Assembly (NCBI RefSeq): GCF_963678225.1
Contig: NZ_OY782764.1
Location: forward strand, 2,361,001-2,425,000
DNA: 64,000 bases
Direction: 5' to 3'
DNA from: an uncultured Cohaesibacter sp.
Lineage (GTDB): Bacteria; Pseudomonadota; Alphaproteobacteria; Rhizobiales; Cohaesibacteraceae
Shown: piece after piece, positions 1-64,000 of the stretch
Position numbering within the stretch: position 1 is the stretch's first letter
Layout: the number at the start of each line of letters is the position of its first letter
Translations under genes and position numbers: made by a program
Notes under the pieces: generated by a model
What the model saw: the letters and a program-made list of their open reading frames with translations, nothing else
The model's database searches: none
What the model was told of the DNA's origin: nothing

Positions 1-2019
1 AGTTCCACCATCATCAAACAATTGGACGAAGCCACCATCAACAAGATCGCCGCTGGCGAAGTGGTTGAGCGACCGGCCAGTGTGGTCAAGGAACTGGTGG
101 AAAATGCCATCGATGCGCAGGCCGATCGGATCGAGATCATCACCGCCGGTGGTGGCAAGAATCTCATTCGCGTGGTGGACAATGGGCTCGGCATGACCCG
201 GGACGATTTGCAAATGGCTGTCCGGCGTCATTGCACATCCAAGCTGGACCCGGATGATTTGATGGATATTCGGCATCTGGGCTTTCGTGGTGAAGCGCTG
301 CCTTCCATCGGCTCCATTGCCCGTTTGGGGATCACCTCGCGTCATGCTTCAGAGTCCCACGCCTGGGAGATTGCCGTGGAAGGAGGGCGTGAGCGCGCAC
401 TCAAGCCTGCAGCACTCAATATCGGAACGCGGATCGATGTGAAGGATCTGTTCTTCTCGACCCCCGCACGGCTGAAATTTCTCAAGAGCGATCGCGCCGA
501 GAATATGGCCATTTCTGAAGTGATCAAGCGCATTGCCATGGCCAACCCCAAGGTTCGCTTTACGCTGACAGGTGAAGACCGCTCACGGTTGGACTATGCC
601 AATGTCAACGGTCCCGACGCCCATCTGGTGCGCATGGGGCAGGTGATGGGCAAGGCCTTCCGCGACAATGCGGTAGAGATCGACGCCCTGCGCGATACCG
701 TCCGCCTGACCGGCTTTGCCGGCCTGCCTACACTCAACCGCGCTAACAGCCTGCAGCAGTTTGTCTTTGTCAATGGCCGCCCCGTGCGTGACAAGATGAT
801 GCTGGGGGCCATCCGCGGCGCTTATGCGGACTATCTTTTCGGTGGCCGTCACCCTTGCGTGGTGCTGTTCATCGATCTCGATCCTCATGAGGTGGATGTC
901 AATGTGCATCCCACCAAGGCGGATGTGCGCTTCCGCGATGCAGGGCATATTCGCGGGTTGGTGGTTGGAGCCATCCGTCAAGCGATCGCAGCCGCAGGCC
1001 ACAGGGCAACCAACACCGGAGGCTCGGCCACGCTGGCCGCTTTGCGTCCCGATGGGGTGCGGGCAACAGAAGCAGGCAACGCTGCGCTTTCTGGCGGAGA
1101 GCCGGACGGGCGATCGCCAGGATCCTCTTCAGCCTATCGGCCAGCACCATCCTATCAACCAACCAAACCACTCAATTGGGATTGGCGCCAGAGCGTCTAT
1201 GCGCCGCAAACGGCAACCGAAGGGCAGCTCTCGTCCGAGAGCGCAGAGGGGGCACCCTTACAGGAAATGCAGGAGCAGCCGCAGGATGGCTTTAGCGCGC
1301 CTCCTGCCCAGTCCGCGCTGGCCCAAAGCACGCCTTCAATGTCTGCAATGCCCGAGATGCAAGGACGGATGGCCGATGTTTCTACGCCTTCGGCCGATGC
1401 CCGCGCCAACGATAGCCTCCCCGATCCTGCCGCCCTTGGCAGACCCTTGGGCGCTGCCCGGGCGCAGATCCACGAGAATTACATCATCGCCCAGACAGAG
1501 GATGGCCTCGTCATAGTCGACCAGCATGCCGCGCATGAACGTTTGGTCTATGAAAAGCTCAAGGCATCCCTTGCCGCAAAGGGCATCGCCCGTCAGGGGA
1601 TGCTCATTCCCCATGTGGTGGAAATGGAAGAGGATGATGTCGAGCGCCTTATGGGGGCGACAGAAGAGCTGGAACGTCTCGGTTTGGCGCTGGAAAGTTT
1701 CGGGCCGGGAGCCGTTGCCGTGCGCGAAACTCCTGCCATTCTGGGCAAACCCAACATAGAGCGTTTGGTGCGTGATATTGCCGATGATCTGGCTGAATGG
1801 GACAAGACGTCCCGCGTAGAAGAAAAAATCCTGCATGTGGCCGCCACCATGGCATGCCATGGCTCTGTCCGTTCTGGTCGCCGGTTGCGTGCGGAAGAAA
1901 TGGATGCCCTGTTGCGCGAAATGGAGGCTACGCCCCATTCAGGCCAATGCAACCATGGCCGTCCCACCTATGTGGAATTGAAGCTGAGCGATATTGAACG
2001 GCTCTTCTCGCGCAGCTGA
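1..2019 (+). CDS. mutL: DNA mismatch repair protein MutL (5' end cut off by the window)
   Basis: MutL is the ATP-driven coordinator of mismatch repair. The reading frame is open from base 1 and the conserved N-terminus begins immediately, so the true start lies just upstream; the TTG at 22 is probably internal. GHKL ATPase motifs are visible: ELVENAIDA, DNGLGM and GFRGEAL. A low-complexity linker rich in Ser, Ala, Pro and Gln (about codons 340-480) leads to the dimerisation domain. That domain carries the metal-binding endonuclease motif DQHAAHERLVYE near codon 507 and a CNHGRPT motif near codon 650. It is therefore the nicking type of MutL found in bacteria without MutH. 672 codons are visible, which is close to full length. 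Confidence 0.96.
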   Translation, partial: SSTIIKQLDEATINKIAAGEVVERPASVVKELVENAIDAQADRIEIITAGGGKNLIRVVDNGLGMTRDDLQMAVRRHCTSKLDPDDLMDIRHLGFRGEALPSIGSIARLGITSRHASESHAWEIAVEGGRERALKPAALNIGTRIDVKDLFFSTPARLKFLKSDRAENMAISEVIKRIAMANPKVRFTLTGEDRSRLDYANVNGPDAHLVRMGQVMGKAFRDNAVEIDALRDTVRLTGFAGLPTLNRANSLQQFVFVNGRPVRDKMMLGAIRGAYADYLFGGRHPCVVLFIDLDPHEVDVNVHPTKADVRFRDAGHIRGLVVGAIRQAIAAAGHRATNTGGSATLAALRPDGVRATEAGNAALSGGEPDGRSPGSSSAYRPAPSYQPTKPLNWDWRQSVYAPQTATEGQLSSESAEGAPLQEMQEQPQDGFSAPPAQSALAQSTPSMSAMPEMQGRMADVSTPSADARANDSLPDPAALGRPLGAARAQIHENYIIAQTEDGLVIVDQHAAHERLVYEKLKASLAAKGIARQGMLIPHVVEMEEDDVERLMGATEELERLGLALESFGPGAVAVRETPAILGKPNIERLVRDIADDLAEWDKTSRVEEKILHVAATMACHGSVRSGRRLRAEEMDALLREMEATPHSGQCNHGRPTYVELKLSDIERLFSRS

Positions 2020-2040
2020 GCGCTAAATGATCCTTCATGA

Positions 2041-2466
2041 TCAGCCTTGATGCTTGATGCCTGCCGCGGCTGACTTTTCTTCCTCTTGCGGGCACTCATA
2101 AAGAAAACGATAGCGCGGCTCGACCACAAGAAAGCCGCTCTTGATCTGGCACTCGGCTCTCTCCGTTTCATCAAGATATTTCCGCGCTGCCTGATAATGC
2201 TGCGCCTTGCCTGGCAACACGTTGGCCATACCCAGCGCCAGCCCGTTGATCAGCCCGCCTTTGAAGGCGGTACCAAGGGGCGGTGTTGTCGTGATGGTGT
2301 GTTTCTCACTGTTTTCCATGATGCGATAGGCCTGTCCATCTAGCTGCACATGACGTACGTCTGCAATGGAGGTGACATCCTCAACCATGCCAGTTTGCCT
2401 TTCGGTGGCACAAGCGGCGAGCAGGAGGCATAAGCCTGACCATACAGAATATAAAGCGCGTTTCAC
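2041..2466 (-). CDS. Small putative lipoprotein
   Basis: A hypothetical secreted protein of 141 residues, read with a GTG start at 2466 that has a GAGGGA ribosome site just upstream; an upstream in-frame start would add 13 residues before the signal peptide. The N-terminus KRALYSVWSG is followed by a hydrophobic run ending in LLAAC, a lipobox with Cys19 as the lipidation site. The mature part includes a Gly-rich stretch (GTAFKGGLINGLALG) and two cysteines that could pair (AECQIKSG and YECPQEE). It is convergent with mutL, separated by 21 bases. No family is recognised. Export and lipid anchoring are inferred from the signal sequence only. Confidence 0.72.
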   Translation of the reverse strand: MKRALYSVWSGLCLLLAACATERQTGMVEDVTSIADVRHVQLDGQAYRIMENSEKHTITTTPPLGTAFKGGLINGLALGMANVLPGKAQHYQAARKYLDETERAECQIKSGFLVVEPRYRFLYECPQEEEKSAAAGIKHQG

Positions 2467-2729
2467 GGCGAATCCCTCACGCGGCGGAGTGGGAAAGAAA
2501 AGCAATTTTCAGGTGTAATGGATTGTGTTTACACTATTTTGGTGCTCTGTTGGGCGGAAGAGGGCACTATCCCCGGATTTTTGCTGTCTGCCAGCTTATG
2601 GTGGCAGGGGCTCGTCATCCCTTTGTCACACCAATCAAGTGAAACATTGCCCGAGCTTGAGCACCCAAGTGCCATGCGCAGAATCCTTCGCATCGAAAGC
2701 CCGCAGATAAACACGAGAGCAAGCACCTA

Positions 2730-3080
2730 ATGAAGCATTTCCTGCATGTCATGAAAGCCGCGCAATATTCTTATGCAGGCTGTATACGGTTGTTTTATGA
2801 AACGGCAGCACAAGCCGAATGCATCTTTTTTGTGGTTTTGTTGGTCATCTATGGTCTTGTCGGTGCCACGCCGGAGCAGTTTGCCATTCTGACATTCCTC
2901 TTCCTGCTGACCATCGCACTGGAAGCCCTCAACACGGCTGTGGAAGTTCTAGTGGATCATCTCACCAATGATTTCGCGGAATTTGCCCGTCAGGCGAAAG
3001 ATCTTGGCTCCTTTGCCGTTTTTTGCGGCTTGACCATGCTCTCGCTATACAGTCTTTATGTGGTCTATAGTCAACTGTAA
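2730..3080 (+). CDS. dgkA: Diacylglycerol kinase (DgkA family)
   Basis: An integral membrane kinase of 116 residues that phosphorylates diacylglycerol to phosphatidate, recycling lipid released by membrane-derived glycan synthesis. The family signature is present: EALNTAVEVLVDHLT, with the catalytic and Mg-binding Glu and Asn residues, followed by ARQAKDLGSFAVF. Three hydrophobic helices fit the small trimeric prokaryotic enzyme (E. coli DgkA has 122 residues). It lies 20 bases before the next membrane-protein gene, so the two may be co-transcribed. Undecaprenol rather than diacylglycerol as substrate cannot be excluded from sequence, but that variant is typical of Firmicutes. Confidence 0.93.
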   Translation: MKHFLHVMKAAQYSYAGCIRLFYETAAQAECIFFVVLLVIYGLVGATPEQFAILTFLFLLTIALEALNTAVEVLVDHLTNDFAEFARQAKDLGSFAVFCGLTMLSLYSLYVVYSQL

Positions 3081-3100
3081 TCAGAGAGATCCCAAGGCTC

Positions 3101-3625
3101 ATGCGCAAGGACAATCCGCACATCACCACGATTAGAAATCATATTGCAGGCACGACCCGCGCAATCAAGGCGGTGATTGGTATCGCTCTGCTGCTGTTGG
3201 CGCTCTATGTGATCTTCGGCTTTTCTTTCGATGGCGAGAATGCCTATCTCTTTATGGCGGTGCTGATTGTGGCCTTTACGGCCTTCGGTTTCGGCTGGAC
3301 CTTTGCCTCGCAGGGCATCATGGGGTGGTCGCGGCAAATCGATTTTGATTTTGAAAAGCGCCAGATGCGTCAGACATCGGCTTCCATTCTGGGCCGTTCC
3401 CGCCCGTTTATCGTCCCCTTTGTCCGCATTTCCGATTTTCATGTTCATCCGGCAGGGGAGAAGGGCCGGACTCCAGGCAGCGACGAAGCGGAGATTGAAA
3501 TGATGGATGTCAATGGTGGTGTCCTGCTCCATGCGGGCATTTTTGAAAGCTCGGCGGCTGCAGAGGATATCGTCAACCGTATCAAGGCTGCCGTTGCCGA
3601 GGATGCCGATCCGGACGAAGCCTAA
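3101..3625 (+). CDS. Two-helix membrane protein with PH-like C-terminal region
   Basis: An unknown protein of 174 residues. Two transmembrane segments (about residues 23-42 and 48-68) are followed by a soluble part that opens QIDFDFEKRQMRQTSASILG and ends in a helix (SSAAAEDIVNRIKAAV). This plan and several residues match the protein at 8203-8838, where RLDLEGQQVIQTTRDW and a similar EEEAEKIRTLMG helix occur. The two look like diverged paralogues with a membrane-anchored beta-rich domain resembling bacterial PH-like folds. That fold assignment is inference. The gene follows dgkA closely and converges on the DUF2061 gene. Confidence 0.75.
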   Translation: MRKDNPHITTIRNHIAGTTRAIKAVIGIALLLLALYVIFGFSFDGENAYLFMAVLIVAFTAFGFGWTFASQGIMGWSRQIDFDFEKRQMRQTSASILGRSRPFIVPFVRISDFHVHPAGEKGRTPGSDEAEIEMMDVNGGVLLHAGIFESSAAAEDIVNRIKAAVAEDADPDEA

Positions 3626-3637
3626 AGAAGACGCTTT

Positions 3638-3685
3638 CTTCGGAGGGGCGTTTATGGAAACCTTCGGAGGGGCGTTTATGGAAAC
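3638..3685. repeat. Perfect 24-bp tandem duplication
   Basis: Two adjacent identical 24-bp units (3638-3661 and 3662-3685) lie in the 62-base gap between convergent genes. Each unit contains a GGAGG followed seven bases later by ATG on the plus strand, so the duplication doubles a ribosome-site-plus-start arrangement. It probably arose by replication slippage. Confidence 0.9.
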
Positions 3686-3687
3686 GG

Positions 3688-3912
3688 TTACAGACCTCTC
3701 GGGCTCTTTTCGTAAATGCGTCCCCAACGCACCCGCGACCATGCCCGCTCATGGAAGCAATAGAAGACGAAGCTGGTCAGCGCCGAGGCGAGGGCAATGC
3801 CGCCACTCGCGGCAAAGGAGCGGGTGAACAGATAGCCCACGAGGGTCATGGAAAAGAGCCCGAGGATCTGCCAGCTCACAGCCTTGGCAATGGTTCTTGT
3901 TCTTGTATCCAT
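3688..3912 (-). CDS. DUF2061 family small membrane protein
   Basis: A 74-residue protein that begins MDTRTRTIAKAVSWQILG and continues with two hydrophobic stretches, ending in FHERAWSRVRWGR and a short basic tail. This is the recognisable DUF2061 pattern: an N-terminal TRTIAK...SW motif, two transmembrane helices and a C-terminal HERxW...RWGR motif. The ATG at 3912 was preferred over an upstream in-frame start at 4008 because the extra residues are not family-like. The function of DUF2061 is unknown. It is convergent with the membrane-protein gene at 3101-3625, with the tandem repeat between them. Confidence 0.85.
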   Translation of the reverse strand: MDTRTRTIAKAVSWQILGLFSMTLVGYLFTRSFAASGGIALASALTSFVFYCFHERAWSRVRWGRIYEKSPRGL

Positions 3913-4150
3913 CTGTCTTTCCTTAAATGTGACCCATGAATAGGGCGCGGACGCGCAACGCCTGACGAGGCAAAGCAACGCCTTGCGGTGAGGCGTATCA
4001 CGCGCCAACCGATTGAAATCAAGTCAAAATTGAATAGTGAGAGCGCGAAGCGCCATGGTCCTTTCTACCCTGTCAAAGGAAGATTGGACATCCTGTTCTT
4101 TTGCTGCATAAAATGCATTTTGCAGATAAAAATCACCGATGGGGAAAGAA

Positions 4151-5005
4151 ATGGACAGACGAGACCGAGCCACCCTGTTCCGAGAGCGCCTGCTGGCGGC
4201 GATGGATCTGTGTGGCATGTCGCGCAGCGCGCTGGCCCGTGCAACCCATGTGGACCGTTCCACCATCGGGCAGTTGCTCAAGCCAGACCTTGCCCGCTTG
4301 CCCAATGCACAATTGGCTGCCGATGCTGCAACCGCGTTGGGCGTGAGCACCGATTGGCTGCTCGGGTTGACAGATCGTCCAGAGCGCCCCGGCGATGTGC
4401 TGGCGTCCAGCTTTGCTCTCAGTCCGGCAGAACGCAGTGCAGCGGATGCACAGATACTGGACTGGCACAAGGAAGCCGCCGGATACAAATTGCGCCATGT
4501 GCCCGCCACCTTGCCAGACATGCTGAAAACCGAGGCGATGCTGAAATGGGAATATGCAAGCGCGTTTGATCATGCTTCCGCCTTGGCCATCGAAGCGATG
4601 CAGGAGCTGTTTTCGTGGCTCAGATCAGGGCAGTCGGATTATGAAATCGCCATGCCGCTGCATGAGCTGAGGGCCTTGGCGGCGGGAAGCGCCTATTATG
4701 CTGGTTTGTCGCGGCAGGTGCGGCTTGAGCAGCTTTGCTTCATTGCGCGCATGTGCGAGGAGCTGTATCCGCGCCTGAGGCTCTTTCTGTTTGACGCGCG
4801 CCAGATCTACAGCGCACCGGTCTCCATTTTCGGGCCCAAGCTGGCTGTGGTTTATATCGGGGAGTTTTACATCGCCTTTCGGGAAAGCGCACGCGTCAGC
4901 TCGTTGACCAGTCATTTTGACAGACTGGTGCGCGAGGCCTCTGTTGACCCACGCGCCGTGCCCGGCTTCATCGAAGAGCTGAAAAAGACGATGCCTGAAC
5001 CGTAG
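4151..5005 (+). CDS. XRE-family transcriptional regulator
   Basis: A 284-residue DNA-binding protein. An N-terminal Cro/CI-type helix-turn-helix spans about residues 23-46 (SRSALARATHVDRSTIGQLL) and closes with the typical VSTDWLLGL. The long C-terminal part is helical with several aromatic and Cys residues, and resembles the effector halves of larger XRE regulators; its ligand is unknown. The ATG at 4151 is chosen because GGGGA precedes it at good spacing, whereas the ATG at 4139 has no ribosome site. It stands alone between minus-strand genes, so its targets are not apparent. Similar alphaproteobacterial proteins sense small metabolites, but nothing here shows which. Confidence 0.82.
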   Translation: MDRRDRATLFRERLLAAMDLCGMSRSALARATHVDRSTIGQLLKPDLARLPNAQLAADAATALGVSTDWLLGLTDRPERPGDVLASSFALSPAERSAADAQILDWHKEAAGYKLRHVPATLPDMLKTEAMLKWEYASAFDHASALAIEAMQELFSWLRSGQSDYEIAMPLHELRALAAGSAYYAGLSRQVRLEQLCFIARMCEELYPRLRLFLFDARQIYSAPVSIFGPKLAVVYIGEFYIAFRESARVSSLTSHFDRLVREASVDPRAVPGFIEELKKTMPEP

Positions 5006-5093
5006 CCGCAGCCGCAAAAGCGCCGGGGTGAAGCCCCTGCCGCATGAAGCATAGGGCGCGCATCGCCAAGGCTATGCGCATCCTTTTGTCGGC

Positions 5094-5756
5094 TTATTTC
5101 TTGCCGGAATCGAAGCCGACCAGAATTTGCACATTGCGCTCTTGCGGCATGGGAATGGCAATCGCTTCATCCACCTTGGCAAACAGGCCCGAGCGATCTG
5201 GCGGCGCAAGCATCACAGGCACTTTATGCAGCTTGGAATAGAGCACATTGTCTTTCTGCTTGACGACAATGCGCAACGGCAGAACCGCCTTGTCCTTTTC
5301 GCCGGATTTCGGCCCGCCCAACACACGACCGGCGACGCCGACCTTGATATACATCTCCGCGCCCATGTCGGTGCATTCACGCGCGGTTTGGGTAATATTG
5401 GCCTGATGGATCAGCATGTTGGGGTTGCCTTCGCCGCCCCGTGCATAATTCTGGTAAACGTTGGTATCGCCCAGAATGCTCACCGACGGGCAATAGCCGT
5501 TGATCTTCTTGGCGTTATTGAGAATGAGGTTGGTCGTGCTGTCCACGATGGTGCCTGCATTGGCAACATCCCGTGCGCTGGACGTTATGCCTGGTGCGGC
5601 AGGGGCTGTCGATGCGGCCTGTGGCGCATCAGAATTGCTGCTGCCAAAGGTTGGCATTTTCAACCCGCCCGGTCCGCTTGCACAGCCCGATAGCGCCAGT
5701 CCCAAGGCGCTCATGGCGGCCAGTTTGCAGATATTGGAAAAAGACACCGACATCAT
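5094..5756 (-). CDS. Putative outer-membrane or periplasmic lipoprotein
   Basis: A 220-residue protein with a clear lipoprotein signal: charged N-terminus, hydrophobic core and lipobox ALSGC, with Cys25 as the lipidation site. A low-complexity Ser/Ala/Pro linker follows (about residues 35-60). The mature domain contains GYCPSVSI and ARECTDMGAEMYIKVGVAGRV, with two cysteines that may form a disulphide. A protein of this plan is widespread in Rhizobiales, but I know of no assigned function. It is transcribed alone, divergently from ispH across about 340 bases. Confidence 0.8.
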   Translation of the reverse strand: MMSVSFSNICKLAAMSALGLALSGCASGPGGLKMPTFGSSNSDAPQAASTAPAAPGITSSARDVANAGTIVDSTTNLILNNAKKINGYCPSVSILGDTNVYQNYARGGEGNPNMLIHQANITQTARECTDMGAEMYIKVGVAGRVLGGPKSGEKDKAVLPLRIVVKQKDNVLYSKLHKVPVMLAPPDRSGLFAKVDEAIAIPMPQERNVQILVGFDSGKK

Positions 5757-6015
5757 CCACTCTTTCTTTACGCGTCACATCAAGCTCGGAAAAGGCGATC
5801 ACCATGTGCGACTCAAGCCAACCCGTGCCCTATTTGGCCCAGACTTACAGCAAAAATACGGCCAATGCGAATAATAACCGGCAATCTGGCATTTGCAATT
5901 CATCCAAGTTGCCAAATCACCCCGATTCAGCATTTTCTTGCCTGATCGGGACAGAATTTTCCATCAACTTTTGCCAAGAAATGGCTTTGGATCGGATTTT
6001 CCAATTCATCGTGCC

Positions 6016-6045
6016 TTGACATCGGTCGGTTCACACTCTTCATAT
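6016..6045 (+). promoter_or_regulatory. Candidate sigma-70-type promoter for ispH
   Basis: A perfect TTGACA at 6016-6021, an 18-base spacer and a weaker TCATAT at 6040-6045 lie 53 bases before the ispH start. The rest of the 341-base gap (5757-6097) is AT-richer than its neighbours and shows no other gene or strong structure. Confidence 0.45.
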
Positions 6046-6097
6046 CCCTTAGAGCCCATATCGATTTGAATGCAAACACATCGAAGGTAAGGACAGT

Positions 6098-7105
6098 ATG
6101 AGCGAGACGAAACCGCCCCTGGAAATTCTGCTATGTGCACCGCGTGGCTTTTGCGCCGGTGTCGACCGGGCAATCCAGATCGTGGATCTGGCGCTCCAGA
6201 CCTTCGGGGCCCCCGTCTATGTGCGTCACGAGATCGTCCATAACAAATATGTCGTTGAGAGCCTGAAGGCCAAAGGTGCCGTGTTTGTGGAAGAGCTGGA
6301 CGAAATCCCCCAGACCGAACAGCCGGTTATCTTCTCGGCCCATGGCGTGCCCAAGTCGGTGCCCGCAGCGGCAAAGGCGAACAACTTCTTTTATCTCGAT
6401 GCCACCTGTCCGCTGGTCTCCAAGGTGCATAAGGAAGCCATGTTGCATGACAGGCGCGGTCACGAGGTTGTGCTCATCGGCCATGCCGGACACCCTGAGG
6501 TGATCGGAACCATGGGCCAGTTGGCTGATAATGTGGTCAAGCTGATCGAAACCGTCGAGGATGTCGCTAGCTTTGAGCCAAAGGATCCGGACAATCTGGC
6601 GTGGATCACCCAGACGACCCTCTCTGTCGATGATACCGCAGGCATCGTTGAAGCACTGAAGGCGCGCTTCCCCAACATTCAGGGGCCGAACAAGGATGAT
6701 ATCTGCTATGCCACCACCAACCGGCAGGAAGCGGTCAAGACAGTTGCTCCGCGTGCCGATGTGATGATCGTGGTGGGCGCGCCCAACAGCTCAAACTCCA
6801 AACGCCTGCGCGAGGTAGGCGAACGGGCCGGCTGTCGGCAATCTCTGCTACTGCAACGCGCCGCCGACATCGATTGGGATAGTCTTGGCGATATTTCTTC
6901 GGTGGCCATCACGGCGGGTGCCTCCGCGCCTGAAATTCTGGTGGAAGAAGTGATCGATGCCTTCTCTGAGCGCTATGAAGTGTCTGTAGAAGTGATCAGG
7001 ATCGCCAATGAAGACATGGTCTTCAACATCCCGCGCGAATTGCGCGAAGCGGCGATTGCTGCCGGTGTGCTGGAAGAAGGCCCCAGAGCGGAGCCGGTGA
7101 GATAG
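6098..7105 (+). CDS. ispH: 4-hydroxy-3-methylbut-2-enyl diphosphate reductase
   Basis: IspH (LytB) is the last enzyme of the MEP isoprenoid pathway. It reduces HMBPP to isopentenyl and dimethylallyl diphosphate with an iron-sulphur cluster. At 335 residues it is full length. The three cluster cysteines are visible in their motifs: Cys19 in [11 protein letters not shown], Cys104 in [11 protein letters not shown] and Cys203 in ICYATTNRQ. The substrate-binding GHAGHPEV and the SSNSKRL segment are also present. It is followed 92 bases later by thrB on the same strand, a neighbour pairing common in Rhizobiales. It supplies prenyl units for ubiquinone and for the haem O made by ctaB further along. 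Confidence 0.98.
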
Positions 7106-7197
7106 GCCGAGCAGGTAAACTGACATGGCGAAGCCGGGCCAAGGGCCCAGTGGTCAAAGAAAAGACAATAGAGAAGACTAGTTGAAAGGGGACCGAT

Positions 7198-8163
7198 ATG
7201 GCGGTCTATACGGAAGTCAGTGATGAAGAATTGAGCGCATTTGTCGACAGCTACAATGTCGGCGCGCTCACATCCTACAAGGGCATCGCGGAGGGCGTCG
7301 AAAACTCGAACTTCCTCGTGCAGACCGAAACCGGCCCCTATATTCTCACGCTTTATGAGAAACGGGTGAACCCGTCCGATCTGCCCTTTTTTCTGGGCCT
7401 GATGGAGCATCTGTCCGAACGTGGGTTCAATTGCCCGACGCCTCTTAAAAATCGTGAGGGCAAGGCCCTTGGCCACCTGGCCGGACGTCCTGCTGCCATG
7501 GTCACTTTCCTTGATGGCATGTGGGTGCGCCGCCCCTCTGTCGAGCAATGCGAGCAGCTAGGCGTTGCCATGGCCCAGTTGCACAAGGCCGGTGAGGGCT
7601 TCGAAATCGAACGGGCCAATGCCTTGTCCGTCGGTGGCTGGCGCCCGCTCTTTGCCATGTGCGCCAACCGCGCCGATGAAGTGCAAAAAGGTCTGCAAGC
7701 CGAGATTGAGAAGGAACTGGAATATTTTGAGGCCCACTGGCCCAAGGATCTGCCCAAAGGAGTCATTCACGCCGACCTCTTTGTCGACAATGTCTTTTTC
7801 CTGCGCGGCGCCCTGTCGGGCATCATCGACTTCTATTTTGCCTGTAATGATCTTCTGGCCTATGACATCGCGATCTGTCTGAATGCCTGGTGCTTTGAAC
7901 CGGACGACATGTTCAACGTGACCAAGGCCCGAGCCATGCTCAAGGGCTATCAGTCTGTGCGTCCGCTCTCGCTTGAGGAATATAACGCGCTGCCGCTTCT
8001 GGCGCGCGGGGCCGCCTTGCGCTTCCACTTAACGCGCCTGTATGATTGGCTGAACGTGCCTGAAGGGGCGCAAGTGACGCCGAAAGATCCGATTGAGTAT
8101 CTCAAGAAACTCCGCTTCCATCGCTCCATCCGGACGCCGATGGATTATGGCATAGAGCGATAG
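7198..8163 (+). CDS. thrB: Homoserine kinase (APH-fold type)
   Basis: Phosphorylates L-homoserine to O-phosphohomoserine, the substrate of ThrC. This 321-residue enzyme is the aminoglycoside-phosphotransferase-fold form, not the GHMP form of enterobacteria. Visible motifs are [12 protein letters not shown] near the nucleotide loop, the catalytic [11 protein letters not shown] and the metal-binding IDFYFA. GGGGACC precedes the ATG. It probably shares a transcript with ispH upstream and the membrane-protein gene 39 bases downstream. The threonine synthase it feeds is at 27.7 kb. Confidence 0.95.
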
Positions 8164-8202
8164 GTTGCCTTAATAGAGCATCGCTCGGGCAAGGGAGGCA
8201 CG

Positions 8203-8838
8203 ATGAAAAGCTGCGGCATCAACACCGGCACCAAGGTCAAGGATGATCCCTTCCTCTTCCGCAACCATTATCCGCTGCCTGTGCGCGTGATGATCGGGCT
8301 GTTCGGTGGCGTGCTCTGGCTGTTGCCCTATGCCTTGCTTGTTGCACCCCAATGGAACAGCTTCAGCTGGGTGCTTATTCCCTATGCCATTCTGGGATTG
8401 ATGGGCGCCGTGGGTGGCGCTTTCTTTCTGCTCTCGGCCATTCTGGGCGAGGCGCGGGAAACACGGCTCGACCTTGAAGGCCAGCAGGTGATCCAGACCA
8501 CGCGCGATTGGCTGTTTCGCCGTCGTGCCAAGCGGACCCCCTTTGCCGATATTTCCATTCTGGAATTTCACCGCCCCAGCTGGGCAACCGATGAGACGGT
8601 GATAGAGATCCATCCGGTTCTGGAAAATGGCGATAGCCTGCCCGCCTTTGGGGCTTTCCCCTCAGAGGAAGAAGCCGAAAAGATCCGCACCCTGATGGGC
8701 TTTCGCTCGCAGGGCATGGTGGAAGTATCCGGCTTCAGGGCGCTGGCCAACCGCTGGCGCGGTGCGGCAAGGGTCATTGAGGGTGGTCGCAATGAGGGTG
8801 GCGATCAATCCTCAGGCTCGGTGCATCGCTTGCATTGA
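8203..8838 (+). CDS. Two-helix membrane protein, paralogue of the protein at 3101-3625
   Basis: A 211-residue protein of unknown function with two membrane segments (about residues 27-47 and 57-79) and a soluble C-terminal part. That part begins RLDLEGQQVIQTTRDWLF, continues PFADISILEFHRP and ends in a helix EEEAEKIRTLMG plus a poorly conserved basic tail. The order of elements and several residues parallel the protein at 3101-3625. GGGAGG lies seven bases before the ATG. Position 39 bases after thrB suggests it belongs to the ispH-thrB transcript. A PH-like lipid- or protein-binding role would fit the plan but is speculative. Confidence 0.72.
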   Translation: MKSCGINTGTKVKDDPFLFRNHYPLPVRVMIGLFGGVLWLLPYALLVAPQWNSFSWVLIPYAILGLMGAVGGAFFLLSAILGEARETRLDLEGQQVIQTTRDWLFRRRAKRTPFADISILEFHRPSWATDETVIEIHPVLENGDSLPAFGAFPSEEEAEKIRTLMGFRSQGMVEVSGFRALANRWRGAARVIEGGRNEGGDQSSGSVHRLH

Positions 8839-8866
8839 ACGCACCGCTCGTTGCACTGCGTCGGCT

Positions 8867-9310
8867 TTAGCGCGGAAAATCTTCAAACTGCGGAATTGTT
8901 TCCAGTTCATGATCCCAGTCGGCGCGTGAGCCCGTGAAGATATGGGCGGTCGGGCGCAGGGGCAAGGGCGTATCCAGACAGCCTGCCGGGATCACCAAGC
9001 CACCACCCGTGTCCGCCTCACCATCTTTTGTCCTGACGATACGGGGAAGGGGAGAGCCACATTGCTTGCAGAAGTTGCGGGCATGTCGGCTGTTGGGTAT
9101 TTGATAGTGCGAAACCATCTCTTCTCCACTCAGCCATGTGAGCGTTGCTGTGCTGCTGAACAGAGTGGATGCATGGGCCGAGCCAGACCCCTTGCGACAA
9201 TGGGAACAATGACACAGGAAGAACCCATCAAAAACGGCCTCGATCACAAAAGAGACGCTGCCACAAAGGCACCGTCCCTCATAGTGTTGTGGGTGATCGT
9301 CGTGTGTCAT
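8867..9310 (-). CDS. GFA-family (CENP-V domain) zinc protein
   Basis: A 147-residue member of the glutathione-dependent formaldehyde-activating (GFA) fold family. It binds zinc through paired cysteine motifs, all visible: CLC at residues 14-16, CHCSHC at 33-38 and FCKQCGSPL near residue 80. Most members have no proven formaldehyde activity, so the family name should not be read as a function. It is convergent with the thrB-linked membrane-protein gene and lies upstream of, and on the same strand as, the IalB-like gene. Confidence 0.88.
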   Translation of the reverse strand: MTHDDHPQHYEGRCLCGSVSFVIEAVFDGFFLCHCSHCRKGSGSAHASTLFSSTATLTWLSGEEMVSHYQIPNSRHARNFCKQCGSPLPRIVRTKDGEADTGGGLVIPAGCLDTPLPLRPTAHIFTGSRADWDHELETIPQFEDFPR

Positions 9311-9363
9311 GCAAACCGCCTAGTCTGATCCCAAGCCTTAAAAAATAAAGGGAAGAGGGGTAA

Positions 9364-9930
9364 TCAGTTCAGCGCTTCAAATCCTGCTTTGAAGCCATTG
9401 AGCTCAATGGGAATGCCGATGCCTTCTTCGGGCGTCTGGAAGACGATGAAGGTTGCCGTCTTGCCGCCTTCGAGCAGCTGGAGCAGCTTGTCATCCATAA
9501 TGACTTCGGCGATGCAGCCTTGTGGCAGGCAGCGCACGAAACCGGCGTTGCCCACATCGGTGTCATCCACATGCAGGCCAAGGCCATGGGGCAACAATAC
9601 GCCAAGTGGCGTCAACACCCTGAGGATACGTGCCGACTTGTCAGCGGTTTTTAGAACGATCACCGTCAGGCCCACATTGTCGCGATCGGATGCGGTGACA
9701 TATTGCATCAGCGCACATTGTTCAGACGGAGCTCCCGGAGGCGTGTCGCAGCGAATTTCCCAATCACCATGCTGGGAGCGCACAGCGCCTTGGGCATTTG
9801 CGTCGCTGGTAGAAAAGCTGACGGTGATGAGAGATGCCATAAAAAGGGCTGCTACAAGCAGGACGCCATGCTGAAGCTTATGGAAGAAACGATCCGGGGC
9901 GTGCTTTGGGGTCATTGAAGATGTCACCAT
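9364..9930 (-). CDS. IalB-family (invasion-associated locus B) secreted protein
   Basis: A 188-residue exported protein. After a basic N-terminus and one hydrophobic segment ending in DANAQG, the mature domain shows the IalB pattern: HGDWEIRCD, SEQCALMQYV, RCLPQGCIAEV and a C-terminal GIGIPIELNGFKAGFEAL. Four cysteines in two pairs suggest disulphides. The family is named for a Bartonella factor needed to enter red cells, but it is common in free-living Rhizobiales, so virulence should not be inferred. A periplasmic stress or chaperone-like role is plausible. Several Met codons lie in the N-terminus; the most upstream (9930) is given. Confidence 0.87.
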   Translation of the reverse strand: MVTSSMTPKHAPDRFFHKLQHGVLLVAALFMASLITVSFSTSDANAQGAVRSQHGDWEIRCDTPPGAPSEQCALMQYVTASDRDNVGLTVIVLKTADKSARILRVLTPLGVLLPHGLGLHVDDTDVGNAGFVRCLPQGCIAEVIMDDKLLQLLEGGKTATFIVFQTPEEGIGIPIELNGFKAGFEALN

Positions 9931-10433
9931 GACTATCGCTCTTAGGGGCCTGAATTGGGGTTAACGCAATCAGTAATCTATTTGCCTGATTCGTCATACC
10001 CATGTCTTGGAAATGCACTCAATGACAGCTCTAAGCTGGAATTGTGGCAATAAAATATTGGGGATATTTTGCCGGAAAAGGTCCCCTACGCCTAAAACCT
10101 TATGTGGATATTTTTGAATAATAAAGCTTAATTCGCCAAGTGGGGCAGGATGTCGCACTAATGGACTATGTGCAGAGGTTGCGACAGACGGTCGCATGTG
10201 TCTGAATGAGCGAAGACTTGATCTGTATCAAATTTCAGATTGACGCAGTTGTAAGTGCCTCGCCTTGAAACCGCAGTTGGAGCGCATGGTTCCAAACTGA
10301 CGGAAGGGAATTGTGACCACGGGCTTAAGGGCAAACCGCGTTCAAATCCGGAAGAGAAGACAGATCACACCGTCAATCTGGCCATTATAGGGCAGCCGGG
10401 CGGTAAAGAGGATCGACATGAGGAGGATCGAAC
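9931..10433. other. Intergenic control region between IalB-like gene and ctaC
   Basis: A 503-base gap between divergent genes. No convincing coding frame is seen. It must hold the promoters for the oxidase operon and for the IalB-like gene. AGGAGG at 10421-10426 is the ribosome site of ctaC. I could not identify a regulator site with confidence. Confidence 0.5.
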
Positions 10434-12991
<2,558 letters not shown>

Positions 12992-13019
12992 GGCAGAAAG
13001 GCCAGCGAGGAGGCCCGCA

Positions 13020-13047
13020 GCCGGGGTTTGATCATTCGAACCCTGGC
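13020..13047 (+). terminator. Hairpin between ctaD and ctaB, possible attenuator
   Basis: A ten-base stem with two G-U pairs (13020-13029 with 13038-13047) around an eight-base loop lies 28 bases after the ctaD stop. No T-run follows, so it may be a processing or stability element rather than a terminator. A lysine-codon-rich stretch with no start codon follows up to ctaB. Confidence 0.35.
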
Positions 13048-13198
13048 GCCTCGCCCCCCGCTTGCTCACCGATAAGACCTTGAGAAGGCCAAAAGCAAGA
13101 AGAAGAGTAGCAAGAAAGCCAAGAAGACAGAGAAATCAAAGGACCCAAAACAAGCAGGCAGGCTGAAACCTGTCCGGGAGAGACCCAGGAGAAAGACC

Positions 13199-14176
13199 AT
13201 GACCCTAGTGGACCAGACCGAGCGCAAACAGGCCCTGACCGCCACCGCCATCACCCGCACGGATTTCGGCGCCGATTTCAGCGGAGCGGAGGTGCGCGAC
13301 TATATTGCCCTCATGAAACCGCGGGTGATGTCTCTGGTGATCTTCACGGCTCTGGTCGGTCTCATGGTTGCCCCCGGTAGCCTGCATCCTTTGGAAAGTC
13401 TCATCGCCATTCTGTGCATTGCCATTGGCGGTGGCGCATCCGGCGCGCTCAACATGTGGTATGACGCCGATATCGATGCTGTCATGAAGCGCACGGCCAA
13501 CCGGCCCATCCCCGCAGGGCGCATCACGCCGGGCGAAGCGCTCGGCTTCGGGCTGACGCTGTCTTTCGGCTCTGTGCTGATCCTTGGCCTGTTGGTCAAC
13601 TGGTTGGCCGGCGGGCTGTTGGCCTTCACTATCTTCTTTTATGCCGTGGTTTATACCATCTGGCTGAAGCGCTCCACGCCGCAGAATATCGTCATAGGTG
13701 GTGCTGCAGGTGCCTTCCCGCCGATGATCGGCTGGGCGGCTGTTACCGGCAGCGTCAGCATCGAATCCATCACACTGTTCCTCATCATCTTCATGTGGAC
13801 GCCGCCCCACTTCTGGGCGCTGGCTCTCATCAAGAGCGATGACTATCGCGCCGCCAAGGTACCCATGCTGCCGGTGGTGGCTGGGGAAGCCGTGACGCGC
13901 TCGCAAATTCTTATCTACTCGGTGCTGCTGGCTCCTATCGGCGTGATGCCCGCGTTGCTCGGCTTTGCCGGTGTGGCTTATGGCGCCCTGTCGATTGCAC
14001 TGGGGCTGTTGTTCGTGGGCGCTGCCCTGCGGGTCTATTTCATCCGCGAGGGAACGCCTGCCAGAAAGGCAGCCGGACAGATGTTCGGTTTCTCCATTCT
14101 CTATCTGTTTTTGCTTTATGCCACCTTGCTCTTTGAGCGCCTTATTGGCCTTGAAGCGCTGCCCGCAATGATTTGA
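13199..14176 (+). CDS. ctaB: Protohaem IX farnesyltransferase (haem O synthase)
   Basis: CtaB/CyoE attaches a farnesyl group to haem B to make haem O, the precursor of the haem A used by CtaD. It is a polytopic UbiA-superfamily membrane protein of 325 residues. Prenyl-diphosphate and Mg binding residues are visible in [19 protein letters not shown] and in [14 protein letters not shown]. The frame is open for 123 bases upstream of the ATG and encodes a very Lys-rich stretch, but it has no usable start and follows a stop at 13073. The ATG at 13199 follows GGAG. The gene lies 207 bases after ctaD and 62 before coxF. Confidence 0.97.
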
Positions 14177-14238
14177 GGCGCGCTGTTCATACGGTCATCA
14201 AGAGCGAGACCCGCAACCAAACCAACAAGGAAAAGCCC

Positions 14239-14400
14239 ATGGCTGAAATCATCGAAAAGGTCACTCTGACCGAAGAGCAGAAAAAGCGTCAGCACAAACG
14301 CTCGGTTGCCATTGCCTTCGCATTGGGAGCGCTGGTGCTCATTTTCTACGCCATCACCATCGTCAAGATGGGGCCGGGCGTGATGAACCGTCCTTTGTGA
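14239..14400 (+). CDS. coxF: CoxF-like small membrane protein
   Basis: A 53-residue single-pass protein placed between ctaB and ctaG, as in other alphaproteobacterial cox clusters. The N-terminus is charged ([13 protein letters not shown]), followed by one membrane helix and the ending [13 protein letters not shown], which matches small proteins annotated CoxF. The ATG at 14239 follows AAGGAAAAG; the longer open frame starting at 14173 overlaps ctaB and lacks a ribosome site. Its biochemical role is not established. Position suggests oxidase assembly, or a partner for CtaG, which follows 27 bases later. Confidence 0.85.
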
Positions 14401-14427
14401 TCTGCCGGGGGAAGGAACCAACTGCCA

Positions 14428-15099
14428 ATGAGCGCGCATATCGAGCCCAACATTGAAAATGATGGCAAGGCCAAACCTGCTGACAATGCCCGCGCCAACT
14501 TAAGGCTGGCCTATGGCTTGCTAGGCTTTGTCGGGATCATGGTCGGCATGGCCTATGCTGCCGTGCCGCTCTATTCGCTCTTTTGTCAGGTCACCGGCTA
14601 TGGCGGCACCACACAGGCGGCGAATGCCGCCCCGAGCGCTGCGATTGCGCGCGAAATGACGGTGCGCTTTGATGCCAATGTCTCCGGCGGGCTCAACTGG
14701 TCCTTCCGGCCCGAAACCAAGCCCGTCACCCTCAAGGTGGGCGAAACCGGCGAGGCGAGCTATCTGGTGGTCAATACTGGCTCATCCTCCTCGGCTGGCA
14801 CGGCCACCTTCAACGTGACACCACAGGCCGCAGGGGCCTATTTCAACAAGCTGGAATGCTTCTGTTTCACCGAACAGACGGTCAAGGCAGGCGAGACCAG
14901 CCATATGCCGGTGATCTTCTTTATCGATCCCGATATCGACAAGAATCCCGAACTCAAGACCATCGACACAATTACCCTGTCTTACACATTTTTCCCGCTG
15001 GAGAAGGAGCCGGCTGATAAAGCGGCAAACCTGCACGGGAACACAGCAACCAGCGACAAGACATTGACGCGCTTTGGAGGAGGAGCAGACAATGGCTGA
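14428..15099 (+). CDS. ctaG: Cytochrome c oxidase assembly protein CtaG (Cox11)
   Basis: CtaG/Cox11 delivers copper to the CuB centre of subunit I. The 223-residue protein has a cytoplasmic N-terminus, one membrane helix (about residues 29-50, ending VPLYSLFCQVTGYGG) and a periplasmic immunoglobulin-like domain. The copper-binding pair lies in LECFCFTEQ, and the conserved MPVIFFIDPDI follows. The stop at 15097-15099 overlaps the ctaE start by eight bases, indicating translational coupling. Confidence 0.96.
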   Translation: MSAHIEPNIENDGKAKPADNARANLRLAYGLLGFVGIMVGMAYAAVPLYSLFCQVTGYGGTTQAANAAPSAAIAREMTVRFDANVSGGLNWSFRPETKPVTLKVGETGEASYLVVNTGSSSSAGTATFNVTPQAAGAYFNKLECFCFTEQTVKAGETSHMPVIFFIDPDIDKNPELKTIDTITLSYTFFPLEKEPADKAANLHGNTATSDKTLTRFGGGADNG

Positions 15100-15928
15100 G
15101 GCTCACAGCAAGAACCACGATTATCACATCATAGACCCCAGCCCGTGGCCCATCATCGCGTCGGTATCCGCCTTCCTGATGGCCATCGGAGCCGTGACCA
15201 TGTTTCATGACGGCACAAGCCTTATTCTCATCGCCGGTACGCTTGGTGTGCTCTACACCATGCTTGGCTGGTGGCGCGATGTGGTCAAGGAATCTCTGGA
15301 AGGCCATCACACCCCTGTGGTGCAGCTGCATTTGCGCTATGGCATGATCCTGTTCATCGCCTCTGAAGTGATGTTCTTCGTGGCATGGTTCTGGGCCTTC
15401 TTTGATGCCAGCCTGTTTGCCGATGAGGCCAAGCAATATCTGCGTACTGAATTTCTGGGTGGGGTCTGGCCGCCTGAAGGGCTAGAGGTGATCGACCCAT
15501 GGCATTTGCCATTGTTCAACACGCTGCTCCTGCTGGCATCCGGCACCACCATCACATGGGCTCACCATGCGCTTTTGGAAAATGACAGGGAAGGGCTGAA
15601 GAAGGGGCTGGCTCTGACGATCATTCTGGGCATCGTCTTCTCTGCTGTGCAGGTTTACGAATATGTCCACGCGCCGTTTGCCTTCAAGGAAAGCATTTAC
15701 GGGGCAACCTTCTTCATGGCCACCGGCTTTCATGGCTTCCACGTGTTCGTCGGCACAATCTTCCTGATCGTCTGTCTGATCCGTGTCTATAAAGGACATT
15801 TCACTCCTGAAAAGCATTTCGGTTTTGAGGCAGCTGCCTGGTATTGGCATTTCGTGGATGTCGTCTGGTTGTTCCTGTTCACCACCATCTATGTCTGGGG
15901 CAATTTCGGCGGCACCATCGCCCATTAG
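15092..15928 (+). CDS. ctaE: Cytochrome c oxidase subunit III
   Basis: Subunit III stabilises the oxidase and helps feed its proton-uptake path; it has no redox centre. The 278-residue protein has seven membrane helices. Typical motifs are HDYHIIDPSPWPI at the N-terminus, RYGMILFIASEVMFFVAWFW, the Glu in EYVHAPFAF and the C-terminal AAWYWHFVDVVWLFLF. The ATG at 15092 lies inside the ctaG reading frame, and the GGAGGAGGA that overlaps the end of ctaG is its ribosome site. It ends the core oxidase genes. Confidence 0.97.
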   Translation: MAEAHSKNHDYHIIDPSPWPIIASVSAFLMAIGAVTMFHDGTSLILIAGTLGVLYTMLGWWRDVVKESLEGHHTPVVQLHLRYGMILFIASEVMFFVAWFWAFFDASLFADEAKQYLRTEFLGGVWPPEGLEVIDPWHLPLFNTLLLLASGTTITWAHHALLENDREGLKKGLALTIILGIVFSAVQVYEYVHAPFAFKESIYGATFFMATGFHGFHVFVGTIFLIVCLIRVYKGHFTPEKHFGFEAAAWYWHFVDVVWLFLFTTIYVWGNFGGTIAH

Positions 15929-15983
15929 CACTATTCCCATCGGGGCGGGGACAACTTGCCCCTGATGGTCAGGAGTGAAGAGT

Positions 15984-16388
15984 ATGTCAGACTATAAGGG
16001 CAGCATTGCCCGCACGGCCCTTGCTGGCAAATGCCCCCGTTGCGGTGAGGGAAAGCTCTACAAGAGCTTCCTCAAGGTGGGGGACCAGTGCGACGTTTGT
16101 GGCCTTGATTATGGCTTCATCGACAGTGGCGATGGTCCTGCACCCTTTGTCATCATGATTGTCGGCTTCATCGCCACCGGCGGGCTGCTCTATACCGAGT
16201 TTACCTACGAACCGCCGGTCTGGTTGCAAGCGATTATCTGGGCGCCCGTTGCCACTTTGCTTTGCGTTGCTTTTCTCTATTGGCTGAAAGGTGCGCTCAT
16301 CGCCCAGCAATATCAAACCAAGGCGGAGCAGGGCCAGCGCCTTGATGGTCCGCTTGCCGAGGAGATCAATAAGGCTGAAGCAGAGTGA
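15984..16388 (+). CDS. DUF983 family membrane protein
   Basis: A 134-residue protein with an N-terminal zinc-ribbon-like segment (KCPRCGEGKLYKS then CDVCGLDYGF) followed by two membrane helices. This is the DUF983 layout, regularly found beside ctaE and SURF1 in alphaproteobacteria. The four cysteines probably bind a metal. A role in oxidase biogenesis is inferred from position only. The ATG at 15984 is preferred because AGGAG sits about eight bases before it; an alternative GTG lies at 15975. The 3' end overlaps the convergent minus-strand gene by 23 bases. Confidence 0.9.
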   Translation: MSDYKGSIARTALAGKCPRCGEGKLYKSFLKVGDQCDVCGLDYGFIDSGDGPAPFVIMIVGFIATGGLLYTEFTYEPPVWLQAIIWAPVATLLCVAFLYWLKGALIAQQYQTKAEQGQRLDGPLAEEINKAEAE

Positions 16389-16695
16389 TCAGATCGGGCA
16401 CGATCTCCTCCCAGCCTATGACGGACGTAAAGAAAGACAATCCCCCCATCGCAAAGACGGAAACAGCATTGAAAAACATGATGGTTATCAGGGCGACCCG
16501 TTGCCATGCCTTGTAATAGAAGGCAAGGCTGATATTGGCCACATTGATCAGGAAAATCACTGGCAAGGCTACGGCAAGACTGCGCAAATCCGGCCCCCAA
16601 AAGCCAATGATCGCAACCCCGATCTGCACCGCAAGGGGAAACAGCAGATTGAGCGAAAAGAAAATCAGGGCAAAGCGGGCCGACTGTGAATGCAT
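16366..16695 (-). CDS. Hypothetical small polytopic membrane protein
   Basis: A 109-residue protein from the ATG at 16695, preceded by GAGGA at acceptable spacing; an upstream start at 16755 would add 20 residues. Three to four hydrophobic segments are visible (SLNLLFPLAVQIGVAIIGFW, SLAVALPVIFLINVANISLA and ITIMFFNAVSVFAMGGLSFF). No family was recognised. It fills an otherwise empty gap and lies convergent to DUF983, with a 23-base overlap of coding ends, and divergent to SURF1. Its hydrophobic periodicity makes it more likely real than a shadow, but homologues are needed to be sure. Confidence 0.6.
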   Translation of the reverse strand: MHSQSARFALIFFSLNLLFPLAVQIGVAIIGFWGPDLRSLAVALPVIFLINVANISLAFYYKAWQRVALITIMFFNAVSVFAMGGLSFFTSVIGWEEIVPDLITLLQPY

Positions 16696-16809
16696 CTTGA
16701 CAATATCCTCTTTGCTCCATCCGTGCGGCGGACGTCTGATAGCGTGGCGGCCCAAAAGCCTGTAGCCTCAGGTGAGGTAGCATAAAGTGAGCAGGAGTGT
16801 GCAGGAAAA

Positions 16810-17616
16810 GTGATTTCCAGATCGAAAATCGTGCTGTTCAGCCTTGCGGCCTTAGGCGCCTTTGCCATTCTGATCGCGCTGGGCAACTGGCAGGTGCGTC
16901 GGCTCGCATGGAAAGAGCAACTGATCGCCGATGTCACCTCCCGCGTGGCATCGTCCCCCGTTGCGGCGCCCGGGCCGAAGCAATGGGCCGATCTGTCGCG
17001 CGATGATGCCGTCTATCGCCCCATTCTCCTTACCGGTCATTATGATCATTCTCGCGAAGTGCATGTATGGTTTGCGCTCAATGATCCGCAAGGCGGGCCC
17101 CTTCGCGGACCGGGCTACATGATCATGACGCCCTTTGTCACCACTGATGGCTGGCAGGTGATCGTCAACCGTGGCTTTGTACCCGAACAGCTCAAGGTGC
17201 GGGAAAGCCGCCCCGAAACTCTTGTGAAAGGCACCCAGACGCTCACCGGCCTCATGCGCTTTGACGAGCCGAAAAACTGGCTGAGCCCGAAGACGGATGA
17301 AAAGAAGAATGTCTGGATTGTCAGGCAGGTGGAGGAAATGGCTGATTTTCTTGGCATGGATGAAGGCCGCACCGCACCCTATTGGGTCGATCTGGTCAAG
17401 GGACAGGGCGTGCCTTGGGGCCCGAATGCGGCTAGCTTGCCACAAGGTGGGGAGACCCGCATCACCTTTCGCAACAGCCATTTGCAATATGCCGTGACAT
17501 GGTATGGGCTAGCGGCCGTCCTTGCCATCATCTTCCTGCTTTTCCTGCGCAAGAGCCTTTCAAGAGACAAAAAGGCTGGGCAAGATAATGCTGTTTCCAA
17601 CAAATTGCAGTCCTGA
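16810..17616 (+). CDS. SURF1-family oxidase assembly protein
   Basis: SURF1 (Shy1) helps insert haem A into cytochrome c oxidase. The 268-residue protein has the family plan: an N-terminal helix, a GNWQVRRLAWKEQLI motif just after it, a large periplasmic domain containing GPGYMIMTPFV and VNRGFVPE, and a C-terminal helix preceded by RNSHLQYAVTWYGLA. The start is the GTG at 16810. It is separated from DUF983 by the minus-strand membrane-protein gene, so it probably has its own promoter. Confidence 0.95.
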   Translation: MISRSKIVLFSLAALGAFAILIALGNWQVRRLAWKEQLIADVTSRVASSPVAAPGPKQWADLSRDDAVYRPILLTGHYDHSREVHVWFALNDPQGGPLRGPGYMIMTPFVTTDGWQVIVNRGFVPEQLKVRESRPETLVKGTQTLTGLMRFDEPKNWLSPKTDEKKNVWIVRQVEEMADFLGMDEGRTAPYWVDLVKGQGVPWGPNAASLPQGGETRITFRNSHLQYAVTWYGLAAVLAIIFLLFLRKSLSRDKKAGQDNAVSNKLQS

Positions 17617-17728
17617 GCATTGACCTATCTGGTATGAAGGTCCACATGAAAGGTCTTGTGGCAAGGCGCCTGTCCGAAGCGCTGATGGTCGCCACGGGAC
17701 GGCTTGATATGACAGACAGTTTGCGAGG

Positions 17729-18409
17729 ATGGACACGATGCTGGTGATTTTTGACTGCGATGGCACTTTGGTGGATACGGAAATCATCTGGGCCAAGGCC
17801 AGTCTCGAGATCTTCAAGGAAGAGGATCTCGATATGGATCTTGAGGCCTATAACAGCACCTATGCCGGCATGACCAATGCCGAGATCATCCAGCTCATCG
17901 AAGAAGACATCGAACGTTCCCTGCCGCATGACATCCTGCAGCGGATTACCGACCGCGCAACAAGCAAGTTGGACAAGCTCAAGGTGATTGAAGGCGCTCA
18001 CGAAATGCTGGACCAGCTCGAGTATCCGCGTTGTGTCTGTTCCAACACGGCCATGGAGCGGCTGGAGAGCAATATGCGTCTTGTCGATCTGTGGGACCGC
18101 TTCCGCCCCTATGTCTATTCCGCCGTTGAGGTGGGAACAAAGCTGCCAAAACCGGATCCTAATGTCTTCCTGCATGCTGCAACGGTGCTTGAGACCGATC
18201 CTTCCGAGTGCTTCGTCATTGAGGATAGCACCCATGGGGTTCAGGCTGCCTGTCAGGCAGGGATGCGCGTCATCGGCTTCATTGGCGCAAGCCACAGCTA
18301 CCTTGGCCACGGGGAACATCTGATGGATGCTGGAGCGGAAACGGTGGTGCGTCGCCTTGCCGACCTTCCGGCAACGATTGATGCCCTGAAAGACTGGCAC
18401 GAGCAATAA
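17729..18409 (+). CDS. HAD-superfamily phosphatase (phosphoglycolate-phosphatase-like)
   Basis: A 226-residue haloacid-dehalogenase-type hydrolase. Motif I is FDCDGTLVDTE with the nucleophilic Asp, motif II is in CVCSNTA, motif III is the Lys in KLPKPDPNVF and motif IV is IEDSTHGVQAA. The helical cap inserted after motif I is of the subfamily-I type, as in sugar-phosphate and phosphoglycolate phosphatases. The substrate cannot be told from sequence. The gene lies 112 bases after SURF1 and is followed by a GC-rich hairpin. Confidence 0.88.
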   Translation: MDTMLVIFDCDGTLVDTEIIWAKASLEIFKEEDLDMDLEAYNSTYAGMTNAEIIQLIEEDIERSLPHDILQRITDRATSKLDKLKVIEGAHEMLDQLEYPRCVCSNTAMERLESNMRLVDLWDRFRPYVYSAVEVGTKLPKPDPNVFLHAATVLETDPSECFVIEDSTHGVQAACQAGMRVIGFIGASHSYLGHGEHLMDAGAETVVRRLADLPATIDALKDWHEQ

Positions 18410-18464
18410 TCTGCTAAGATTAATCTGATAAATCTGTCAAGGGACGCGAAAGCTCGAGCATAAA

Positions 18465-18486
18465 AAGGGGCCGTTCATGGCCCCTT
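18465..18486. terminator. Hairpin after the HAD gene
   Basis: An eight-base perfect stem (18465-18472 with 18479-18486) with a six-base loop. An A-run lies on its left side, so the T-run is on the minus strand. It most likely ends the SURF1-HAD transcription segment but lacks a plus-strand T-run. Confidence 0.45.
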
Positions 18487-18680
18487 GTGCTATCATGACC
18501 CTTGAAATGGCAAAAAGTTAGCCGGCTCCTTCGGGCCCCCTCTAGCCCTAACGAACTATTAACCATAACAAGACAATTGCGGCGCTTTTACCTGCCTCAA
18601 ATTTTGAGGTGGCTGCGGTTTTACGATTTGTGAATGTCCCCTGTGGTTTGATTTGTTTGAATTGAGACAGGGGTGTTCAT

Positions 18681-19238
18681 ATGGCTCGTTGGGGTACTGG
18701 AGCAGCGTCTTTCAAAGGGCTGCTTCAGCGCATATTTTTTGGAATTGCCATAACGTTTTTTGCATGTGCGGGTGCGTTGTCTGCACATGCTTGGGCCGAT
18801 GAACTAGCATACCCTCAAGAAGACATTATTCTCACAATTTCCGGTTCCGTTTCAAACCAAAATGCCAAGGGCCTTGTTTATCTGGATCGTCAGATGATTG
18901 AGGATATCGGGCTGAGCAAGGTGATCACCCACACGGTCTATTCAAGCAAGGCCCATGAGTGGCACGGTGTTCTGATGCGAGACCTTCTCGCCTATGTCGG
19001 AGCCAAGGGCGATACCGTTGAGGTGCTGGCGCTGGATGGCTATCGAACCAAGATTCCCGTGCAGGACTTCTATGACTATGACGTGCTGCTGGCAACCCGA
19101 CAGGATGGTCGAGACTTAAGCATTCGCCGCCGCGGCCCCATCAGGATTATCTATCCGATCGACCATGACGAGTCTCTTCTTGATCCCAAATATACCTCAC
19201 GCTTCGTCTGGCAAATCGAGAAGATGATAGTGAAATGA
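18681..19238 (+). CDS. pruR: PruR-like periplasmic pterin-binding protein
   Basis: A 185-residue exported protein with a long signal peptide (cleavage likely near AHAWADE). The mature domain resembles the molybdopterin-binding fold of sulphite oxidase (ILTISGSV...GVLMRDLLAYVGA...VLALDGYRTKIP...RGPIRIIYPID). The mature part has no cysteine, so the molybdenum ligand of the enzymes is missing and catalysis is unlikely. In Agrobacterium tumefaciens, PruR is such a protein: it binds pterins in the periplasm and controls DcpA. Here the stop overlaps the start of a GGDEF-EAL gene by four bases, the same partnership. The assignment rests on fold and operon layout. Confidence 0.82.
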   Translation: MARWGTGAASFKGLLQRIFFGIAITFFACAGALSAHAWADELAYPQEDIILTISGSVSNQNAKGLVYLDRQMIEDIGLSKVITHTVYSSKAHEWHGVLMRDLLAYVGAKGDTVEVLALDGYRTKIPVQDFYDYDVLLATRQDGRDLSIRRRGPIRIIYPIDHDESLLDPKYTSRFVWQIEKMIVK

Positions 19239-21301
19239 AGTTCTATTCCAAAGTCTTGGCCATAGCCTATCTGATCTCGGTTGTTGGGTTGTTGCTACTG
19301 GAGCTGACACAGTTCCAGAAGGTAGACCGGTTGCGCGGACAGATCTCGCAGAGCTACGAGATGATTTCCGGGCGCGACGAGGGCATTCGGCTGGAGCTGG
19401 AATATCGACGCTTTCGCAGCATAACGGGCAAATATGTCTTCGGGGAAAAGATGCTGGAGATGAGTTCCGGTTCGGACACCGCCCAGAATGTCTCCCATGA
19501 AATGGTGATGCAATGGTTCGATATCCTCTGGAGCCGCGTGTTCAGCATCAATTCCATTGGCGTAGAGGTGCCCGAGGCTCAGCATGATAAATTCAACAGT
19601 TTGCTGATCAATCTGCGCAGCTCCTTGCGCGAAGTCGATCCCCTGGTGCAAAAACTCAGGCCGGGCAACCTCATTGCCTTCAGGGATATAGAGGACGCGC
19701 TTTCCCCTTATGAGGAAGACATCACCAGCATGGCCGCCGCCATCGCCCAAACGCGGGTCGAGCGAGCCTCCACGCTTCAGAAACGGTTGGACGCAGCGCT
19801 CGTCTCGATGGATACGCTCCTTGTAAGCTCAGCCGCAGGTGGCGTGCTTATCCTTACCCTGTTTGGGGTGGAGGCCTATCGGGCACGCAAGGAAGAAAGC
19901 CGGATCAAGGGCCGCGAAGCCCGGATACGTTTTCTGGCCGAGCATGACGCATTGACCGGCCTTGGCAACAGGTCCTTTCTCAATGAGAAAATGAACCGTT
20001 TCATTGAGTATGCAGACGCACACGGGGAAGGGTTTAATCTTATCCTCTTCGATCTGGACAAGTTCAAGGATGTAAACGACACCTTCGGGCATCCCATGGG
20101 AGACCGTCTTCTCAAGAATGCTGCCGCACGTCTGACAGCTATTTTTAGCGGTGAAACCGATATCGTGACCCGTCTTGGAGGCGATGAGTTCGCCGTGTTA
20201 CAGCGGGCAGACTTTGCCACCAGCGAAAAAGTGGTTGGAGAGGTGATCGACGCTCTCAGTTCTGCTTTTGAACTATCGGGCAATGATATCCGTATCTCAT
20301 CTTCCGTGGGAATTTCCCGATACCCCGATCTGTCCCATTCTGCTGATGAATTGCTGCGCGATGCGGATCTGGCTTTGTATGAGGCCAAGAAGCAGGGGCG
20401 GCAGAGATATTGCCTTTATGAAACGGGCATGAGCGTCGCGATCCAGAACAGGGTCTGTCTTGAGGCCGACCTGCGCCATTCGCTGCAATGTGGCGGCGAT
20501 GGACTGGAGGTCTATTATCAGCCGCAGGTCTCTACCGATCTGAAATCGGGCACATGTAAAGTCACCGGTGTGGAGGCCCTTGTGCGTTGGTTCCACCCCG
20601 ATCAGGGACAGATCCCCACGCTTGATTTTATCAATATCGCCGAGGATGCCGGGCTTATTGGCACCTTATCTGACTGGATCTTCAGGGAGGCCTGCACGGA
20701 TCTTGTCAACTGGCATCAATCAGGCTTCAAACTGCATCTCTCGATCAATCTCTCGCCGCACCAGCTCAACAACGACAATCTCGCTTCAGAGCTGATACAG
20801 CTGCTTGAGCGGACCGGCATCGACCCCAACTATCTCACCCTCGAAATCACCGAGAGTGTTGATGTGAAGGACACCCGCAAGGCCGCCAAAATGCTCTCGC
20901 AGCTATCCGCGCGGGGTATCTCTCTGGCGATGGATGACTTTGGCACCGGCTATTCCAACCTTGGTTATCTCAAGAGCCTGCCACTGGATATTCTCAAGAT
21001 CGATCGCTCTTTCGTGAAGCAGATTGAAGATAAGGAAGAAGACCGCAAATTGGTCCGGGGCATTATCAATCTGGCGCGCGGTATGGGGCTGAAAATCATC
21101 GCCGAAGGGGTGGAGACCGAAGAGCAGATGCAGTTTCTGCAGGCGCAGAAATGTCATACTTTCCAAGGCTATCTCTTTGGCCGTCCGATGCATAAATTGT
21201 CCGTGCTGGCCCTGCTTGCCAATGCCGAGCCCAACGTGTTCAACGAGGCAATTTCATTGCCGGACCTCTCCGATCCATCCGTGACGATTGTGGACCCCTA
21301 G
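19235..21301 (+). CDS. dcpA: DcpA-like dual GGDEF-EAL membrane protein
   Basis: A 688-residue inner-membrane c-di-GMP enzyme. Helix one (about residues 6-26) and helix two (about 190-212) bracket a mostly helical periplasmic domain of about 160 residues, a suitable docking site for PruR. The cyclase domain has FDLDKFKDVNDTFGH and an intact GGDEF at residues 315-319. The phosphodiesterase domain has EALVRW from residue 447, NLSPHQL, LEITES, DDFGTGYSNL, LKIDRSF and EGVET, so both halves look catalytically competent. In A. tumefaciens the PruR-DcpA pair sets surface attachment by shifting DcpA between synthesis and breakdown. The start overlaps the pruR stop (ATGA). Confidence 0.88.
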   Translation: MKFYSKVLAIAYLISVVGLLLLELTQFQKVDRLRGQISQSYEMISGRDEGIRLELEYRRFRSITGKYVFGEKMLEMSSGSDTAQNVSHEMVMQWFDILWSRVFSINSIGVEVPEAQHDKFNSLLINLRSSLREVDPLVQKLRPGNLIAFRDIEDALSPYEEDITSMAAAIAQTRVERASTLQKRLDAALVSMDTLLVSSAAGGVLILTLFGVEAYRARKEESRIKGREARIRFLAEHDALTGLGNRSFLNEKMNRFIEYADAHGEGFNLILFDLDKFKDVNDTFGHPMGDRLLKNAAARLTAIFSGETDIVTRLGGDEFAVLQRADFATSEKVVGEVIDALSSAFELSGNDIRISSSVGISRYPDLSHSADELLRDADLALYEAKKQGRQRYCLYETGMSVAIQNRVCLEADLRHSLQCGGDGLEVYYQPQVSTDLKSGTCKVTGVEALVRWFHPDQGQIPTLDFINIAEDAGLIGTLSDWIFREACTDLVNWHQSGFKLHLSINLSPHQLNNDNLASELIQLLERTGIDPNYLTLEITESVDVKDTRKAAKMLSQLSARGISLAMDDFGTGYSNLGYLKSLPLDILKIDRSFVKQIEDKEEDRKLVRGIINLARGMGLKIIAEGVETEEQMQFLQAQKCHTFQGYLFGRPMHKLSVLALLANAEPNVFNEAISLPDLSDPSVTIVDP

Positions 21302-21331
21302 AGCCACACGTCCGCTTGCCGGGAAATCAAT

Positions 21332-21369
21332 AAAAAAGCACGCAAGGAAAACTCCTTGCGTGCTTTTTT
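21332..21369. terminator. Strong bidirectional terminator between dcpA and gcvH
   Basis: A long perfect stem (left arm 21332-21348, right arm 21353-21369) around a four-base loop, with A-run and T-run flanks that serve both directions. It ends dcpA on the plus strand and gcvTH on the minus strand. Confidence 0.93.
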
Positions 21370-21388
21370 AGAATGTAGGTCTGGAGGC

Positions 21389-21763
21389 CTATTCCTGTTC
21401 GGCGACAAAGGCCTTGTAGGCATCCTCATCCATCAGGTCATCAAGCTGGCTCTTGTCTGCGATCTTGACTTTGAGGAACCATGCGCTGCTTTCCGCATCG
21501 CTGTTGACCAGTGCCGGATCTTCTTCAAGCGCATCGTTGACTTCGCTCACTTCGCCATCGATTGGCGCATAGACCTCGGAAGCTGCCTTGACGCTCTCAA
21601 CCACGGCGGCTTCGTCGCCTTTTTCCAGTTCCTTGCCAACTTCCGGCAGTTCGACGAAAACGACGTCGCCGAGCTGTTTCTGTGCGAAATCGGTGATGCC
21701 GATGGTGGCTACGCCGCCGTTGACTTCAACCCATTCATGGTCTTCGCTGTAATAGGTGGTCAT
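21389..21763 (-). CDS. gcvH: Glycine cleavage system H protein
   Basis: The H protein carries the aminomethyl group between the P, T and L proteins on a lipoyl arm. The 124-residue protein has the lipoylation site in [17 protein letters not shown], plus the usual [19 protein letters not shown] and the acidic C-terminal helix. It follows gcvT by 109 bases on the same strand and is cut off from anything downstream by the strong terminator at 21332-21369. The usual third gene, gcvP, is therefore not in this operon. Confidence 0.97.
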
Positions 21764-21872
21764 GTCTCTGATCCCTTTGAATATGCGATGATGCTGATTG
21801 CTTAACTGTTGCTGTTTCTTTTGAGTTCAAGGGGGTCTTGAGTCCCATGAGACTCATGAGCCCATTTGGTAC

Positions 21873-23009
21873 TCAGGGTTTGCGCACATAGCGTTGCGGA
21901 ACAAACGGCGTGGGGGCCACTTCTGCTTCCAAAGCGCGTTTGCGTACGGCAATTGTAACCTTCGTGCCTGGTTCGGCAAAGGCCGGCGGCACATAGCCCA
22001 TGGCGATAGGCGCTTGCAGGGTCGGAGCAAATCCGCCCGAGGTTACAACGCCAATGGCATTGCCATCCGTATCCTGAATTTCTGCTCCTTCGCGGGCTGG
22101 AGCCTTGCCGATGATGCGCAAGCCGACGCGAATGCGGGTTGGGCCATCTTCAAGCCCCTTCAATATGCGCTCTGAGCCGGGGAAGCCCTTGTCCTGCCTG
22201 CGGCTTTTCTGAATGGCCCAGCCAAGATCGGCTTCAGCCGGATCGATGCTGTCATCCAGATCATGGCCATAAAGGCAGAGGCCGCTCTCAAGACGCAGAC
22301 TGTCGCGCGCGCCAAGACCTGCCGGTTCGACTTCCGGCTCTGCCAGCAACAGGCGCGCCAACGCTTCGGCGTCTTCTGCCGCACAGGAAATCTCGAAGCC
22401 GTCTTCACCAGTATAGCCACACCGCGAAATGCCGACGGCAACGCCGTTGATTGCATCAGGTGTTTGCGACATGAAGGTGAGGGCATCGGCTTTTGGGGCA
22501 TGACGCTTGAGAGCGTCTACGGCCTTGGGGCCTTGCAGCGCCAGAAGAGCCTTGTCATCAAGACGCGTAAGGGAAATGCCATCTGGCAGATTGGCTCCAA
22601 GGAAAGCATAGTCCTTTTCCTTGCAGGCGCCGTTGACCACCAGCATGAGCGTGCCGTCCAGAGTCGGATCGCCCGGGCGGGTCACGATGAAATCGTCAAT
22701 GATGCCGCCGGTCTCGTTGAGGAACACGCTATAGCGCATGCGGCCCGGAGCCAGTTTGGTAAAGGCAGACGGGGTCAGGGCTTCCAGCGCCTTGGCAGTC
22801 GTCTCGTGATCAGGGCCTTGCAGCAGGGCCTGCCCCATGTGGGATACATCAAACAGAGCCGCGCTTTCGCGGCAATGGATATGCTCAGCCATGATGCCTG
22901 CCGGATAGCGCACAGGCAGGGCGTAGCCTGCAAAATCAACAAGGCTTCCGCCCAGTTCTTCATGCAGATCAAACAGGGGTGTCTTTTGGGCGCCACTCAG
23001 GTCGGCCAT
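21873..23009 (-). CDS. gcvT: Aminomethyltransferase (glycine cleavage T protein)
   Basis: GcvT transfers the methylene group from the H-protein arm to tetrahydrofolate and releases ammonia. From the ATG at 23009 it has 378 residues: N-terminal KTPLFDLHEELGG, FAGYALPVRYPAG, the conserved ALFDVSHMGQ, RCGYTGEDGFEI and ARDSLRLESGLCLYG. The open frame extends far upstream, but that extension reads through the riboswitch and is not protein. Expression should rise when glycine binds the tandem riboswitch in the leader. Confidence 0.97.
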   Translation of the reverse strand: MADLSGAQKTPLFDLHEELGGSLVDFAGYALPVRYPAGIMAEHIHCRESAALFDVSHMGQALLQGPDHETTAKALEALTPSAFTKLAPGRMRYSVFLNETGGIIDDFIVTRPGDPTLDGTLMLVVNGACKEKDYAFLGANLPDGISLTRLDDKALLALQGPKAVDALKRHAPKADALTFMSQTPDAINGVAVGISRCGYTGEDGFEISCAAEDAEALARLLLAEPEVEPAGLGARDSLRLESGLCLYGHDLDDSIDPAEADLGWAIQKSRRQDKGFPGSERILKGLEDGPTRIRVGLRIIGKAPAREGAEIQDTDGNAIGVVTSGGFAPTLQAPIAMGYVPPAFAEPGTKVTIAVRKRALEAEVAPTPFVPQRYVRKP

Positions 23010-23127
23010 AGCGTCTCTCTTTCTGTTGCAGATGGCCAAGTCCGGTTTTCGGAAAGGGGCCTTCTGTGGTTGCACGGGTGCTGAGTGGAAGGCTCCTTGT
23101 ATGAAGCGTCCATTCGCATCGGTGCCT

Positions 23128-23361
23128 CCTCTGTCACAGAACCTGAGAGATTTCCCGCTCCCTTTCTCTCCGGCCAATGATGCTGGAACAGATTGGGGCA
23201 GCTGCTTCCTTCGGTGAGCTTTCAAGGCGGCGTCCCATAAGGGGCCCCGTCTTTGGGCTGCTTTCCAGAGTTCGCTAGTCGGGCGGTCCCTTGTGCCTGA
23301 GAGTTTCCGAGGCGGTTGCTCCTTCGGCGCGCGCAGTCCCCGATGGGCCGAACGCTCTCCC
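23128..23361 (-). promoter_or_regulatory. Tandem glycine riboswitch upstream of gcvT
   Basis: Read on the minus strand, two glycine aptamers lie in series. The first runs from about 23361 (GGGAGAG) through CCGAAGGAGC (23318-23327) to CTCTCAGGC (23295-23303). The second contains CACCGAAGGAAGC (about 23204-23216) and ends with ATCTCTCAGGTT and CAGAGG at 23128. The short linker between them is typical of the cooperative two-aptamer class. About 119 bases separate the second aptamer from gcvT. Glycine binding normally turns expression on, so that the cleavage system is made only when glycine is plentiful. A TTGACT at 23454-23459 (minus strand) may be the -35 element. Confidence 0.92.
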
Positions 23362-23678
23362 GCTGACTTTGAGCCAGAGCGCAACAAACGCATCCAGCTG
23401 CAGGAGCGCGATAGGTTCTCCTACCCGACAAAGGTGCTTGGCGGTGCGTGTAAAGTCAAGTCGCCAATGAAGTCTTTCGGTTAGCGAGCAGGACAAAATA
23501 TGTGTGAAACGCAGGAACAGGCCTACCCGGAGTTGTTCGCCAGGCCGAATGCTGCCCTATGGGTAGGCAAAAGGGGAGAATCGCGCGCAGTTTGCGTCCA
23601 TCTCCCCAAGGCAGGATGTGTGTCATACGAGGCAAGGGAAAGTCATGAAAGCATCATGACAAGAGCAGGGCCGGTCTC
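23362..23678. other. Non-coding stretch with a long inverted repeat
   Basis: Between the riboswitch and the methyltransferase gene. It contains the presumed gcv promoter and an eight-base perfect inverted repeat (23521-23528 with 23561-23568) around a 32-base GC-rich insert. No convincing gene is seen; a short plus-strand frame (23500-23682) has no family-like features. Confidence 0.45.
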
Positions 23679-24524
23679 CTAGCCTGCATCGGGGCGCTTT
23701 TGGGCTAGAACCAGGTGGCCATAGATCGGCTTGCCCTCATCGGTTCGCACAACGATCATCTCGAAATGCTTCACATCCATGCGGTTTGCATCGAGTAACT
23801 GGCGAATATAGCGTTCAGAATGGGCAAAGCGCTGTTTGGGACCGACTTTGTAAGGTGCGCCTGCGAAATCTTCCTCCGGCATTGTTTCGGAGGAAAAGGC
23901 AAACAGCCCTCCAGCATCAAGGCACCGGCCCACATGGTGGAATTTTTCTTCTAGCTCGCCCAGATAAGGCAGTACGTCGGTCGAGACGATTAAATCCCAG
24001 CCGCTGGCTTCGCCTTCGCCGTCATCCTCGATTTCGCTGAGGAACTCCACAACATCGCCAGCATAGAGATCGTTGTAGACTTCCTTGTCATAGGCTTCGT
24101 CCAGCATGCCGGTGGAGATGTCCACGCCGATCATGTTGTCCACCTTGTCCTTCATGGAGATACCCGTAAGGCCCGTGCCGCAACCAAGATCCAGCATGCG
24201 GGCAAAACGGCGCTCGGGAGCAACCGTGTGGATCATCTCGCGCACCATCATCGGCACGGCATAGCCCAGATCATCCACGAGAATTTTCTCAAACGCTGCT
24301 GCATGCTGGTCAAACAGGGTTGCTACATAGGCAACGGGCGCCTTGTCTGGTGACGGGCCGCGCTGCATGGAAGCAAGTCGCACCGATGCGCCGGCATGAT
24401 CTTCCGGGTCCAGTTCCAGAGCTTTGCGGTAGCTTTCTGCGGCTTCATCAAACTTGCCGGCTTTCTCAAGCTCCAGTGCATTGTTGTAAGCCTCTTGCAA
24501 GGCGTCGAGGTCAATCTCGGACAT
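23679..24524 (-). CDS. SAM-dependent methyltransferase with N-terminal TPR
   Basis: A 281-residue cytoplasmic protein. Residues 1-50 form about one and a half tetratricopeptide repeats (ALELEKAGKFDEAAESYRKA then LELDPEDHAGA). The rest is a class I methyltransferase with motif I MLDLGCGTGLTG, an acidic motif II in MIGVDISTGML and a motif IV DLIVSTDVLPYL. Proteins of this two-part plan occur widely in Rhizobiales, but the methyl acceptor is unknown. It is divergent from rnhA across about 190 bases. Confidence 0.86.
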   Translation of the reverse strand: MSEIDLDALQEAYNNALELEKAGKFDEAAESYRKALELDPEDHAGASVRLASMQRGPSPDKAPVAYVATLFDQHAAAFEKILVDDLGYAVPMMVREMIHTVAPERRFARMLDLGCGTGLTGISMKDKVDNMIGVDISTGMLDEAYDKEVYNDLYAGDVVEFLSEIEDDGEGEASGWDLIVSTDVLPYLGELEEKFHHVGRCLDAGGLFAFSSETMPEEDFAGAPYKVGPKQRFAHSERYIRQLLDANRMDVKHFEMIVVRTDEGKPIYGHLVLAQKRPDAG

Positions 24525-24714
24525 TGTATTCTTCCAGATCTATTGGCCGCAGGGCCGGTGGCGCTGTTTCTATTTGGCGTAAGCTCTACACCGCCCCATA
24601 TGCAAGGGCAAGCATCTTGCGCCTTGAGGAAGGGTTGGCTAGACAGGGCAGCAAATCGACTATCCCTAGCGAAAATCCAAAGACCCGCCGCCGCAAGGGG
24701 CAAAAGGAGCCAGC

Positions 24715-25155
24715 ATGAGCAAAGTGACAATTTATACCGACGGAGCCTGCTCTGGAAACCCCGGGCCAGGCGGCTGGGGAGCCTTGCTGACTATGGGGGA
24801 GCATGAAAAAGAGCTTTGCGGCGGCGAAGCCAACACCACCAACAACCGCATGGAACTGACCGCAGCGATCGAGGCTCTCAATGCCCTGACGCGGGCCTGC
24901 GATGTGGATCTTTATACAGACAGCCAATATGTCAAAGGTGGCATCACCGGCTGGATCTATGGCTGGAAGAAAAACGGTTGGAAGACAGCCGCCAAGAAGC
25001 CGGTCAAGAATGCCGAACTATGGCAGGCGTTGGACGACGCCCTCAAGCGCCACAAGGTGGAGTGGCATTGGGTGAAGGGCCATGCGGGCCATGATGGCAA
25101 TGAGCGGGCGGACGAGTTGGCTCGCCGTGGCATGGCTCCCTTCAAGGAAGGCTGA
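24715..25155 (+). CDS. rnhA: Ribonuclease HI
   Basis: Cleaves the RNA strand of RNA-DNA hybrids, clearing R-loops and Okazaki primers. The 146-residue protein has the full active-site set: Asp in [17 protein letters not shown], Glu in [13 protein letters not shown], Asp in LYTDSQYV and the C-terminal Asp in GNERADELA. The basic protrusion helix ([18 protein letters not shown]) is present, as in the E. coli enzyme. In many Rhizobiales rnhA sits next to thrB; here it is 16 kb from it. Confidence 0.97.
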
Positions 25156-25199
25156 AGAGCGACTGTAAGCTTGTTCCGATGTCTGGTGCTGTGAGCGGA

Positions 25200-25523
25200 C
25201 TAGCTACGCAGCATAGTGGTCAGTTGGCGAATGTGGGATTTTTCCGAAGCGCGGACATCTTCAACATCGCCATCCAGCTCCACGCCCATGTAATTGCCAT
25301 GCCTCCAGATCATCAGCACGGGAGCCAGCGTGCCTTCCTTGCGGTTGAGCAAAGTCATCTCTGTGGGCAGCATCAAGTCCTGATCGACAAGGAGCTGCAT
25401 GCCATTGTCGCATTCATTGCGAATGGTGCAATCCACGCTCATCATGTAATTCTGGAAAAAGAGCTTGGCCCCTTTAAAGACCCGACGCCTCAGGCTCTGG
25501 CGGCGTTCCAGGAGTATAGCCAT
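25200..25523 (-). CDS. Single-domain PilZ protein (first of a pair)
   Basis: A 107-residue PilZ-domain protein, a likely c-di-GMP receptor. The N-terminal RxxxR motif is in ERRQSLRRRVFKG. The second motif reads NECDNG where NxSxxG is usual, so the Ser is replaced by Cys. The ATG at 25523 follows AGGAG with nine bases between; an upstream TTG at 25562 would add 13 residues. It is the closest relative in the window of the PilZ protein at 25993-26337, and the two probably arose by duplication. The neighbouring pruR-dcpA operon provides a possible c-di-GMP source, but no direct link is shown. Confidence 0.85.
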   Translation of the reverse strand: MAILLERRQSLRRRVFKGAKLFFQNYMMSVDCTIRNECDNGMQLLVDQDLMLPTEMTLLNRKEGTLAPVLMIWRHGNYMGVELDGDVEDVRASEKSHIRQLTTMLRS

Positions 25524-25857
25524 CGAACCAGGCTCCTCTCTGCTATCCTGTTGGCGTTTCAATCAATTTTCAATTCTTGTTAAACTGTAAACCTCCAGAC
25601 AAAATCTTCAATCTTTGTTAAACAAAACCTATAGGTTGTGTTAATGAAGTCTTAATCAGTGTGCCCGATATCCTGATTGGCGCAATTTCCCAGTGCAAAG
25701 ACAATCAGTTAAGTGGTTAATCTGCCTATGATGATTTCGCGACAGGTTGTGTAGTCTTTGCCCAATGGCTTAAAGGCGCGCGTGTTGGCGGGCCATATAG
25801 GCGTGACTGTTTCGAAGGGGGTAGCTTTTAATTCAGCCGGAATCATCTGCGAAAAGA

Positions 25858-25884
25858 TAAAGGCAGGCCACAGGGGCCTGCCTT
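25858..25884 (-). terminator. Terminator of the upstream PilZ gene
   Basis: A GC-rich stem (about 25858-25868 with 25874-25884) followed on the minus strand by a T-rich run. It lies about 110 bases after the stop of the PilZ gene at 25993-26337. The surrounding gap (25524-25992) holds no other gene that I can support. Confidence 0.7.
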
Positions 25885-25992
25885 CGGTTCGGTGTGTGAG
25901 TGTGCTATTCGGGTCGTGCTAGTTAAAGTTGGTATGGCCTTCTTTTCTCGGTATACACCGGACATTGCACAATGGGGCAACGGGTTGAAAGC

Positions 25993-26337
25993 CTACTGCC
26001 TTCTGGCAGCAATAATGGAAAGGCGACGGATATCTGCTCTCGGCAGACGATCAACGTCGGTTCTCTGGCTTGTAAAGTGGACGCCTGCCTTGCTGCCCTC
26101 GTGCCATATGATATGTGCATCCACCAACTGGCCAGTATTCCTGTCCAGCAGAGAGACTTGAGACGGCAAGGCCTCGGCGGAATCGGGATCGAGCAGAATA
26201 TGCATGCCGCTTTCGCTCTCATTTCCGATCTCGCAATCGATCATGGATGAAAAATGCTCGCAAAACAGCATGCCATGCTTGCGGACAAAAATGCGGGGCT
26301 CCTTGCGTCTATCTTCTCTTGGGGCAATGCGTTCCAT
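25993..26337 (-). CDS. Single-domain PilZ protein (second of a pair)
   Basis: A 114-residue PilZ protein with both c-di-GMP-binding motifs in consensus form: RRKEPR (RxxxR) near residue 10 and NESESG (NxSxxG) near residue 39. It shares the layout of the PilZ protein at 25200-25523, including a LLDRNTGQL segment matching LLNRKEGTL there and an IIWHEGSKAGVHF segment matching LMIWRHGNYMGVEL. The pair is separated by about 470 bases and a terminator, so each is expressed independently. The output partner is unknown; PilZ-only proteins usually act by protein contact on motility or exopolysaccharide machinery. Confidence 0.88.
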   Translation of the reverse strand: MERIAPREDRRKEPRIFVRKHGMLFCEHFSSMIDCEIGNESESGMHILLDPDSAEALPSQVSLLDRNTGQLVDAHIIWHEGSKAGVHFTSQRTDVDRLPRADIRRLSIIAARRQ

Positions 26338-27121
26338 TCCAGATCGTCTCCTTCATCAGCCAATGAGCCTGTCGGAAGTCTTAAAAGGGTCTTGCTGCCA
26401 TAATTGCGATTTTGTTCAAATTTTATCAATTTTTGCGTGTCTTGGCACGGCCGAACGCGAAAGATCGTTAACAAAGAGTATACGTAATAATAGTTATGGA
26501 TCGATGCCGTGTAAAATATATTATTTTCAATGCCTTATAGGTGGTTTGCCGAAGGTGTCTCGAGTTCGATGCCGGTTGAAATCTTTCCCCAGAGACCCAA
26601 ACGAGCGCACCATGATCAAGAGAGAATCTAAGGGAAACTGCTCAAGTGAGAGAAAGATAGTGAAGAAAATGAGAACGAAAAGTGTACGACTGGGGATAAC
26701 AGAATTGGTCGCAGAGAACCGAAAAAAATAAAATTTTTACGGTCAACTCACGCTTGACATGCCGGGGTGCTAGATTCCTCAGAGGTTTAAGAATTGGTTA
26801 ATTGGGGATTTGTGGATAGTGCAGAATTTGCTTGATGGCAGAAGTGGAAAAGCGCGTGAAAGAATCATTTCCAAATGCGTCCGCGCTTGCCAAAGTGGCG
26901 CCACGACATCGTCAGATCGGGGTTTTCGGAAAAAAGCATCGGGCCACGTGCCCGGATTTGTCTTTTTCAACGAGTGACCCCAAGCAGTAAAAGTCGCAAG
27001 CATTGAGGCACAGCAGCATTGTTGGGCAAGCGCTTGGTCTGTCGGTGGCGGATATCGGATCATTCTTGATGCGGCACATCAGTTGGAATGGATTCGGTAT
27101 GCAGGATGGCAAAGACCACAC
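26338..27121. other. Long AT-rich intergenic region
   Basis: A 784-base stretch of lower GC content than its surroundings. A plus-strand frame (26204-26731) overlaps the PilZ gene antisense and ends in a Lys/Arg-rich segment; it shows no family resemblance. A minus-strand frame (26912-27472) overlaps the ParD-like gene and is taken as its shadow. A TTGACA lies at about 26754, but no matching -10 was found. No RNA gene was recognised. Confidence 0.5.
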
Positions 27122-27487
27122 ATGAAAGGCGAAGCTGACGTGAATAAGACAGACAATGCGGTAGAAATCGGTTCCTACTTTGAACAGTTCATCTCCGAGC
27201 AGGTGGCAAGCGGTCGTTTTTCCAGTGATATGGAAGTGTTGCAGGCCGGGTTGCGTCTTCTTGAAGAAAAGGAACTGCGTTTCCATCTGGAAAAAAACAA
27301 GCTGGGTAACGCCAGTTCTGAGGGCGTGGACGAAGTGGCCACGGTCGAGCAAGAAGTAGGGGATGTTTCCCGATCCGTTACCGAGGCAATGCGTGCACTG
27401 GCAACAGTTGCAGGTGATGCCGACACTGCTCTGCCCGCTATTCCCGTGACAAAAGGCCTGCTGCGTCCGCAAATCGCTGCGGAATAA
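27122..27487 (+). CDS. Orphan ParD-like antitoxin with C-terminal extension
   Basis: A 121-residue protein whose first 60 residues match the ribbon-helix-helix antitoxin ParD: EIGSYFEQFISEQVASGRFS then SDMEVLQAGLRLLEEKE. ParD proteins bind their operator as dimers and neutralise ParE toxins, and are normally 80-95 residues. Here a further 55 residues, rich in Ala, Val, Glu and Thr, follow (EGVDEVATVEQEVGDVSRSV onward). No ParE gene lies next to it: a terminator comes 38 bases downstream, then thrC. It may be a solitary regulator. The start could be the ATG at 27122 or the GTG at 27140. Confidence 0.75.
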   Translation: MKGEADVNKTDNAVEIGSYFEQFISEQVASGRFSSDMEVLQAGLRLLEEKELRFHLEKNKLGNASSEGVDEVATVEQEVGDVSRSVTEAMRALATVAGDADTALPAIPVTKGLLRPQIAAE

Positions 27488-27524
27488 GCGAGAGATTTGT
27501 AGCAGGATCCTTGTGAGCCTTTCA

Positions 27525-27562
27525 AAGAAAGCAGCGCCCCCCGCGCTGCTTTCTTGCGTTTT
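27525..27562 (+). terminator. Intrinsic terminator after the ParD-like gene
   Basis: A perfect 13-base stem (27525-27537 with 27543-27555) with a five-C loop, followed by GCGTTTT. It separates the ParD-like gene from thrC. Confidence 0.88.
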
Positions 27563-27728
27563 GAGTGTCCTTCTTCATGCCGTCTTACAGTCGCGTCGGA
27601 CATGAGGGAGCACATGGGAAGGACGCAAGGCACTTGCCCTCAAAATCGCGAGGATGTAGGGTGCCGCGCGTAACTGAAAGCGCGCCAACTGGCTTGATAC
27701 AGGCGCATAGAGATAAGGGCTTGAAGAC

Positions 27729-29183
27729 GTGAAATATGTGAGCACGCGGGGCAATGCGCCTGAACTGGGCTTTTGTGATGCCATTCTGGCAGGGCTTGCC
27801 AGTGATGGCGGCCTGTATGTGCCGAAGGTATGGCCGACACTGAGCGATGAAGAAATCGCTTCGCTGGCAGGCAAGAGCTATGCCGATATCGCCTTTGCGG
27901 TCATGTGGCCCTATGTCGAAGGGGAAATCCCCGAAGCAACGTTCCGCACCATGATCAACGAGGCTTACGCAACGTTCCGTCATGACGCTGTTGCGCCTCT
28001 GGTCCAAACCGGCCCGAACGAATATGTGCTGGAGTTGTTCCACGGCCCGACGCTGGCTTTCAAGGATGTGGCCATGCAGTTGCTGGCCCGCCTGATGGAT
28101 TATGTGCTGGCCGAGAAGGGCGCCCGCGCTACAATCGTCGGTGCAACATCGGGCGATACGGGCGGGGCTGCCATCGAGGCTTTCCGCGGTCGTTCCAATA
28201 CCGATATTTTCATTCTCTTTCCCAATGGCAAGGTCTCTCCGGTGCAGCAGCGCCAAATGACCTCCGTGCTGGATGACAATGTGCATTGCATCGCGCTCAA
28301 CGGCAATTTCGATGATTGTCAGGGGCTTCTCAAGGACATGTTTGCTCATGAGAGCTTCCGCAACCGCATTGCTATGTCCGGTGTCAATTCGATCAACTGG
28401 GGCCGCATCATGGCCCAGATCGTCTATTATTTCTCATCCGCTCTGTCGCTGGGTGCGCCTTTTCGTCCGGTGTCCTTTACAGTGCCAACGGGGAACTTCG
28501 GCGATATCTTTGCTGGCTTCGTGGCCAAGCAGATGGGGCTGCCGATCGACAAGCTGATCATTGCCACCAACCAGAATGACATTCTGGCCCGCACGCTGGA
28601 AAGCGGCAGCTATGAGGTCAAGGGCGTAACCCCGTCCGTCTCTCCAAGCATGGATATTCAGGTTTCCTCCAACTTCGAACGCCTTCTGTTCGAGGTGCAT
28701 GAGCGCGACAGCTCTGCGGTCAACCGCATGATGGCGGGTCTCAAGCAATCCGGTTCCTTCTCGATTGATGAGCAGCCTCTCGCCCTGTTGCGCGATGGCT
28801 TCACGGCTGATCGGGCCAGCGAGGACGACACCGCAACAACCATCAAGACAGTGCTGGCTGATAGTGGCTATCTGCTTGATCCTCATTCCGCTGTCGGCGT
28901 ACATGTGGCACGTAAGTTTGCAGCTGCAGCCCTCAAGCAGAGCGAAGAGGAAGAGGCTGTGGCTGGCGGAGCTAATGTGCCGATGATTGTGCTCTCTACT
29001 GCGCATCCGGCCAAGTTCCCGGCGGCTGTTGAGGCTGCATCCGGTCAGTATCCATCCCTACCTGTCTGGCTGGGGGATCTGATGGAGCGTGAAGAGCGCC
29101 TCAGCGTTATCGACAACCAGCTCGATGATGTGGAAGCCTTCATTCTGGAACGCTCCCGCGCCGCCAACGACAAGGAGGACTGA
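27729..29183 (+). CDS. thrC: Threonine synthase
   Basis: Converts O-phosphohomoserine to threonine with pyridoxal phosphate. At 484 residues it is the larger form typical of proteobacteria. Features are the N-terminal KYVSTRGNAPELGF, the cofactor Lys in LAFKDVAMQLLARLMD, the phosphate-binding GATSGDTGGAA and FTVPTGNFGDIFAGF. The start is the GTG at 27729. It uses the product of thrB at 7.2 kb. The M16 peptidase and GNAT genes that follow are a common neighbourhood in Rhizobiales. Confidence 0.97.
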   Translation: MKYVSTRGNAPELGFCDAILAGLASDGGLYVPKVWPTLSDEEIASLAGKSYADIAFAVMWPYVEGEIPEATFRTMINEAYATFRHDAVAPLVQTGPNEYVLELFHGPTLAFKDVAMQLLARLMDYVLAEKGARATIVGATSGDTGGAAIEAFRGRSNTDIFILFPNGKVSPVQQRQMTSVLDDNVHCIALNGNFDDCQGLLKDMFAHESFRNRIAMSGVNSINWGRIMAQIVYYFSSALSLGAPFRPVSFTVPTGNFGDIFAGFVAKQMGLPIDKLIIATNQNDILARTLESGSYEVKGVTPSVSPSMDIQVSSNFERLLFEVHERDSSAVNRMMAGLKQSGSFSIDEQPLALLRDGFTADRASEDDTATTIKTVLADSGYLLDPHSAVGVHVARKFAAAALKQSEEEEAVAGGANVPMIVLSTAHPAKFPAAVEAASGQYPSLPVWLGDLMEREERLSVIDNQLDDVEAFILERSRAANDKED

Positions 29184-29383
29184 GGGCATAAAGGCCCCGG
29201 AAAAAAAACGGAGAATCCCGGAACAATCATTTCCGGAACGATCCAGGATGACCCATCAATAAAAGGGCGCGCTAGGCCCCGTCTTCGCCTTTTCGCACAA
29301 AGGAATGACACCTGAGTTCGGGCGCGCACCTTCGGTCGCTTCAGTTTGATTCTGAAGAGGTCGGAAAAAGGAGCAGAACCCCA

Positions 29384-30664
29384 TTGTCCGTCAATATGAC
29401 CCGCCTTGCCAATGGCATGACCGTCGTGTCCGATCAGATGCCCCACCTGAAAAGCTCTGCCGTTGGCGTCTGGGTCAATGCGGGGTCGCGCTCTGAAGAC
29501 GAAAATGAGCACGGTATTTCCCACCTGTTGGAGCATATGGCATTCAAGGGCACGGAAACCCGCTCAGCGGTGCAGATTGTCGAAGAGATCGAGTCTGTTG
29601 GCGGCGATGTGAATGCCTCTACGGGGATTGAGAATACGTCCTATTTTGTCCGTATTCTTGAGGATGACTTGCCGCTGGCCATCGATATTCTGGGTGACAT
29701 TCTGGCCAATTCCACCTTCGATGAGGAGGAGCTTGAGCGCGAAAAGCAGGTCATCATTCAGGAAATCGGCGCTGCCTACGATATGCCGGAAGACCGTGTC
29801 TTCGATCACATTCTGGAACAGGCCTATCCGGATCAACCGCTGGGACGTACCATTCTGGGGACGCCGGAAACGGTTCAGGGCTTTTCATCCTTCGATATCG
29901 AAAATTACATGGGCACCCATTATCACGGCCCCAACATGATCCTGTCTGCTGCCGGGGCGGTGCGCCATGACGATCTGGTCGATTTGGGCGAAAAAGCTTT
30001 CTCCGGCTTCAGTAAGACCCCGCCCAAGCCCTTGCAAAAGGCTGTCTACAAGGGCGGTGAAAGTCGCGATTTGCAAAAGGATCTGATGGAAGCGCAGGTG
30101 GTGCTGGGCTTTGAGGGCTGCTCCTTTATTGATGATGACTATTATGTTGCCCAACTGCTTGCGGCCATTCTGGGCGGGGGCATGTCTTCTCGCCTGTTCC
30201 AAGAGGTGCGCGAGAAGAGAGGGCTTTGCTATTCCATCTACACGCTGCATTGGGGCTTTGAGGATAGCGGCTTGTTCGGCATTCATGCTGCTACTGCCGC
30301 GGAGCATCTTCCCGAGTTGCTGCCAGTGATTACCGGCGAACTGACCCGGGTGGCCGAAGACCTCACCCAGCAGGAACTCGAACGCGCCCGAGCCCAGATC
30401 AAGGCCGGCTTGTTGATGGGAACCGAAAGCCCGGCCTCGCGCGCCAGCCAGTTATCTAGACAGGTGGTGCTTTATGGTCGTCCGCGGCTGTTGGAAGAGA
30501 TGGAAGAAACCGTTGCCGATGTGTCCGTTGCGGATGTACGTAAGCTGGCCGAAAAGATATTCTGTTCCGGAGTTCCCTCCATGGCGTCGGTTGGGCCGGT
30601 GCAGAATCTGATGTGGATTGATGAAGTTGCCGACCGTCTCGGTGCCCCTCGCCCCAAAGTCTGA
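29384..30664 (+). CDS. M16-family zinc peptidase (processing-peptidase-like)
   Basis: A 426-residue metallopeptidase of the pitrilysin / mitochondrial processing peptidase beta family. The inverted zinc motif HLLEH is followed by MAFKGT, and the third ligand lies in EREKQVIIQEI about 75 residues on. The C-terminal substrate-binding half contains GGGMSSRLFQEVREKRGLCY. The TTG at 29384 is chosen because GGAG lies nine bases upstream; an internal ATG at 29396 lacks a ribosome site. Bacterial homologues beside thrC are often called PepR or Mpp, but their substrates are not established. Confidence 0.92.
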   Translation: MSVNMTRLANGMTVVSDQMPHLKSSAVGVWVNAGSRSEDENEHGISHLLEHMAFKGTETRSAVQIVEEIESVGGDVNASTGIENTSYFVRILEDDLPLAIDILGDILANSTFDEEELEREKQVIIQEIGAAYDMPEDRVFDHILEQAYPDQPLGRTILGTPETVQGFSSFDIENYMGTHYHGPNMILSAAGAVRHDDLVDLGEKAFSGFSKTPPKPLQKAVYKGGESRDLQKDLMEAQVVLGFEGCSFIDDDYYVAQLLAAILGGGMSSRLFQEVREKRGLCYSIYTLHWGFEDSGLFGIHAATAAEHLPELLPVITGELTRVAEDLTQQELERARAQIKAGLLMGTESPASRASQLSRQVVLYGRPRLLEEMEETVADVSVADVRKLAEKIFCSGVPSMASVGPVQNLMWIDEVADRLGAPRPKV

Positions 30665-30996
30665 TCCGCGCCCTGTGCTATCATTTTTGGCGCGACAGCA
30701 CGGAAAAAGCCCTCAAAGAGGCGCATTTGAATGAAAATGTGCCGTAACAGTCGATGATTGGGCAAGAATTTCAAAGCTTTTCAAAAAGTATGTCTTTCCC
30801 TTGGTCATTTCTCTGCGTTAAGCTTTGATATTGGCATTGGATGATGGTTGCCAAGGCTCTTTTGCGAGACCGGGTGCATGAGAGCGGAAGGTGACCTTTC
30901 TACGAATGCCTTGGCCGACAATCCTGCCCGCTCTGCTTCCGCCAACAAGGAAGCTTTGAGTGGCTGATCTTGTTTGCATATTGGAAAGGCATGGAC
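30665..30996. other. Intergenic stretch before the GNAT gene
   Basis: A 332-base gap. The minus-strand frame across it (30805-31740) is antisense to the GNAT gene and has no family features. Nothing else was recognised. Confidence 0.4.
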
Positions 30997-31674
30997 ATGT
31001 TTCCTGAGAAAGCTGCCCGCTTCAAAGGGATCCGCGCTGGAGCATCCGCCAGCTTTTTTACGGCAGCCTTTGGCTCGCTCGTAAGCCGACCCTCGGTGCG
31101 TGGGGCTGTCCACCCACGCTTGAGTGGGCATAGCCTCTATCTGCGTCACCCGGTTAAGGGCGATTTTGCCCAATGGGTCAGACTGCGAACAGCCAGTGCC
31201 GGGTTCCTCAAGCCTTGGGAACCGATCTGGCCGCGGGATGATTTGACAATGCGCGGTTATCGGCGTCGGCTGGATCAATATAGCCGAGACCGCAAGACCG
31301 GCCGCGCCTTGCCCTATCTGATTTTCGATGCCAGAGACAATCGCCTGCTGGGCGGGGTCAATGTTAGCAACATACGCAGAGGGATTTGCCAGACGGCAAC
31401 CATTGGTTACTGGATGGGGGAAAATCACGCAGGACAAGGAAATATGAGCCGGGCTCTGGCCTTGCTTCTGCCCTATTTGTTTGATTGTCAGGGCCTTCAT
31501 CGCATCGAGGCGGCCTGTTTGCCAACCAATAGCGCATCCATCTCGGTGTTGAAGAAATCGGGCTTTCAGCTGGAAGGCAAAGCGCGTAGCTATCTCTGCA
31601 TCAACGGACAATGGGAAGACCATCTGCTCTTCTCTGCCTTGCGCAGTGATGTCATCATGTCTGTCGGTTTTTGA
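30997..31674 (+). CDS. GNAT N-acetyltransferase (RimJ-like)
   Basis: A 225-residue acetyltransferase. After about 40 variable residues comes LYLRHPVKGDFAQWVRLR with the conserved FLKPWEPIWP. The acetyl-CoA site follows, with GYWMGENHAGQGNMSRALAL and RIEAACLPTNSASISVLKKS, which is the pattern of the RimJ/RimL protein N-terminal acetyltransferase group. The ATG at 30997 has AAAGG at good spacing; ATG 30991 is an alternative. The order thrC, M16 peptidase, GNAT, EAL protein looks conserved. The acceptor is unknown. Confidence 0.88.
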   Translation: MFPEKAARFKGIRAGASASFFTAAFGSLVSRPSVRGAVHPRLSGHSLYLRHPVKGDFAQWVRLRTASAGFLKPWEPIWPRDDLTMRGYRRRLDQYSRDRKTGRALPYLIFDARDNRLLGGVNVSNIRRGICQTATIGYWMGENHAGQGNMSRALALLLPYLFDCQGLHRIEAACLPTNSASISVLKKSGFQLEGKARSYLCINGQWEDHLLFSALRSDVIMSVGF

Positions 31675-31928
31675 AAATGGGCCGCATCGGTTCGGTTGCT
31701 GGAGCGATTCCATTTTGTGATGGAATGTCCGATTGGCCATGGACAGACAAGAAGTGATGCTGCGAATAACGCGCGTGTAAGGGGAAACCTTGCCTTCATA
31801 ACAGCCTAAGCAGCCTTTTCCTTTTTAAAAAGGCAGGAAATTGAGAATTACGCCTTGTATGGCGCAAAGCAAAATTTTAACTATGGTGCACTGCATCCAC
31901 ACGGATGCTGAATGAGAGAGGGCCCCTG

Positions 31929-34900
31929 GTGAATCGCGTATCCGTCCTGATCATATCTCTTCTGGCCATGATCCTTGGCTTGGTGGCCACGTCTGCCGCA
32001 TGGGCCGTGGAAGCTGTCGATGTCAATGCCGACACCAAAGTGCTCAAGCTGGACAATGTGGTCGAGTTTTATGAGGGCGATGAAGATCGTTTGCAGGTGT
32101 CGACCGCGCCCGGCCCTGATGGCATCGTTCGCCGCATTGAAGTGCGCGCCCGCCAGCAAGGCTCTGTGCCGGGCTGGTTCGTGTTTGCGCTTGCCAACAA
32201 TACGGACCGCCAGATTGACCGCTATCTGGTCGTGCCCCATTTTCAGCTTTCTGGCTCCGGTCTGCTAAAGCCCGATCTGGGAGACCGGCGGGTCTATTCC
32301 ATTTCCACCTCGCAAGGCTTTGCGCCAGAGCGTATCCCCGATACAGAGGCTGACGTGTTTCGCGTCACGCTCGACCCGGGCAATGTGGTTACCTTCGTTG
32401 GCGAGCAAAGCTCCAAAAGCCTGACGAGCCTCACTCTTTGGCAGCCCGAGGCCTATAAGGACTATGTCAACAGCTACACCTTTTATCGCGGCATCGTGCT
32501 CGGTATTGCCGGCCTGTTGGCACTGTTCCTGACGATCCTGTTTGTCGTCAAGGGTGCAGCCATGTTCCCGGCGGCGGCCTTATTGGCTTGGTCCGTGCTC
32601 GCCTATCTGGCGATCGACTTCGGTTTCATGGGCCGGTTATTCGATATTCCAACCGCGCATGAGCCAATCTGGCGCGCCGTGGCTGAGGTCGCTTTTTCCG
32701 CCTCCATTCTTATTCTGCTCTTTACTTATCTCACGCTGCATCGATGGCATGTGCGCTATCTGCACGCCTCCGGCGTCTGGTTGCTGTTCCTCATCGTTGT
32801 TCTTGGCGTAGCGCTTTATGATCCGTCCCTTGGCGCCGGTATCGCACGTCTGTCCATGGTGATCACGGCAGTCGCCGGTTTTGCCGTTATCCTATATCTC
32901 TCCTATACCGGATTTGACCGGGCCATCATGTTGATCCCGACCTGGATTCTGATGCTGCTCTGGTTGCTCGCTGCGGGTGCTGCCGTGGCCGGTGTGCTGG
33001 ACAATGATCTGGTGCAGCCTGCGCTCAATGGTGGCTTGGTGCTGTTGGTGCTGCTCTTCTGCTTCACTATCATGCAGCATGCCTTCTCTGGCGGCATTCT
33101 CGCACAGGGCATCGTGTCCGATAGCGAACGACGGGCGTTGGCCATTGTCGGCTCGGGCGATATCGTCTGGGACTGGGATGTCCCGCGCGATCGCATGCAT
33201 ACCTCCCGCGAGGCGGAAAAGCTTTTGGGCCTCAAGCGCGGTGCTCTGGAAGGGCCGGCCCGCGATTGGCTAGATCTGATCCACCCGCAGGATAAAGACC
33301 GGTTCACCGCCGTGCTGGATGCCATTATCGAGCAACGTCGCGGACGAGTGAATCTTGATTTCCGCTTGCGCGCTGAAGACGGTCATTATCACTGGTTCCG
33401 CCTGCGGGCGCGCCCCGTTGTTGGCACCGATGGCGAAGTCGTGCGTTGCGTGGGCACTTTGCTGGATACCACCAACCAGCGGACCGCCGAAGAACGTATG
33501 CTCCATGATGCTGTGCATGACAATCTTACCGGGCTGGCCAACCGCGAATTGCTCTATGACCGCCTGACCGCGGCCATGAACCGCACCAAGGCCGAAGGAG
33601 CGGCGAGACCCGCTACGCTTCTGATCGACATCGACAATTTTCGCGATATCAACGACAATTACGGCCTGTCTGTCGGTGACTCCATTCTGCTCACGGTCGC
33701 CCGCCGACTGACCCGTTTGCTCAAGGTGCAGGATTCGATTGCGCGCTTCTATGGTGACCAGTTCGCCATTGTACTTCTGTCTGAACAGCAGCCCGAGCGT
33801 ATTGCTGTCTTTGCCGATAGTGCCCGCAAAGTGTTGCGCGCGCCGATCGTTTTCGGCGACAAGGAACTGAGCCTGTCGGTTTCCATCGGCATTGCTATTC
33901 ATGATATTCAGGCCCATATGACCGCTGCCGATGTGGTCAATGACGCCGAGCTGGCACTTTATCATGCCAAGCGCATGGGCGGGGATCGTATCGAACCCTT
34001 CCGGCCCTCTCTGCGCCAACAGGGCAAGCTGCGAGGTCCGCTAGACAAGGATCTGCAGGCTGCCATCGAACGCAATGAGTTCGAGATCGTCTATCAGCCG
34101 ATCGTGGATCTGGAATCGCGCATGATTCAGGGCTTCGAAGCACTGACCCGCTGGCATCACCCGCAGCGCGGGCTCATTCCGCCGTCTGAATTCATTCCGG
34201 CAGCCGAGCGCACAGGCTATATCCTGCCGCTTGGGCTTTATGTCATGGAGCAGGCTGCTCGCCAGCTCAACCAGTGGCAACAGGCGCTGGAGGGCATGGA
34301 CCGGCTTTTCATGAGCGTGAATGTGTCGTCCCAGCAGCTGCTGCGCCATGACCTTATCAATGATGTGAAAACCATCCTGTCACGCTCCAGCGTCAATGCC
34401 GGTACCTTGAAGCTGGAACTGACCGAGAGTCTTGTGATGGAAAATCCCGAATATGCTTCTCAGGTACTGATGCGCCTGCGTCAACTGGGGGCAGGGCTTT
34501 CTCTGGATGATTTCGGCACAGGCTATTCGTCGCTGTCCTATCTACAGCACTTCCCGTTCGACACGCTGAAAATTGACAAGAGTTTTGTCGTCAGTGACAA
34601 GGGCACGTCGCAGGTTATCTTGCAATCCATCGTCAAGCTTGCCCATGATCTGGGGTTAAGCCTTGTTGCCGAAGGGATTGAAAGTGAGCAGTCTGTCGAG
34701 CAATTGAGCACCATGGGCTGCCCGTTGGGACAGGGATATCTGTTTGGCAAACCGCTCACAGCTCAGGATGCCGAAGTCCTGTTGACCAAGCAGATTGATC
34801 TGGCCCGTCAGATGCAGCAGGAAATGCAGGCTCGCCGCCAGCGCGCCGCGCAGGAAGCTGCTGCTCAGAAAGCTGAGGAAGAACGCCGTCTGCGCGAAGA

Positions 34901-36548
34901 AAAGCGCCGCAAGGACGCCGAGGAGCTCGAACGTGCTCAGACCCACGCCCGGGAAGTTGCTGCCCAAGGGTTCAAAACCCCTGAACCTGTGCGAAAGCAA
35001 CCTGAACAAGCCAAAGCTGAGCCTACGGCCAAAGAGGCAGCTGAAGACGATTCTCTTGAAGCGATGCTCGCCGAGAGTCTGGCTGTTGATCTGGAAGACG
35101 CGACAGACCAGACAGGCAACGCAGGCAGTAGCAATAGAGAAGAGAAGGCTGCGGCTGGCAAAGCGGCGCAGTCTTTCGAGCTGAAGGCCGGTGACATTAC
35201 CAGAACGGCCCGTCAAACGCTTTCCAGCCCTTTGCCTCGAAAAGCTGCCCCTCAAGCAGACGCTGTGCAAGGGAAGGCAGAAGAGAGCACGGAACCGAGG
35301 CGCCAGAACGCTTCGCAGCACGCCGCGCCGCAAACGCCTCATCCGCATCAACCTTCTGCCAAAGAGGCAAAGAAGGATGCCGTGGCATTCGATCTTCAGT
35401 CATCTCTTGAAGAAGCGGTTGGCTCCGCAGCTCAAGAAGCGGTTGCCGTCATGTCCGGCCAAGAGGCGGACGAGAAGACAAAGCCCGGAAAGGCCGCTGG
35501 TCGCTTCGGCGCTTCATTGCGCGAGAAGATGAGTGGCGCCAAATCTCTCCTCTCCAATCCGTTCAAGAAGACGGACGATGCAAAGGATGGCTCCGGCGCT
35601 TCCCAAACGGATGCTCCAGTTCCCATGCCAAAGGTTGCAGCGTCCAATCGACCTGCCGCGAACAAGGCGCAGCAGGGCAAAGGTCCGCGCAGAGGCCCGC
35701 AGAAAGGCACCCCTCAGGGTGGTCCGGCTGGCAAGGGCCAAGGTGGCAATAGACAGGGCAACGGGCAGGCCAATCGACAAGGCGCGGCTCAGGCTGGCCG
35801 GGGTCAGGCGGCACAAGGACAGCCAGCGCAAGGCCCGGCTTCACAGGCTATAGGCCATCAGGGGCAGGGGCCTGCTCATTCTCAAGGCCAACGCGATGCC
35901 CAAGGGCGTTCTGTGGCTCAAGGTCAACCCAATCAGGCAGGCGCAGCTGCTGGTCAGAACCGTCCGGCAGATCCTTCTCAGGGCGGCCCGCGTCAGGGTG
36001 GCGCTTTGGGCGGGCCTCAAGGCAATAACCAGTCTGGGCCAAGAATTGCTCAGCAAGACACTCAGCGTGCGCCCGCTGCTCATGCTGCGCAAGGGGCTCC
36101 GGCGGCGAATGCTGCAGACGAGAGCAAAGCGCAATCTCCAGCGCACTCAAAGCCGCAGGCTCAGCCGCTGCCACAACAACAAGCGCCAGCATCCGTTCCT
36201 GTCGAGCCCGTCCGCTCTCCTGAGGGAAAATCGGCCTTGATGGAAACCACGGCAGCGCCAGCCGTAGATGCGGGCGTGGCCTCTGAGCCCAAGCCCGCTG
36301 CAGGAAGTCATCCTGTCGTGGCAGAAGCAGAGGGTACCACGCAGCCGGTCGTGCCGGAGCAAACAGTATCCGAGCGTCAGCCGGAAGGGGGCAGTGCTGC
36401 AGGTCCGTCTCAGTTGTCAGACGCCGAGAGCGCCAAGGCTCAGGACGATGGCGAATTTCCGTTCAACATGCCGGATCTTTCCAATATTGATCAGGATATT
36501 GCATCGGCCATTCAGCAGGCCATGCGGGGAGGCGGCAAGAAGTCCTGA
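31929..36548 (+). CDS. Giant 7TM-PAS-GGDEF-EAL protein with disordered tail
   Basis: A 1539-residue membrane c-di-GMP phosphodiesterase. Layout: signal peptide (1-28); periplasmic domain (about 30-180); seven membrane helices (about 185-390), as in 7TMR-DISM receptors; PAS/PAC (about 400-525); a cyclase domain whose motif is YGDQF (608-612), so probably inactive; and an EAL domain with EALTRW at 737, DDFGTGYSSL, LKIDKSF and EGIES, so probably active. A charged helical segment starts at 960 (EEERRLREEKRRKDAEELER). About 530 residues rich in Ala, Gln, Gly, Pro and Lys follow, with many QGQ-type units (about 1230-1420). The end is FPFNMPDLSNIDQDIASAIQ plus a basic tip. The GTG at 31929 follows GAGGG; an ATG at 31905 is possible. 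Confidence 0.9.
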   Translation: MNRVSVLIISLLAMILGLVATSAAWAVEAVDVNADTKVLKLDNVVEFYEGDEDRLQVSTAPGPDGIVRRIEVRARQQGSVPGWFVFALANNTDRQIDRYLVVPHFQLSGSGLLKPDLGDRRVYSISTSQGFAPERIPDTEADVFRVTLDPGNVVTFVGEQSSKSLTSLTLWQPEAYKDYVNSYTFYRGIVLGIAGLLALFLTILFVVKGAAMFPAAALLAWSVLAYLAIDFGFMGRLFDIPTAHEPIWRAVAEVAFSASILILLFTYLTLHRWHVRYLHASGVWLLFLIVVLGVALYDPSLGAGIARLSMVITAVAGFAVILYLSYTGFDRAIMLIPTWILMLLWLLAAGAAVAGVLDNDLVQPALNGGLVLLVLLFCFTIMQHAFSGGILAQGIVSDSERRALAIVGSGDIVWDWDVPRDRMHTSREAEKLLGLKRGALEGPARDWLDLIHPQDKDRFTAVLDAIIEQRRGRVNLDFRLRAEDGHYHWFRLRARPVVGTDGEVVRCVGTLLDTTNQRTAEERMLHDAVHDNLTGLANRELLYDRLTAAMNRTKAEGAARPATLLIDIDNFRDINDNYGLSVGDSILLTVARRLTRLLKVQDSIARFYGDQFAIVLLSEQQPERIAVFADSARKVLRAPIVFGDKELSLSVSIGIAIHDIQAHMTAADVVNDAELALYHAKRMGGDRIEPFRPSLRQQGKLRGPLDKDLQAAIERNEFEIVYQPIVDLESRMIQGFEALTRWHHPQRGLIPPSEFIPAAERTGYILPLGLYVMEQAARQLNQWQQALEGMDRLFMSVNVSSQQLLRHDLINDVKTILSRSSVNAGTLKLELTESLVMENPEYASQVLMRLRQLGAGLSLDDFGTGYSSLSYLQHFPFDTLKIDKSFVVSDKGTSQVILQSIVKLAHDLGLSLVAEGIESEQSVEQLSTMGCPLGQGYLFGKPLTAQDAEVLLTKQIDLARQMQQEMQARRQRAAQEAAAQKAEEERRLREEKRRKDAEELERAQTHAREVAAQGFKTPEPVRKQPEQAKAEPTAKEAAEDDSLEAMLAESLAVDLEDATDQTGNAGSSNREEKAAAGKAAQSFELKAGDITRTARQTLSSPLPRKAAPQADAVQGKAEESTEPRRQNASQHAAPQTPHPHQPSAKEAKKDAVAFDLQSSLEEAVGSAAQEAVAVMSGQEADEKTKPGKAAGRFGASLREKMSGAKSLLSNPFKKTDDAKDGSGASQTDAPVPMPKVAASNRPAANKAQQGKGPRRGPQKGTPQGGPAGKGQGGNRQGNGQANRQGAAQAGRGQAAQGQPAQGPASQAIGHQGQGPAHSQGQRDAQGRSVAQGQPNQAGAAAGQNRPADPSQGGPRQGGALGGPQGNNQSGPRIAQQDTQRAPAAHAAQGAPAANAADESKAQSPAHSKPQAQPLPQQQAPASVPVEPVRSPEGKSALMETTAAPAVDAGVASEPKPAAGSHPVVAEAEGTTQPVVPEQTVSERQPEGGSAAGPSQLSDAESAKAQDDGEFPFNMPDLSNIDQDIASAIQQAMRGGGKKS

Positions 36549-36676
36549 GATTTCTTGCCATTCACTCTGGCTCTTGACTTGGAAAAGTCGGCTTGATGAT
36601 GGCGGTTATTTGCGTTTCGCGACAATCAGAGAATTTTCGGGGGGTACGCCAAGCGGCACGTCTCAAGTGGCGCGCC

Positions 36677-37264
36677 TTAGGCGTGCCCGGCCTCGCTGGA
36701 TAGCATCGACAGATCAATGCCCAAAAGCTTGAGCCCGGCCTCATAGCGCTGGTCCGGAGCGCATTCAAACAGTAAGGACCGGTCGGCGTTGCAGGTCAAC
36801 CAGCTGTTATTCTGCAATTCGTCTTCCAACTGTCCGGGAGACCACCCGGCATAGCCAAGCGTCAGCAGCGCCGAACTGGGGCCTTTGCCTTCGGCCAAAG
36901 CCTTCAGGATTTCAACCGTGGCCGTCAGGCAGATTTCACTGGAAACAGCGAGCGTAGATGCTTCCAGTTGATAGTCGGCACTATGCAGCACGAAGCCACG
37001 CCCCTGATCCACCGGCCCACCATCAAGCACATCCATGCTCTGCAGGGGTTGGGGCAGATTGATCATGTCTTCCTCATCGCTCAGGATATCGACCTGACGC
37101 AAAAGATCAGGGAAGGTGATTTGGCTGGATACATGATTGACCACAAGGCCCATCGCCCCATCTTCGGAATGAGAGCATAAATAGACAACAGAGCGCTCGA
37201 AATGCGGCCCCTTCAGGTTTGGCATGGCAATAAGAAACTGTCCCTCCAATGAAGAAGGCATCAT
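36677..37264 (-). CDS. YqgE/AlgH family protein
   Basis: A protein of about 195 residues of the DUF179 family. Signature segments are SLEGQFLIAMPNLKGPHFER, SVVYLCSHSEDGAMGLVVNH, VLDGGPVDQGRGFVLH and LTLGYAGWSPGQLEDEL. The family is often called a putative transcriptional regulator from the Pseudomonas algH work, but it has no known DNA-binding domain and its function is uncertain. The start is unclear: ATG codons lie at 37264, 37297 and 37321, none with a strong ribosome site. It is convergent with the giant EAL gene and divergent from the DsbD-N-like gene. Confidence 0.92.
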   Translation of the reverse strand: MMPSSLEGQFLIAMPNLKGPHFERSVVYLCSHSEDGAMGLVVNHVSSQITFPDLLRQVDILSDEEDMINLPQPLQSMDVLDGGPVDQGRGFVLHSADYQLEASTLAVSSEICLTATVEILKALAEGKGPSSALLTLGYAGWSPGQLEDELQNNSWLTCNADRSLLFECAPDQRYEAGLKLLGIDLSMLSSEAGHA

Positions 37265-37553
37265 GCTTGACTGTTGTTTTGTTACGTGCTCGATCATATC
37301 AATAAAGGTAACTGCGTGCATGGCGCGCTGTAAAGCGCTTCAATGGGGTGACTTGTCATCAAGCTATGTTTCATCACATAAAATTGTGTGTAGCCGGAGA
37401 TGCAAATCACAATAAGCATAGATGGTAGCCATAATAAGTTCAATTTTGAAGGCCAATGATGAACGAACGGGTTTTTGCCTAGACTGTCCAGCGTCATCAT
37501 GCCGGTGTGACGCGTCACCCGTTAAAGCCCGCGCAGTAAAACAGGTGAAGCCC

Positions 37554-38417
37554 ATGAAGTCCATGAAACCATTTGAAAAATTCCAAAGAATTGCGGTGGC
37601 AGCTATGTTGTTGTCTGCTGGTTCTGCGCTGTTGCCTGTTACGTCCGCTCAGGCTGTGACTTCTGATTGGCAGGAAACCGAAGGCGGTAAAATGCGGCTT
37701 GTGAGCGCGGGCATGCAGAATGGCAGCCTCAAGGCAGGGCTGGAAATCCGATTGAATGAAGGGTGGAAGACCTATTGGAAAGTGCCCGGTGAAGCTGGCC
37801 TGCCACCCAGTTTCGACACCTCTGCTTCTCAGAATGCAGCCAGCATCGAAACCCTGTGGCCAGTGCCCCACCGCATCAAGGCCGGCGGCATTGAGCTTCT
37901 GGGCTACAAGGACGCCATCATTTTTCCGTTTCTTGTCACGCCAGCAGACAAGAATGCACCTGTCGTGATGGATCTCGCCGCTCAGGTCGGGCTCTGTGCA
38001 GAGCTTTGCGTGCCGCTCGATGCGGAATTTTCCCTGAAGATCCCGGCCTCTGGTGATCATGATCTCGGAACCGAGCTGCTGATTGATCGCGATATGGCGT
38101 TGGTGCCAACTGCCCCGCGTGACGATTTCACCATTACGGATATCGCACATGCCAGAACGGATGACGGCGGAGACAGCCTCATCATCAGCGCGCGTATTCC
38201 GGATGGATATGGTAAAAAAGATCTGTTCGTAGAGGCGCCAGAGGGTTGGTTTTTGCCTCTGACAACCCATATGGAAAACAACGTAGAAGGGCAGGATCGC
38301 TTTTCTCTACGTCTTGAAGGGCTCCCCAAGGACGCAAAAACCCAAGGGGCCAAATTGACTTTTACACTGACCAATGGCGATGAGGCCGTGGTTGAAACAA
38401 GAATTCTAGAAAAATAG
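37554..38417 (+). CDS. Periplasmic DsbD N-terminal-domain-like protein
   Basis: A 287-residue exported protein. A signal peptide ending near AQAVTS precedes a domain like the immunoglobulin-fold alpha domain of DsbD/ScsB: LNEGWKTYWKVPGEAGLPPS, LGYKDAIIFPFLV and a cysteine pair in AAQVGLCAELCVPLDAEF. The membrane and thioredoxin parts of DsbD are absent. It probably takes part in periplasmic thiol transfer, perhaps passing electrons to other proteins. AGGTGA precedes the ATG at 37554. The peroxiredoxin gene begins 23 bases downstream, so the two form a redox operon. Confidence 0.85.
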   Translation: MKSMKPFEKFQRIAVAAMLLSAGSALLPVTSAQAVTSDWQETEGGKMRLVSAGMQNGSLKAGLEIRLNEGWKTYWKVPGEAGLPPSFDTSASQNAASIETLWPVPHRIKAGGIELLGYKDAIIFPFLVTPADKNAPVVMDLAAQVGLCAELCVPLDAEFSLKIPASGDHDLGTELLIDRDMALVPTAPRDDFTITDIAHARTDDGGDSLIISARIPDGYGKKDLFVEAPEGWFLPLTTHMENNVEGQDRFSLRLEGLPKDAKTQGAKLTFTLTNGDEAVVETRILEK

Positions 38418-38440
38418 ATTTGAAGGAAAGAGAGGCCAAG

Positions 38441-38932
38441 ATGATTAAAGTTGGCGACAAGCTTCCAGAAGCAACATTTCTCGTAATGGGAGAGGACGGT
38501 AAGGAACAGCGTACCGTGTCTGAGCTTTGTGCTGGCCGCAAGGTTGTCATCTTCGGGGTGCCGGGTGCGTTCACACCAACCTGCCATCTCAACCATCTGC
38601 CGGGCTATATCAACAGCATTGACGGATTGCACGCGCTGGGCGTCGACGAAGTAGCCGTTGTGGCTGCCAACGACGTTTATGTCATGGACGCATGGTCCAA
38701 GGCGAGCGGCGGCAAGGGCCAGATTACCTTCCTGGCTGACGGCAATGCTGATTTTGCAAAGGCAACAGGCCTTGATCTGGACGCCACGGCGGGCGGCATG
38801 GGCATCCGCTTCCAGCGTTTTTCCATGATCGTGGACAATGGCACCGTGACCCACTTCAATCTGGAAGAAAATCCAGGCGAGGTCGAAAAGAGTGGTGCAA
38901 CGGGCATCATCGCCCAGCTCAAGGGCGAATAA
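38441..38932 (+). CDS. Peroxiredoxin (Prx5 type)
   Basis: A 163-residue thiol peroxidase that reduces hydrogen and organic peroxides. The peroxidatic Cys is in VPGAFTPTCHLNHLPGY, the Prx5 signature; GMGIRFQRFSMIVDNG and the C-terminal helix are typical. A cysteine also lies upstream in SELCAGRKV. No signal peptide is seen, so it acts in the cytoplasm, unlike its exported operon partner. The ATG at 38441 is used; upstream in-frame codons overlap the neighbouring gene end. A strong terminator follows. Confidence 0.95.
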   Translation: MIKVGDKLPEATFLVMGEDGKEQRTVSELCAGRKVVIFGVPGAFTPTCHLNHLPGYINSIDGLHALGVDEVAVVAANDVYVMDAWSKASGGKGQITFLADGNADFAKATGLDLDATAGGMGIRFQRFSMIVDNGTVTHFNLEENPGEVEKSGATGIIAQLKGE

Positions 38933-38986
38933 CAGCCCTCGGATTTCTTAACAGGCGAAGCTCTGGATGCTTTGCCTGAGATAAAT

Positions 38987-39026
38987 AAAAAATGCCAGCG
39001 GCCGTCAAAAGCTGCTGGCATTTTTG
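38987..39026. terminator. Bidirectional terminator between peroxiredoxin gene and xseA
   Basis: A 15-base stem with one G-U pair (38988-39002 with 39011-39025), flanked by an A-run and a T-run, between convergent genes. It can work on both strands. Confidence 0.9.
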
Positions 39027-39077
39027 TTTCGTTTCATGCTCAAGCGGCGCTGGCGCCCCTGTCAAACACATATTGCT

Positions 39078-41075
39078 TTAAAAGAGGCTGCCCTGCGCGT
39101 CGTCATCGCTCTTCTTGCTGCTTTTTTTGCGCGGGCGGGTCGGCTTTTGCGGCTCTTTGGCCTTATCCATCTCCTTGAGGCGCGTCAGGATTTCCTGCTC
39201 AATCGCTTCTGTGAGCTTGGCGGTTGCCTTCTCCAAGCGTTCCGCTGATACGTCTTCTGTGAGAACCTTGGCGACGGCTTTCTCAACCGGAGCATTCTCC
39301 TCTTTCGGAGTTGCTTCCGGTTCGCCTTCTGGTGTTTCCGGTGCGGGCACATTTTCAACCGGAATATCCTTGGCTTTGGCTACGCGCCGACGGGCTCGTT
39401 TGCCCGCGATGGTGCGCAAATGGGCTTCGATATCTTCCGCGGAAATCGCATCAGCGCTCATGATGCCGGTTGATCCGGCTTCGGGCGTGGCTCCAACCTC
39501 GTCCTCGCCTCCGTCCTCGGCTGCCGGGACAATGGCTTCAGGAGTGCTCGGCGGGTTCGCCATAGAGACCGGGCCGGGCTCGTAGCTATCAATCAGAGAT
39601 GCGGTGGCGCTGATGGAGCCATCTTCGAAGCTGAGGCTGAGGGGGGAGCCGGGATTGATATGTTCGGCACGGCGGATCAGTTTGCCGTTGCGGTCGCGCA
39701 CGAGCGCGAAGCCGCGTTTGAGCACGCCCTTGTGCGAAAGGCTCTCGAGCAGGCGGCTGGCCGCATCCAGTTGCTTGCGCTTCTGCTCAACGGTGAGAAG
39801 AGACACGCGATTAAGCCGCGCAGTCCGGTCCGTCAGCCGCTCTGTCTGTAGCTCGATGCGCCCCGTGACGAGTTCGGCGCGCAGGCGGACAGCGGTGCCC
39901 GAAAGCTGGGCGCGCTTGGTCTGGCTTGAGATGGCAAGACTCTTGTGCAGGCGATCACTGCGTTCGCCAAGGCGGTCTCTCTGCACCTTCAAACGCTCGG
40001 TCACAAGGGTGGGGCGCAAACGGCCCGCTGCGACATCCAGCCGGGAACGGCGCACTTGCGTTGAACCGATCAGGCCCTGCTCAAGACGTCCCGAAACCAT
40101 GTCAAAGCGTTGACGGGCCAGCGCCAGAATGTCCCGCGGTTGCGGCAGGGCCCGCGCTGCCGAGCGCAAATCGGAGCGGCGGCGATCCATCATACGCGAA
40201 ATGGCGCCATATTGCCGCAAATGTAGATCGCCAAGGGTGGCGACCAGTTCTGATCGCACCGGCAAAGCCACTTCGGCAGCTCCTGTCGGGGTGGGCGCAC
40301 GCAAGTCGGCGACATAATCGATGAGCGTGACGTCGGTCTCATGGCCGACAGCGGAAATCACCGGAATATCACTCTCGGCAACCGCGCGGGCCGGGGCTTC
40401 TTCGTTGAACCCCCAGAGATCCTCAAGGCTGCCGCCGCCACGCGCCACGATAATCAGGTCAGGGCGCGGAATGGGGCCACCAACCGGCAGCGCATTAAAG
40501 CCACGCACACCATTGGCAACTTCAGCAGCGCAGCTCTCACCCTGCACCCGCACAGGCCAGACGATGACATGCACCGGAAAGCGATCACGCACACGATGCA
40601 GGATATCGCGGATGACCGCGCCGCTGGGCGAGGTGACAACACCAATCACACTGGGCAAATGGGGGAGGGGCTTCTTGCGCTCTTGCGCGAACAGCCCTTC
40701 TGCCGCCAGTTTTTTCTTGCGTTCTTCCAGAAGCGCCATCAGCGCGCCTGCGCCAGCTGGTTCCATATGGTCGATGACCATTTGATATTTGGACTGGCCG
40801 GGGAAGGTCGTCAGCTTGCCGGTGGCAACCACTTCAAGTCCCTGCTCGGGTTTGACTGCCAGCTTGCTGGCCGCACCGCGCCAGATGACGCCCGAGAGCA
40901 CCGACTTGTCGTCTTTCAGATCAAGATAGATATGGCCCGATGCCGGACGAGACACCCGCCCCAGCTCACCACGCACGCGCACATAGCCGAACTGATCCTC
41001 GATGGAGGATTTCACCGCATAGGAAATTTCAGAAACGGTAAATTCGGCTGCATTGCTGGGCGCGCGTTCGACCAT
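39078..41075 (-). CDS. xseA: Exodeoxyribonuclease VII large subunit, C-terminally extended
   Basis: XseA with XseB degrades single-stranded DNA from both ends. From the ATG at 41075 (AGGA seven bases upstream) it has 665 residues; the E. coli protein has about 456. The OB-fold domain (EFTVSEISYAVKSSIEDQFG, VRGELGRVSRPASGHIYLDL) and nuclease core (VVTSPSGAVIRDI, ARGGGSLEDLWGFNEE, SAVGHETDVTLIDYVADLRA) are intact. A helical region follows. The last 160 or so residues are rich in Glu, Pro, Ala and Lys, ending KKSDDDAQGSLF. That terminal QGSLF resembles the beta-clamp-binding QLSLF consensus. Confidence 0.95.
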   Translation of the reverse strand: MVERAPSNAAEFTVSEISYAVKSSIEDQFGYVRVRGELGRVSRPASGHIYLDLKDDKSVLSGVIWRGAASKLAVKPEQGLEVVATGKLTTFPGQSKYQMVIDHMEPAGAGALMALLEERKKKLAAEGLFAQERKKPLPHLPSVIGVVTSPSGAVIRDILHRVRDRFPVHVIVWPVRVQGESCAAEVANGVRGFNALPVGGPIPRPDLIIVARGGGSLEDLWGFNEEAPARAVAESDIPVISAVGHETDVTLIDYVADLRAPTPTGAAEVALPVRSELVATLGDLHLRQYGAISRMMDRRRSDLRSAARALPQPRDILALARQRFDMVSGRLEQGLIGSTQVRRSRLDVAAGRLRPTLVTERLKVQRDRLGERSDRLHKSLAISSQTKRAQLSGTAVRLRAELVTGRIELQTERLTDRTARLNRVSLLTVEQKRKQLDAASRLLESLSHKGVLKRGFALVRDRNGKLIRRAEHINPGSPLSLSFEDGSISATASLIDSYEPGPVSMANPPSTPEAIVPAAEDGGEDEVGATPEAGSTGIMSADAISAEDIEAHLRTIAGKRARRRVAKAKDIPVENVPAPETPEGEPEATPKEENAPVEKAVAKVLTEDVSAERLEKATAKLTEAIEQEILTRLKEMDKAKEPQKPTRPRKKSSKKSDDDAQGSLF

Positions 41076-41254
41076 GATGATTCCTGATTGAGATTCGTTT
41101 GAATTGGTCCATTGGTGCCCATCTTTGCACCTCTGGTCAAGCATCGGGCCGGAGCTTTTGCGCCAAAGCGACACGGATCACACAGTGCCCTCTTGCTCTT
41201 GGGGGAAATTCAGCTAAGAAAAAGGGGAAAACAGATCGACCGAGCGAGGCCGCC

Positions 41255-42037
41255 ATGTCCCATTATGATTTCAAGAGCCAGCGCCTGTGGGTGGAACAGG
41301 ATATTGCCGAGCGGATTGCCATCCCGTGCGAACGGGCACAGGCGAACTATCTGCTCAATGTCCTGCGCATGCAGGAAGGTGACGAGATGCTCATCTTTAA
41401 TGGCAGGGATGGCGAATGGAAGGTGGAAGTTCGTCCCATGGGCCGCAAGAAATGCGCGCTCATTCCGCTTGAGCAGGTACGCCCGCAGCCTGAGCCGGAG
41501 GCGAGTGATCTGCATTATCTGTTCGCACCTCTTAAGTCTGCTCGCATCGACTATATGGCGCAGAAGGCGGTGGAGATGGGCGTTAGCCAACTGCGCCCTG
41601 TCTTCACCCAGCACACGCAGGAGCGCCGCCCCAAGCTCGACAAGATGCGGATGAATGTCGTGGAAGCTGCAGAGCAATGCGGCATTCTGGCCATTCCCGA
41701 AGTGACAGAGGCGACCCCTCTTGCCAAGCTGCTGGCCAATTGGGAAAGCACTGACGAAGGACGCCACATTATCTTCTGTGATGAAGGGGAGTTGGGCAAA
41801 GATCCTTTGGCCATTCTCGATACCATTCGCGGGGAGGGCAACGCCGTGCCGCCATTGGCCGTCCTGATCGGGCCAGAAGGTGGCTTCTCGGCAGAAGAGC
41901 GCGAGACGCTGCGTGCATCTTCTTTCGTAACCCCCATTCCGCTCGGCCCCCGCATCTTGCGCGCCGATACCGCCGCAGTGGCTGCATTGGCCATTGTTCA
42001 GGCTGTTCTGGGAGACTGGACTGACCAGCCACACTGA
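41255..42037 (+). CDS. rsmE: 16S rRNA m3U1498 methyltransferase
   Basis: RsmE methylates N3 of U1498 in 16S rRNA. The 260-residue SPOUT-fold protein shows the family pattern: an N-terminal PUA-like part (HYLLNVLR-type motif as NYLLNVLRMQEGDEMLIFNG), KSARIDYMAQKAVEMGVSQL, then the knot with IGPEGGFSAEERE and LGPRILRADTAAVAAL. The ATG at 41255 is the family-consistent start. It is divergent from xseA. In many Rhizobiales rsmE precedes gshA; here two transporter genes lie between them. Confidence 0.95.
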   Translation: MSHYDFKSQRLWVEQDIAERIAIPCERAQANYLLNVLRMQEGDEMLIFNGRDGEWKVEVRPMGRKKCALIPLEQVRPQPEPEASDLHYLFAPLKSARIDYMAQKAVEMGVSQLRPVFTQHTQERRPKLDKMRMNVVEAAEQCGILAIPEVTEATPLAKLLANWESTDEGRHIIFCDEGELGKDPLAILDTIRGEGNAVPPLAVLIGPEGGFSAEERETLRASSFVTPIPLGPRILRADTAAVAALAIVQAVLGDWTDQPH

Positions 42038-42227
42038 GGAGCGAACCGGGCAAAGCAGTTGGGTTGATGGCCATGCCTGACCATGCGTCCGGGTTGCCGA
42101 TTTGCCGCTGTGCTTGAGGGTTGTTTCCTTTGCCCTATGGGGCTAGGCTCATTTCACTTTCCAATGAAAGGCTGGCCAACCAAGTCAGTTTTTTCTTTTT
42201 CAGCACGATCCAGAAAGCCGTTCGATC

Positions 42228-42872
42228 ATGTTCATGTCCGCCGAGGCCTGGGGCCTGTTTCTTGTTGCCTGCCTGATGCTCAATATCGCACCGGGGCCGG
42301 ATCTTATTTTCATTCTGTCGCGCACATTGGGCCACGGTCGAAAAATCGGATTTGCAGCCTCGCTCGGCGTCTGTTCTGGTGCCTTGGTGCATGTCATGGC
42401 CGCAGCCCTTGGAGTGTCTGCCATTTTGGCAACCTCTGCCACGGCCTTCATGATCGTCAAATATGTGGGCGCGGGCTATCTGGTATGGCTCGGTGCCAAA
42501 GCTCTGCTTTCACGTGAGAGCGTTCTGCCGACAGAGGCCAAGCCGAAAAAGCAGCTTTCGACCTGGGCTGCCTATCGTCAGGGCGTGCTGATCGATGTGC
42601 TCAATCCCAAGGTCGCTCTGTTTTTCCTCGCTTTTCTGCCCCAGTTCATCCCGCATGATGGCACGCTTAGTGGGCATCAGATATTCTTGGATACCGTTCT
42701 GCTTGGTGCTATTGTCATTGGTGTCGGGCTGGTCATTGAGGCGGGCTTCATCATGCTGGCTGCGCCTTTGGGAACCTACCTACGCAACAACAAGACCGTT
42801 GCTTTATGGCTGGATCGCGCCTTTGGCGGCCTGCTCGTGAGCCTAGGGGCCAAGCTGGCTCTGACAGATTGA
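42228..42872 (+). CDS. LysE/RhtB-family amino-acid exporter
   Basis: A 214-residue inner-membrane exporter with six predicted helices. The signature NIAPGPDLIFILSRTLGHGR is near the N-terminus, and GVLIDVLNPKVALFFLAFLPQF is the conserved second half. The family exports amino acids such as lysine, homoserine and threonine; the substrate is not predictable. A second member of the family lies at 62347-62958. The start may be the ATG at 42228 or 42234; neither has a clear ribosome site. Confidence 0.9.
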   Translation: MFMSAEAWGLFLVACLMLNIAPGPDLIFILSRTLGHGRKIGFAASLGVCSGALVHVMAAALGVSAILATSATAFMIVKYVGAGYLVWLGAKALLSRESVLPTEAKPKKQLSTWAAYRQGVLIDVLNPKVALFFLAFLPQFIPHDGTLSGHQIFLDTVLLGAIVIGVGLVIEAGFIMLAAPLGTYLRNNKTVALWLDRAFGGLLVSLGAKLALTD

Positions 42873-43145
42873 TGATGCCATTTGCGGCGTTTCCGCAAGG
42901 GGGCGTTGCTGCTTTGAACTCATCCATCAAGGATGCTGCGTGATTGATCAATAAGTTTCATTTGTTGCTTCACGCACCATACTGTAGGGGAGTTCTGTAA
43001 CAACATTGCCTGACCGGATTATAGTTTGGCCCGGCGTCTGGTATTTTCCGAGATTTTCTTTCATTGACCTGATCGGGAGCAAGCTGCGTCTTCGCTCAAG
43101 GCTTGCCCCGAATAATGTCCCAATTGCTGTAGTGAGGCCGAGAGC

Positions 43146-44126
43146 ATGTCTGCCAGTACACCCAAAACTGCCAGTTTCGAAGGGGATAATCCCGTTTTGG
43201 GTATTCTCCTTATGGTGCTCTTCTGCATGCTGATTCCCTTTAGCGATGCCTGTCTGAAGCTGCTGGGAGAAACTGTGCCGGTGCTGACGGTGATTGCTGT
43301 GCGCTTCAGTCTCCAGTTTTTGTTCATGGGGACCATCATGCTGATCAGGCAACGAACCATCAGCCATATCTTCCGCTTGTCTTCCTATATCTGGTGGCGG
43401 CTTCTGATCCGCGCGGTGATGCAGATTTCCGGGATTGCTTTCATCTATATTGGCCTCATGTATATGCCGTTGGCGGATACAACAGCCATTTGCTTCATCT
43501 ATCCGATCCTGATGCTGCTGGTTGGTCATGTGGTCATGAAGGAGGTCGTCGGCCCCCATCGCATTATGGCCGCTCTTGTCGGTTTTGCCGGTACGTTGAT
43601 GGTGGTTCAACCCAATTTCATGGAAGTGGGATTGAATGCTCTGTGGCCTGTGGGCGTCGCCTTCACATTCGTGATTTTCATGCTCGCAACGCGTCAGACG
43701 AGCCGTGGCATCGATCCTGTCACGGTTCAGGTTCTGTCCGCTCTCATTGCTCTCGTGATTGTTGCTGTGCCCATTCTGCTGCTCAATGGCGAGGGCTTTG
43801 AAGCATTTGATCTGAAATCACCCTCAAGCGAAGAATGGCTGTTTCTGGTTGGTGCTGGTGTGATCGGCTCGCTCGGACATCTGTTGATGACTGCGGCGGT
43901 TCATCTGGCTCCCTCTGCCACTCTGGCGCCGATGCAATATCTGGAAATTCCCTTTGCCACTCTCATCGGATGGCTCATCTTCTCCGATCTGCCCAACAGT
44001 CTGGCTGCATGGGGCATTGCGGTGACCGTTGCTGCCGGACTCTACATCATCTACCGTGAGCAGAAGGCCTTGAATGAGAGCCGCAGACAATCCCCCATCG
44101 AGTTGCCAGCCGAAGAGATCGTCTGA
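43146..44126 (+). CDS. EamA/DMT-superfamily transporter
   Basis: A 326-residue membrane protein with about ten helices arranged as two EamA repeats, typical of drug/metabolite exporters. The second half of each repeat is seen in LADTTAICFIYPILMLLVG and in LAPSATLAPMQYLEIPFATL. The protein starts with a short polar N-terminus. It lies downstream of the LysE-type gene on the same strand but with a 273-base gap, so it probably has its own promoter. The substrate is unknown. Confidence 0.9.
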   Translation: MSASTPKTASFEGDNPVLGILLMVLFCMLIPFSDACLKLLGETVPVLTVIAVRFSLQFLFMGTIMLIRQRTISHIFRLSSYIWWRLLIRAVMQISGIAFIYIGLMYMPLADTTAICFIYPILMLLVGHVVMKEVVGPHRIMAALVGFAGTLMVVQPNFMEVGLNALWPVGVAFTFVIFMLATRQTSRGIDPVTVQVLSALIALVIVAVPILLLNGEGFEAFDLKSPSSEEWLFLVGAGVIGSLGHLLMTAAVHLAPSATLAPMQYLEIPFATLIGWLIFSDLPNSLAAWGIAVTVAAGLYIIYREQKALNESRRQSPIELPAEEIV

Positions 44127-44265
44127 TTGAGGTGACTGCTTGCACAGATTTTTCAAATCTAGCGCAGCTCACCCATTGTAACCCCTGTTTCGAATGCCTA
44201 ATTTGACAATACGTGACATATGAAAAAGCATTGTCGCGCTTGCCATATTTCAAGGAGCCTGTTTC

Positions 44266-45645
44266 ATGGCCGCTTCCCAAACCAAAACTGAAGCCCTGAC
44301 CCTTAACGACCGCAACGCTCTGATTGAGTCCATTTCGACAGGGGAGAAGCCAAAGGAAAAATGGCGCATCGGCTCCGAACACGAGAAATTCACTTTCTAC
44401 AAAGACAACTTTACCCCTGTCCCTTATGAGGGGGATCGCGGCATCGAACGCCTGCTGCTGGGCATGGAAGGCCTTCTGGGCTGGAAGCGCATTGAGGACA
44501 AGGGAAAGATTATCGGCCTTGTCGACCCCATCGAGGGGGGCGCTATTTCCCTTGAGCCGGGTGGCCAGTTCGAGCTGTCTGGTGCGCCGCTGGACAATCT
44601 CCACCAGACCTGCCGAGAAGTGCATCGTCATCTGGCGCAATTGCGCGAAGTGGCAGACCCGCTAGGGATCGGTTTTCTGGGGCTGGGCGTGTCGCCCAAA
44701 TGGCACTTGGATGAAGTGCCGGTGATGCCCAAGAGCCGCTACGATATCATGATGAATTATATGCCCAAGGTTGGTAGCCGTGGGCTCGACATGATGTTCC
44801 GCTCTTGCACCATTCAGGTCAATCTTGACTTCTCAAGCGAAGCGGACATGGCGCAGAAGATGCGCGTCGGCATCGCTTTGCAGCCCATCGCGACAGCGCT
44901 GTTTGCCAATTCACCCTTCATTGATGGCCACAAGAATGGCTACCAGTCCCTGCGTGGGGCGATCTGGCATGATACCGACAAGGACCGCACGGGCATGCTG
45001 CCGTTCGTCTTCGAAGAAGGCTTCGGCTATGAGCAATATGTCGACTGGGTGCTCGACGTACCGATGTATTTCATCGTGCGCGACCATACTTATTACGACA
45101 TGACCGGCCTCACCTTCCGCGAATATCTTGGCGGCAAGCGCAAGGACGGGATGCCTGATACCGAGCCGACCCTGCAAGATTGGGAAGACCATCTCACCAC
45201 CGTATTCCCCGAAGTGCGCCTCAAACGCTATATCGAAATGCGCGGTGCTGACGGAGGGCCTTGGCGCCGCATTTGTGCGTTGCCTGCTCTTTGGACCGGT
45301 CTGCTTTATGATCAATCGGCGCTTGATGCGGCTTGGGATCTGGTTAAAGACTGGACAGCAGAAGAACGCGAGGCTCTGCGCATCGCAGTGGCCACGCATG
45401 GCCTCAAAACCCCGTTCCGTAACACCACCGTTCTGGAGCTGGGCAAGAAGGTTGTTGAAATCGCCCGCAAGGGGCTGGCCGCTCGAGCGCGGGTCAATGG
45501 GGCCGGTTTTGATGAAACCCAGTATCTGGCTGCATTGGAAGAAACGGTCACGCTCGGTCTGACGCCATCCGACCAGCTTCTCATGCGCTATAACAACGAA
45601 TGGGGCGGTAACATCAATCGCGTCTTTGAAGATTTCGCTTATTGA
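44266..45645 (+). CDS. gshA: Glutamate-cysteine ligase (GCS2 / plant-like class)
   Basis: Makes gamma-glutamylcysteine, the first step of glutathione synthesis. At 459 residues it is the class found in alphaproteobacteria and plants, distinct from enterobacterial GshA. Motifs are RIGSEHEKFTFYKDN, the Glu-rich GGAISLEPGGQFELSGAPL near the active site, and MMFRSCTIQVNLDF. The ATG follows AAGGAG closely. Glutathione made here would support GFA-type and peroxide chemistry elsewhere in the window. Confidence 0.96.
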   Translation: MAASQTKTEALTLNDRNALIESISTGEKPKEKWRIGSEHEKFTFYKDNFTPVPYEGDRGIERLLLGMEGLLGWKRIEDKGKIIGLVDPIEGGAISLEPGGQFELSGAPLDNLHQTCREVHRHLAQLREVADPLGIGFLGLGVSPKWHLDEVPVMPKSRYDIMMNYMPKVGSRGLDMMFRSCTIQVNLDFSSEADMAQKMRVGIALQPIATALFANSPFIDGHKNGYQSLRGAIWHDTDKDRTGMLPFVFEEGFGYEQYVDWVLDVPMYFIVRDHTYYDMTGLTFREYLGGKRKDGMPDTEPTLQDWEDHLTTVFPEVRLKRYIEMRGADGGPWRRICALPALWTGLLYDQSALDAAWDLVKDWTAEEREALRIAVATHGLKTPFRNTTVLELGKKVVEIARKGLAARARVNGAGFDETQYLAALEETVTLGLTPSDQLLMRYNNEWGGNINRVFEDFAY

Positions 45646-45868
45646 GCATCTATCGTTTTTTCGATAGAGAAGGGCGCTGTCTGGTCTTTCCTCAAAAGGA
45701 TGGTCAATACAGCGCTCTTTCTTTATGTGCTTTCAAGATGCAAACACATTCTCGAAGGCACAGACGGAGCCATATCCTTGCCACGAAGCGTTGCACAAGT
45801 CGATTTGTCCTGTGGTGCGTGCGAGGGGCTGTGCTAGGATGACGCGACCTGTCAGAGGGGGAGATGTC

Positions 45869-46243
45869 ATGAAAGCAGCCATTCGAATGACCCTTTCCGT
45901 TTTGCCGTTCGTCTTTTTGACAGCCTGTGTGCCAGCAAAGATAAGCGGACAAAAGCCGGACGGTACGAAAATCAAGATCTTCTTTTATCCCGGCGGGCCG
46001 AAGCTCGATGATCTGGTGATTTTTGAGGGAAAAAACTATTTCGGCAAGGTGTCCGAGCTCGATAATGATCCGGCCAATGACATCCGCTTTACCCTGAATG
46101 AGGGCAAGACCTTCATCGCCGAATGCACAGCGGTGCAAGTGGACAAGGCCAACACTCCAAAATGTATGGAATATGAAATCTACCGCAGTGACGATGACGC
46201 TGTTCCCGAGCGGACGGTCTTTTATCGCCCTCGCTGGTATTAG
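45869..46243 (+). CDS. Small putative lipoprotein
   Basis: A 124-residue exported protein. The ATG at 45869 follows GAGGGGGAG; upstream in-frame starts only add a polar extension. The signal sequence KAAIRMTLSVLPFVFLTAC ends in a lipobox with Cys20. The mature part is a beta-rich sequence (TKIKIFFYPGGPKLDDLVIF) with two cysteines (FIAECTA and TPKCMEYE) about 15 residues apart. No family is recognised. It lies between gshA and the convergent lipocalin-like gene. Confidence 0.75.
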   Translation: MKAAIRMTLSVLPFVFLTACVPAKISGQKPDGTKIKIFFYPGGPKLDDLVIFEGKNYFGKVSELDNDPANDIRFTLNEGKTFIAECTAVQVDKANTPKCMEYEIYRSDDDAVPERTVFYRPRWY

Positions 46244-46354
46244 GCACAACTCCGCGCCCTGACTGTTCGCTGAACAGAGGCTATAACGCCCCTCTCAGCG
46301 ATGACAGCAAGGCCTTTAGGCAGAAGATGCGCGTGCTATCATGCCAGGTAAGAG

Positions 46355-47377
46355 CTAGCGCCAGCGGCCAACCATTTCCACGAAGCCGTCGCCGGTGACT
46401 TCCTCGCCATACATATAGCCGTTGACATTGATCTTGCCGTCAAATTTGATCAGGTTGCCAATCTTGGAAACCACCTCGCGCTGCTGGTAGGGCAGGCTGA
46501 TTTGCAAGCAAGTCTCGAACGGTTCGTGGGAAAGAACCACATGACGCGGATAACGACGCCCCGAAAGGCGACTATCCATGAAGTCGTTCATTTCCAGCGG
46601 GTCAATTTTCTCGACAATATGGGTGCCGTCAGGCAGCACCACCGTGCAGCAGGTATCCTGCCGATTGCGAGCAAAATCCCACAATTGCGAAACACTGAGC
46701 CGGATGCCGTTGTCGAGCTGCGGATACAGATTGATCCACTGACGCTGTTCCAAATTCCGGTCCAGACTGAAGCGGCGTGGCAAGGCACCGAACTGGCGAT
46801 TGAGCCACATGGCACCGGTTACGCTTTGTGGTTTGCCCATGAGTTCCACATTGCCGGAAAGCTGAATGGCCGGCAGGGCGAATTTATATTGCTGTGCGCC
46901 AAGGAAGTGGAAATTGCCTTCCCCGTTATTCACCAGGATGGGCGCGTTGACGTGGCCGGAGAGCTCGATGGACGCATCGGGGAGCTCGGCATTGATCGTC
47001 AATTCGTTGCCGCTGCCATAGATATCCAGCTCACGAGTCGAGAATTTGAGAGACTGCTCACTGATCATGATGTCCTTGAGAGGAACAGTATTCTCCACCT
47101 CGCGAATCCAGCCGGTGTCCTGATCCATCAGGCACATGCTGACAGAAATCTGGGCCTCGCTGCCCCGTTGCTGGATGATGAGTAGATGCACACGGAAACT
47201 GAAATGCTTTCCGCCGCCACGCAAGCTGGTCGAGAATTGCCATGATTCCAGAGGATGCAGGCCACCATGCCAAGCGAGGTCATGGGCGAGGCTTGCATTG
47301 GATTTTTTCACCATCTTGCCGCGATAGGGGGCGTGAAAGGTGATGTCTTGGGTTGTTTGAGCCTTATTGAGTTGCAT
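46355..47377 (-). CDS. AttH/CrtC-like lipocalin-domain protein
   Basis: A 340-residue protein of the AttH (hydroxyneurosporene synthase CrtC-like) fold, which has two calycin beta-barrels. Recognisable parts are HPLESWQFSTSLRGGGKHFS at the N-terminal domain and GAMWLNRQFGALP, matching the GxxWxDRQ(W/F)G motif of the family. The ATG at 47377 follows GGAGG six bases upstream. No signal peptide is seen. Family members include carotenoid hydratases, the Agrobacterium attachment-locus protein AttH and uncharacterised hydrolases. A carotenoid role is not supported, since no crt genes are nearby. Its upstream region shares an AACTATGTA motif with the TetR-SDR intergenic region. Confidence 0.78.
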   Translation of the reverse strand: MQLNKAQTTQDITFHAPYRGKMVKKSNASLAHDLAWHGGLHPLESWQFSTSLRGGGKHFSFRVHLLIIQQRGSEAQISVSMCLMDQDTGWIREVENTVPLKDIMISEQSLKFSTRELDIYGSGNELTINAELPDASIELSGHVNAPILVNNGEGNFHFLGAQQYKFALPAIQLSGNVELMGKPQSVTGAMWLNRQFGALPRRFSLDRNLEQRQWINLYPQLDNGIRLSVSQLWDFARNRQDTCCTVVLPDGTHIVEKIDPLEMNDFMDSRLSGRRYPRHVVLSHEPFETCLQISLPYQQREVVSKIGNLIKFDGKINVNGYMYGEEVTGDGFVEMVGRWR

Positions 47378-47956
47378 ACAGGACCTCCCTCTAAGCAAAT
47401 TCCGGTCTGCGACGCAGTTGCCGCTGTTGGATGAAGCGCCAGGGTTGGCTGAAGGGCGGTTCGGAAAAGGTGTCTCGCTGGCTTTCATTGGCGCACGAGA
47501 AATCCGGGGACCTGTCTAAGTCTCCGACGTCCTCCTAACATCGAAGCTGATGACTCATGCGCGAAACTGGTACGACGAAAAGGATTGCCGACACTTGTAC
47601 GAACACGCCTTGCACTGCCTCCCTGAGCAGTTCTGCTTATTTTTCAAGGTTTGCCTTCTGCTTACAGCTTGTAGAACAACAATGTGTCATAAATATTATT
47701 GCCACTTGACTTTGTAAGCGATGTGCATTGGTCGTTAGAGTTCGACTCGTGATACCCTGCAAGTATATGTTAGCGCTTAACTATGTAGTTTAGTCAAGGA
47801 AAATATTGTCACGTGAGCGATTTTTAATTTTGTACTGTTTCCGGCATAAATGATTGCTATATCAACAGGCAAAATACTGGTGTTCATGCTATAAAAATGG
47901 ACAATAATGCAAGAATACCAGTATGGTGGTAGGCCTGAAATTATAGCTCTTATAAG
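47378..47956. promoter_or_regulatory. AT-rich upstream region with one TetR-module motif
   Basis: A 579-base gap between the lipocalin-like gene and the end of the SDR gene, rich in A and T from about 47640. TTAACTATGTAGTTTAG (47777-47793) contains an imperfect dyad and the AACTATGTA core (47779-47787) found twice in the SDR-TetR gap. The spacing to the lipocalin start is about 400 bases. No other gene is evident. Confidence 0.5.
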
Positions 47957-48901
47957 TTAGTCTTGACTCAAGAAAGAAATACCAAGCAGCCTCTCGCTCT
48001 CGGCCCACAAGCGCGCTGAGCGCTCCAGATCCAGTGCATGGGGGGCGATGTGGCTGAGCGAAACCGGCCCGCGCATGTCGAGAAAGCCGGTCGGGCCATA
48101 ATAGGCGCCTCGCTGCGCTTCCAAACCGGCGGCCGCTAATACGGTAGGGACTGCGCCCAATGCGCTTGGTTGGGCAATAAGAGCATTGAGAGGCTTGTAG
48201 ATCATGTTCAACAGACCTGTCGGGCCGGTGCTTTGTAGGTTAGTGTTGGAATATCCCGGATGGCAGGCAATGGCGATGGCCGGGCTCTGCTCTTTGGCAA
48301 GACGTCGATCCAGCTCAAGGGCAAACATCAGATTGGCCAACTTGCTTTGCGCGTAAGCCTTGGTTGAGGAGTATTTCTTTTCTCCCATCAGATCGCCAAA
48401 ATGAATGCGGCCCAGACGATGGGCGATGGAAGAGACCTGAACCACGCGCCCGCCTGCCGCTTCCACCCGATCCAACAGCAGGCTGGTCCAGAGAAAATGA
48501 CCCAGATGGTTGGTGCCGAACTGCAATTCAAATCCATCTGCTGTCTGACGCTTTGGTGTCTGCATGATGCCCGCATTGTTGATGAGCCCATCGATGCGCT
48601 GAGTGATCGCGCGCACGCCATCAGACGCCCTACAGATGCTGGAGCGGTCTGCCAGGTCAAGGGTCACCAGGTTGATTGTGCCGGTGCAAGTGGCCTCGAG
48701 TATCATGCGCGCCGAGGCGGCTTTTTGTGTCGACCGGCACGCCAATATGAGGTCGGCACCCTTACGTCCAAGCATCTGAGCAGCCTCAAGGCCGATACCG
48801 GAGTTGCCGCCAGTGATGACAAAGCACTTGCCGGAAAGGTCCGGCAAGCGGTCTTCACGCCAATTTTCAATCTTGTTTTGTGAAATAGTGTGTTCGTTCA
48901 T
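47957..48901 (-). CDS. Short-chain dehydrogenase/reductase
   Basis: A 314-residue SDR enzyme. The cofactor motif is TGGNSGIGLEAAQMLG, followed by NNAGIM and the catalytic YAQSKLANLMF (YxxxK), with Ser in VVQVSSIAHRLG. The layout fits the retinol-dehydrogenase/WWOX-like group that reduces or oxidises hydrophobic alcohols and ketones, usually with NADP(H). The start is taken at the ATG 48901; an upstream TTG (48952) would add a 17-residue extension. It is divergent from a TetR gene, its probable repressor, and lies upstream of the lipocalin-like gene on the same strand. Confidence 0.92.
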   Translation of the reverse strand: MNEHTISQNKIENWREDRLPDLSGKCFVITGGNSGIGLEAAQMLGRKGADLILACRSTQKAASARMILEATCTGTINLVTLDLADRSSICRASDGVRAITQRIDGLINNAGIMQTPKRQTADGFELQFGTNHLGHFLWTSLLLDRVEAAGGRVVQVSSIAHRLGRIHFGDLMGEKKYSSTKAYAQSKLANLMFALELDRRLAKEQSPAIAIACHPGYSNTNLQSTGPTGLLNMIYKPLNALIAQPSALGAVPTVLAAAGLEAQRGAYYGPTGFLDMRGPVSLSHIAPHALDLERSARLWAESERLLGISFLSQD

Positions 48902-48961
48902 ATCAAAATGTCCAAAGGGCTTGAGAGGAAATAACGGAGAGGGTACGGTCAAAGATCAATA

Positions 48962-49001
48962 TACATAGTTTACAAAATGGATAAAAAATGTTAACTATGT
49001 A
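48962..49001. promoter_or_regulatory. Inverted-repeat operator between SDR and TetR genes
   Basis: TACATAGTT (48962-48970) and its exact reverse complement AACTATGTA (48993-49001) are separated by 22 bases in the divergent promoter region. The right half lies in GTTAACTATGTAAC, itself a small dyad. This is the layout expected for two binding sites of the neighbouring TetR protein. Confidence 0.65.
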
Positions 49002-49023
49002 ACCTTAGTGTGGTAGAGCCAAG

Positions 49024-49548
49024 ATGAATGTCAATGAAGTAGTGATGATCTTTTGCCAGTACGGCTTCCGAAAAGCCTCAATGGAAGACATTGCAAAGGC
49101 TGCCGGCTTGTCGCGCCAATCGATCTACAAAAAATTCAAATCCAAGGAAGGTGTTTTTGAGTGGGCCATCATGGCTCTGACCCAAGACGCGCATGCAGCC
49201 GCCATGGCTGCTTTGAATGATGAGAGCCAGCAAGGTCCGGAGCGCATCATAGAGGCATTTGATCGTTGGGCTGGCGATTTCGTGCCCATGATACGCGGCA
49301 CACCGCATGGCTCGGAGGTTTTGGAGCGCGCTCTGGAGATCTTTCGCCAAAAGGGGCATGCAGGAGATGACCTGCTTTATTCCAATATGGCGCGGCTACT
49401 GATCAAATGTGAATTGGCAAGCAACAGGCAACAGGCTGATGATAAGGTTTTTGCGCTTTCAGCCAGTGCAAAAGGGCTTCTGCTGCGCGCAGAAAGCCCG
49501 CAGGAATTCACCGCAGGCATGGCGCGTATCGTCAAGGCAATTTCATAG
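49024..49548 (+). CDS. TetR-family transcriptional regulator
   Basis: A 174-residue regulator. The N-terminal helix-turn-helix is FRKASMEDIAKAAGLSRQSI then YKKFKSKEGVFEWAI (residues 15-50), the TetR signature. The C-terminal helical ligand-binding half has no obvious family motif. The N-terminus is a little short for the family, but the ATG at 49024 is the only good start. It is divergent from the SDR gene across 122 bases that contain a pair of inverted motif copies. It probably represses the SDR gene and itself, and perhaps the lipocalin-like gene. Confidence 0.9.
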   Translation: MNVNEVVMIFCQYGFRKASMEDIAKAAGLSRQSIYKKFKSKEGVFEWAIMALTQDAHAAAMAALNDESQQGPERIIEAFDRWAGDFVPMIRGTPHGSEVLERALEIFRQKGHAGDDLLYSNMARLLIKCELASNRQQADDKVFALSASAKGLLLRAESPQEFTAGMARIVKAIS

Positions 49549-49718
49549 CAAGGAAAAACGCCACGAAAACAAGCGGGCCCGATTATCAGGCGTTTCCCCG
49601 GAGCGTTGGTTCCGGGGATCATATGTTGTCATCTGACGAAGAGAGACAAGACAAGGTGAGCCGCTCTAGAACCGTAGCTGAATCAGTCATAACTACGACA
49701 GATGCGGTTTAGCAACTC

Positions 49719-50033
49719 TCAGAGTCTGCACCGACGACGCGGACCATTGTAAGGTTGGAATGTGCAATCCCAAGCGCGGAAGCTGCGATACCGCATCGAG
49801 CAGGCACGAACGTTACAATAGCGTGGTGGTGGTGGCCGATAGATGACCCTTGGCCGTGGACGCCAGCGCGGATAATACCGTCTGACCGGAGGACGCCAAC
49901 GCCTGACGGGCGGAGGGCGGTTCCAGCTGCGTGGCGGAGGGGGCGCAAACTGGGCGGTTGCCGTGGTTGGAAGAGCAAAGCTGCCAAACGCGGAGAAGAC
50001 CAATGCCAAAGCGACCAGATAGGTGAGTTTCAT
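49719..50033 (-). CDS. BA14K-family secreted protein, Arg/Pro-rich
   Basis: A 104-residue exported protein. The ATG at 50033 follows CAGGAG. A signal peptide ends near ATAQFAP; the mature part is a strongly basic, proline-rich stretch (RPPPVRRWRPPVRRYYPRWR onward). It then ends in CSMRYRSFRAWDCTFQPYNG and a final Cys-Arg-Leu. That C-terminal pattern (CxxRYRS...G) is the BA14K signature, named for a Brucella immunoreactive protein with lectin-like properties. It probably sits in the periplasm or at the cell surface. The downstream GGTGG-rich DNA only reflects the His/Pro/Arg codons. Confidence 0.82.
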   Translation of the reverse strand: MKLTYLVALALVFSAFGSFALPTTATAQFAPPPPRSWNRPPPVRRWRPPVRRYYPRWRPRPRVIYRPPPPRYCNVRACSMRYRSFRAWDCTFQPYNGPRRRCRL

Positions 50034-50440
50034 GATCGTAACTCCTGTCGCAAGAGTGGAATGAAAGCTCAAAGCGAGCAAAACGCGATACAAGGCCTCG
50101 GCACCATTATCCCACTTTTCGCCATTCTGGTCGAGACGTATTTATGTAGCAGGGTAGGCACCTGCAGTCCGTGCGAAGACACTATGATAATCATGACTTT
50201 GCATGGGGACCGGAAAATTAATTTTTGTTTTCAAATAAATGACCCTGCTGCTCTGGGAAGAGCCCAAAACGCATCTGCTGATAAGGCCATGCCAAGAGAG
50301 AGGCTTTGCCAAATGGGGCATCAATATGTTTGATGCAACCTGCAACTTTTCTCATTGGATTGAATTGTGGCCATTTGATAATCTGCGCTTCTGTTTTGGC
50401 GCAGGATAGATCCTCCTCGCCACATTCTCAGGATAGCAAG
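50034..50440. other. Intergenic region between BA14K and EamA genes
   Basis: A 407-base gap between divergent genes. A plus-strand frame running from 50306 is an N-terminal over-extension of the EamA gene. No other gene or strong structure is seen. Confidence 0.45.
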
Positions 50441-51403
50441 ATGAGCGCAGCAATCATTCCTCCTTCTCAGGCAGGAACTCCGGTTCGTGAATCCGCCAAG
50501 GCCTCCACTATGTCCGGCAAGGATATAGGGCTTTATGGTATGATGATCGTCGTCTGGGGGACCAGTTGGATCGCTATGGCCCATCAGGTCGAAATCGTGC
50601 CCGCTCTGATCACCGGCGTCTACCGCTTCACGCTTGCTGCTGCCGTGACCTTCCTATGGGCCTTGCTGGGCAAGTATCCGCTGCGCTTTCCTCTGCAGGT
50701 GCATCTGCGGCTGGCAATGGTCGGCGTCTTCATGTTTTCGTCCAACTTCGTCATGTTCTATTTCGCTGCAGGCTATATCGCCTCCGGTCTCATGGCGGTG
50801 ATCTTCTCGCTGGTCAGCCTCTTCAACATCATCCTAAGCGCTCTGTTTCTTGGCATGCGTCCAACGAAATTGGGCATGGTGGGCACGGTGCTGGGATTAT
50901 CTGGGATCGGGCTGATTTTCTGGCCCGAAATCAGCGTCAATGCTGGCGACCAAGGAGTTCTGTATGGGCTGGGCTTTGGCCTCGGAGGGACGCTGCTCTT
51001 CTGCACCGGCAACATTCTGTCTGTCTCGAACAGGAAATTCGACATACCGCTCATCAGTGCTAACTGTTGGTGCCTGACTTATGGTTCTCTCTGGCTTCTC
51101 TGTCTGGCGTTGGTGCTTGATGTGCCCTTCATGATGGACTGGAGTGTGGAATACTGGATTGCCATGGCCTGGCTGGTCATCATGGCTTCTGTAGTGGCCT
51201 TTTGGGGCTATATGACCCTGCTGGGCTCCATTGGACCGGCGCGGGCAGGCTATCTCACCGTGCTTTTCCCGATTGTCGCGTTGCTGCTGTCCACCCTGTT
51301 TGAGGGCTATCAATGGTCCTTGTGGGGGCTCATCGGGCTGGCGGCGATCATTGCGGGCAATATTCTGGTCATGCGAAGTGGCCGCAAGCAAGCTGCCCTT
51401 TAG
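50441..51403 (+). CDS. EamA/DMT-superfamily transporter
   Basis: A 320-residue exporter with ten helices in two EamA repeats. It begins with a polar N-terminus (SAAIIPPSQAG), then DIGLYGMMIVVWGTSWIAMA, the usual first helix with its WGxxW-type motif. The second repeat ends with YQWSLWGLIGLAAIIAGNIL. The ATG at 50441 follows AGGATAGC. It is a different subgroup from the DMT protein at 43146. The substrate is unknown. Confidence 0.9.
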   Translation: MSAAIIPPSQAGTPVRESAKASTMSGKDIGLYGMMIVVWGTSWIAMAHQVEIVPALITGVYRFTLAAAVTFLWALLGKYPLRFPLQVHLRLAMVGVFMFSSNFVMFYFAAGYIASGLMAVIFSLVSLFNIILSALFLGMRPTKLGMVGTVLGLSGIGLIFWPEISVNAGDQGVLYGLGFGLGGTLLFCTGNILSVSNRKFDIPLISANCWCLTYGSLWLLCLALVLDVPFMMDWSVEYWIAMAWLVIMASVVAFWGYMTLLGSIGPARAGYLTVLFPIVALLLSTLFEGYQWSLWGLIGLAAIIAGNILVMRSGRKQAAL

Positions 51404-51451
51404 GCTGCTGCCTGGAGCAAAACCCGTATAACGGCTTGGGTAGATGAGGCT

Positions 51452-51925
51452 TCAGTGAAGCCACGGGCTTCCATCAGACCGAGGATGCCATTGGGCAACG
51501 GTTCCATTCATCTCGGCAATGTCGAATACGGGCTCGGGGGAAGGGCGAAAACTAAGGATGTAGCCAAGAAACTCATCCTGTTTCTTGAGCAATTGTCCGC
51601 GTCGGTAATAAACAAGGATCGTGCAGAACTGCGCACCGCACAAGCTGCTCCGCTCCAGGCCACCCTTGCAATGGAGCCCTTGATGGGAGAGCACCAGATC
51701 CAGCTTTCCGTCCCCGTTCAGATCAACCTCGAAGACACCTTGGTGATGAAAGCGTCCTGCGCCACTTTCGCAGCCCGCTTCGATCTGTTGGTTGAGCAGG
51801 TAAAGAGTTGCCTTGCTGCGGGGCGCCCCAAAGGCGCTGTTACCAACGAGTGCCAACAGTCCAGCCACCAAGCAGACAATCAGAACGCGTGCCGCTTTGT
51901 CTGGAATGAGAGCATCCCCGTTCAT
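51452..51925 (-). CDS. Hypothetical exported protein with a calcium-loop-like motif
   Basis: A 157-residue protein from the ATG at 51925, which follows GGGGGGA. A membrane-targeting segment (VLIVCLVAGLLALVGNSAFG) is followed by a mature domain with DLNGDGKLDLVLS, an EF-hand or FG-GAP type DxNxDGxxD loop that commonly binds calcium. Four cysteines (EAGCES, LHCKGG, SSLCGAQFC) could form disulphides. No family was recognised beyond the loop. It is convergent with the EamA gene and lies downstream of the LysR gene on the same strand. Confidence 0.7.
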   Translation of the reverse strand: MNGDALIPDKAARVLIVCLVAGLLALVGNSAFGAPRSKATLYLLNQQIEAGCESGAGRFHHQGVFEVDLNGDGKLDLVLSHQGLHCKGGLERSSLCGAQFCTILVYYRRGQLLKKQDEFLGYILSFRPSPEPVFDIAEMNGTVAQWHPRSDGSPWLH

Positions 51926-51991
51926 ATGTCCCCCCATAGTCTGGTGTCCCCCACAGTCTGCCCTCAAATGTCTGAAACCGCGCGATCCGTC

Positions 51992-52882
51992 TTATTCTGC
52001 GGCCAGCGCAGCTCCGCCGGAAACATTGTCCAGTGCATTGACGATATGAGCGGCCAGCGCATTATGGATTCGGTCTCGCGCATTCTCCGAGCGTAACAGG
52101 GCGATATCACAATGCTTCATTTCGGGGAAGCCTTCCCGTTCTCCCAGAACCCGCATGTCCGAAGTAAGGGCGCTCTCCGGCAACACGGAAATCGCCAGAC
52201 CAGCCATTACGGCGCCGGTGTGGGCTGCTGCAGAGGAGCTGACATAGGCAATGCGATATTTCTTTCCGGCTTTGGAAAGAGCCTCAGTGGCCGCCGCCCG
52301 CCAAGAGCAGGTCTTGGTGCCAAGGGCCAATGGAATGGTCGACTGGCAATGCACGGAGTGATGCGCAGAAGAAACCCACAACAGGGGCTCCGAGCGGATA
52401 ATGCGTCCATTGCGTTCTTGTGTCCGATTGCCATGGGTAACAATGCCCAGATCCAGCCGCCCGTCCTGAATGCGCCGATGGATGCAGGAGCTTTGCTCGC
52501 ATACCACTTCAATCTCTATGTTGGGGTGGGTAGTGGCAAAACTGGCCAGAACCGTTGGCAGCAATCTTGGCGCATAATCGTCAGGCAATCCGAGGCGGAC
52601 CTTACCGGACATGGCATCGGAGGAAAAGGCGGCGATGGTTTCTGCGTTCAGAGACAGCATGCGCCTTGCATAGTCCAGCAAACGCAGGCCGGCGTCTGTA
52701 ACACGACTCTGGCGGCCATCGCGCACGAAGATCGTTTGTCCAACCCGTTCTTCCAACCGACGCATCTGCATGGACACAGCGGACTGCGTCTTGTTGACCT
52801 GCTCGGCGGCCTTGGTGAAGCTACCAGTTTCGGCAATAGCAATGAAAGTTCGAAGCTGGTCCAGATCGAGAAGGGCGTTCAT
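51992..52882 (-). CDS. LysR-family transcriptional regulator
   Basis: A 296-residue regulator. The N-terminal winged helix-turn-helix is LDQLRTFIAIAETGSFTKAA followed by QVNKTQSAVSMQMRRLEERV, and a periplasmic-binding-protein-like effector domain follows. The ATG at 52882 follows GGAGA. It is divergent from a DUF1127 gene across 416 bases, a neighbour arrangement seen in several Rhizobiales, so DUF1127 is a likely target. The inducer is unknown. Confidence 0.92.
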   Translation of the reverse strand: MNALLDLDQLRTFIAIAETGSFTKAAEQVNKTQSAVSMQMRRLEERVGQTIFVRDGRQSRVTDAGLRLLDYARRMLSLNAETIAAFSSDAMSGKVRLGLPDDYAPRLLPTVLASFATTHPNIEIEVVCEQSSCIHRRIQDGRLDLGIVTHGNRTQERNGRIIRSEPLLWVSSAHHSVHCQSTIPLALGTKTCSWRAAATEALSKAGKKYRIAYVSSSAAAHTGAVMAGLAISVLPESALTSDMRVLGEREGFPEMKHCDIALLRSENARDRIHNALAAHIVNALDNVSGGAALAAE

Positions 52883-53298
52883 CAGCAATCTCCATGTGCC
52901 TTGATATGTGCCTTTGGAATGTGCATCCAAGGCATTCCGCTCAGCGCGCAAGGTCATAAGCAAAAGCGATCAATATGTCTGATCAATATCTATCATTGAT
53001 CCAGATTTAGATCTATCAAAAATTCAGATGGTTTCTATAAAAAACATTCGTTGGATTTATTGTTCTCTTTTTGAGATAGTTGTTTACAACAACAAAGGAC
53101 ACTTGCCGATTGGCTGTATCTTAGGCTTTTCGCCACTCGGTGCATACGTCTTTTGAATTTTGGAATTGGTGGTCTTGGCTGAGAGCTTTTCGAATCTTGC
53201 GGCCCGATTGCCGCAGAGAAACAGCCTTCGTTCAAACCTCTATCGATGGTTCTGCATCGCGAGAGGGGAGAGGAAGTCCAAGCCAAAGGAGACAAGAC
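52883..53298. other. Divergent control region of LysR and DUF1127 genes
   Basis: A 416-base gap, AT-rich from about 52970 to 53100, where a LysR-type binding site (T-N11-A) would be expected. I could not single out one site. A frame running into the DUF1127 gene from 53140 is judged an over-extension. Confidence 0.45.
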
Positions 53299-53664
53299 AT
53301 GCTGACAGTATTTCTGAATTCTGCATTCTCATCGGCAATGGCCGGCCTTGCTCGCCTTGTGACTGCGGGGGCGACCATCATGCGTAACCGCGCTGCCCTG
53401 AAGAGTCTTCGGGAGTTGGATGAGCGCACCTTGGCTGATATCGGCCTGACACGAGGAGATGTGATCACCGCTGCATCGCAGCCGCTTCACAAGGATCCGA
53501 TGCTGATCGATCCGTTCGATGCAAAGCGCCGGATTCATGCCCGTGAACTGGAAGTGCTGGCACGCTGGGCGCGGCCAGAGATTGAAGAGAGACAGCCGCT
53601 TCCAGCAGAGAAATTGACCGCAATCGAACAGACGCCGGTTTGTTGCGGATCAGAGGGAGCCTAG
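53299..53664 (+). CDS. DUF1127 (YjiS-like) protein
   Basis: A 121-residue protein. The core LKSLRELDERTLADIGLTRG, followed by DV, is the DUF1127 signature, a short Arg-rich helical motif. The ATG at 53299 follows AAAGGAGA. The N-terminus may form an amphipathic helix, and the C-terminus (residues 75-121) extends beyond the usual short forms. In Agrobacterium, small DUF1127 proteins affect phosphate and RNA-related regulation; this longer form has no assigned role. It is divergent from the LysR gene. Confidence 0.88.
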   Translation: MLTVFLNSAFSSAMAGLARLVTAGATIMRNRAALKSLRELDERTLADIGLTRGDVITAASQPLHKDPMLIDPFDAKRRIHARELEVLARWARPEIEERQPLPAEKLTAIEQTPVCCGSEGA

Positions 53665-53755
53665 TAGCCGCACTGCCTGACCGTCGGCAGCTCCCGAGAC
53701 GGTCGCCCATTTGATTAAGCAGCCAGGGGTCGTCCTTGAGACCCCTGTTATCCTT

Positions 53756-53784
53756 GGCCCGCCACTCGTGGCGGGCCTTTTTTT
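53756..53784 (+). terminator. Intrinsic terminator after the DUF1127 gene
   Basis: A GC-rich stem (53756-53765 with 53768-53777) followed by seven T residues. It lies between the DUF1127 gene and the convergent lutC. Confidence 0.92.
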
Positions 53785-53860
53785 GTCTGGGAACGAGTGA
53801 AAACATGATTCTGAGCAACAGAGATGACGCGGCGATCTCTCTCTTGTCAGATCGTATCGT

Positions 53861-54568
53861 TTAGCCGATGACAATCACATGCACGGCGCGCGGCCCGTGG
53901 GCTCCGAGCATGATTTTCTGCTCGATGTCTCCCGAGCGTGACGGGCCGGTGATCATATTGAGTGCGCGCGGCATGTGAGCCGTGCCACTCATATCACGCA
54001 ACTGGTCGTGAATGCTCTCATAATCGCCCGCAATGTCGTTGGCGTCGAGGACGATTATGTGGTTCTCAGGCAGGAAGTTGATGGTGGTCGGGTTGTCCGG
54101 CCCTGATGCGAGCACGGCTGTGCCGGTTTCGGCCACTCCCCCCATCGCGTGATTGACGCCCACAAGGTCTGTGCCGTCAGAGGGGCCAATCGTGCGCACC
54201 AGTTGCGGTTCCGTGCGCCAGTTTACCGCTTTCAGACGCGGTTCTTCCCCCATGACGATGGCTTGTGGCAGATTATGGTCCCGCAAATACTGGGTGATGG
54301 CACCGGGCAAGTCATCATAGCTGCCAATGCGTGCCGTGGTCGAAGAGACCCGCTCGGCATAGTCCATGAACATGGCGACCTTCTCATAATGGCCCACCTG
54401 AGCTCGCTTGGGCACGATGCCTTTTGGTCTGGATGCGAGGCGCTCTTGCACCTCTTGACGCGCCTTATTGCGGTTCGGGTCGGCGCCTTCGCTGACAGAG
54501 GCGAGGGACCGGCGGATCTTGCCAAGGATGGCTGATTTGGCTGCGCTGTTGTCGTGACGCTCACTCAT
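53861..54568 (-). CDS. lutC: L-lactate utilisation protein LutC (LUD domain)
   Basis: A 235-residue LUD-domain protein, third component of the LutABC (LldEFG) complex that oxidises L-lactate to pyruvate. The N-terminal ILGKIRRSL motif and the conserved GVNHAMGGVAETGTAVLASG and LPENHIIVLDANDIAGDY segments are present. The start overlaps the lutB stop by four bases (ATGA). It is the last gene of the operon and converges on DUF1127. Confidence 0.95.
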   Translation of the reverse strand: MSERHDNSAAKSAILGKIRRSLASVSEGADPNRNKARQEVQERLASRPKGIVPKRAQVGHYEKVAMFMDYAERVSSTTARIGSYDDLPGAITQYLRDHNLPQAIVMGEEPRLKAVNWRTEPQLVRTIGPSDGTDLVGVNHAMGGVAETGTAVLASGPDNPTTINFLPENHIIVLDANDIAGDYESIHDQLRDMSGTAHMPRALNMITGPSRSGDIEQKIMLGAHGPRAVHVIVIG

Positions 54569-56010
54569 GCCGCATCTCCCTTCGTCTGCCCACGTCCGGC
54601 CTCACGCTCCGCCCACATCTGCTGGAAGGTCTTGCCCTCAGGGGCAGGGAACTCGCGATGCTTGGTCCATCCTCCGGCGGCGGGCAGGCGACGCATCAGG
54701 GCTGTTTGTGGTGCCAGATATTTCATCACCCGCATGCCAATGCGCATTGTGCGGTGATAAAGCTTGGGGCGGCGTGCAAAATAGGCCCAGCCCTTGAGCC
54801 CCCAACGTTGTGGTGTGGGGTTGAGATGGCGCTCATATTCCCTCTCGCGCCAATGACGCAGCATCTTGGGCAGGGGGATGCGCATCGGGCAGACACTCTC
54901 GCAGCGCCCGCACAGCGTTGAGGCATTGGGTAGATGACCTGCCTTGTCCACTCCGACAAGGGATGGCGTCAAAACGGACCCCATTGGCCCTGGATAGACC
55001 CAGCCATAGGCATGGCCGCCCACGGCATGATAGACCGGGCAATGGTTGATGCAGGCCCCGCAGCGGATGCAGCGCAGCATTTCTTCAAAATCCGTGCCCA
55101 GCATTTCCGAGCGACCGTTGTCCAGCAGCACGACATGATACTCTTCCGGCCCGTCAGGGTCTTCGGGCCGGCGCGGACCGGTGGAAATGGTGGTGTAAAC
55201 GCTCTGTTCCTGTCCCGTGGCCGAGCGGGCCAACAGGCGCAGGAAGACATCCAGATCATTAAGGGTCGGGATCACTTTCTCGATGGATGCCAGCACGATA
55301 TGCACCCGGCTGAGGGTTTGCGTCAGGTCACCATTGCCCTCGTTGGTCACGATCACCGACGAGCCGCTTTCGGCCACCAGAAAGTTGGCGCCCGTGATGC
55401 CGACATCGGCTGCGAAATATTTCTCGCGCAACACCTCTCGCGCTTCACCAAGCAGGGTGACCGGATCATCCAGATTGCGGTTCGGGTCAAGATTGGTGTG
55501 GGCACGGCGGAAGTCTGCTTCCACCTGATCCTTGGTCACATGCACCGCAGGCGCGATGATATGGCTGGGATGTTCCCCCCTAAGCTGGATAATATATTCG
55601 CCAAGGTCGGTCTCGGTCACTTCCATGCCATCGGCTTCGAGAAAGGCATTGAGCTGCATTTCCTCCGAGATCATCGATTTGCCCTTGGTCATCGTTCGCG
55701 CACCGACCGAGTGACAGATATCGCGTACGATCTCGCAGGCATCCTGAGCCGTTTCCGCCCAATGCACATGGCCGCCGCTGGCTGTTACCTTCTTCTCGTA
55801 ATCTTCCAGATAGACATCCAGATGCTTGAGGGCGTGTGTCTTGATATCGCGCCCCAGATCGCGCAGATCCTCAAACTCGGGCAGAGCATCAACCGAGGCT
55901 TGCCGCTTGCCGATAAAGCCTGCCTCGACATTCTTGAGGGCCTTTTGTAGAGTGGCGTCAGCAAGCGCGTCGCTTGCATTCTTCTTGAAATCGTGTGACT
56001 TGATTTCCAT
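54565..56010 (-). CDS. lutB: Iron-sulphur protein LutB
   Basis: A 481-residue protein with an N-terminal LUD domain and a C-terminal ferredoxin-like region binding two 4Fe-4S clusters: CIRCGACINHCPVYHAVGGH and CGRCESVCPMRIPLPKML. Other landmarks are TMTKGKSMISEEMQLNAFLE and VGITGANFLVAESGSSVIVT. It transfers electrons between the lactate-oxidising subunits and the respiratory chain. It is 14 bases downstream of lutA and overlaps lutC. The window also encodes the aa3 oxidase. Confidence 0.96.
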   Translation of the reverse strand: MEIKSHDFKKNASDALADATLQKALKNVEAGFIGKRQASVDALPEFEDLRDLGRDIKTHALKHLDVYLEDYEKKVTASGGHVHWAETAQDACEIVRDICHSVGARTMTKGKSMISEEMQLNAFLEADGMEVTETDLGEYIIQLRGEHPSHIIAPAVHVTKDQVEADFRRAHTNLDPNRNLDDPVTLLGEAREVLREKYFAADVGITGANFLVAESGSSVIVTNEGNGDLTQTLSRVHIVLASIEKVIPTLNDLDVFLRLLARSATGQEQSVYTTISTGPRRPEDPDGPEEYHVVLLDNGRSEMLGTDFEEMLRCIRCGACINHCPVYHAVGGHAYGWVYPGPMGSVLTPSLVGVDKAGHLPNASTLCGRCESVCPMRIPLPKMLRHWREREYERHLNPTPQRWGLKGWAYFARRPKLYHRTMRIGMRVMKYLAPQTALMRRLPAAGGWTKHREFPAPEGKTFQQMWAEREAGRGQTKGDAA

Positions 56011-56024
56011 CTATCCGCCTCCCT

Positions 56025-56864
56025 CTAGCGACCGGATTTCTCGCCAATAGCCGGACCATCGGCCATGTCGGCCAGCACTTCGGCAATATGGCGCACCTGA
56101 ATGGCCGACCCGTCGCGCTTGAGCTTGCCCGCCATATTCATCAGGCATCCCATGTCGCCAGCAAGCAAGGTGCCCGCTCCGGCCTTGGTGATATTGTCGG
56201 TTTTCTTGCCGACGATGGCGTTGGAAATATCGGGATACTTGACACTGAAGGTGCCGCCAAAGCCGCAGCAGACATCATTGTCAACCATCTCCTTGAGGTC
56301 CACACCGGGAACCGAAGCCAGAAGCTTGCGCGGCTGATCCTTGATGCCGAGTTCTCGGAGGCCTGAGCAGCTATCATGATAGGTGACCGAGCCTGTGAAA
56401 TGGGAGGACACGGTCTCGATCCCGGCCACATCCACCAGAAAGCTGACCAATTCATAGGTTTTGCTTACGACAGCAGCTGCACGGTCCGCCCATTGTGGCT
56501 CATCGGCCAGAAGGGACGGATAGTGCTTGCGGATCATGCCCGCGCAGGAGCCGGATGGCGCGACCACATAATCATACCCTTCGAACGCCGTGATTACCTG
56601 TTTGGCCAGCGCTCTGGCATCGTCCTTGTCGCCCGAGTTATAGGCGGGCTGCCCACAGCAGGTCTGGTCTTTGGGCACTTCCAGCGTAAAGCCCGCGTCT
56701 TCCAACAGTTTGACCGCTGCAAATCCCACCGTTGGCCGGAACAGATCAACAAGGCAGGTGACAAACAGACCGACAGTCTTGCCGGTCTTATCCGTGCCTT
56801 TGGAGCCATCCCTCTTCTGGTCTGGCGTGGAGGGGGCGGAGAAATTCATTTCAATCTGGTTCAT
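56025..56864 (-). CDS. lutA: Cysteine-rich LutA (LldE-like) protein
   Basis: A 279-residue CCG-domain protein. Two CCG motifs are present (TCCGQPAYNSG and CCGFGGTFSV), as in the heterodisulphide-reductase-type subunits. The protein begins with a polar N-terminal extension (about 30 residues) before VGLFVTCLVDLFRPTVG. It heads the lutABC operon. No LutR/GntR-type regulator was found upstream, so regulation is unknown. It converts L-lactate with LutB and LutC. Confidence 0.95.
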   Translation of the reverse strand: MNQIEMNFSAPSTPDQKRDGSKGTDKTGKTVGLFVTCLVDLFRPTVGFAAVKLLEDAGFTLEVPKDQTCCGQPAYNSGDKDDARALAKQVITAFEGYDYVVAPSGSCAGMIRKHYPSLLADEPQWADRAAAVVSKTYELVSFLVDVAGIETVSSHFTGSVTYHDSCSGLRELGIKDQPRKLLASVPGVDLKEMVDNDVCCGFGGTFSVKYPDISNAIVGKKTDNITKAGAGTLLAGDMGCLMNMAGKLKRDGSAIQVRHIAEVLADMADGPAIGEKSGR

Positions 56865-57857
56865 CGGTCTCGGTCTTTGTAACGCTCGGGGCTATCAATC
56901 AATCAAACAATCAATTGGCGTAATCGCAGTGATCCAAGCCATATAGTGGCCTTGCTGTCTGTCAGAGAAGATCTGCCTTGAGGCTCAAGGCGCCCCCCAC
57001 AATGGGAAGCTCTTTTCCGGGAAACTGGTGTGTCGGCAGTCTGGAGATAAAAGAACAGATGCGCAAGAGTGCCAAAATAGCCACTGAGTGAAAAATACGC
57101 CTTACCCACTGGGAGGAGGCTATGAAGCGTTGCCTATCCTCAAAAAGGGGAAGGGCTGGCATTCTTCCTTTTTCACAGCTCGACTATGGAATGAGATTTC
57201 CTATTCCTCAGCAGAAGGCCGCTGAGGTGTATGCAGGATATCTTCTTAAAATCCATGGATTAAAGCGGCATCTGGTAAGCTGCATTGCCACGTCGGAGGT
57301 ACCTCTTGCCAGCCGTCTTTTGGTCCTTACAAGGTGTCCATTGCGATTTGTCAGGCCAACGAATTCAAAAAAGGGCTTGTGTCTTGGCCCGGAAAGAGAA
57401 AAGATGGTGGAGCAAAATCGGAGCTGTTTGTGATGGTGTTGGTCAATGGATTGACCGAAGCTATCTTTGTTCCGCAGTGGGAGGCCCGGGCTTCTGTCTG
57501 TGATGATGACGTGCGTAGGTCGTATGCGCTCCTCCTAGCGGGTGAGCATGAGCATGGCCAGGTAATTTGCCCCGATTGCAACAGACCATTGAACGCGTAA
57601 AGCGTGAGGCCGCATTCGCCCTTTACGGCGATGTGCAGGAGATGCAAAGGGTCTATGGAGGAGGCAAGAGAGCTGAGGGTTTGCTAACCGGCACCTCGGC
57701 TCTCTTCATTCCCGGGGGCCGACCATTTCACGAAAGACTTTACCTGATTTCAAGGATGGCCATGCGTAAATTGATGGCCCCTGTTGCTTTCTTTTGCATT
57801 TTACGGGCACAGTCCACTCCGCATATTTTTCCATTTTGACTGTCTGAAAGAACACGC
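56865..57857. other. Poorly coding region upstream of lutABC
   Basis: A roughly 1-kb gap. It holds the presumed lut promoter, a GGAGGAGG-ATG arrangement at 57109-57124 leading to a frame (57122-57433) with no family features, a low-confidence gene at 57334-57600, and an 11-base hairpin with one G-U pair (57668-57678 with 57694-57704). Overlapping frames in three phases suggest a decayed gene. Confidence 0.4.
57334..57600 (+). CDS. Hypothetical small protein, doubtful
   Basis: An 88-residue frame starting with GTG at 57334. The middle (KSELFVMVLVNGLTEAIFVP) looks protein-like and the C-terminus has a CPDCNRPLNA pattern that could bind zinc with another Cys upstream (ASVCDDD). No clear ribosome site precedes the start. 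It overlaps a better-initiated frame (57122-57433) in another phase, and the two could be pieces of one frameshifted gene. No family recognised. Confidence 0.3.
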   Translation: MSIAICQANEFKKGLVSWPGKRKDGGAKSELFVMVLVNGLTEAIFVPQWEARASVCDDDVRRSYALLLAGEHEHGQVICPDCNRPLNA

Positions 57858-58436
57858 ATGACCTTATCGTTGGCTACCTCCCTGTCGATTGCAACGCCAG
57901 ATGACGCCCAAGCCATTGCCGAGCTGAAAGTGATCTGCTGGCGCGATGCCTATGAAGGGCTGATGCCCAAAGCCAGTCTCGATGGTTTGAATGCCGCAGA
58001 AGAAGTACCCCATTGGCGCGATTGGCTGGCTGACGAGTCTGCCGGGCTTGTGGCTCGCTTGCTGTGGCTGGATGGTACATTTGTGGGCTATGGTCTGGCT
58101 GGGCCGATGCGGCTGGGGGATCGACCAGGCAAGGAAATCAAAGCCGATGGCGAGCTCTATGCTCTTTATATTCACCCGGATTTCCAGCGTCGCACGTTCG
58201 GACGGACGCTTTTGTCTGCGCTCGTTGATGCAATGATGACTGAAGGGTACAAGAGCATCGGGGTATGGATGATTGGTGGCAATATGCGGGCCGAACAATT
58301 CTACCTCAAGCTGGGCGCTGAAGAGGTTACCAAACGGGTGGAGATCCACCATGGCCGCATCAGCTATCGCGAAAAGGGCTGGATCTGGAGCGATCTGCCC
58401 AAGCTTGCGGCACGATTGACGATCCGCCCGGTCTAG
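57858..58436 (+). CDS. GNAT N-acetyltransferase
   Basis: A 192-residue acetyltransferase. The start of the fold is seen in IATPDDAQAIAELKVICWRD, and the acetyl-CoA loop lies in LYALYIHPDFQRRTFGRTLL, with YKSIGVWMIGGNMRAEQFYL and KLGAEEV after it. It is in the general GNAT family whose members acetylate amino groups of small molecules or proteins. The substrate is unknown. It faces the cytochrome c gene with a terminator in the gap. Confidence 0.9.
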   Translation: MTLSLATSLSIATPDDAQAIAELKVICWRDAYEGLMPKASLDGLNAAEEVPHWRDWLADESAGLVARLLWLDGTFVGYGLAGPMRLGDRPGKEIKADGELYALYIHPDFQRRTFGRTLLSALVDAMMTEGYKSIGVWMIGGNMRAEQFYLKLGAEEVTKRVEIHHGRISYREKGWIWSDLPKLAARLTIRPV

Positions 58437-58458
58437 CGCTTGGCTGTTTGCGCAAAAA

Positions 58459-58482
58459 AATCCCGGCACGAATGCCGGGATT
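58459..58482 (-). terminator. Terminator between GNAT and cytochrome c genes
   Basis: A ten-base stem (58459-58468 with 58473-58482) with a four-base loop, followed on the minus strand by seven T residues. It ends the cytochrome c gene and may also stop the GNAT transcript. Confidence 0.88.
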
Positions 58483-58547
58483 GAATGGTGTCGCTTTTGA
58501 TGCTTTGCTCCTCTGGTGCTGATGGGGGTAAGCACAAATCAAAGAGC

Positions 58548-58949
58548 CTATTCGGCAGAAAATGTTTTCAGATAGGCAATGACGTCTTCGCGCTGATCTT
58601 CCTTTTTCAGCTTGAAGGTCATCTTTGATTTTCTTTTCACGCCAGCTTCCTTGAGGAAATCCTTAGGATCCAAAAGATAAGCCATCAGCTTTTCTTCATC
58701 CCAGGTTTCGCCCTGCTCGCCCAGTGCGAGATAGCCGTCGGAATATTTGTAGCCATCAACGGAGCCGATCACGCGGCCGACAACGCCGTTGAGCTGTGGG
58801 CCCACCTTGTTTTCAGCCCCTTCACCGATCTGATGGCAGGCTTTGCATTTCTTGAAAACTTTCTCACCCTTTGCAGCATCGCCTTCAGCGAAAGCGCCCA
58901 GAGTGGAAGCAAGGAAAAACATTCCGGCAACAGCAACCAAACGTTTCAT
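58548..58949 (-). CDS. Soluble class I cytochrome c
   Basis: A 133-residue periplasmic electron carrier. A signal peptide ending near GAFAEG precedes the haem-binding CKACH (in KKCKACHQIGEG). The distal Met is probably in SKMTFKL. The KVGPQLNGVVGRVIGSVDGY segment is typical of the mitochondrial-like c2 and c550 group. It could donate electrons to the aa3 oxidase at CtaC. It is monocistronic with its own terminator. Confidence 0.94.
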   Translation of the reverse strand: MKRLVAVAGMFFLASTLGAFAEGDAAKGEKVFKKCKACHQIGEGAENKVGPQLNGVVGRVIGSVDGYKYSDGYLALGEQGETWDEEKLMAYLLDPKDFLKEAGVKRKSKMTFKLKKEDQREDVIAYLKTFSAE

Positions 58950-59456
58950 ACTTGCGGTCCCTTTCTAAGATTGGCAGCCAGCGTTCCCCTCCTCAGGTCC
59001 GTGCATGACTGCTGGTCGACATAAGCAAAATATCGTACAGCCTGTTCTGATCAACCGGGCAAATCGGCACACTGCAGGTCTCGCGAAGCCATGCGCCAAA
59101 GTCAACGGCCGGTCTTGCCAGGCAGGGCTAGTAAACAGGCTGAATGGTTACAGCTCTCTGAATATTTGGCAAGAGACAGATTGTAGCACTTCTAAGAAAT
59201 ACGGATTCCCTTTGAATCGCAAGAGGGTAGAATAACCGATCTGCTAGCAGCCGTCATGCATGATGCAGATCAGCGTTAACCAAAAGAAAAAGCCCAAAAG
59301 CAAAGGTTGTTGCCGGGAAAATTTGTATATCGTTAAGTTTAATCCTTATTGTTCTCTGCAGAGCAAAAGAATTAATGCAGTGAAAATAGCGTTTTAAGAA
59401 GATTTTATCATCTCTGTCCTATAACGGTGGCTGAATTGTGCGACGGGACGGGAAAT
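58950..59456. other. Intergenic region upstream of the GGDEF gene
   Basis: A 507-base gap between divergent genes, AT-rich from about 59250. No gene is supported; short plus-strand frames (58833-59024, 59005-59235) have no family features. Confidence 0.45.
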
Positions 59457-60764
59457 ATGAACGCTAGTTCAAACGTGCCTGAAAGGGACCTTTACGCGAT
59501 CTATGATGACCTGAGTGATGGTGTCATGATCATGGGGCCTACAGGCAAAGAACTTTATCGAAACAAGGCCATGAAGCGTCTTCCGGACCATCTGGAAAAC
59601 CGCCTCATGAGTTTTGTCGGGATCGATGAGTGCATTTGCGAGAAAAGTCGGCACGAAAAACTTGTCTCCCGCTCTCAAATGGAAGGCTGGAGCTTTAATT
59701 GCTATGCCTATGGCTCGGGCAAGTTGATTCTCGTAAAATTTGACGACCAGCTGGGTAAACAGATCAAGGCCTTGCGGGCGGAATTCTCTGATGCGATCCG
59801 TGATGGCATGCCTGCGGCCTCAGCTGCAATGCAGGTGCTGCGCAATCACGTCAATTCACGCTGGGTTGCCATCGGTAGCCTCGATTTCAAGACCCGGAGC
59901 GTTGTGTTCGATCTGTGCTATGATGGTGCGCATCTTCAGGCAAACCGGCTGCCTTCGCTCAAATGCTTTGCTGATAGCAAGCCCTGTGAACATAGTCCTC
60001 TGATGACGGCAGATCTCTCGGCGCATTTCATCAATAGTGACGAAATCGCAGCTTACGGCATTGGCCATGTGATCGGCATGAGCATGCACAATCATCGCGA
60101 TGAATGCGTGGGCTATGCATTGCTGGCCGATGAAGCCGAGCCAAACCAGATGAGCCAAAGCGTTACGCTGCTCAAGGAACTGGCCGTGCTCTATGGTCCC
60201 TATTTCGAGGTCAGTTCAGCCCATCAGAAGGTGAGCAAGGCCGTCGCTGATGCCAACACGGATGTTGTGACCGGTCATGGCAACCGGCGGGCGCTGGAAA
60301 GCTATTTGCAAGGATGCCTTGATGAAATGCAGCGTGAGCAGGACGAGTCCGACGTGCTCACCCTGTTTGACAGCAGGGCCATGCGCAATTCTGTTGTTAT
60401 GTTGCTCGATCTGGATGGCTTCAAGCGGGTCAACGATGTTTTGGGCCATGGGGAAGGCGACAGGGCCTTGCGCCTCGTTGCCGATAGTCTGCAGGAAATA
60501 GATAGCAACAGCCGTGTCTTCCGTTTTGGTGGGGACGAGCTGGTACAGGTCTTCCCGCGCGCGGGCAATCTGGATTCCGATGAATTGCGTCTCTATGTCA
60601 ACGATGTTGAGAGAAAGCTCGATAGCCACGGTTTCAAGGGGCTGGGGCTCAGCCTCGGGATCGTTCACCTATTCGAAGGCGACGGCTCCTACGCGTCGCT
60701 GATGACCCTTGCAGATGCGCGTATGTATCATGAAAAGCGCCTGCGTTCGGTTGCTTTCATTTAG
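59457..60764 (+). CDS. PAS/GAF-GGDEF-type diguanylate cyclase, GGDEL variant
   Basis: A 435-residue cytoplasmic protein. An N-terminal PAS-like part (LYAIYDDLSDGVMIMGPTGK), a GAF-like middle (SRWVAIGSLDFKTRSVVFDL to GYALLADEAEP) and a C-terminal GGDEF domain with LLDLDGFKRVNDVLGHGEGD are present. The active-site motif reads GGDEL at residues 358-362. The final Phe is usual, so activity is uncertain, though the catalytic residues are kept. The ATG at 59457 is preferred to a GTG at 59427 because GGGA lies close upstream. Its stop overlaps the MocR stop. Confidence 0.88.
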   Translation: MNASSNVPERDLYAIYDDLSDGVMIMGPTGKELYRNKAMKRLPDHLENRLMSFVGIDECICEKSRHEKLVSRSQMEGWSFNCYAYGSGKLILVKFDDQLGKQIKALRAEFSDAIRDGMPAASAAMQVLRNHVNSRWVAIGSLDFKTRSVVFDLCYDGAHLQANRLPSLKCFADSKPCEHSPLMTADLSAHFINSDEIAAYGIGHVIGMSMHNHRDECVGYALLADEAEPNQMSQSVTLLKELAVLYGPYFEVSSAHQKVSKAVADANTDVVTGHGNRRALESYLQGCLDEMQREQDESDVLTLFDSRAMRNSVVMLLDLDGFKRVNDVLGHGEGDRALRLVADSLQEIDSNSRVFRFGGDELVQVFPRAGNLDSDELRLYVNDVERKLDSHGFKGLGLSLGIVHLFEGDGSYASLMTLADARMYHEKRLRSVAFI

Positions 60765-62167
60765 GTGTAAAGGTCTGCTGGTGAGGCCGCATGGGGTGCT
60801 GCTTCCCGCTCTTGCCTGAAATCCTCTAACAGCCGTAAGGCCTTCTCATATTGCGCTAGAGAGGGAATCGCGCCCAGAGCAAGACGCACAGCCGAAGGTA
60901 CCGGACTGGAGCCGACGACAAAGTGATGCGCCCCCAATACCGACATGCCGCGTCTGCCCGCTTCCAGTTCAAAGACCGCTGGATTCTGATCTTCTCGCAG
61001 ATGAAGCCATCCGCTGAAGCGATCCGGATAAAGCTCAATTTTTCCTGCGAATATGGTCCTCGCAATGGCGTGGCGCTCGGCCAGAGCCGCCTGTTTGCGT
61101 AGCCGGTTCTTTTCTATTTCTCCACTATCGATCCAGTGCCGCACCAGTTCCGCCCCAATCGGCGAGGACATGGAGCTAATGTCTGTAATGACGCGCAGCA
61201 GCGAGGAGCGTACCGGTTGCGGCGCACAGATGAAGCCGGTGCGCAGGCCTCCGCCGAGAATCTTGGAGGCTGACGCTACGATGCAGGTCCGCTCTGGCAC
61301 CCGGTTCCACATGGACTGATTGGGAGCAGAAAGAACGGGGCAGTAAGGGTCGTCCTCGATCACCCAGAGATCATGTCGCCGGGCGCAATCGGCCAATTCG
61401 TCAAGCCGCTTGGAAGAAGTCGGTCGCCCACTGGGATTATGCACGTTGGGGCCGATGAAGAGACCTGCCACCGGTCGTCGCTTGCAAAGCGCGTCAAGTT
61501 GGTCTGCGCTCATGCCTTCCGCATCTGCCCCAATGGGAGCCAGACGAACACCAAGGCGCGGTGCGGCATTGATCAGGCCGGGATAGCTCAGGGCTTCCAG
61601 CGCCAGCATGTCACCATCCTTGAAGATGCCTTGCAGCAATACCTGCAAGGCATGCTGTGCCCCCGAGGTCAACAGAATGCGATCAACGGGCGCGTCGATA
61701 TTGTAATAGGAAAACAGATCCCGTCCGGCCTCCCTATGGCGCACGAGCCCCTCGATCGGTGTGTAATTGAGCACACGTGCGATTCCCGTCTGCCGGGCGA
61801 GCGCCTCGAAGGCTGCTCCCAAATCCGGGTCCAGATGGGAGAGAGGGAAATTATGAGCGAGATCCAGCTCTGAAAGCACTTCATCTTCTGGCATGAGCGG
61901 CGAGGTGGGGCGGTTTAGTGGCGCAACAAAGGTTCCCCGCCCGATTTCTCCCTTCACGAGCCCCATCTTCTCGGCGCGCTCATAGACACGGGTGATAGTG
62001 CCATGGGTTACGCCAAGAGCCCATGCCAGTGCGCGCTGGGGAGGCAGGCGCGTGCCTTCGGCGAGGCGTCCATCTGCAATGTCCCGCGCCATGATGTCCG
62101 AGAGGGCAATATAAAGAGGGCCTTCCAGACCAGTGATGTCCGGTTGCCAAGAGAGGGGCTGTTTCAT
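60761..62167 (-). CDS. MocR-type regulator (GntR HTH plus aminotransferase domain)
   Basis: A 468-residue regulator: a winged GntR-type helix-turn-helix (residues 15-80: LADGRLxxGTRLPPQRALAW-like, here GRLAEGTRLPPQRALAWALG) and a class-I aminotransferase-like domain binding pyridoxal phosphate. The cofactor Lys is in IVASASKILGGGLRTGF, with the substrate Asn in GPNVHNPSGRP. It probably senses an amino acid or PLP derivative. The ATG at 62167 is the family-like start; an upstream TTG adds 19 residues. It is divergent from a LysE-type exporter, its likely target, and shares stop bases with the GGDEF gene. Confidence 0.92.
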   Translation of the reverse strand: MKQPLSWQPDITGLEGPLYIALSDIMARDIADGRLAEGTRLPPQRALAWALGVTHGTITRVYERAEKMGLVKGEIGRGTFVAPLNRPTSPLMPEDEVLSELDLAHNFPLSHLDPDLGAAFEALARQTGIARVLNYTPIEGLVRHREAGRDLFSYYNIDAPVDRILLTSGAQHALQVLLQGIFKDGDMLALEALSYPGLINAAPRLGVRLAPIGADAEGMSADQLDALCKRRPVAGLFIGPNVHNPSGRPTSSKRLDELADCARRHDLWVIEDDPYCPVLSAPNQSMWNRVPERTCIVASASKILGGGLRTGFICAPQPVRSSLLRVITDISSMSSPIGAELVRHWIDSGEIEKNRLRKQAALAERHAIARTIFAGKIELYPDRFSGWLHLREDQNPAVFELEAGRRGMSVLGAHHFVVGSSPVPSAVRLALGAIPSLAQYEKALRLLEDFRQEREAAPHAASPADLYT

Positions 62168-62239
62168 GATCCGGTCTTCTCGCTTTGGCGGCGACTTTGA
62201 TCGGCACGCCAGAATAATTGTCACTGTAACAATAAAACA

Positions 62240-62298
62240 ATTGATACAAAAGTCCGTTTGTTGGCAAATTATGGCCTATAAATTGTATTAATTGTATC
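62240..62298. promoter_or_regulatory. Putative MocR operator repeats
   Basis: The 179-base divergent gap contains AATTGTAT twice in direct orientation (62281-62288 and 62290-62297) and the motif GATACAA (62243-62249), the reverse complement of TTGTATC (62292-62298). MocR proteins typically bind such paired direct repeats. The motif is suggestive but short and AT-rich. Confidence 0.5.
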
Positions 62299-62346
62299 TA
62301 TTTCTCGTTCAGGAATGCGGCGAGAGAAAAGGAGACAGGTGGCAAA

Positions 62347-62958
62347 ATGGCTGATTGGTCGACATTGATGGCGTTCGCCGTGTTTGTATGCGTCATGTCC
62401 GGAACGCCGGGGCCGGGCAATCTGACATTCATGGCGCTGGGGGCAAAAGCTGGCTTTGGTGCGGTGGTCCGCCCCTTGTGCGGAGCCATATTGGGCGCAG
62501 CTATACTGGGGCTTTGCGTCGCTTTGGGCCTGGGCGCCCTGCTGATGCAGGAGGGTTGGATTGCGAATATCTTCCGCGGCTTGAGTATGGGCTATATGCT
62601 CTATCTGGCATGGCGCATCATGACGATGCACAAGGCGGACAAGAAGGACGCGGCGCATCTGTCTTTTGCGGAAGGCATTCTGATCCATCCGCTCAGCCCC
62701 AAAACATGGGCCATGTATAGCATCGCCTTTTCGCTCTATTTCAACCCTACCGGATCATTGCTCGATGAAACCGCAATTCTCATCGGTGGCTTTGCCATGG
62801 GAGGGCTGGTCTTCCATTCGCTCTGGGGCTTCATGGGAGCAAAGGTCATGCAGTTTCTGGGGGACGGGCGCAAATACCAGCTCTTCACCGCCACTATGGC
62901 TGTGCTGATGGTGGGCACCACGGCCTGGTCGCTCTGGGCCAAGACCGGTGCCTCATGA
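62347..62958 (+). CDS. LysE/RhtB-family amino-acid exporter
   Basis: A 203-residue six-helix exporter with the signature SGTPGPGNLTFMALGAKAGF and a second conserved half around HPLSPKTWAMYSIAFSLY. It is divergent from a MocR regulator, a combination typical of amino-acid-inducible export. GGAGA and GGTGG precede the ATG. The stop codon lies within a perfect 18-base palindrome. The substrate is unknown. Confidence 0.92.
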   Translation: MADWSTLMAFAVFVCVMSGTPGPGNLTFMALGAKAGFGAVVRPLCGAILGAAILGLCVALGLGALLMQEGWIANIFRGLSMGYMLYLAWRIMTMHKADKKDAAHLSFAEGILIHPLSPKTWAMYSIAFSLYFNPTGSLLDETAILIGGFAMGGLVFHSLWGFMGAKVMQFLGDGRKYQLFTATMAVLMVGTTAWSLWAKTGAS

Positions 62959-62994
62959 GGCACCTCCATTCGCATGAGCAAATCAAATAATGCC

Positions 62995-63028
62995 AAAGAA
63001 AAAGGGCCATCCCCCAGGATAGCCCTTA
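62995..63028 (-). terminator. Terminator of the L,D-transpeptidase gene
   Basis: A stem with one mismatch (AGGGC/ATCC with GGAT/GCCCT, 63004-63027) followed on the minus strand by a T-rich run. It lies about 100 bases beyond the L,D-transpeptidase stop. Confidence 0.65.
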
Positions 63029-63126
63029 AAGTTGGATCCATAATCGGATCACTCTCAAGTCAAAAACAAAGCGTGGCAGATGGCACTCAAAAAATTCCCC
63101 TGTGCGCCACCTGACAGAGTCTGGTC

Positions 63127-63843
63127 TTAAAGGACCTTTACCGATGTACCGACCGGCACTCGTTCGTAAAGATCCATGACATCTTCATTGCGCATACGGA
63201 TACAGCCGGAGCTGACCGCATGACCAATGGACCATGGCTCGTTGGAGCCATGAATTCTGTAAAGCGTCGAGCCGAGGTACAGCGCGCGGGCGCCGAGTGG
63301 ATTGCGCGGGCCGCCTTCCATATATTTGGGCAAACCGGGCTGACGTGCACGCATTTCGGCTGGCGGAGTCCAACCGGGCCATTCAGCCTTGCGCGAAACC
63401 TTGTGTGTACCGGCCCATTCAAAGCCGGGGCGTCCAACACCAACGCCATAGCGGCGCGCTGTGCCATCCCTGTTTACCAGATACAGATAGCGTTCATTGG
63501 TGTTGATGATGATGGTACCCGGTTTTTCCGGGCCCTGATAATCAACCACCGTCGGCAGGAAGCGAGGATCTATGCCGCGGGTGCGTTTGGCCGCCACTTT
63601 GCGCGATGCTTCATAGGTCGGGCGAGCCGGTTTGGAAGCGATGCGGTTCATGCGTGGGCGCGCATCCACCGGGCGGGCGCTCATGCGTCCGGGACGCAGC
63701 TGCATCACCCATGGCTGGATTTGATCCGGGCTCAACATGACTGGAGGAGGAGGGGCATACCGCACCGAACTGGCGGAGACCGGCTGAGCAAGGCCGCCAA
63801 GGCCAAGAGCAACGGTGCAAGCTGTAAGAATCAGGTGCTTCAT
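63127..63843 (-). CDS. L,D-transpeptidase (YkuD/ErfK family)
   Basis: A 238-residue periplasmic enzyme that makes 3-3 peptidoglycan cross-links or attaches proteins to peptidoglycan. A signal peptide ends near PVSASSV. A Pro/Arg-rich linker (residues 25-90) leads to the YkuD domain, whose catalytic motif is visible as YRIHGSNEPWSIGHAVSSGC followed by IRM, with the active Cys and upstream His. Other landmarks are RYLYLVNRDGTARRYGVGVG and PRNPLGARALYL. The ATG at 63843 is the signal-peptide start; an extension to 63858 is possible. L,D-transpeptidases are numerous in Rhizobiales, where polar growth depends on them. Confidence 0.93.
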   Translation of the reverse strand: MKHLILTACTVALGLGGLAQPVSASSVRYAPPPPVMLSPDQIQPWVMQLRPGRMSARPVDARPRMNRIASKPARPTYEASRKVAAKRTRGIDPRFLPTVVDYQGPEKPGTIIINTNERYLYLVNRDGTARRYGVGVGRPGFEWAGTHKVSRKAEWPGWTPPAEMRARQPGLPKYMEGGPRNPLGARALYLGSTLYRIHGSNEPWSIGHAVSSGCIRMRNEDVMDLYERVPVGTSVKVL

Positions 63844-64000
63844 TTGCAGAACTCGCAATGTGAAATCGACGCCATTGTTGGCACTTGGGCCGTGATTGAA
63901 GCAGAAGCATTGGGTTTTGATGAGGTATACTTAATGAAAGCTTCTGTAACTAAAAATTATTCTACGTAATAAACCAATCGGAAAGGTTAATGAGAAATTG

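Follow-up and report, generated by a model that had tools for sequence, protein, structure and literature searches.

We find that a 64,000-nucleotide stretch of an uncultured Cohaesibacter genome (hereafter, the window) carries a PruR-DcpA gene pair, and that the pairs of this genus represent a new version of those already published. Such pairs are already well described: the available part of PMC13259868 reports more than 5500 unique sequences, groups in which Asn102 is replaced by Asp, and Vibrio without PruA. On the comparisons below, we think it fairly probable that Cohaesibacter harbors a PruA-independent variant, in which DcpA would still be controlled from the periplasm and the PruR pocket and docking site would be retuned. 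A literature search found no publication on Cohaesibacter and pterins, and the genus may figure in the supplements of the primary PruR-DcpA papers.

The gene pair is conserved across Cohaesibacter

The preliminary description identified the pair as PruR-DcpA and reported that the stop of the first gene overlaps the start of the second by four bases. We confirm the overlap (Table 1), which suggests coupled translation. The pair is present in 17 of 18 Cohaesibacter genomes, the sole miss being a genome that is 64% complete. We found one pair in the host genome (4.94 Mb, two contigs). Twelve proteins around and including the pair occur in the same order in C. marisflavi and C. haloalkalitolerans; the neighbors, as read from their translations, include ctaB, ctaG, coxIII, surf1, gcvH, gcvT, and rnhA. 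Because the pair, its order, its overlap, and its neighbors are kept in these two species, the arrangement is not due to chance. More broadly, a long open reading frame (ORF) lies directly downstream in 215 of 224 loci with a PruR-type ORF.

Purifying selection acts on both genes, which fits a maintained function. We estimated substitution rates against C. marisflavi with a simple Nei-Gojobori script. For PruR, dN is 0.049 and dS is 0.378 (dN/dS about 0.13); for DcpA, dN is 0.014 and dS is 0.407 (dN/dS about 0.03). PruR is 90% identical to its C. marisflavi counterpart and 59% identical to that of C. haloalkalitolerans. The latter value makes it the least conserved of the twelve proteins, the others ranging from 72 to 93% in C. 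haloalkalitolerans.

The hairpin that follows dcpA looks like a terminator for both strands, although the number of such sites that the scan reported (3) is no higher than in shuffled sequence (3.1). A second hairpin (18465-18486) is scored as a terminator only when the minus strand is read. A scan of positions 18300-21500 for sigma-70-like promoters returned four sites, all on the minus strand (2.6 in shuffles), and none for pruR.

Table 1. Features of the pruR-dcpA region (window coordinates).
Feature	Position	Strand	Basis
pruR: predicted exported sulphite-oxidase-fold pterin-binding protein, 185 aa	18681..19238	+	Window ORF; PF00174, 43.4 bits; 7kos, E 5.5e-32
Putative PruR signal peptide, residues 1-39	18681..18797	+	Hydropathy peak at residues 18-36; probable AWA/DE cleavage, by eye
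PruR D119-G120-Y121, equivalent to Agrobacterium N102-D103-Y104; Asn to Asp in 17/17 Cohaesibacter, Tyr retained	19035..19043	+	
PruR R155, equivalent to Agrobacterium F138; Arg in 17/17 Cohaesibacter, Trp or Phe in most others	19143..19145	+	
PruR W177, equivalent to Agrobacterium W160, the pterin-binding Trp; conserved	19209..19211	+	
ATGA four-base overlap of pruR stop and dcpA start	19235..19238	+	
dcpA-type gene: membrane GGDEF-EAL protein, 688 aa	19235..21301	+	Window ORF; Pfam; hydropathy
DcpA periplasmic domain, about residues 27-190	19313..19804	+	Between hydrophobic windows; profile match, E 3.8e-13
D48-EGIRLEL-E56, site of the WX7E motif; without Trp; R52 where most others have Gln	19376..19402	+	Alignments
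GGDEF domain, GGDEF motif intact; without canonical RxxD I-site	19937..20407	+	Pfam; motif reading
EAL domain, usual motifs present	20471..21187	+	Pfam; motif reading
Hairpin, 18 pairs and T-runs, between dcpA and opposite-strand gene	21331..21370		Scanner on minus strand; plus strand read from sequence

The small protein is of the pterin-binding PruR type

The small protein matches PF00174 (43.4 bits against the Pfam cut-off of 24) and is the only match to this family that we found in its own genome. Its 185 residues are in keeping with the PruR size of about 170. Its sole Cys, residue 29, lies in a hydrophobic leader, with none beyond Ala39, such that the mature protein lacks the Cys that would ligate molybdenum. 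Hydropathy served to judge the leader, and inspection by eye gave the AWA/DE site; together they point to a putative secretion signal. By sequence, this is in agreement with the initial account of an exported, Cys-free protein of sulphite-oxidase fold.

Among solved structures, the closest relatives are pterin-binding proteins rather than catalytic sulphite oxidases with a molybdenum-binding Cys. Two entries titled Pterin Binding Protein score best, 7kos (E 5.5e-32) and 7rkb (3.1e-28), followed by 7kp2 (1.1e-14), a putative pterin binding protein, and 7kom (5.4e-10), whose name gives only its domain. There were six matches in all, the fifth at E 1.1. According to the part of PMC13259868 available, 7KOS is PruR of Agrobacterium tumefaciens and 7KP2 that of Vibrio cholerae. 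The window protein is 41% identical to 7kos over 143 residues, and the equivalents of the pterin-contacting Tyr104 and Trp160 (Y121 and W177) are invariant among the 17 PruRs of the genus. By these comparisons, the small protein belongs to the PruR type.

A quick phylogeny of 199 proteins of the PruR type places the 17 from Cohaesibacter in one group, with a support of 99. This group nests within a larger one that comprises mostly Asn102 proteins with Trp-bearing partners, although its exact place there is unsure. Two Cohaesibacter species (L033 and L069) have TCC where most PruRs read TPW, which puts a Cys in the place of that Trp. We take these cysteines to be near the place of the molybdenum ligand in the enzymes.

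Relatives of the 7kos sequence also occur in 639 plasmid records, of which 265 are from Klebsiella and 399 are predicted to be conjugative. Their partners were examined in one Phyllobacterium and one Rhizobium record, and in both the relative adjoins DcpA.

The partner retains a DcpA-related periplasmic domain

The second protein is, as first described, a membrane GGDEF-EAL protein with a periplasmic domain. Pfam finds GGDEF at 135.6 bits and EAL at 238 bits. Hydrophobic windows span residues 2-28 and 188-214 and are separated by a stretch of about 160-165 residues. The motifs GGDEF, EALVRW, NLSPHQL, EITES, DDFGTGYSN, KIDRSF, AEGVET, and FQGYLFGRP, which we take to be the catalytic ones, are all present. 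The residue nine positions before GGDEF is Gly, and the protein thus appears to lack a canonical RxxD I-site, presumably the usual site of inhibition. At a cut-off of E 0.001, the host genome has 28 matches to this protein, one being the protein's own gene. The remaining 27 all start at residue 186 or later, and are thus mainly to GGDEF or EAL.

To compare the periplasmic region, we took 141 PruR-linked partners in pairs with Asn102 and the partner Trp and made a profile of their first 225 residues (E-values for 1000 sequences). The region matches this profile at E 3.8e-13, and all Cohaesibacter partners match it at 6.6e-10 or better. Ten control stretches, taken from this genome upstream of GGDEF domains, gave E 0.11 at best. 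By profile comparison, the domain is thus still related to DcpA. Together with 7kos and 7rkb as the best solved relatives of its neighbor, this match upholds the PruR-DcpA identity of the pair.

The relationship is a distant one. DcpAs of Phyllobacterium and Rhizobium, which adjoin PruRs 69-70% identical to 7kos and match the profile at 1e-40 or better, served for direct comparison. Their periplasmic domains could not be aligned by BLAST with that of the window protein (E 0.9 or more), and a Cohaesibacter-only profile scored them at E 0.016 and 54. Identity in the GGDEF-EAL parts is 43%. The name DcpA is also used for a different protein in Mycobacterium smegmatis, as far as the accessible part of PMC8846402 describes it.

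Residues of the pocket region and the proposed docking site are altered throughout the genus

From the 224 loci, we retained 215 with a partner ORF of at least 300 residues, 207 of which were distinct and 199 readable at the WX7E motif; only these 199 were used. Since partner ORFs were taken from their longest start, overlaps of 31 or 80 bases result at L162, L264, and others, where a shorter start fits. Crude typing of partners at the 224 loci gave 65 GGDEF proteins, 90 kinases, and 69 untyped.

All 17 Cohaesibacter pairs have Asp102 and Arg138 in PruR (Agrobacterium numbering) and Asp48 and Arg52 in the partner. The position of the WX7E Glu is Glu in 12 of these pairs and Asp in 5, and in every partner the first Trp after the initial transmembrane segment is the one next to FDI-WSR. 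Read from the alignment, D48-R59 and FDI-WSR are the most conserved periplasmic stretches in the genus. Neither canonical feature is strictly defining: the available part of PMC13259868 places WX7E in the vast majority of DcpAs and describes PruR groups in which Asp replaces Asn102.

A simple Trp-to-Arg reading of the WX7E site proved wrong. Both the alignment and the profile set E56 on the motif Glu, so that counting back eight residues makes D48 the Trp site. An alternative alignment, with a five-residue insertion, puts Met42 at the Trp position; there is no Trp in either alignment.

Among the 182 pairs from outside Cohaesibacter, 156 have Asn102, 152 have the partner Trp, and 141 have both. 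Asp102 occurs with Trp in 11 pairs and without it in 15. Asp102 and Arg138 occur together in ten, nine of which lack the Trp as aligned; the partner in the tenth (L251) is not DcpA-like. Four pairs that combine Asn102 with Arg138 retain the partner Trp. Raw counts look as if, in general, N102D or F138R covaried with absence of the partner Trp. We dropped this idea, as tests of independent pairs on the tree gave it no support; with 4 and 1 supported pairs, significance was out of reach. The idea of one matched set of changes (PruR Asn to Asp and Phe to Arg; DcpA Gln to Arg and Trp to an acid) remains attractive, although these tests give it no support beyond the genus.

A second PruR-like group with Asp102 and Arg138 is found in several families of the order, in some cases beside other PruRs in the same genome. 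Like Cohaesibacter, this group (L159, L164, L165, L167, L169, L173, L176, and L178) has these pocket residues and a GGDEF-type partner without Trp as aligned. Against the canonical profile, its partner domains score between E 2e-10 and 0.4, weak matches at best, and, unlike Cohaesibacter, each of the eight genomes yields a PruA match (E 1e-60 or better). An approximately unbiased (AU) test does not reject a single clade of Cohaesibacter PruRs and the other D102/R138 group. Two separate origins of this pocket were considered and set aside, as the joint tree is slightly better (p-AU 0.62). Since a group that may be joined to Cohaesibacter has PruA, the pocket change and the absence of PruA are not tightly linked.

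PruA was not found in Cohaesibacter

The preliminary description had noted that PruA is not in the window and had pointed to the rest of the genome. In the window, a short-chain dehydrogenase (SDR) at 47957-48952 reads TGGNSGIG, not the PruA motif. In the genome as a whole, E. coli FolM as a query returned eight weak SDRs only, none with the Arg motif. FolM also led us to a PruA from Ferirhizobium litorale (TGAARRIG), and neither query recovered a pruA elsewhere in the host genome. Using the latter query on 31 relatives, with every candidate from Cohaesibacter scored, we found no PruA (TGX3RXG) in the 18 Cohaesibacter genomes (best E 5e-24 or weaker). In 17 of them the top hit carries Gly in place of the PruA Arg; for the remaining one (G203) there was no locus. 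Matches at E 1e-36 or better were detected in 12 of 13 outgroups, all 12 with the Arg motif, and the sister genus (G044) has a match at E 3.3e-75.

The sister genus also has a PruR with Asn102, Tyr104, and Phe138, and the corresponding segment of its GGDEF-EAL partner reads WSASNGRIE. A second PruR-like protein in the same genus, with Asn102, Phe in place of Tyr104, and Arg138, adjoins an apparent kinase.

We scanned 199 genomes of the order for PruA, scoring up to 14 candidates per genome at a cut-off of E 1e-30 chosen here. Matches were missing from 35 genomes, six of them being the Cohaesibacter of the sample, and present in 164 of the 193 others. Of 41 other genomes of the order with a PruR at E 1e-15, three lack a PruA match and all three have Asn102. 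In a sample of the class, PruA accompanies PruR in 73 of 77 genomes other than the host, at a PruR cut-off of 1e-12 that may admit some catalytic relatives. PruA is also common without PruR, so co-occurrence alone says little. A strict link between pocket change and PruA absence fails in both directions: three genomes (G012, G080, and G115) have a D102/R138 protein as their only PruR match together with PruA, and three others (G058, G064, and G157) have an Asn102 PruR and no PruA match. Phenylalanine hydroxylase, a user of tetrahydropterin, is absent from all 31 genomes. PruA-bearing neighbors are among these, so this absence is uninformative.

A proposed PruA-independent circuit and its alternatives

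The claim that Cohaesibacter has the same pterin-to-c-di-GMP circuit as Agrobacterium is only partly supported. The identity of the pair stands; sameness of the circuit is undermined by the failure to find PruA in 18 genomes, the missing WX7E Trp, and changes at two positions of the pocket region. The circuit may still be pterin-based, but would not be of the PruA-fed Agrobacterium type.

In the PruA-independent variant that we favor, PruR would be exported and, like its homologues, would hold a small, pterin-like molecule in a sulphite-oxidase pocket that is truncated and unable to take the molybdenum cofactor. It would then contact the periplasmic domain of DcpA and shift the balance between c-di-GMP synthesis and breakdown. 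What the sequences show is the genes, their homology and linkage, the changes fixed in the genus, the failure to find PruA, and purifying selection; binding of a ligand, contact with DcpA, the direction of control, and the nature of the ligand are inferred. In Agrobacterium, pterin-bound PruR favors c-di-GMP breakdown and limits attachment (PMC13259868, in part). The Cohaesibacter circuit would run without PruA and with an altered pocket region (N102D, F138R) and docking segment (no Trp; D48, R52). Given these features, the ligand is probably not PruA-made tetrahydropterin, and could be a different pterin, for example a dihydropterin left unreduced or a pterin of extracellular origin. Several results weigh against this reading: the BLAST comparison with the Rhizobium and Phyllobacterium DcpAs, the tests of independent pairs, the D102/R138 group with PruA, the three genomes of the order with Asn102 and no PruA match, and the lack of PruA in V. 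cholerae. An unrelated reductase might also replace PruA.

A more specific form of this proposal, which we put forward tentatively, is a switch of ligand. Here, the Asp102/Arg138 pocket would read a different pterin, either unreduced or supplied by neighbors, and Asp48 and Arg52 would replace the WX7E docking contact and recognize the new pocket. If true, the genus would show which residues set ligand and partner specificity.

Alternatively, the Agrobacterium circuit may operate after all, with tetrahydromonapterin made by an unrecognized reductase (another SDR or a broad dihydrofolate reductase) and with residue changes of little consequence. The host genome has 14 SDR matches, and the motif was read only in the best hits and the eight FolM matches of that genome. 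Dihydrofolate reductase is named as a possible route in the available part of PMC13259868, and the pocket Tyr and Trp are kept. However, D102, R138, D48, and R52 are invariant in 17 species amid much variation, which is hard to call drift, and the Arg motif of pteridine reductases is found in none of the 17 best SDR hits. The lack of phenylalanine hydroxylase in the 31 genomes also speaks against it, if weakly, as PruA-bearing neighbors lack the enzyme too. We regard this explanation as unlikely.

It is also quite improbable that ligand sensing has been lost, with PruR serving as a constitutive partner or chaperone of DcpA and a D102-R138 salt bridge closing the pocket. The co-occurrence of two opposite charges in the pocket region, the failure to find PruA, and the low conservation of PruR relative to its neighbors would all fit. 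The salt bridge is a guess, though; Tyr104 and Trp160 are invariant in the genus, and another group with Asp102 and Arg138 has PruA. Finally, an ordinary molybdoenzyme subunit or sulphite-oxidase-type catalyst with incidental adjacency, as the PF00174 match and the annotation of plasmid relatives as molybdopterin-dependent oxidoreductases might suggest, is counted as refuted by the Cys-free mature part, the pterin-binding proteins as best solved matches, and the retention of the pair both in the genus and, as a long downstream ORF, at 215 of 224 loci.

Comparison with known systems

Cohaesibacter resembles A. tumefaciens, as described in the available part of PMC13259868, in gene order, in the exported, Cys-free protein of sulphite-oxidase type with its pocket Tyr and Trp, and in the two-transmembrane GGDEF-EAL partner with the usual motifs. 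It differs in having no PruA that we could find, in N102D and F138R, and in the absence of the WX7E Trp. For the periplasmic domain, this comparison was made with the Rhizobium and Phyllobacterium DcpAs. Like V. cholerae, it pairs PruR with DcpA in an organism without PruA; unlike V. cholerae, which has two pairs (PMC13259868, in part), it has one pair as far as we found, with genus-wide changes of pocket and docking site, 7kp2 being the only V. cholerae protein compared. PruR-DTB pairs, which have a histidine-kinase partner in the same partial source, have the same kind of PruR and a related periplasmic domain, but the output here is GGDEF-EAL rather than a kinase.

The available part of PMC13259868 lists the real ligand of PruR and the working of PruA-less systems as open questions of the field. 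Cohaesibacter offers a natural experiment: purifying selection maintains its single pair, no PruA was found, and both sites thought to matter carry fixed changes. Comparing its PruR with canonical ones could reveal the roles of Asn102, Phe138, and WX7E.

Other features of the window

The window holds two further GGDEF proteins. One (31905-36548, plus strand) has 1547 residues with PAS, GGDEF, and EAL domains ending near residue 950; for the last 600 residues, Pfam gives nothing at E 0.001. The other (59427-60764, plus strand; 76 bits) lies about 40 kb from the pair. A 376-residue ORF (46355-47488, minus strand) has no Pfam match at E 1e-6. A Glycine riboswitch (RF00504, 45.6 bits; 23274-23372, minus strand) lies inside the 5' end of ORF 21873-23393, gcvT by reading, and the true start of gcvT is therefore probably further downstream.
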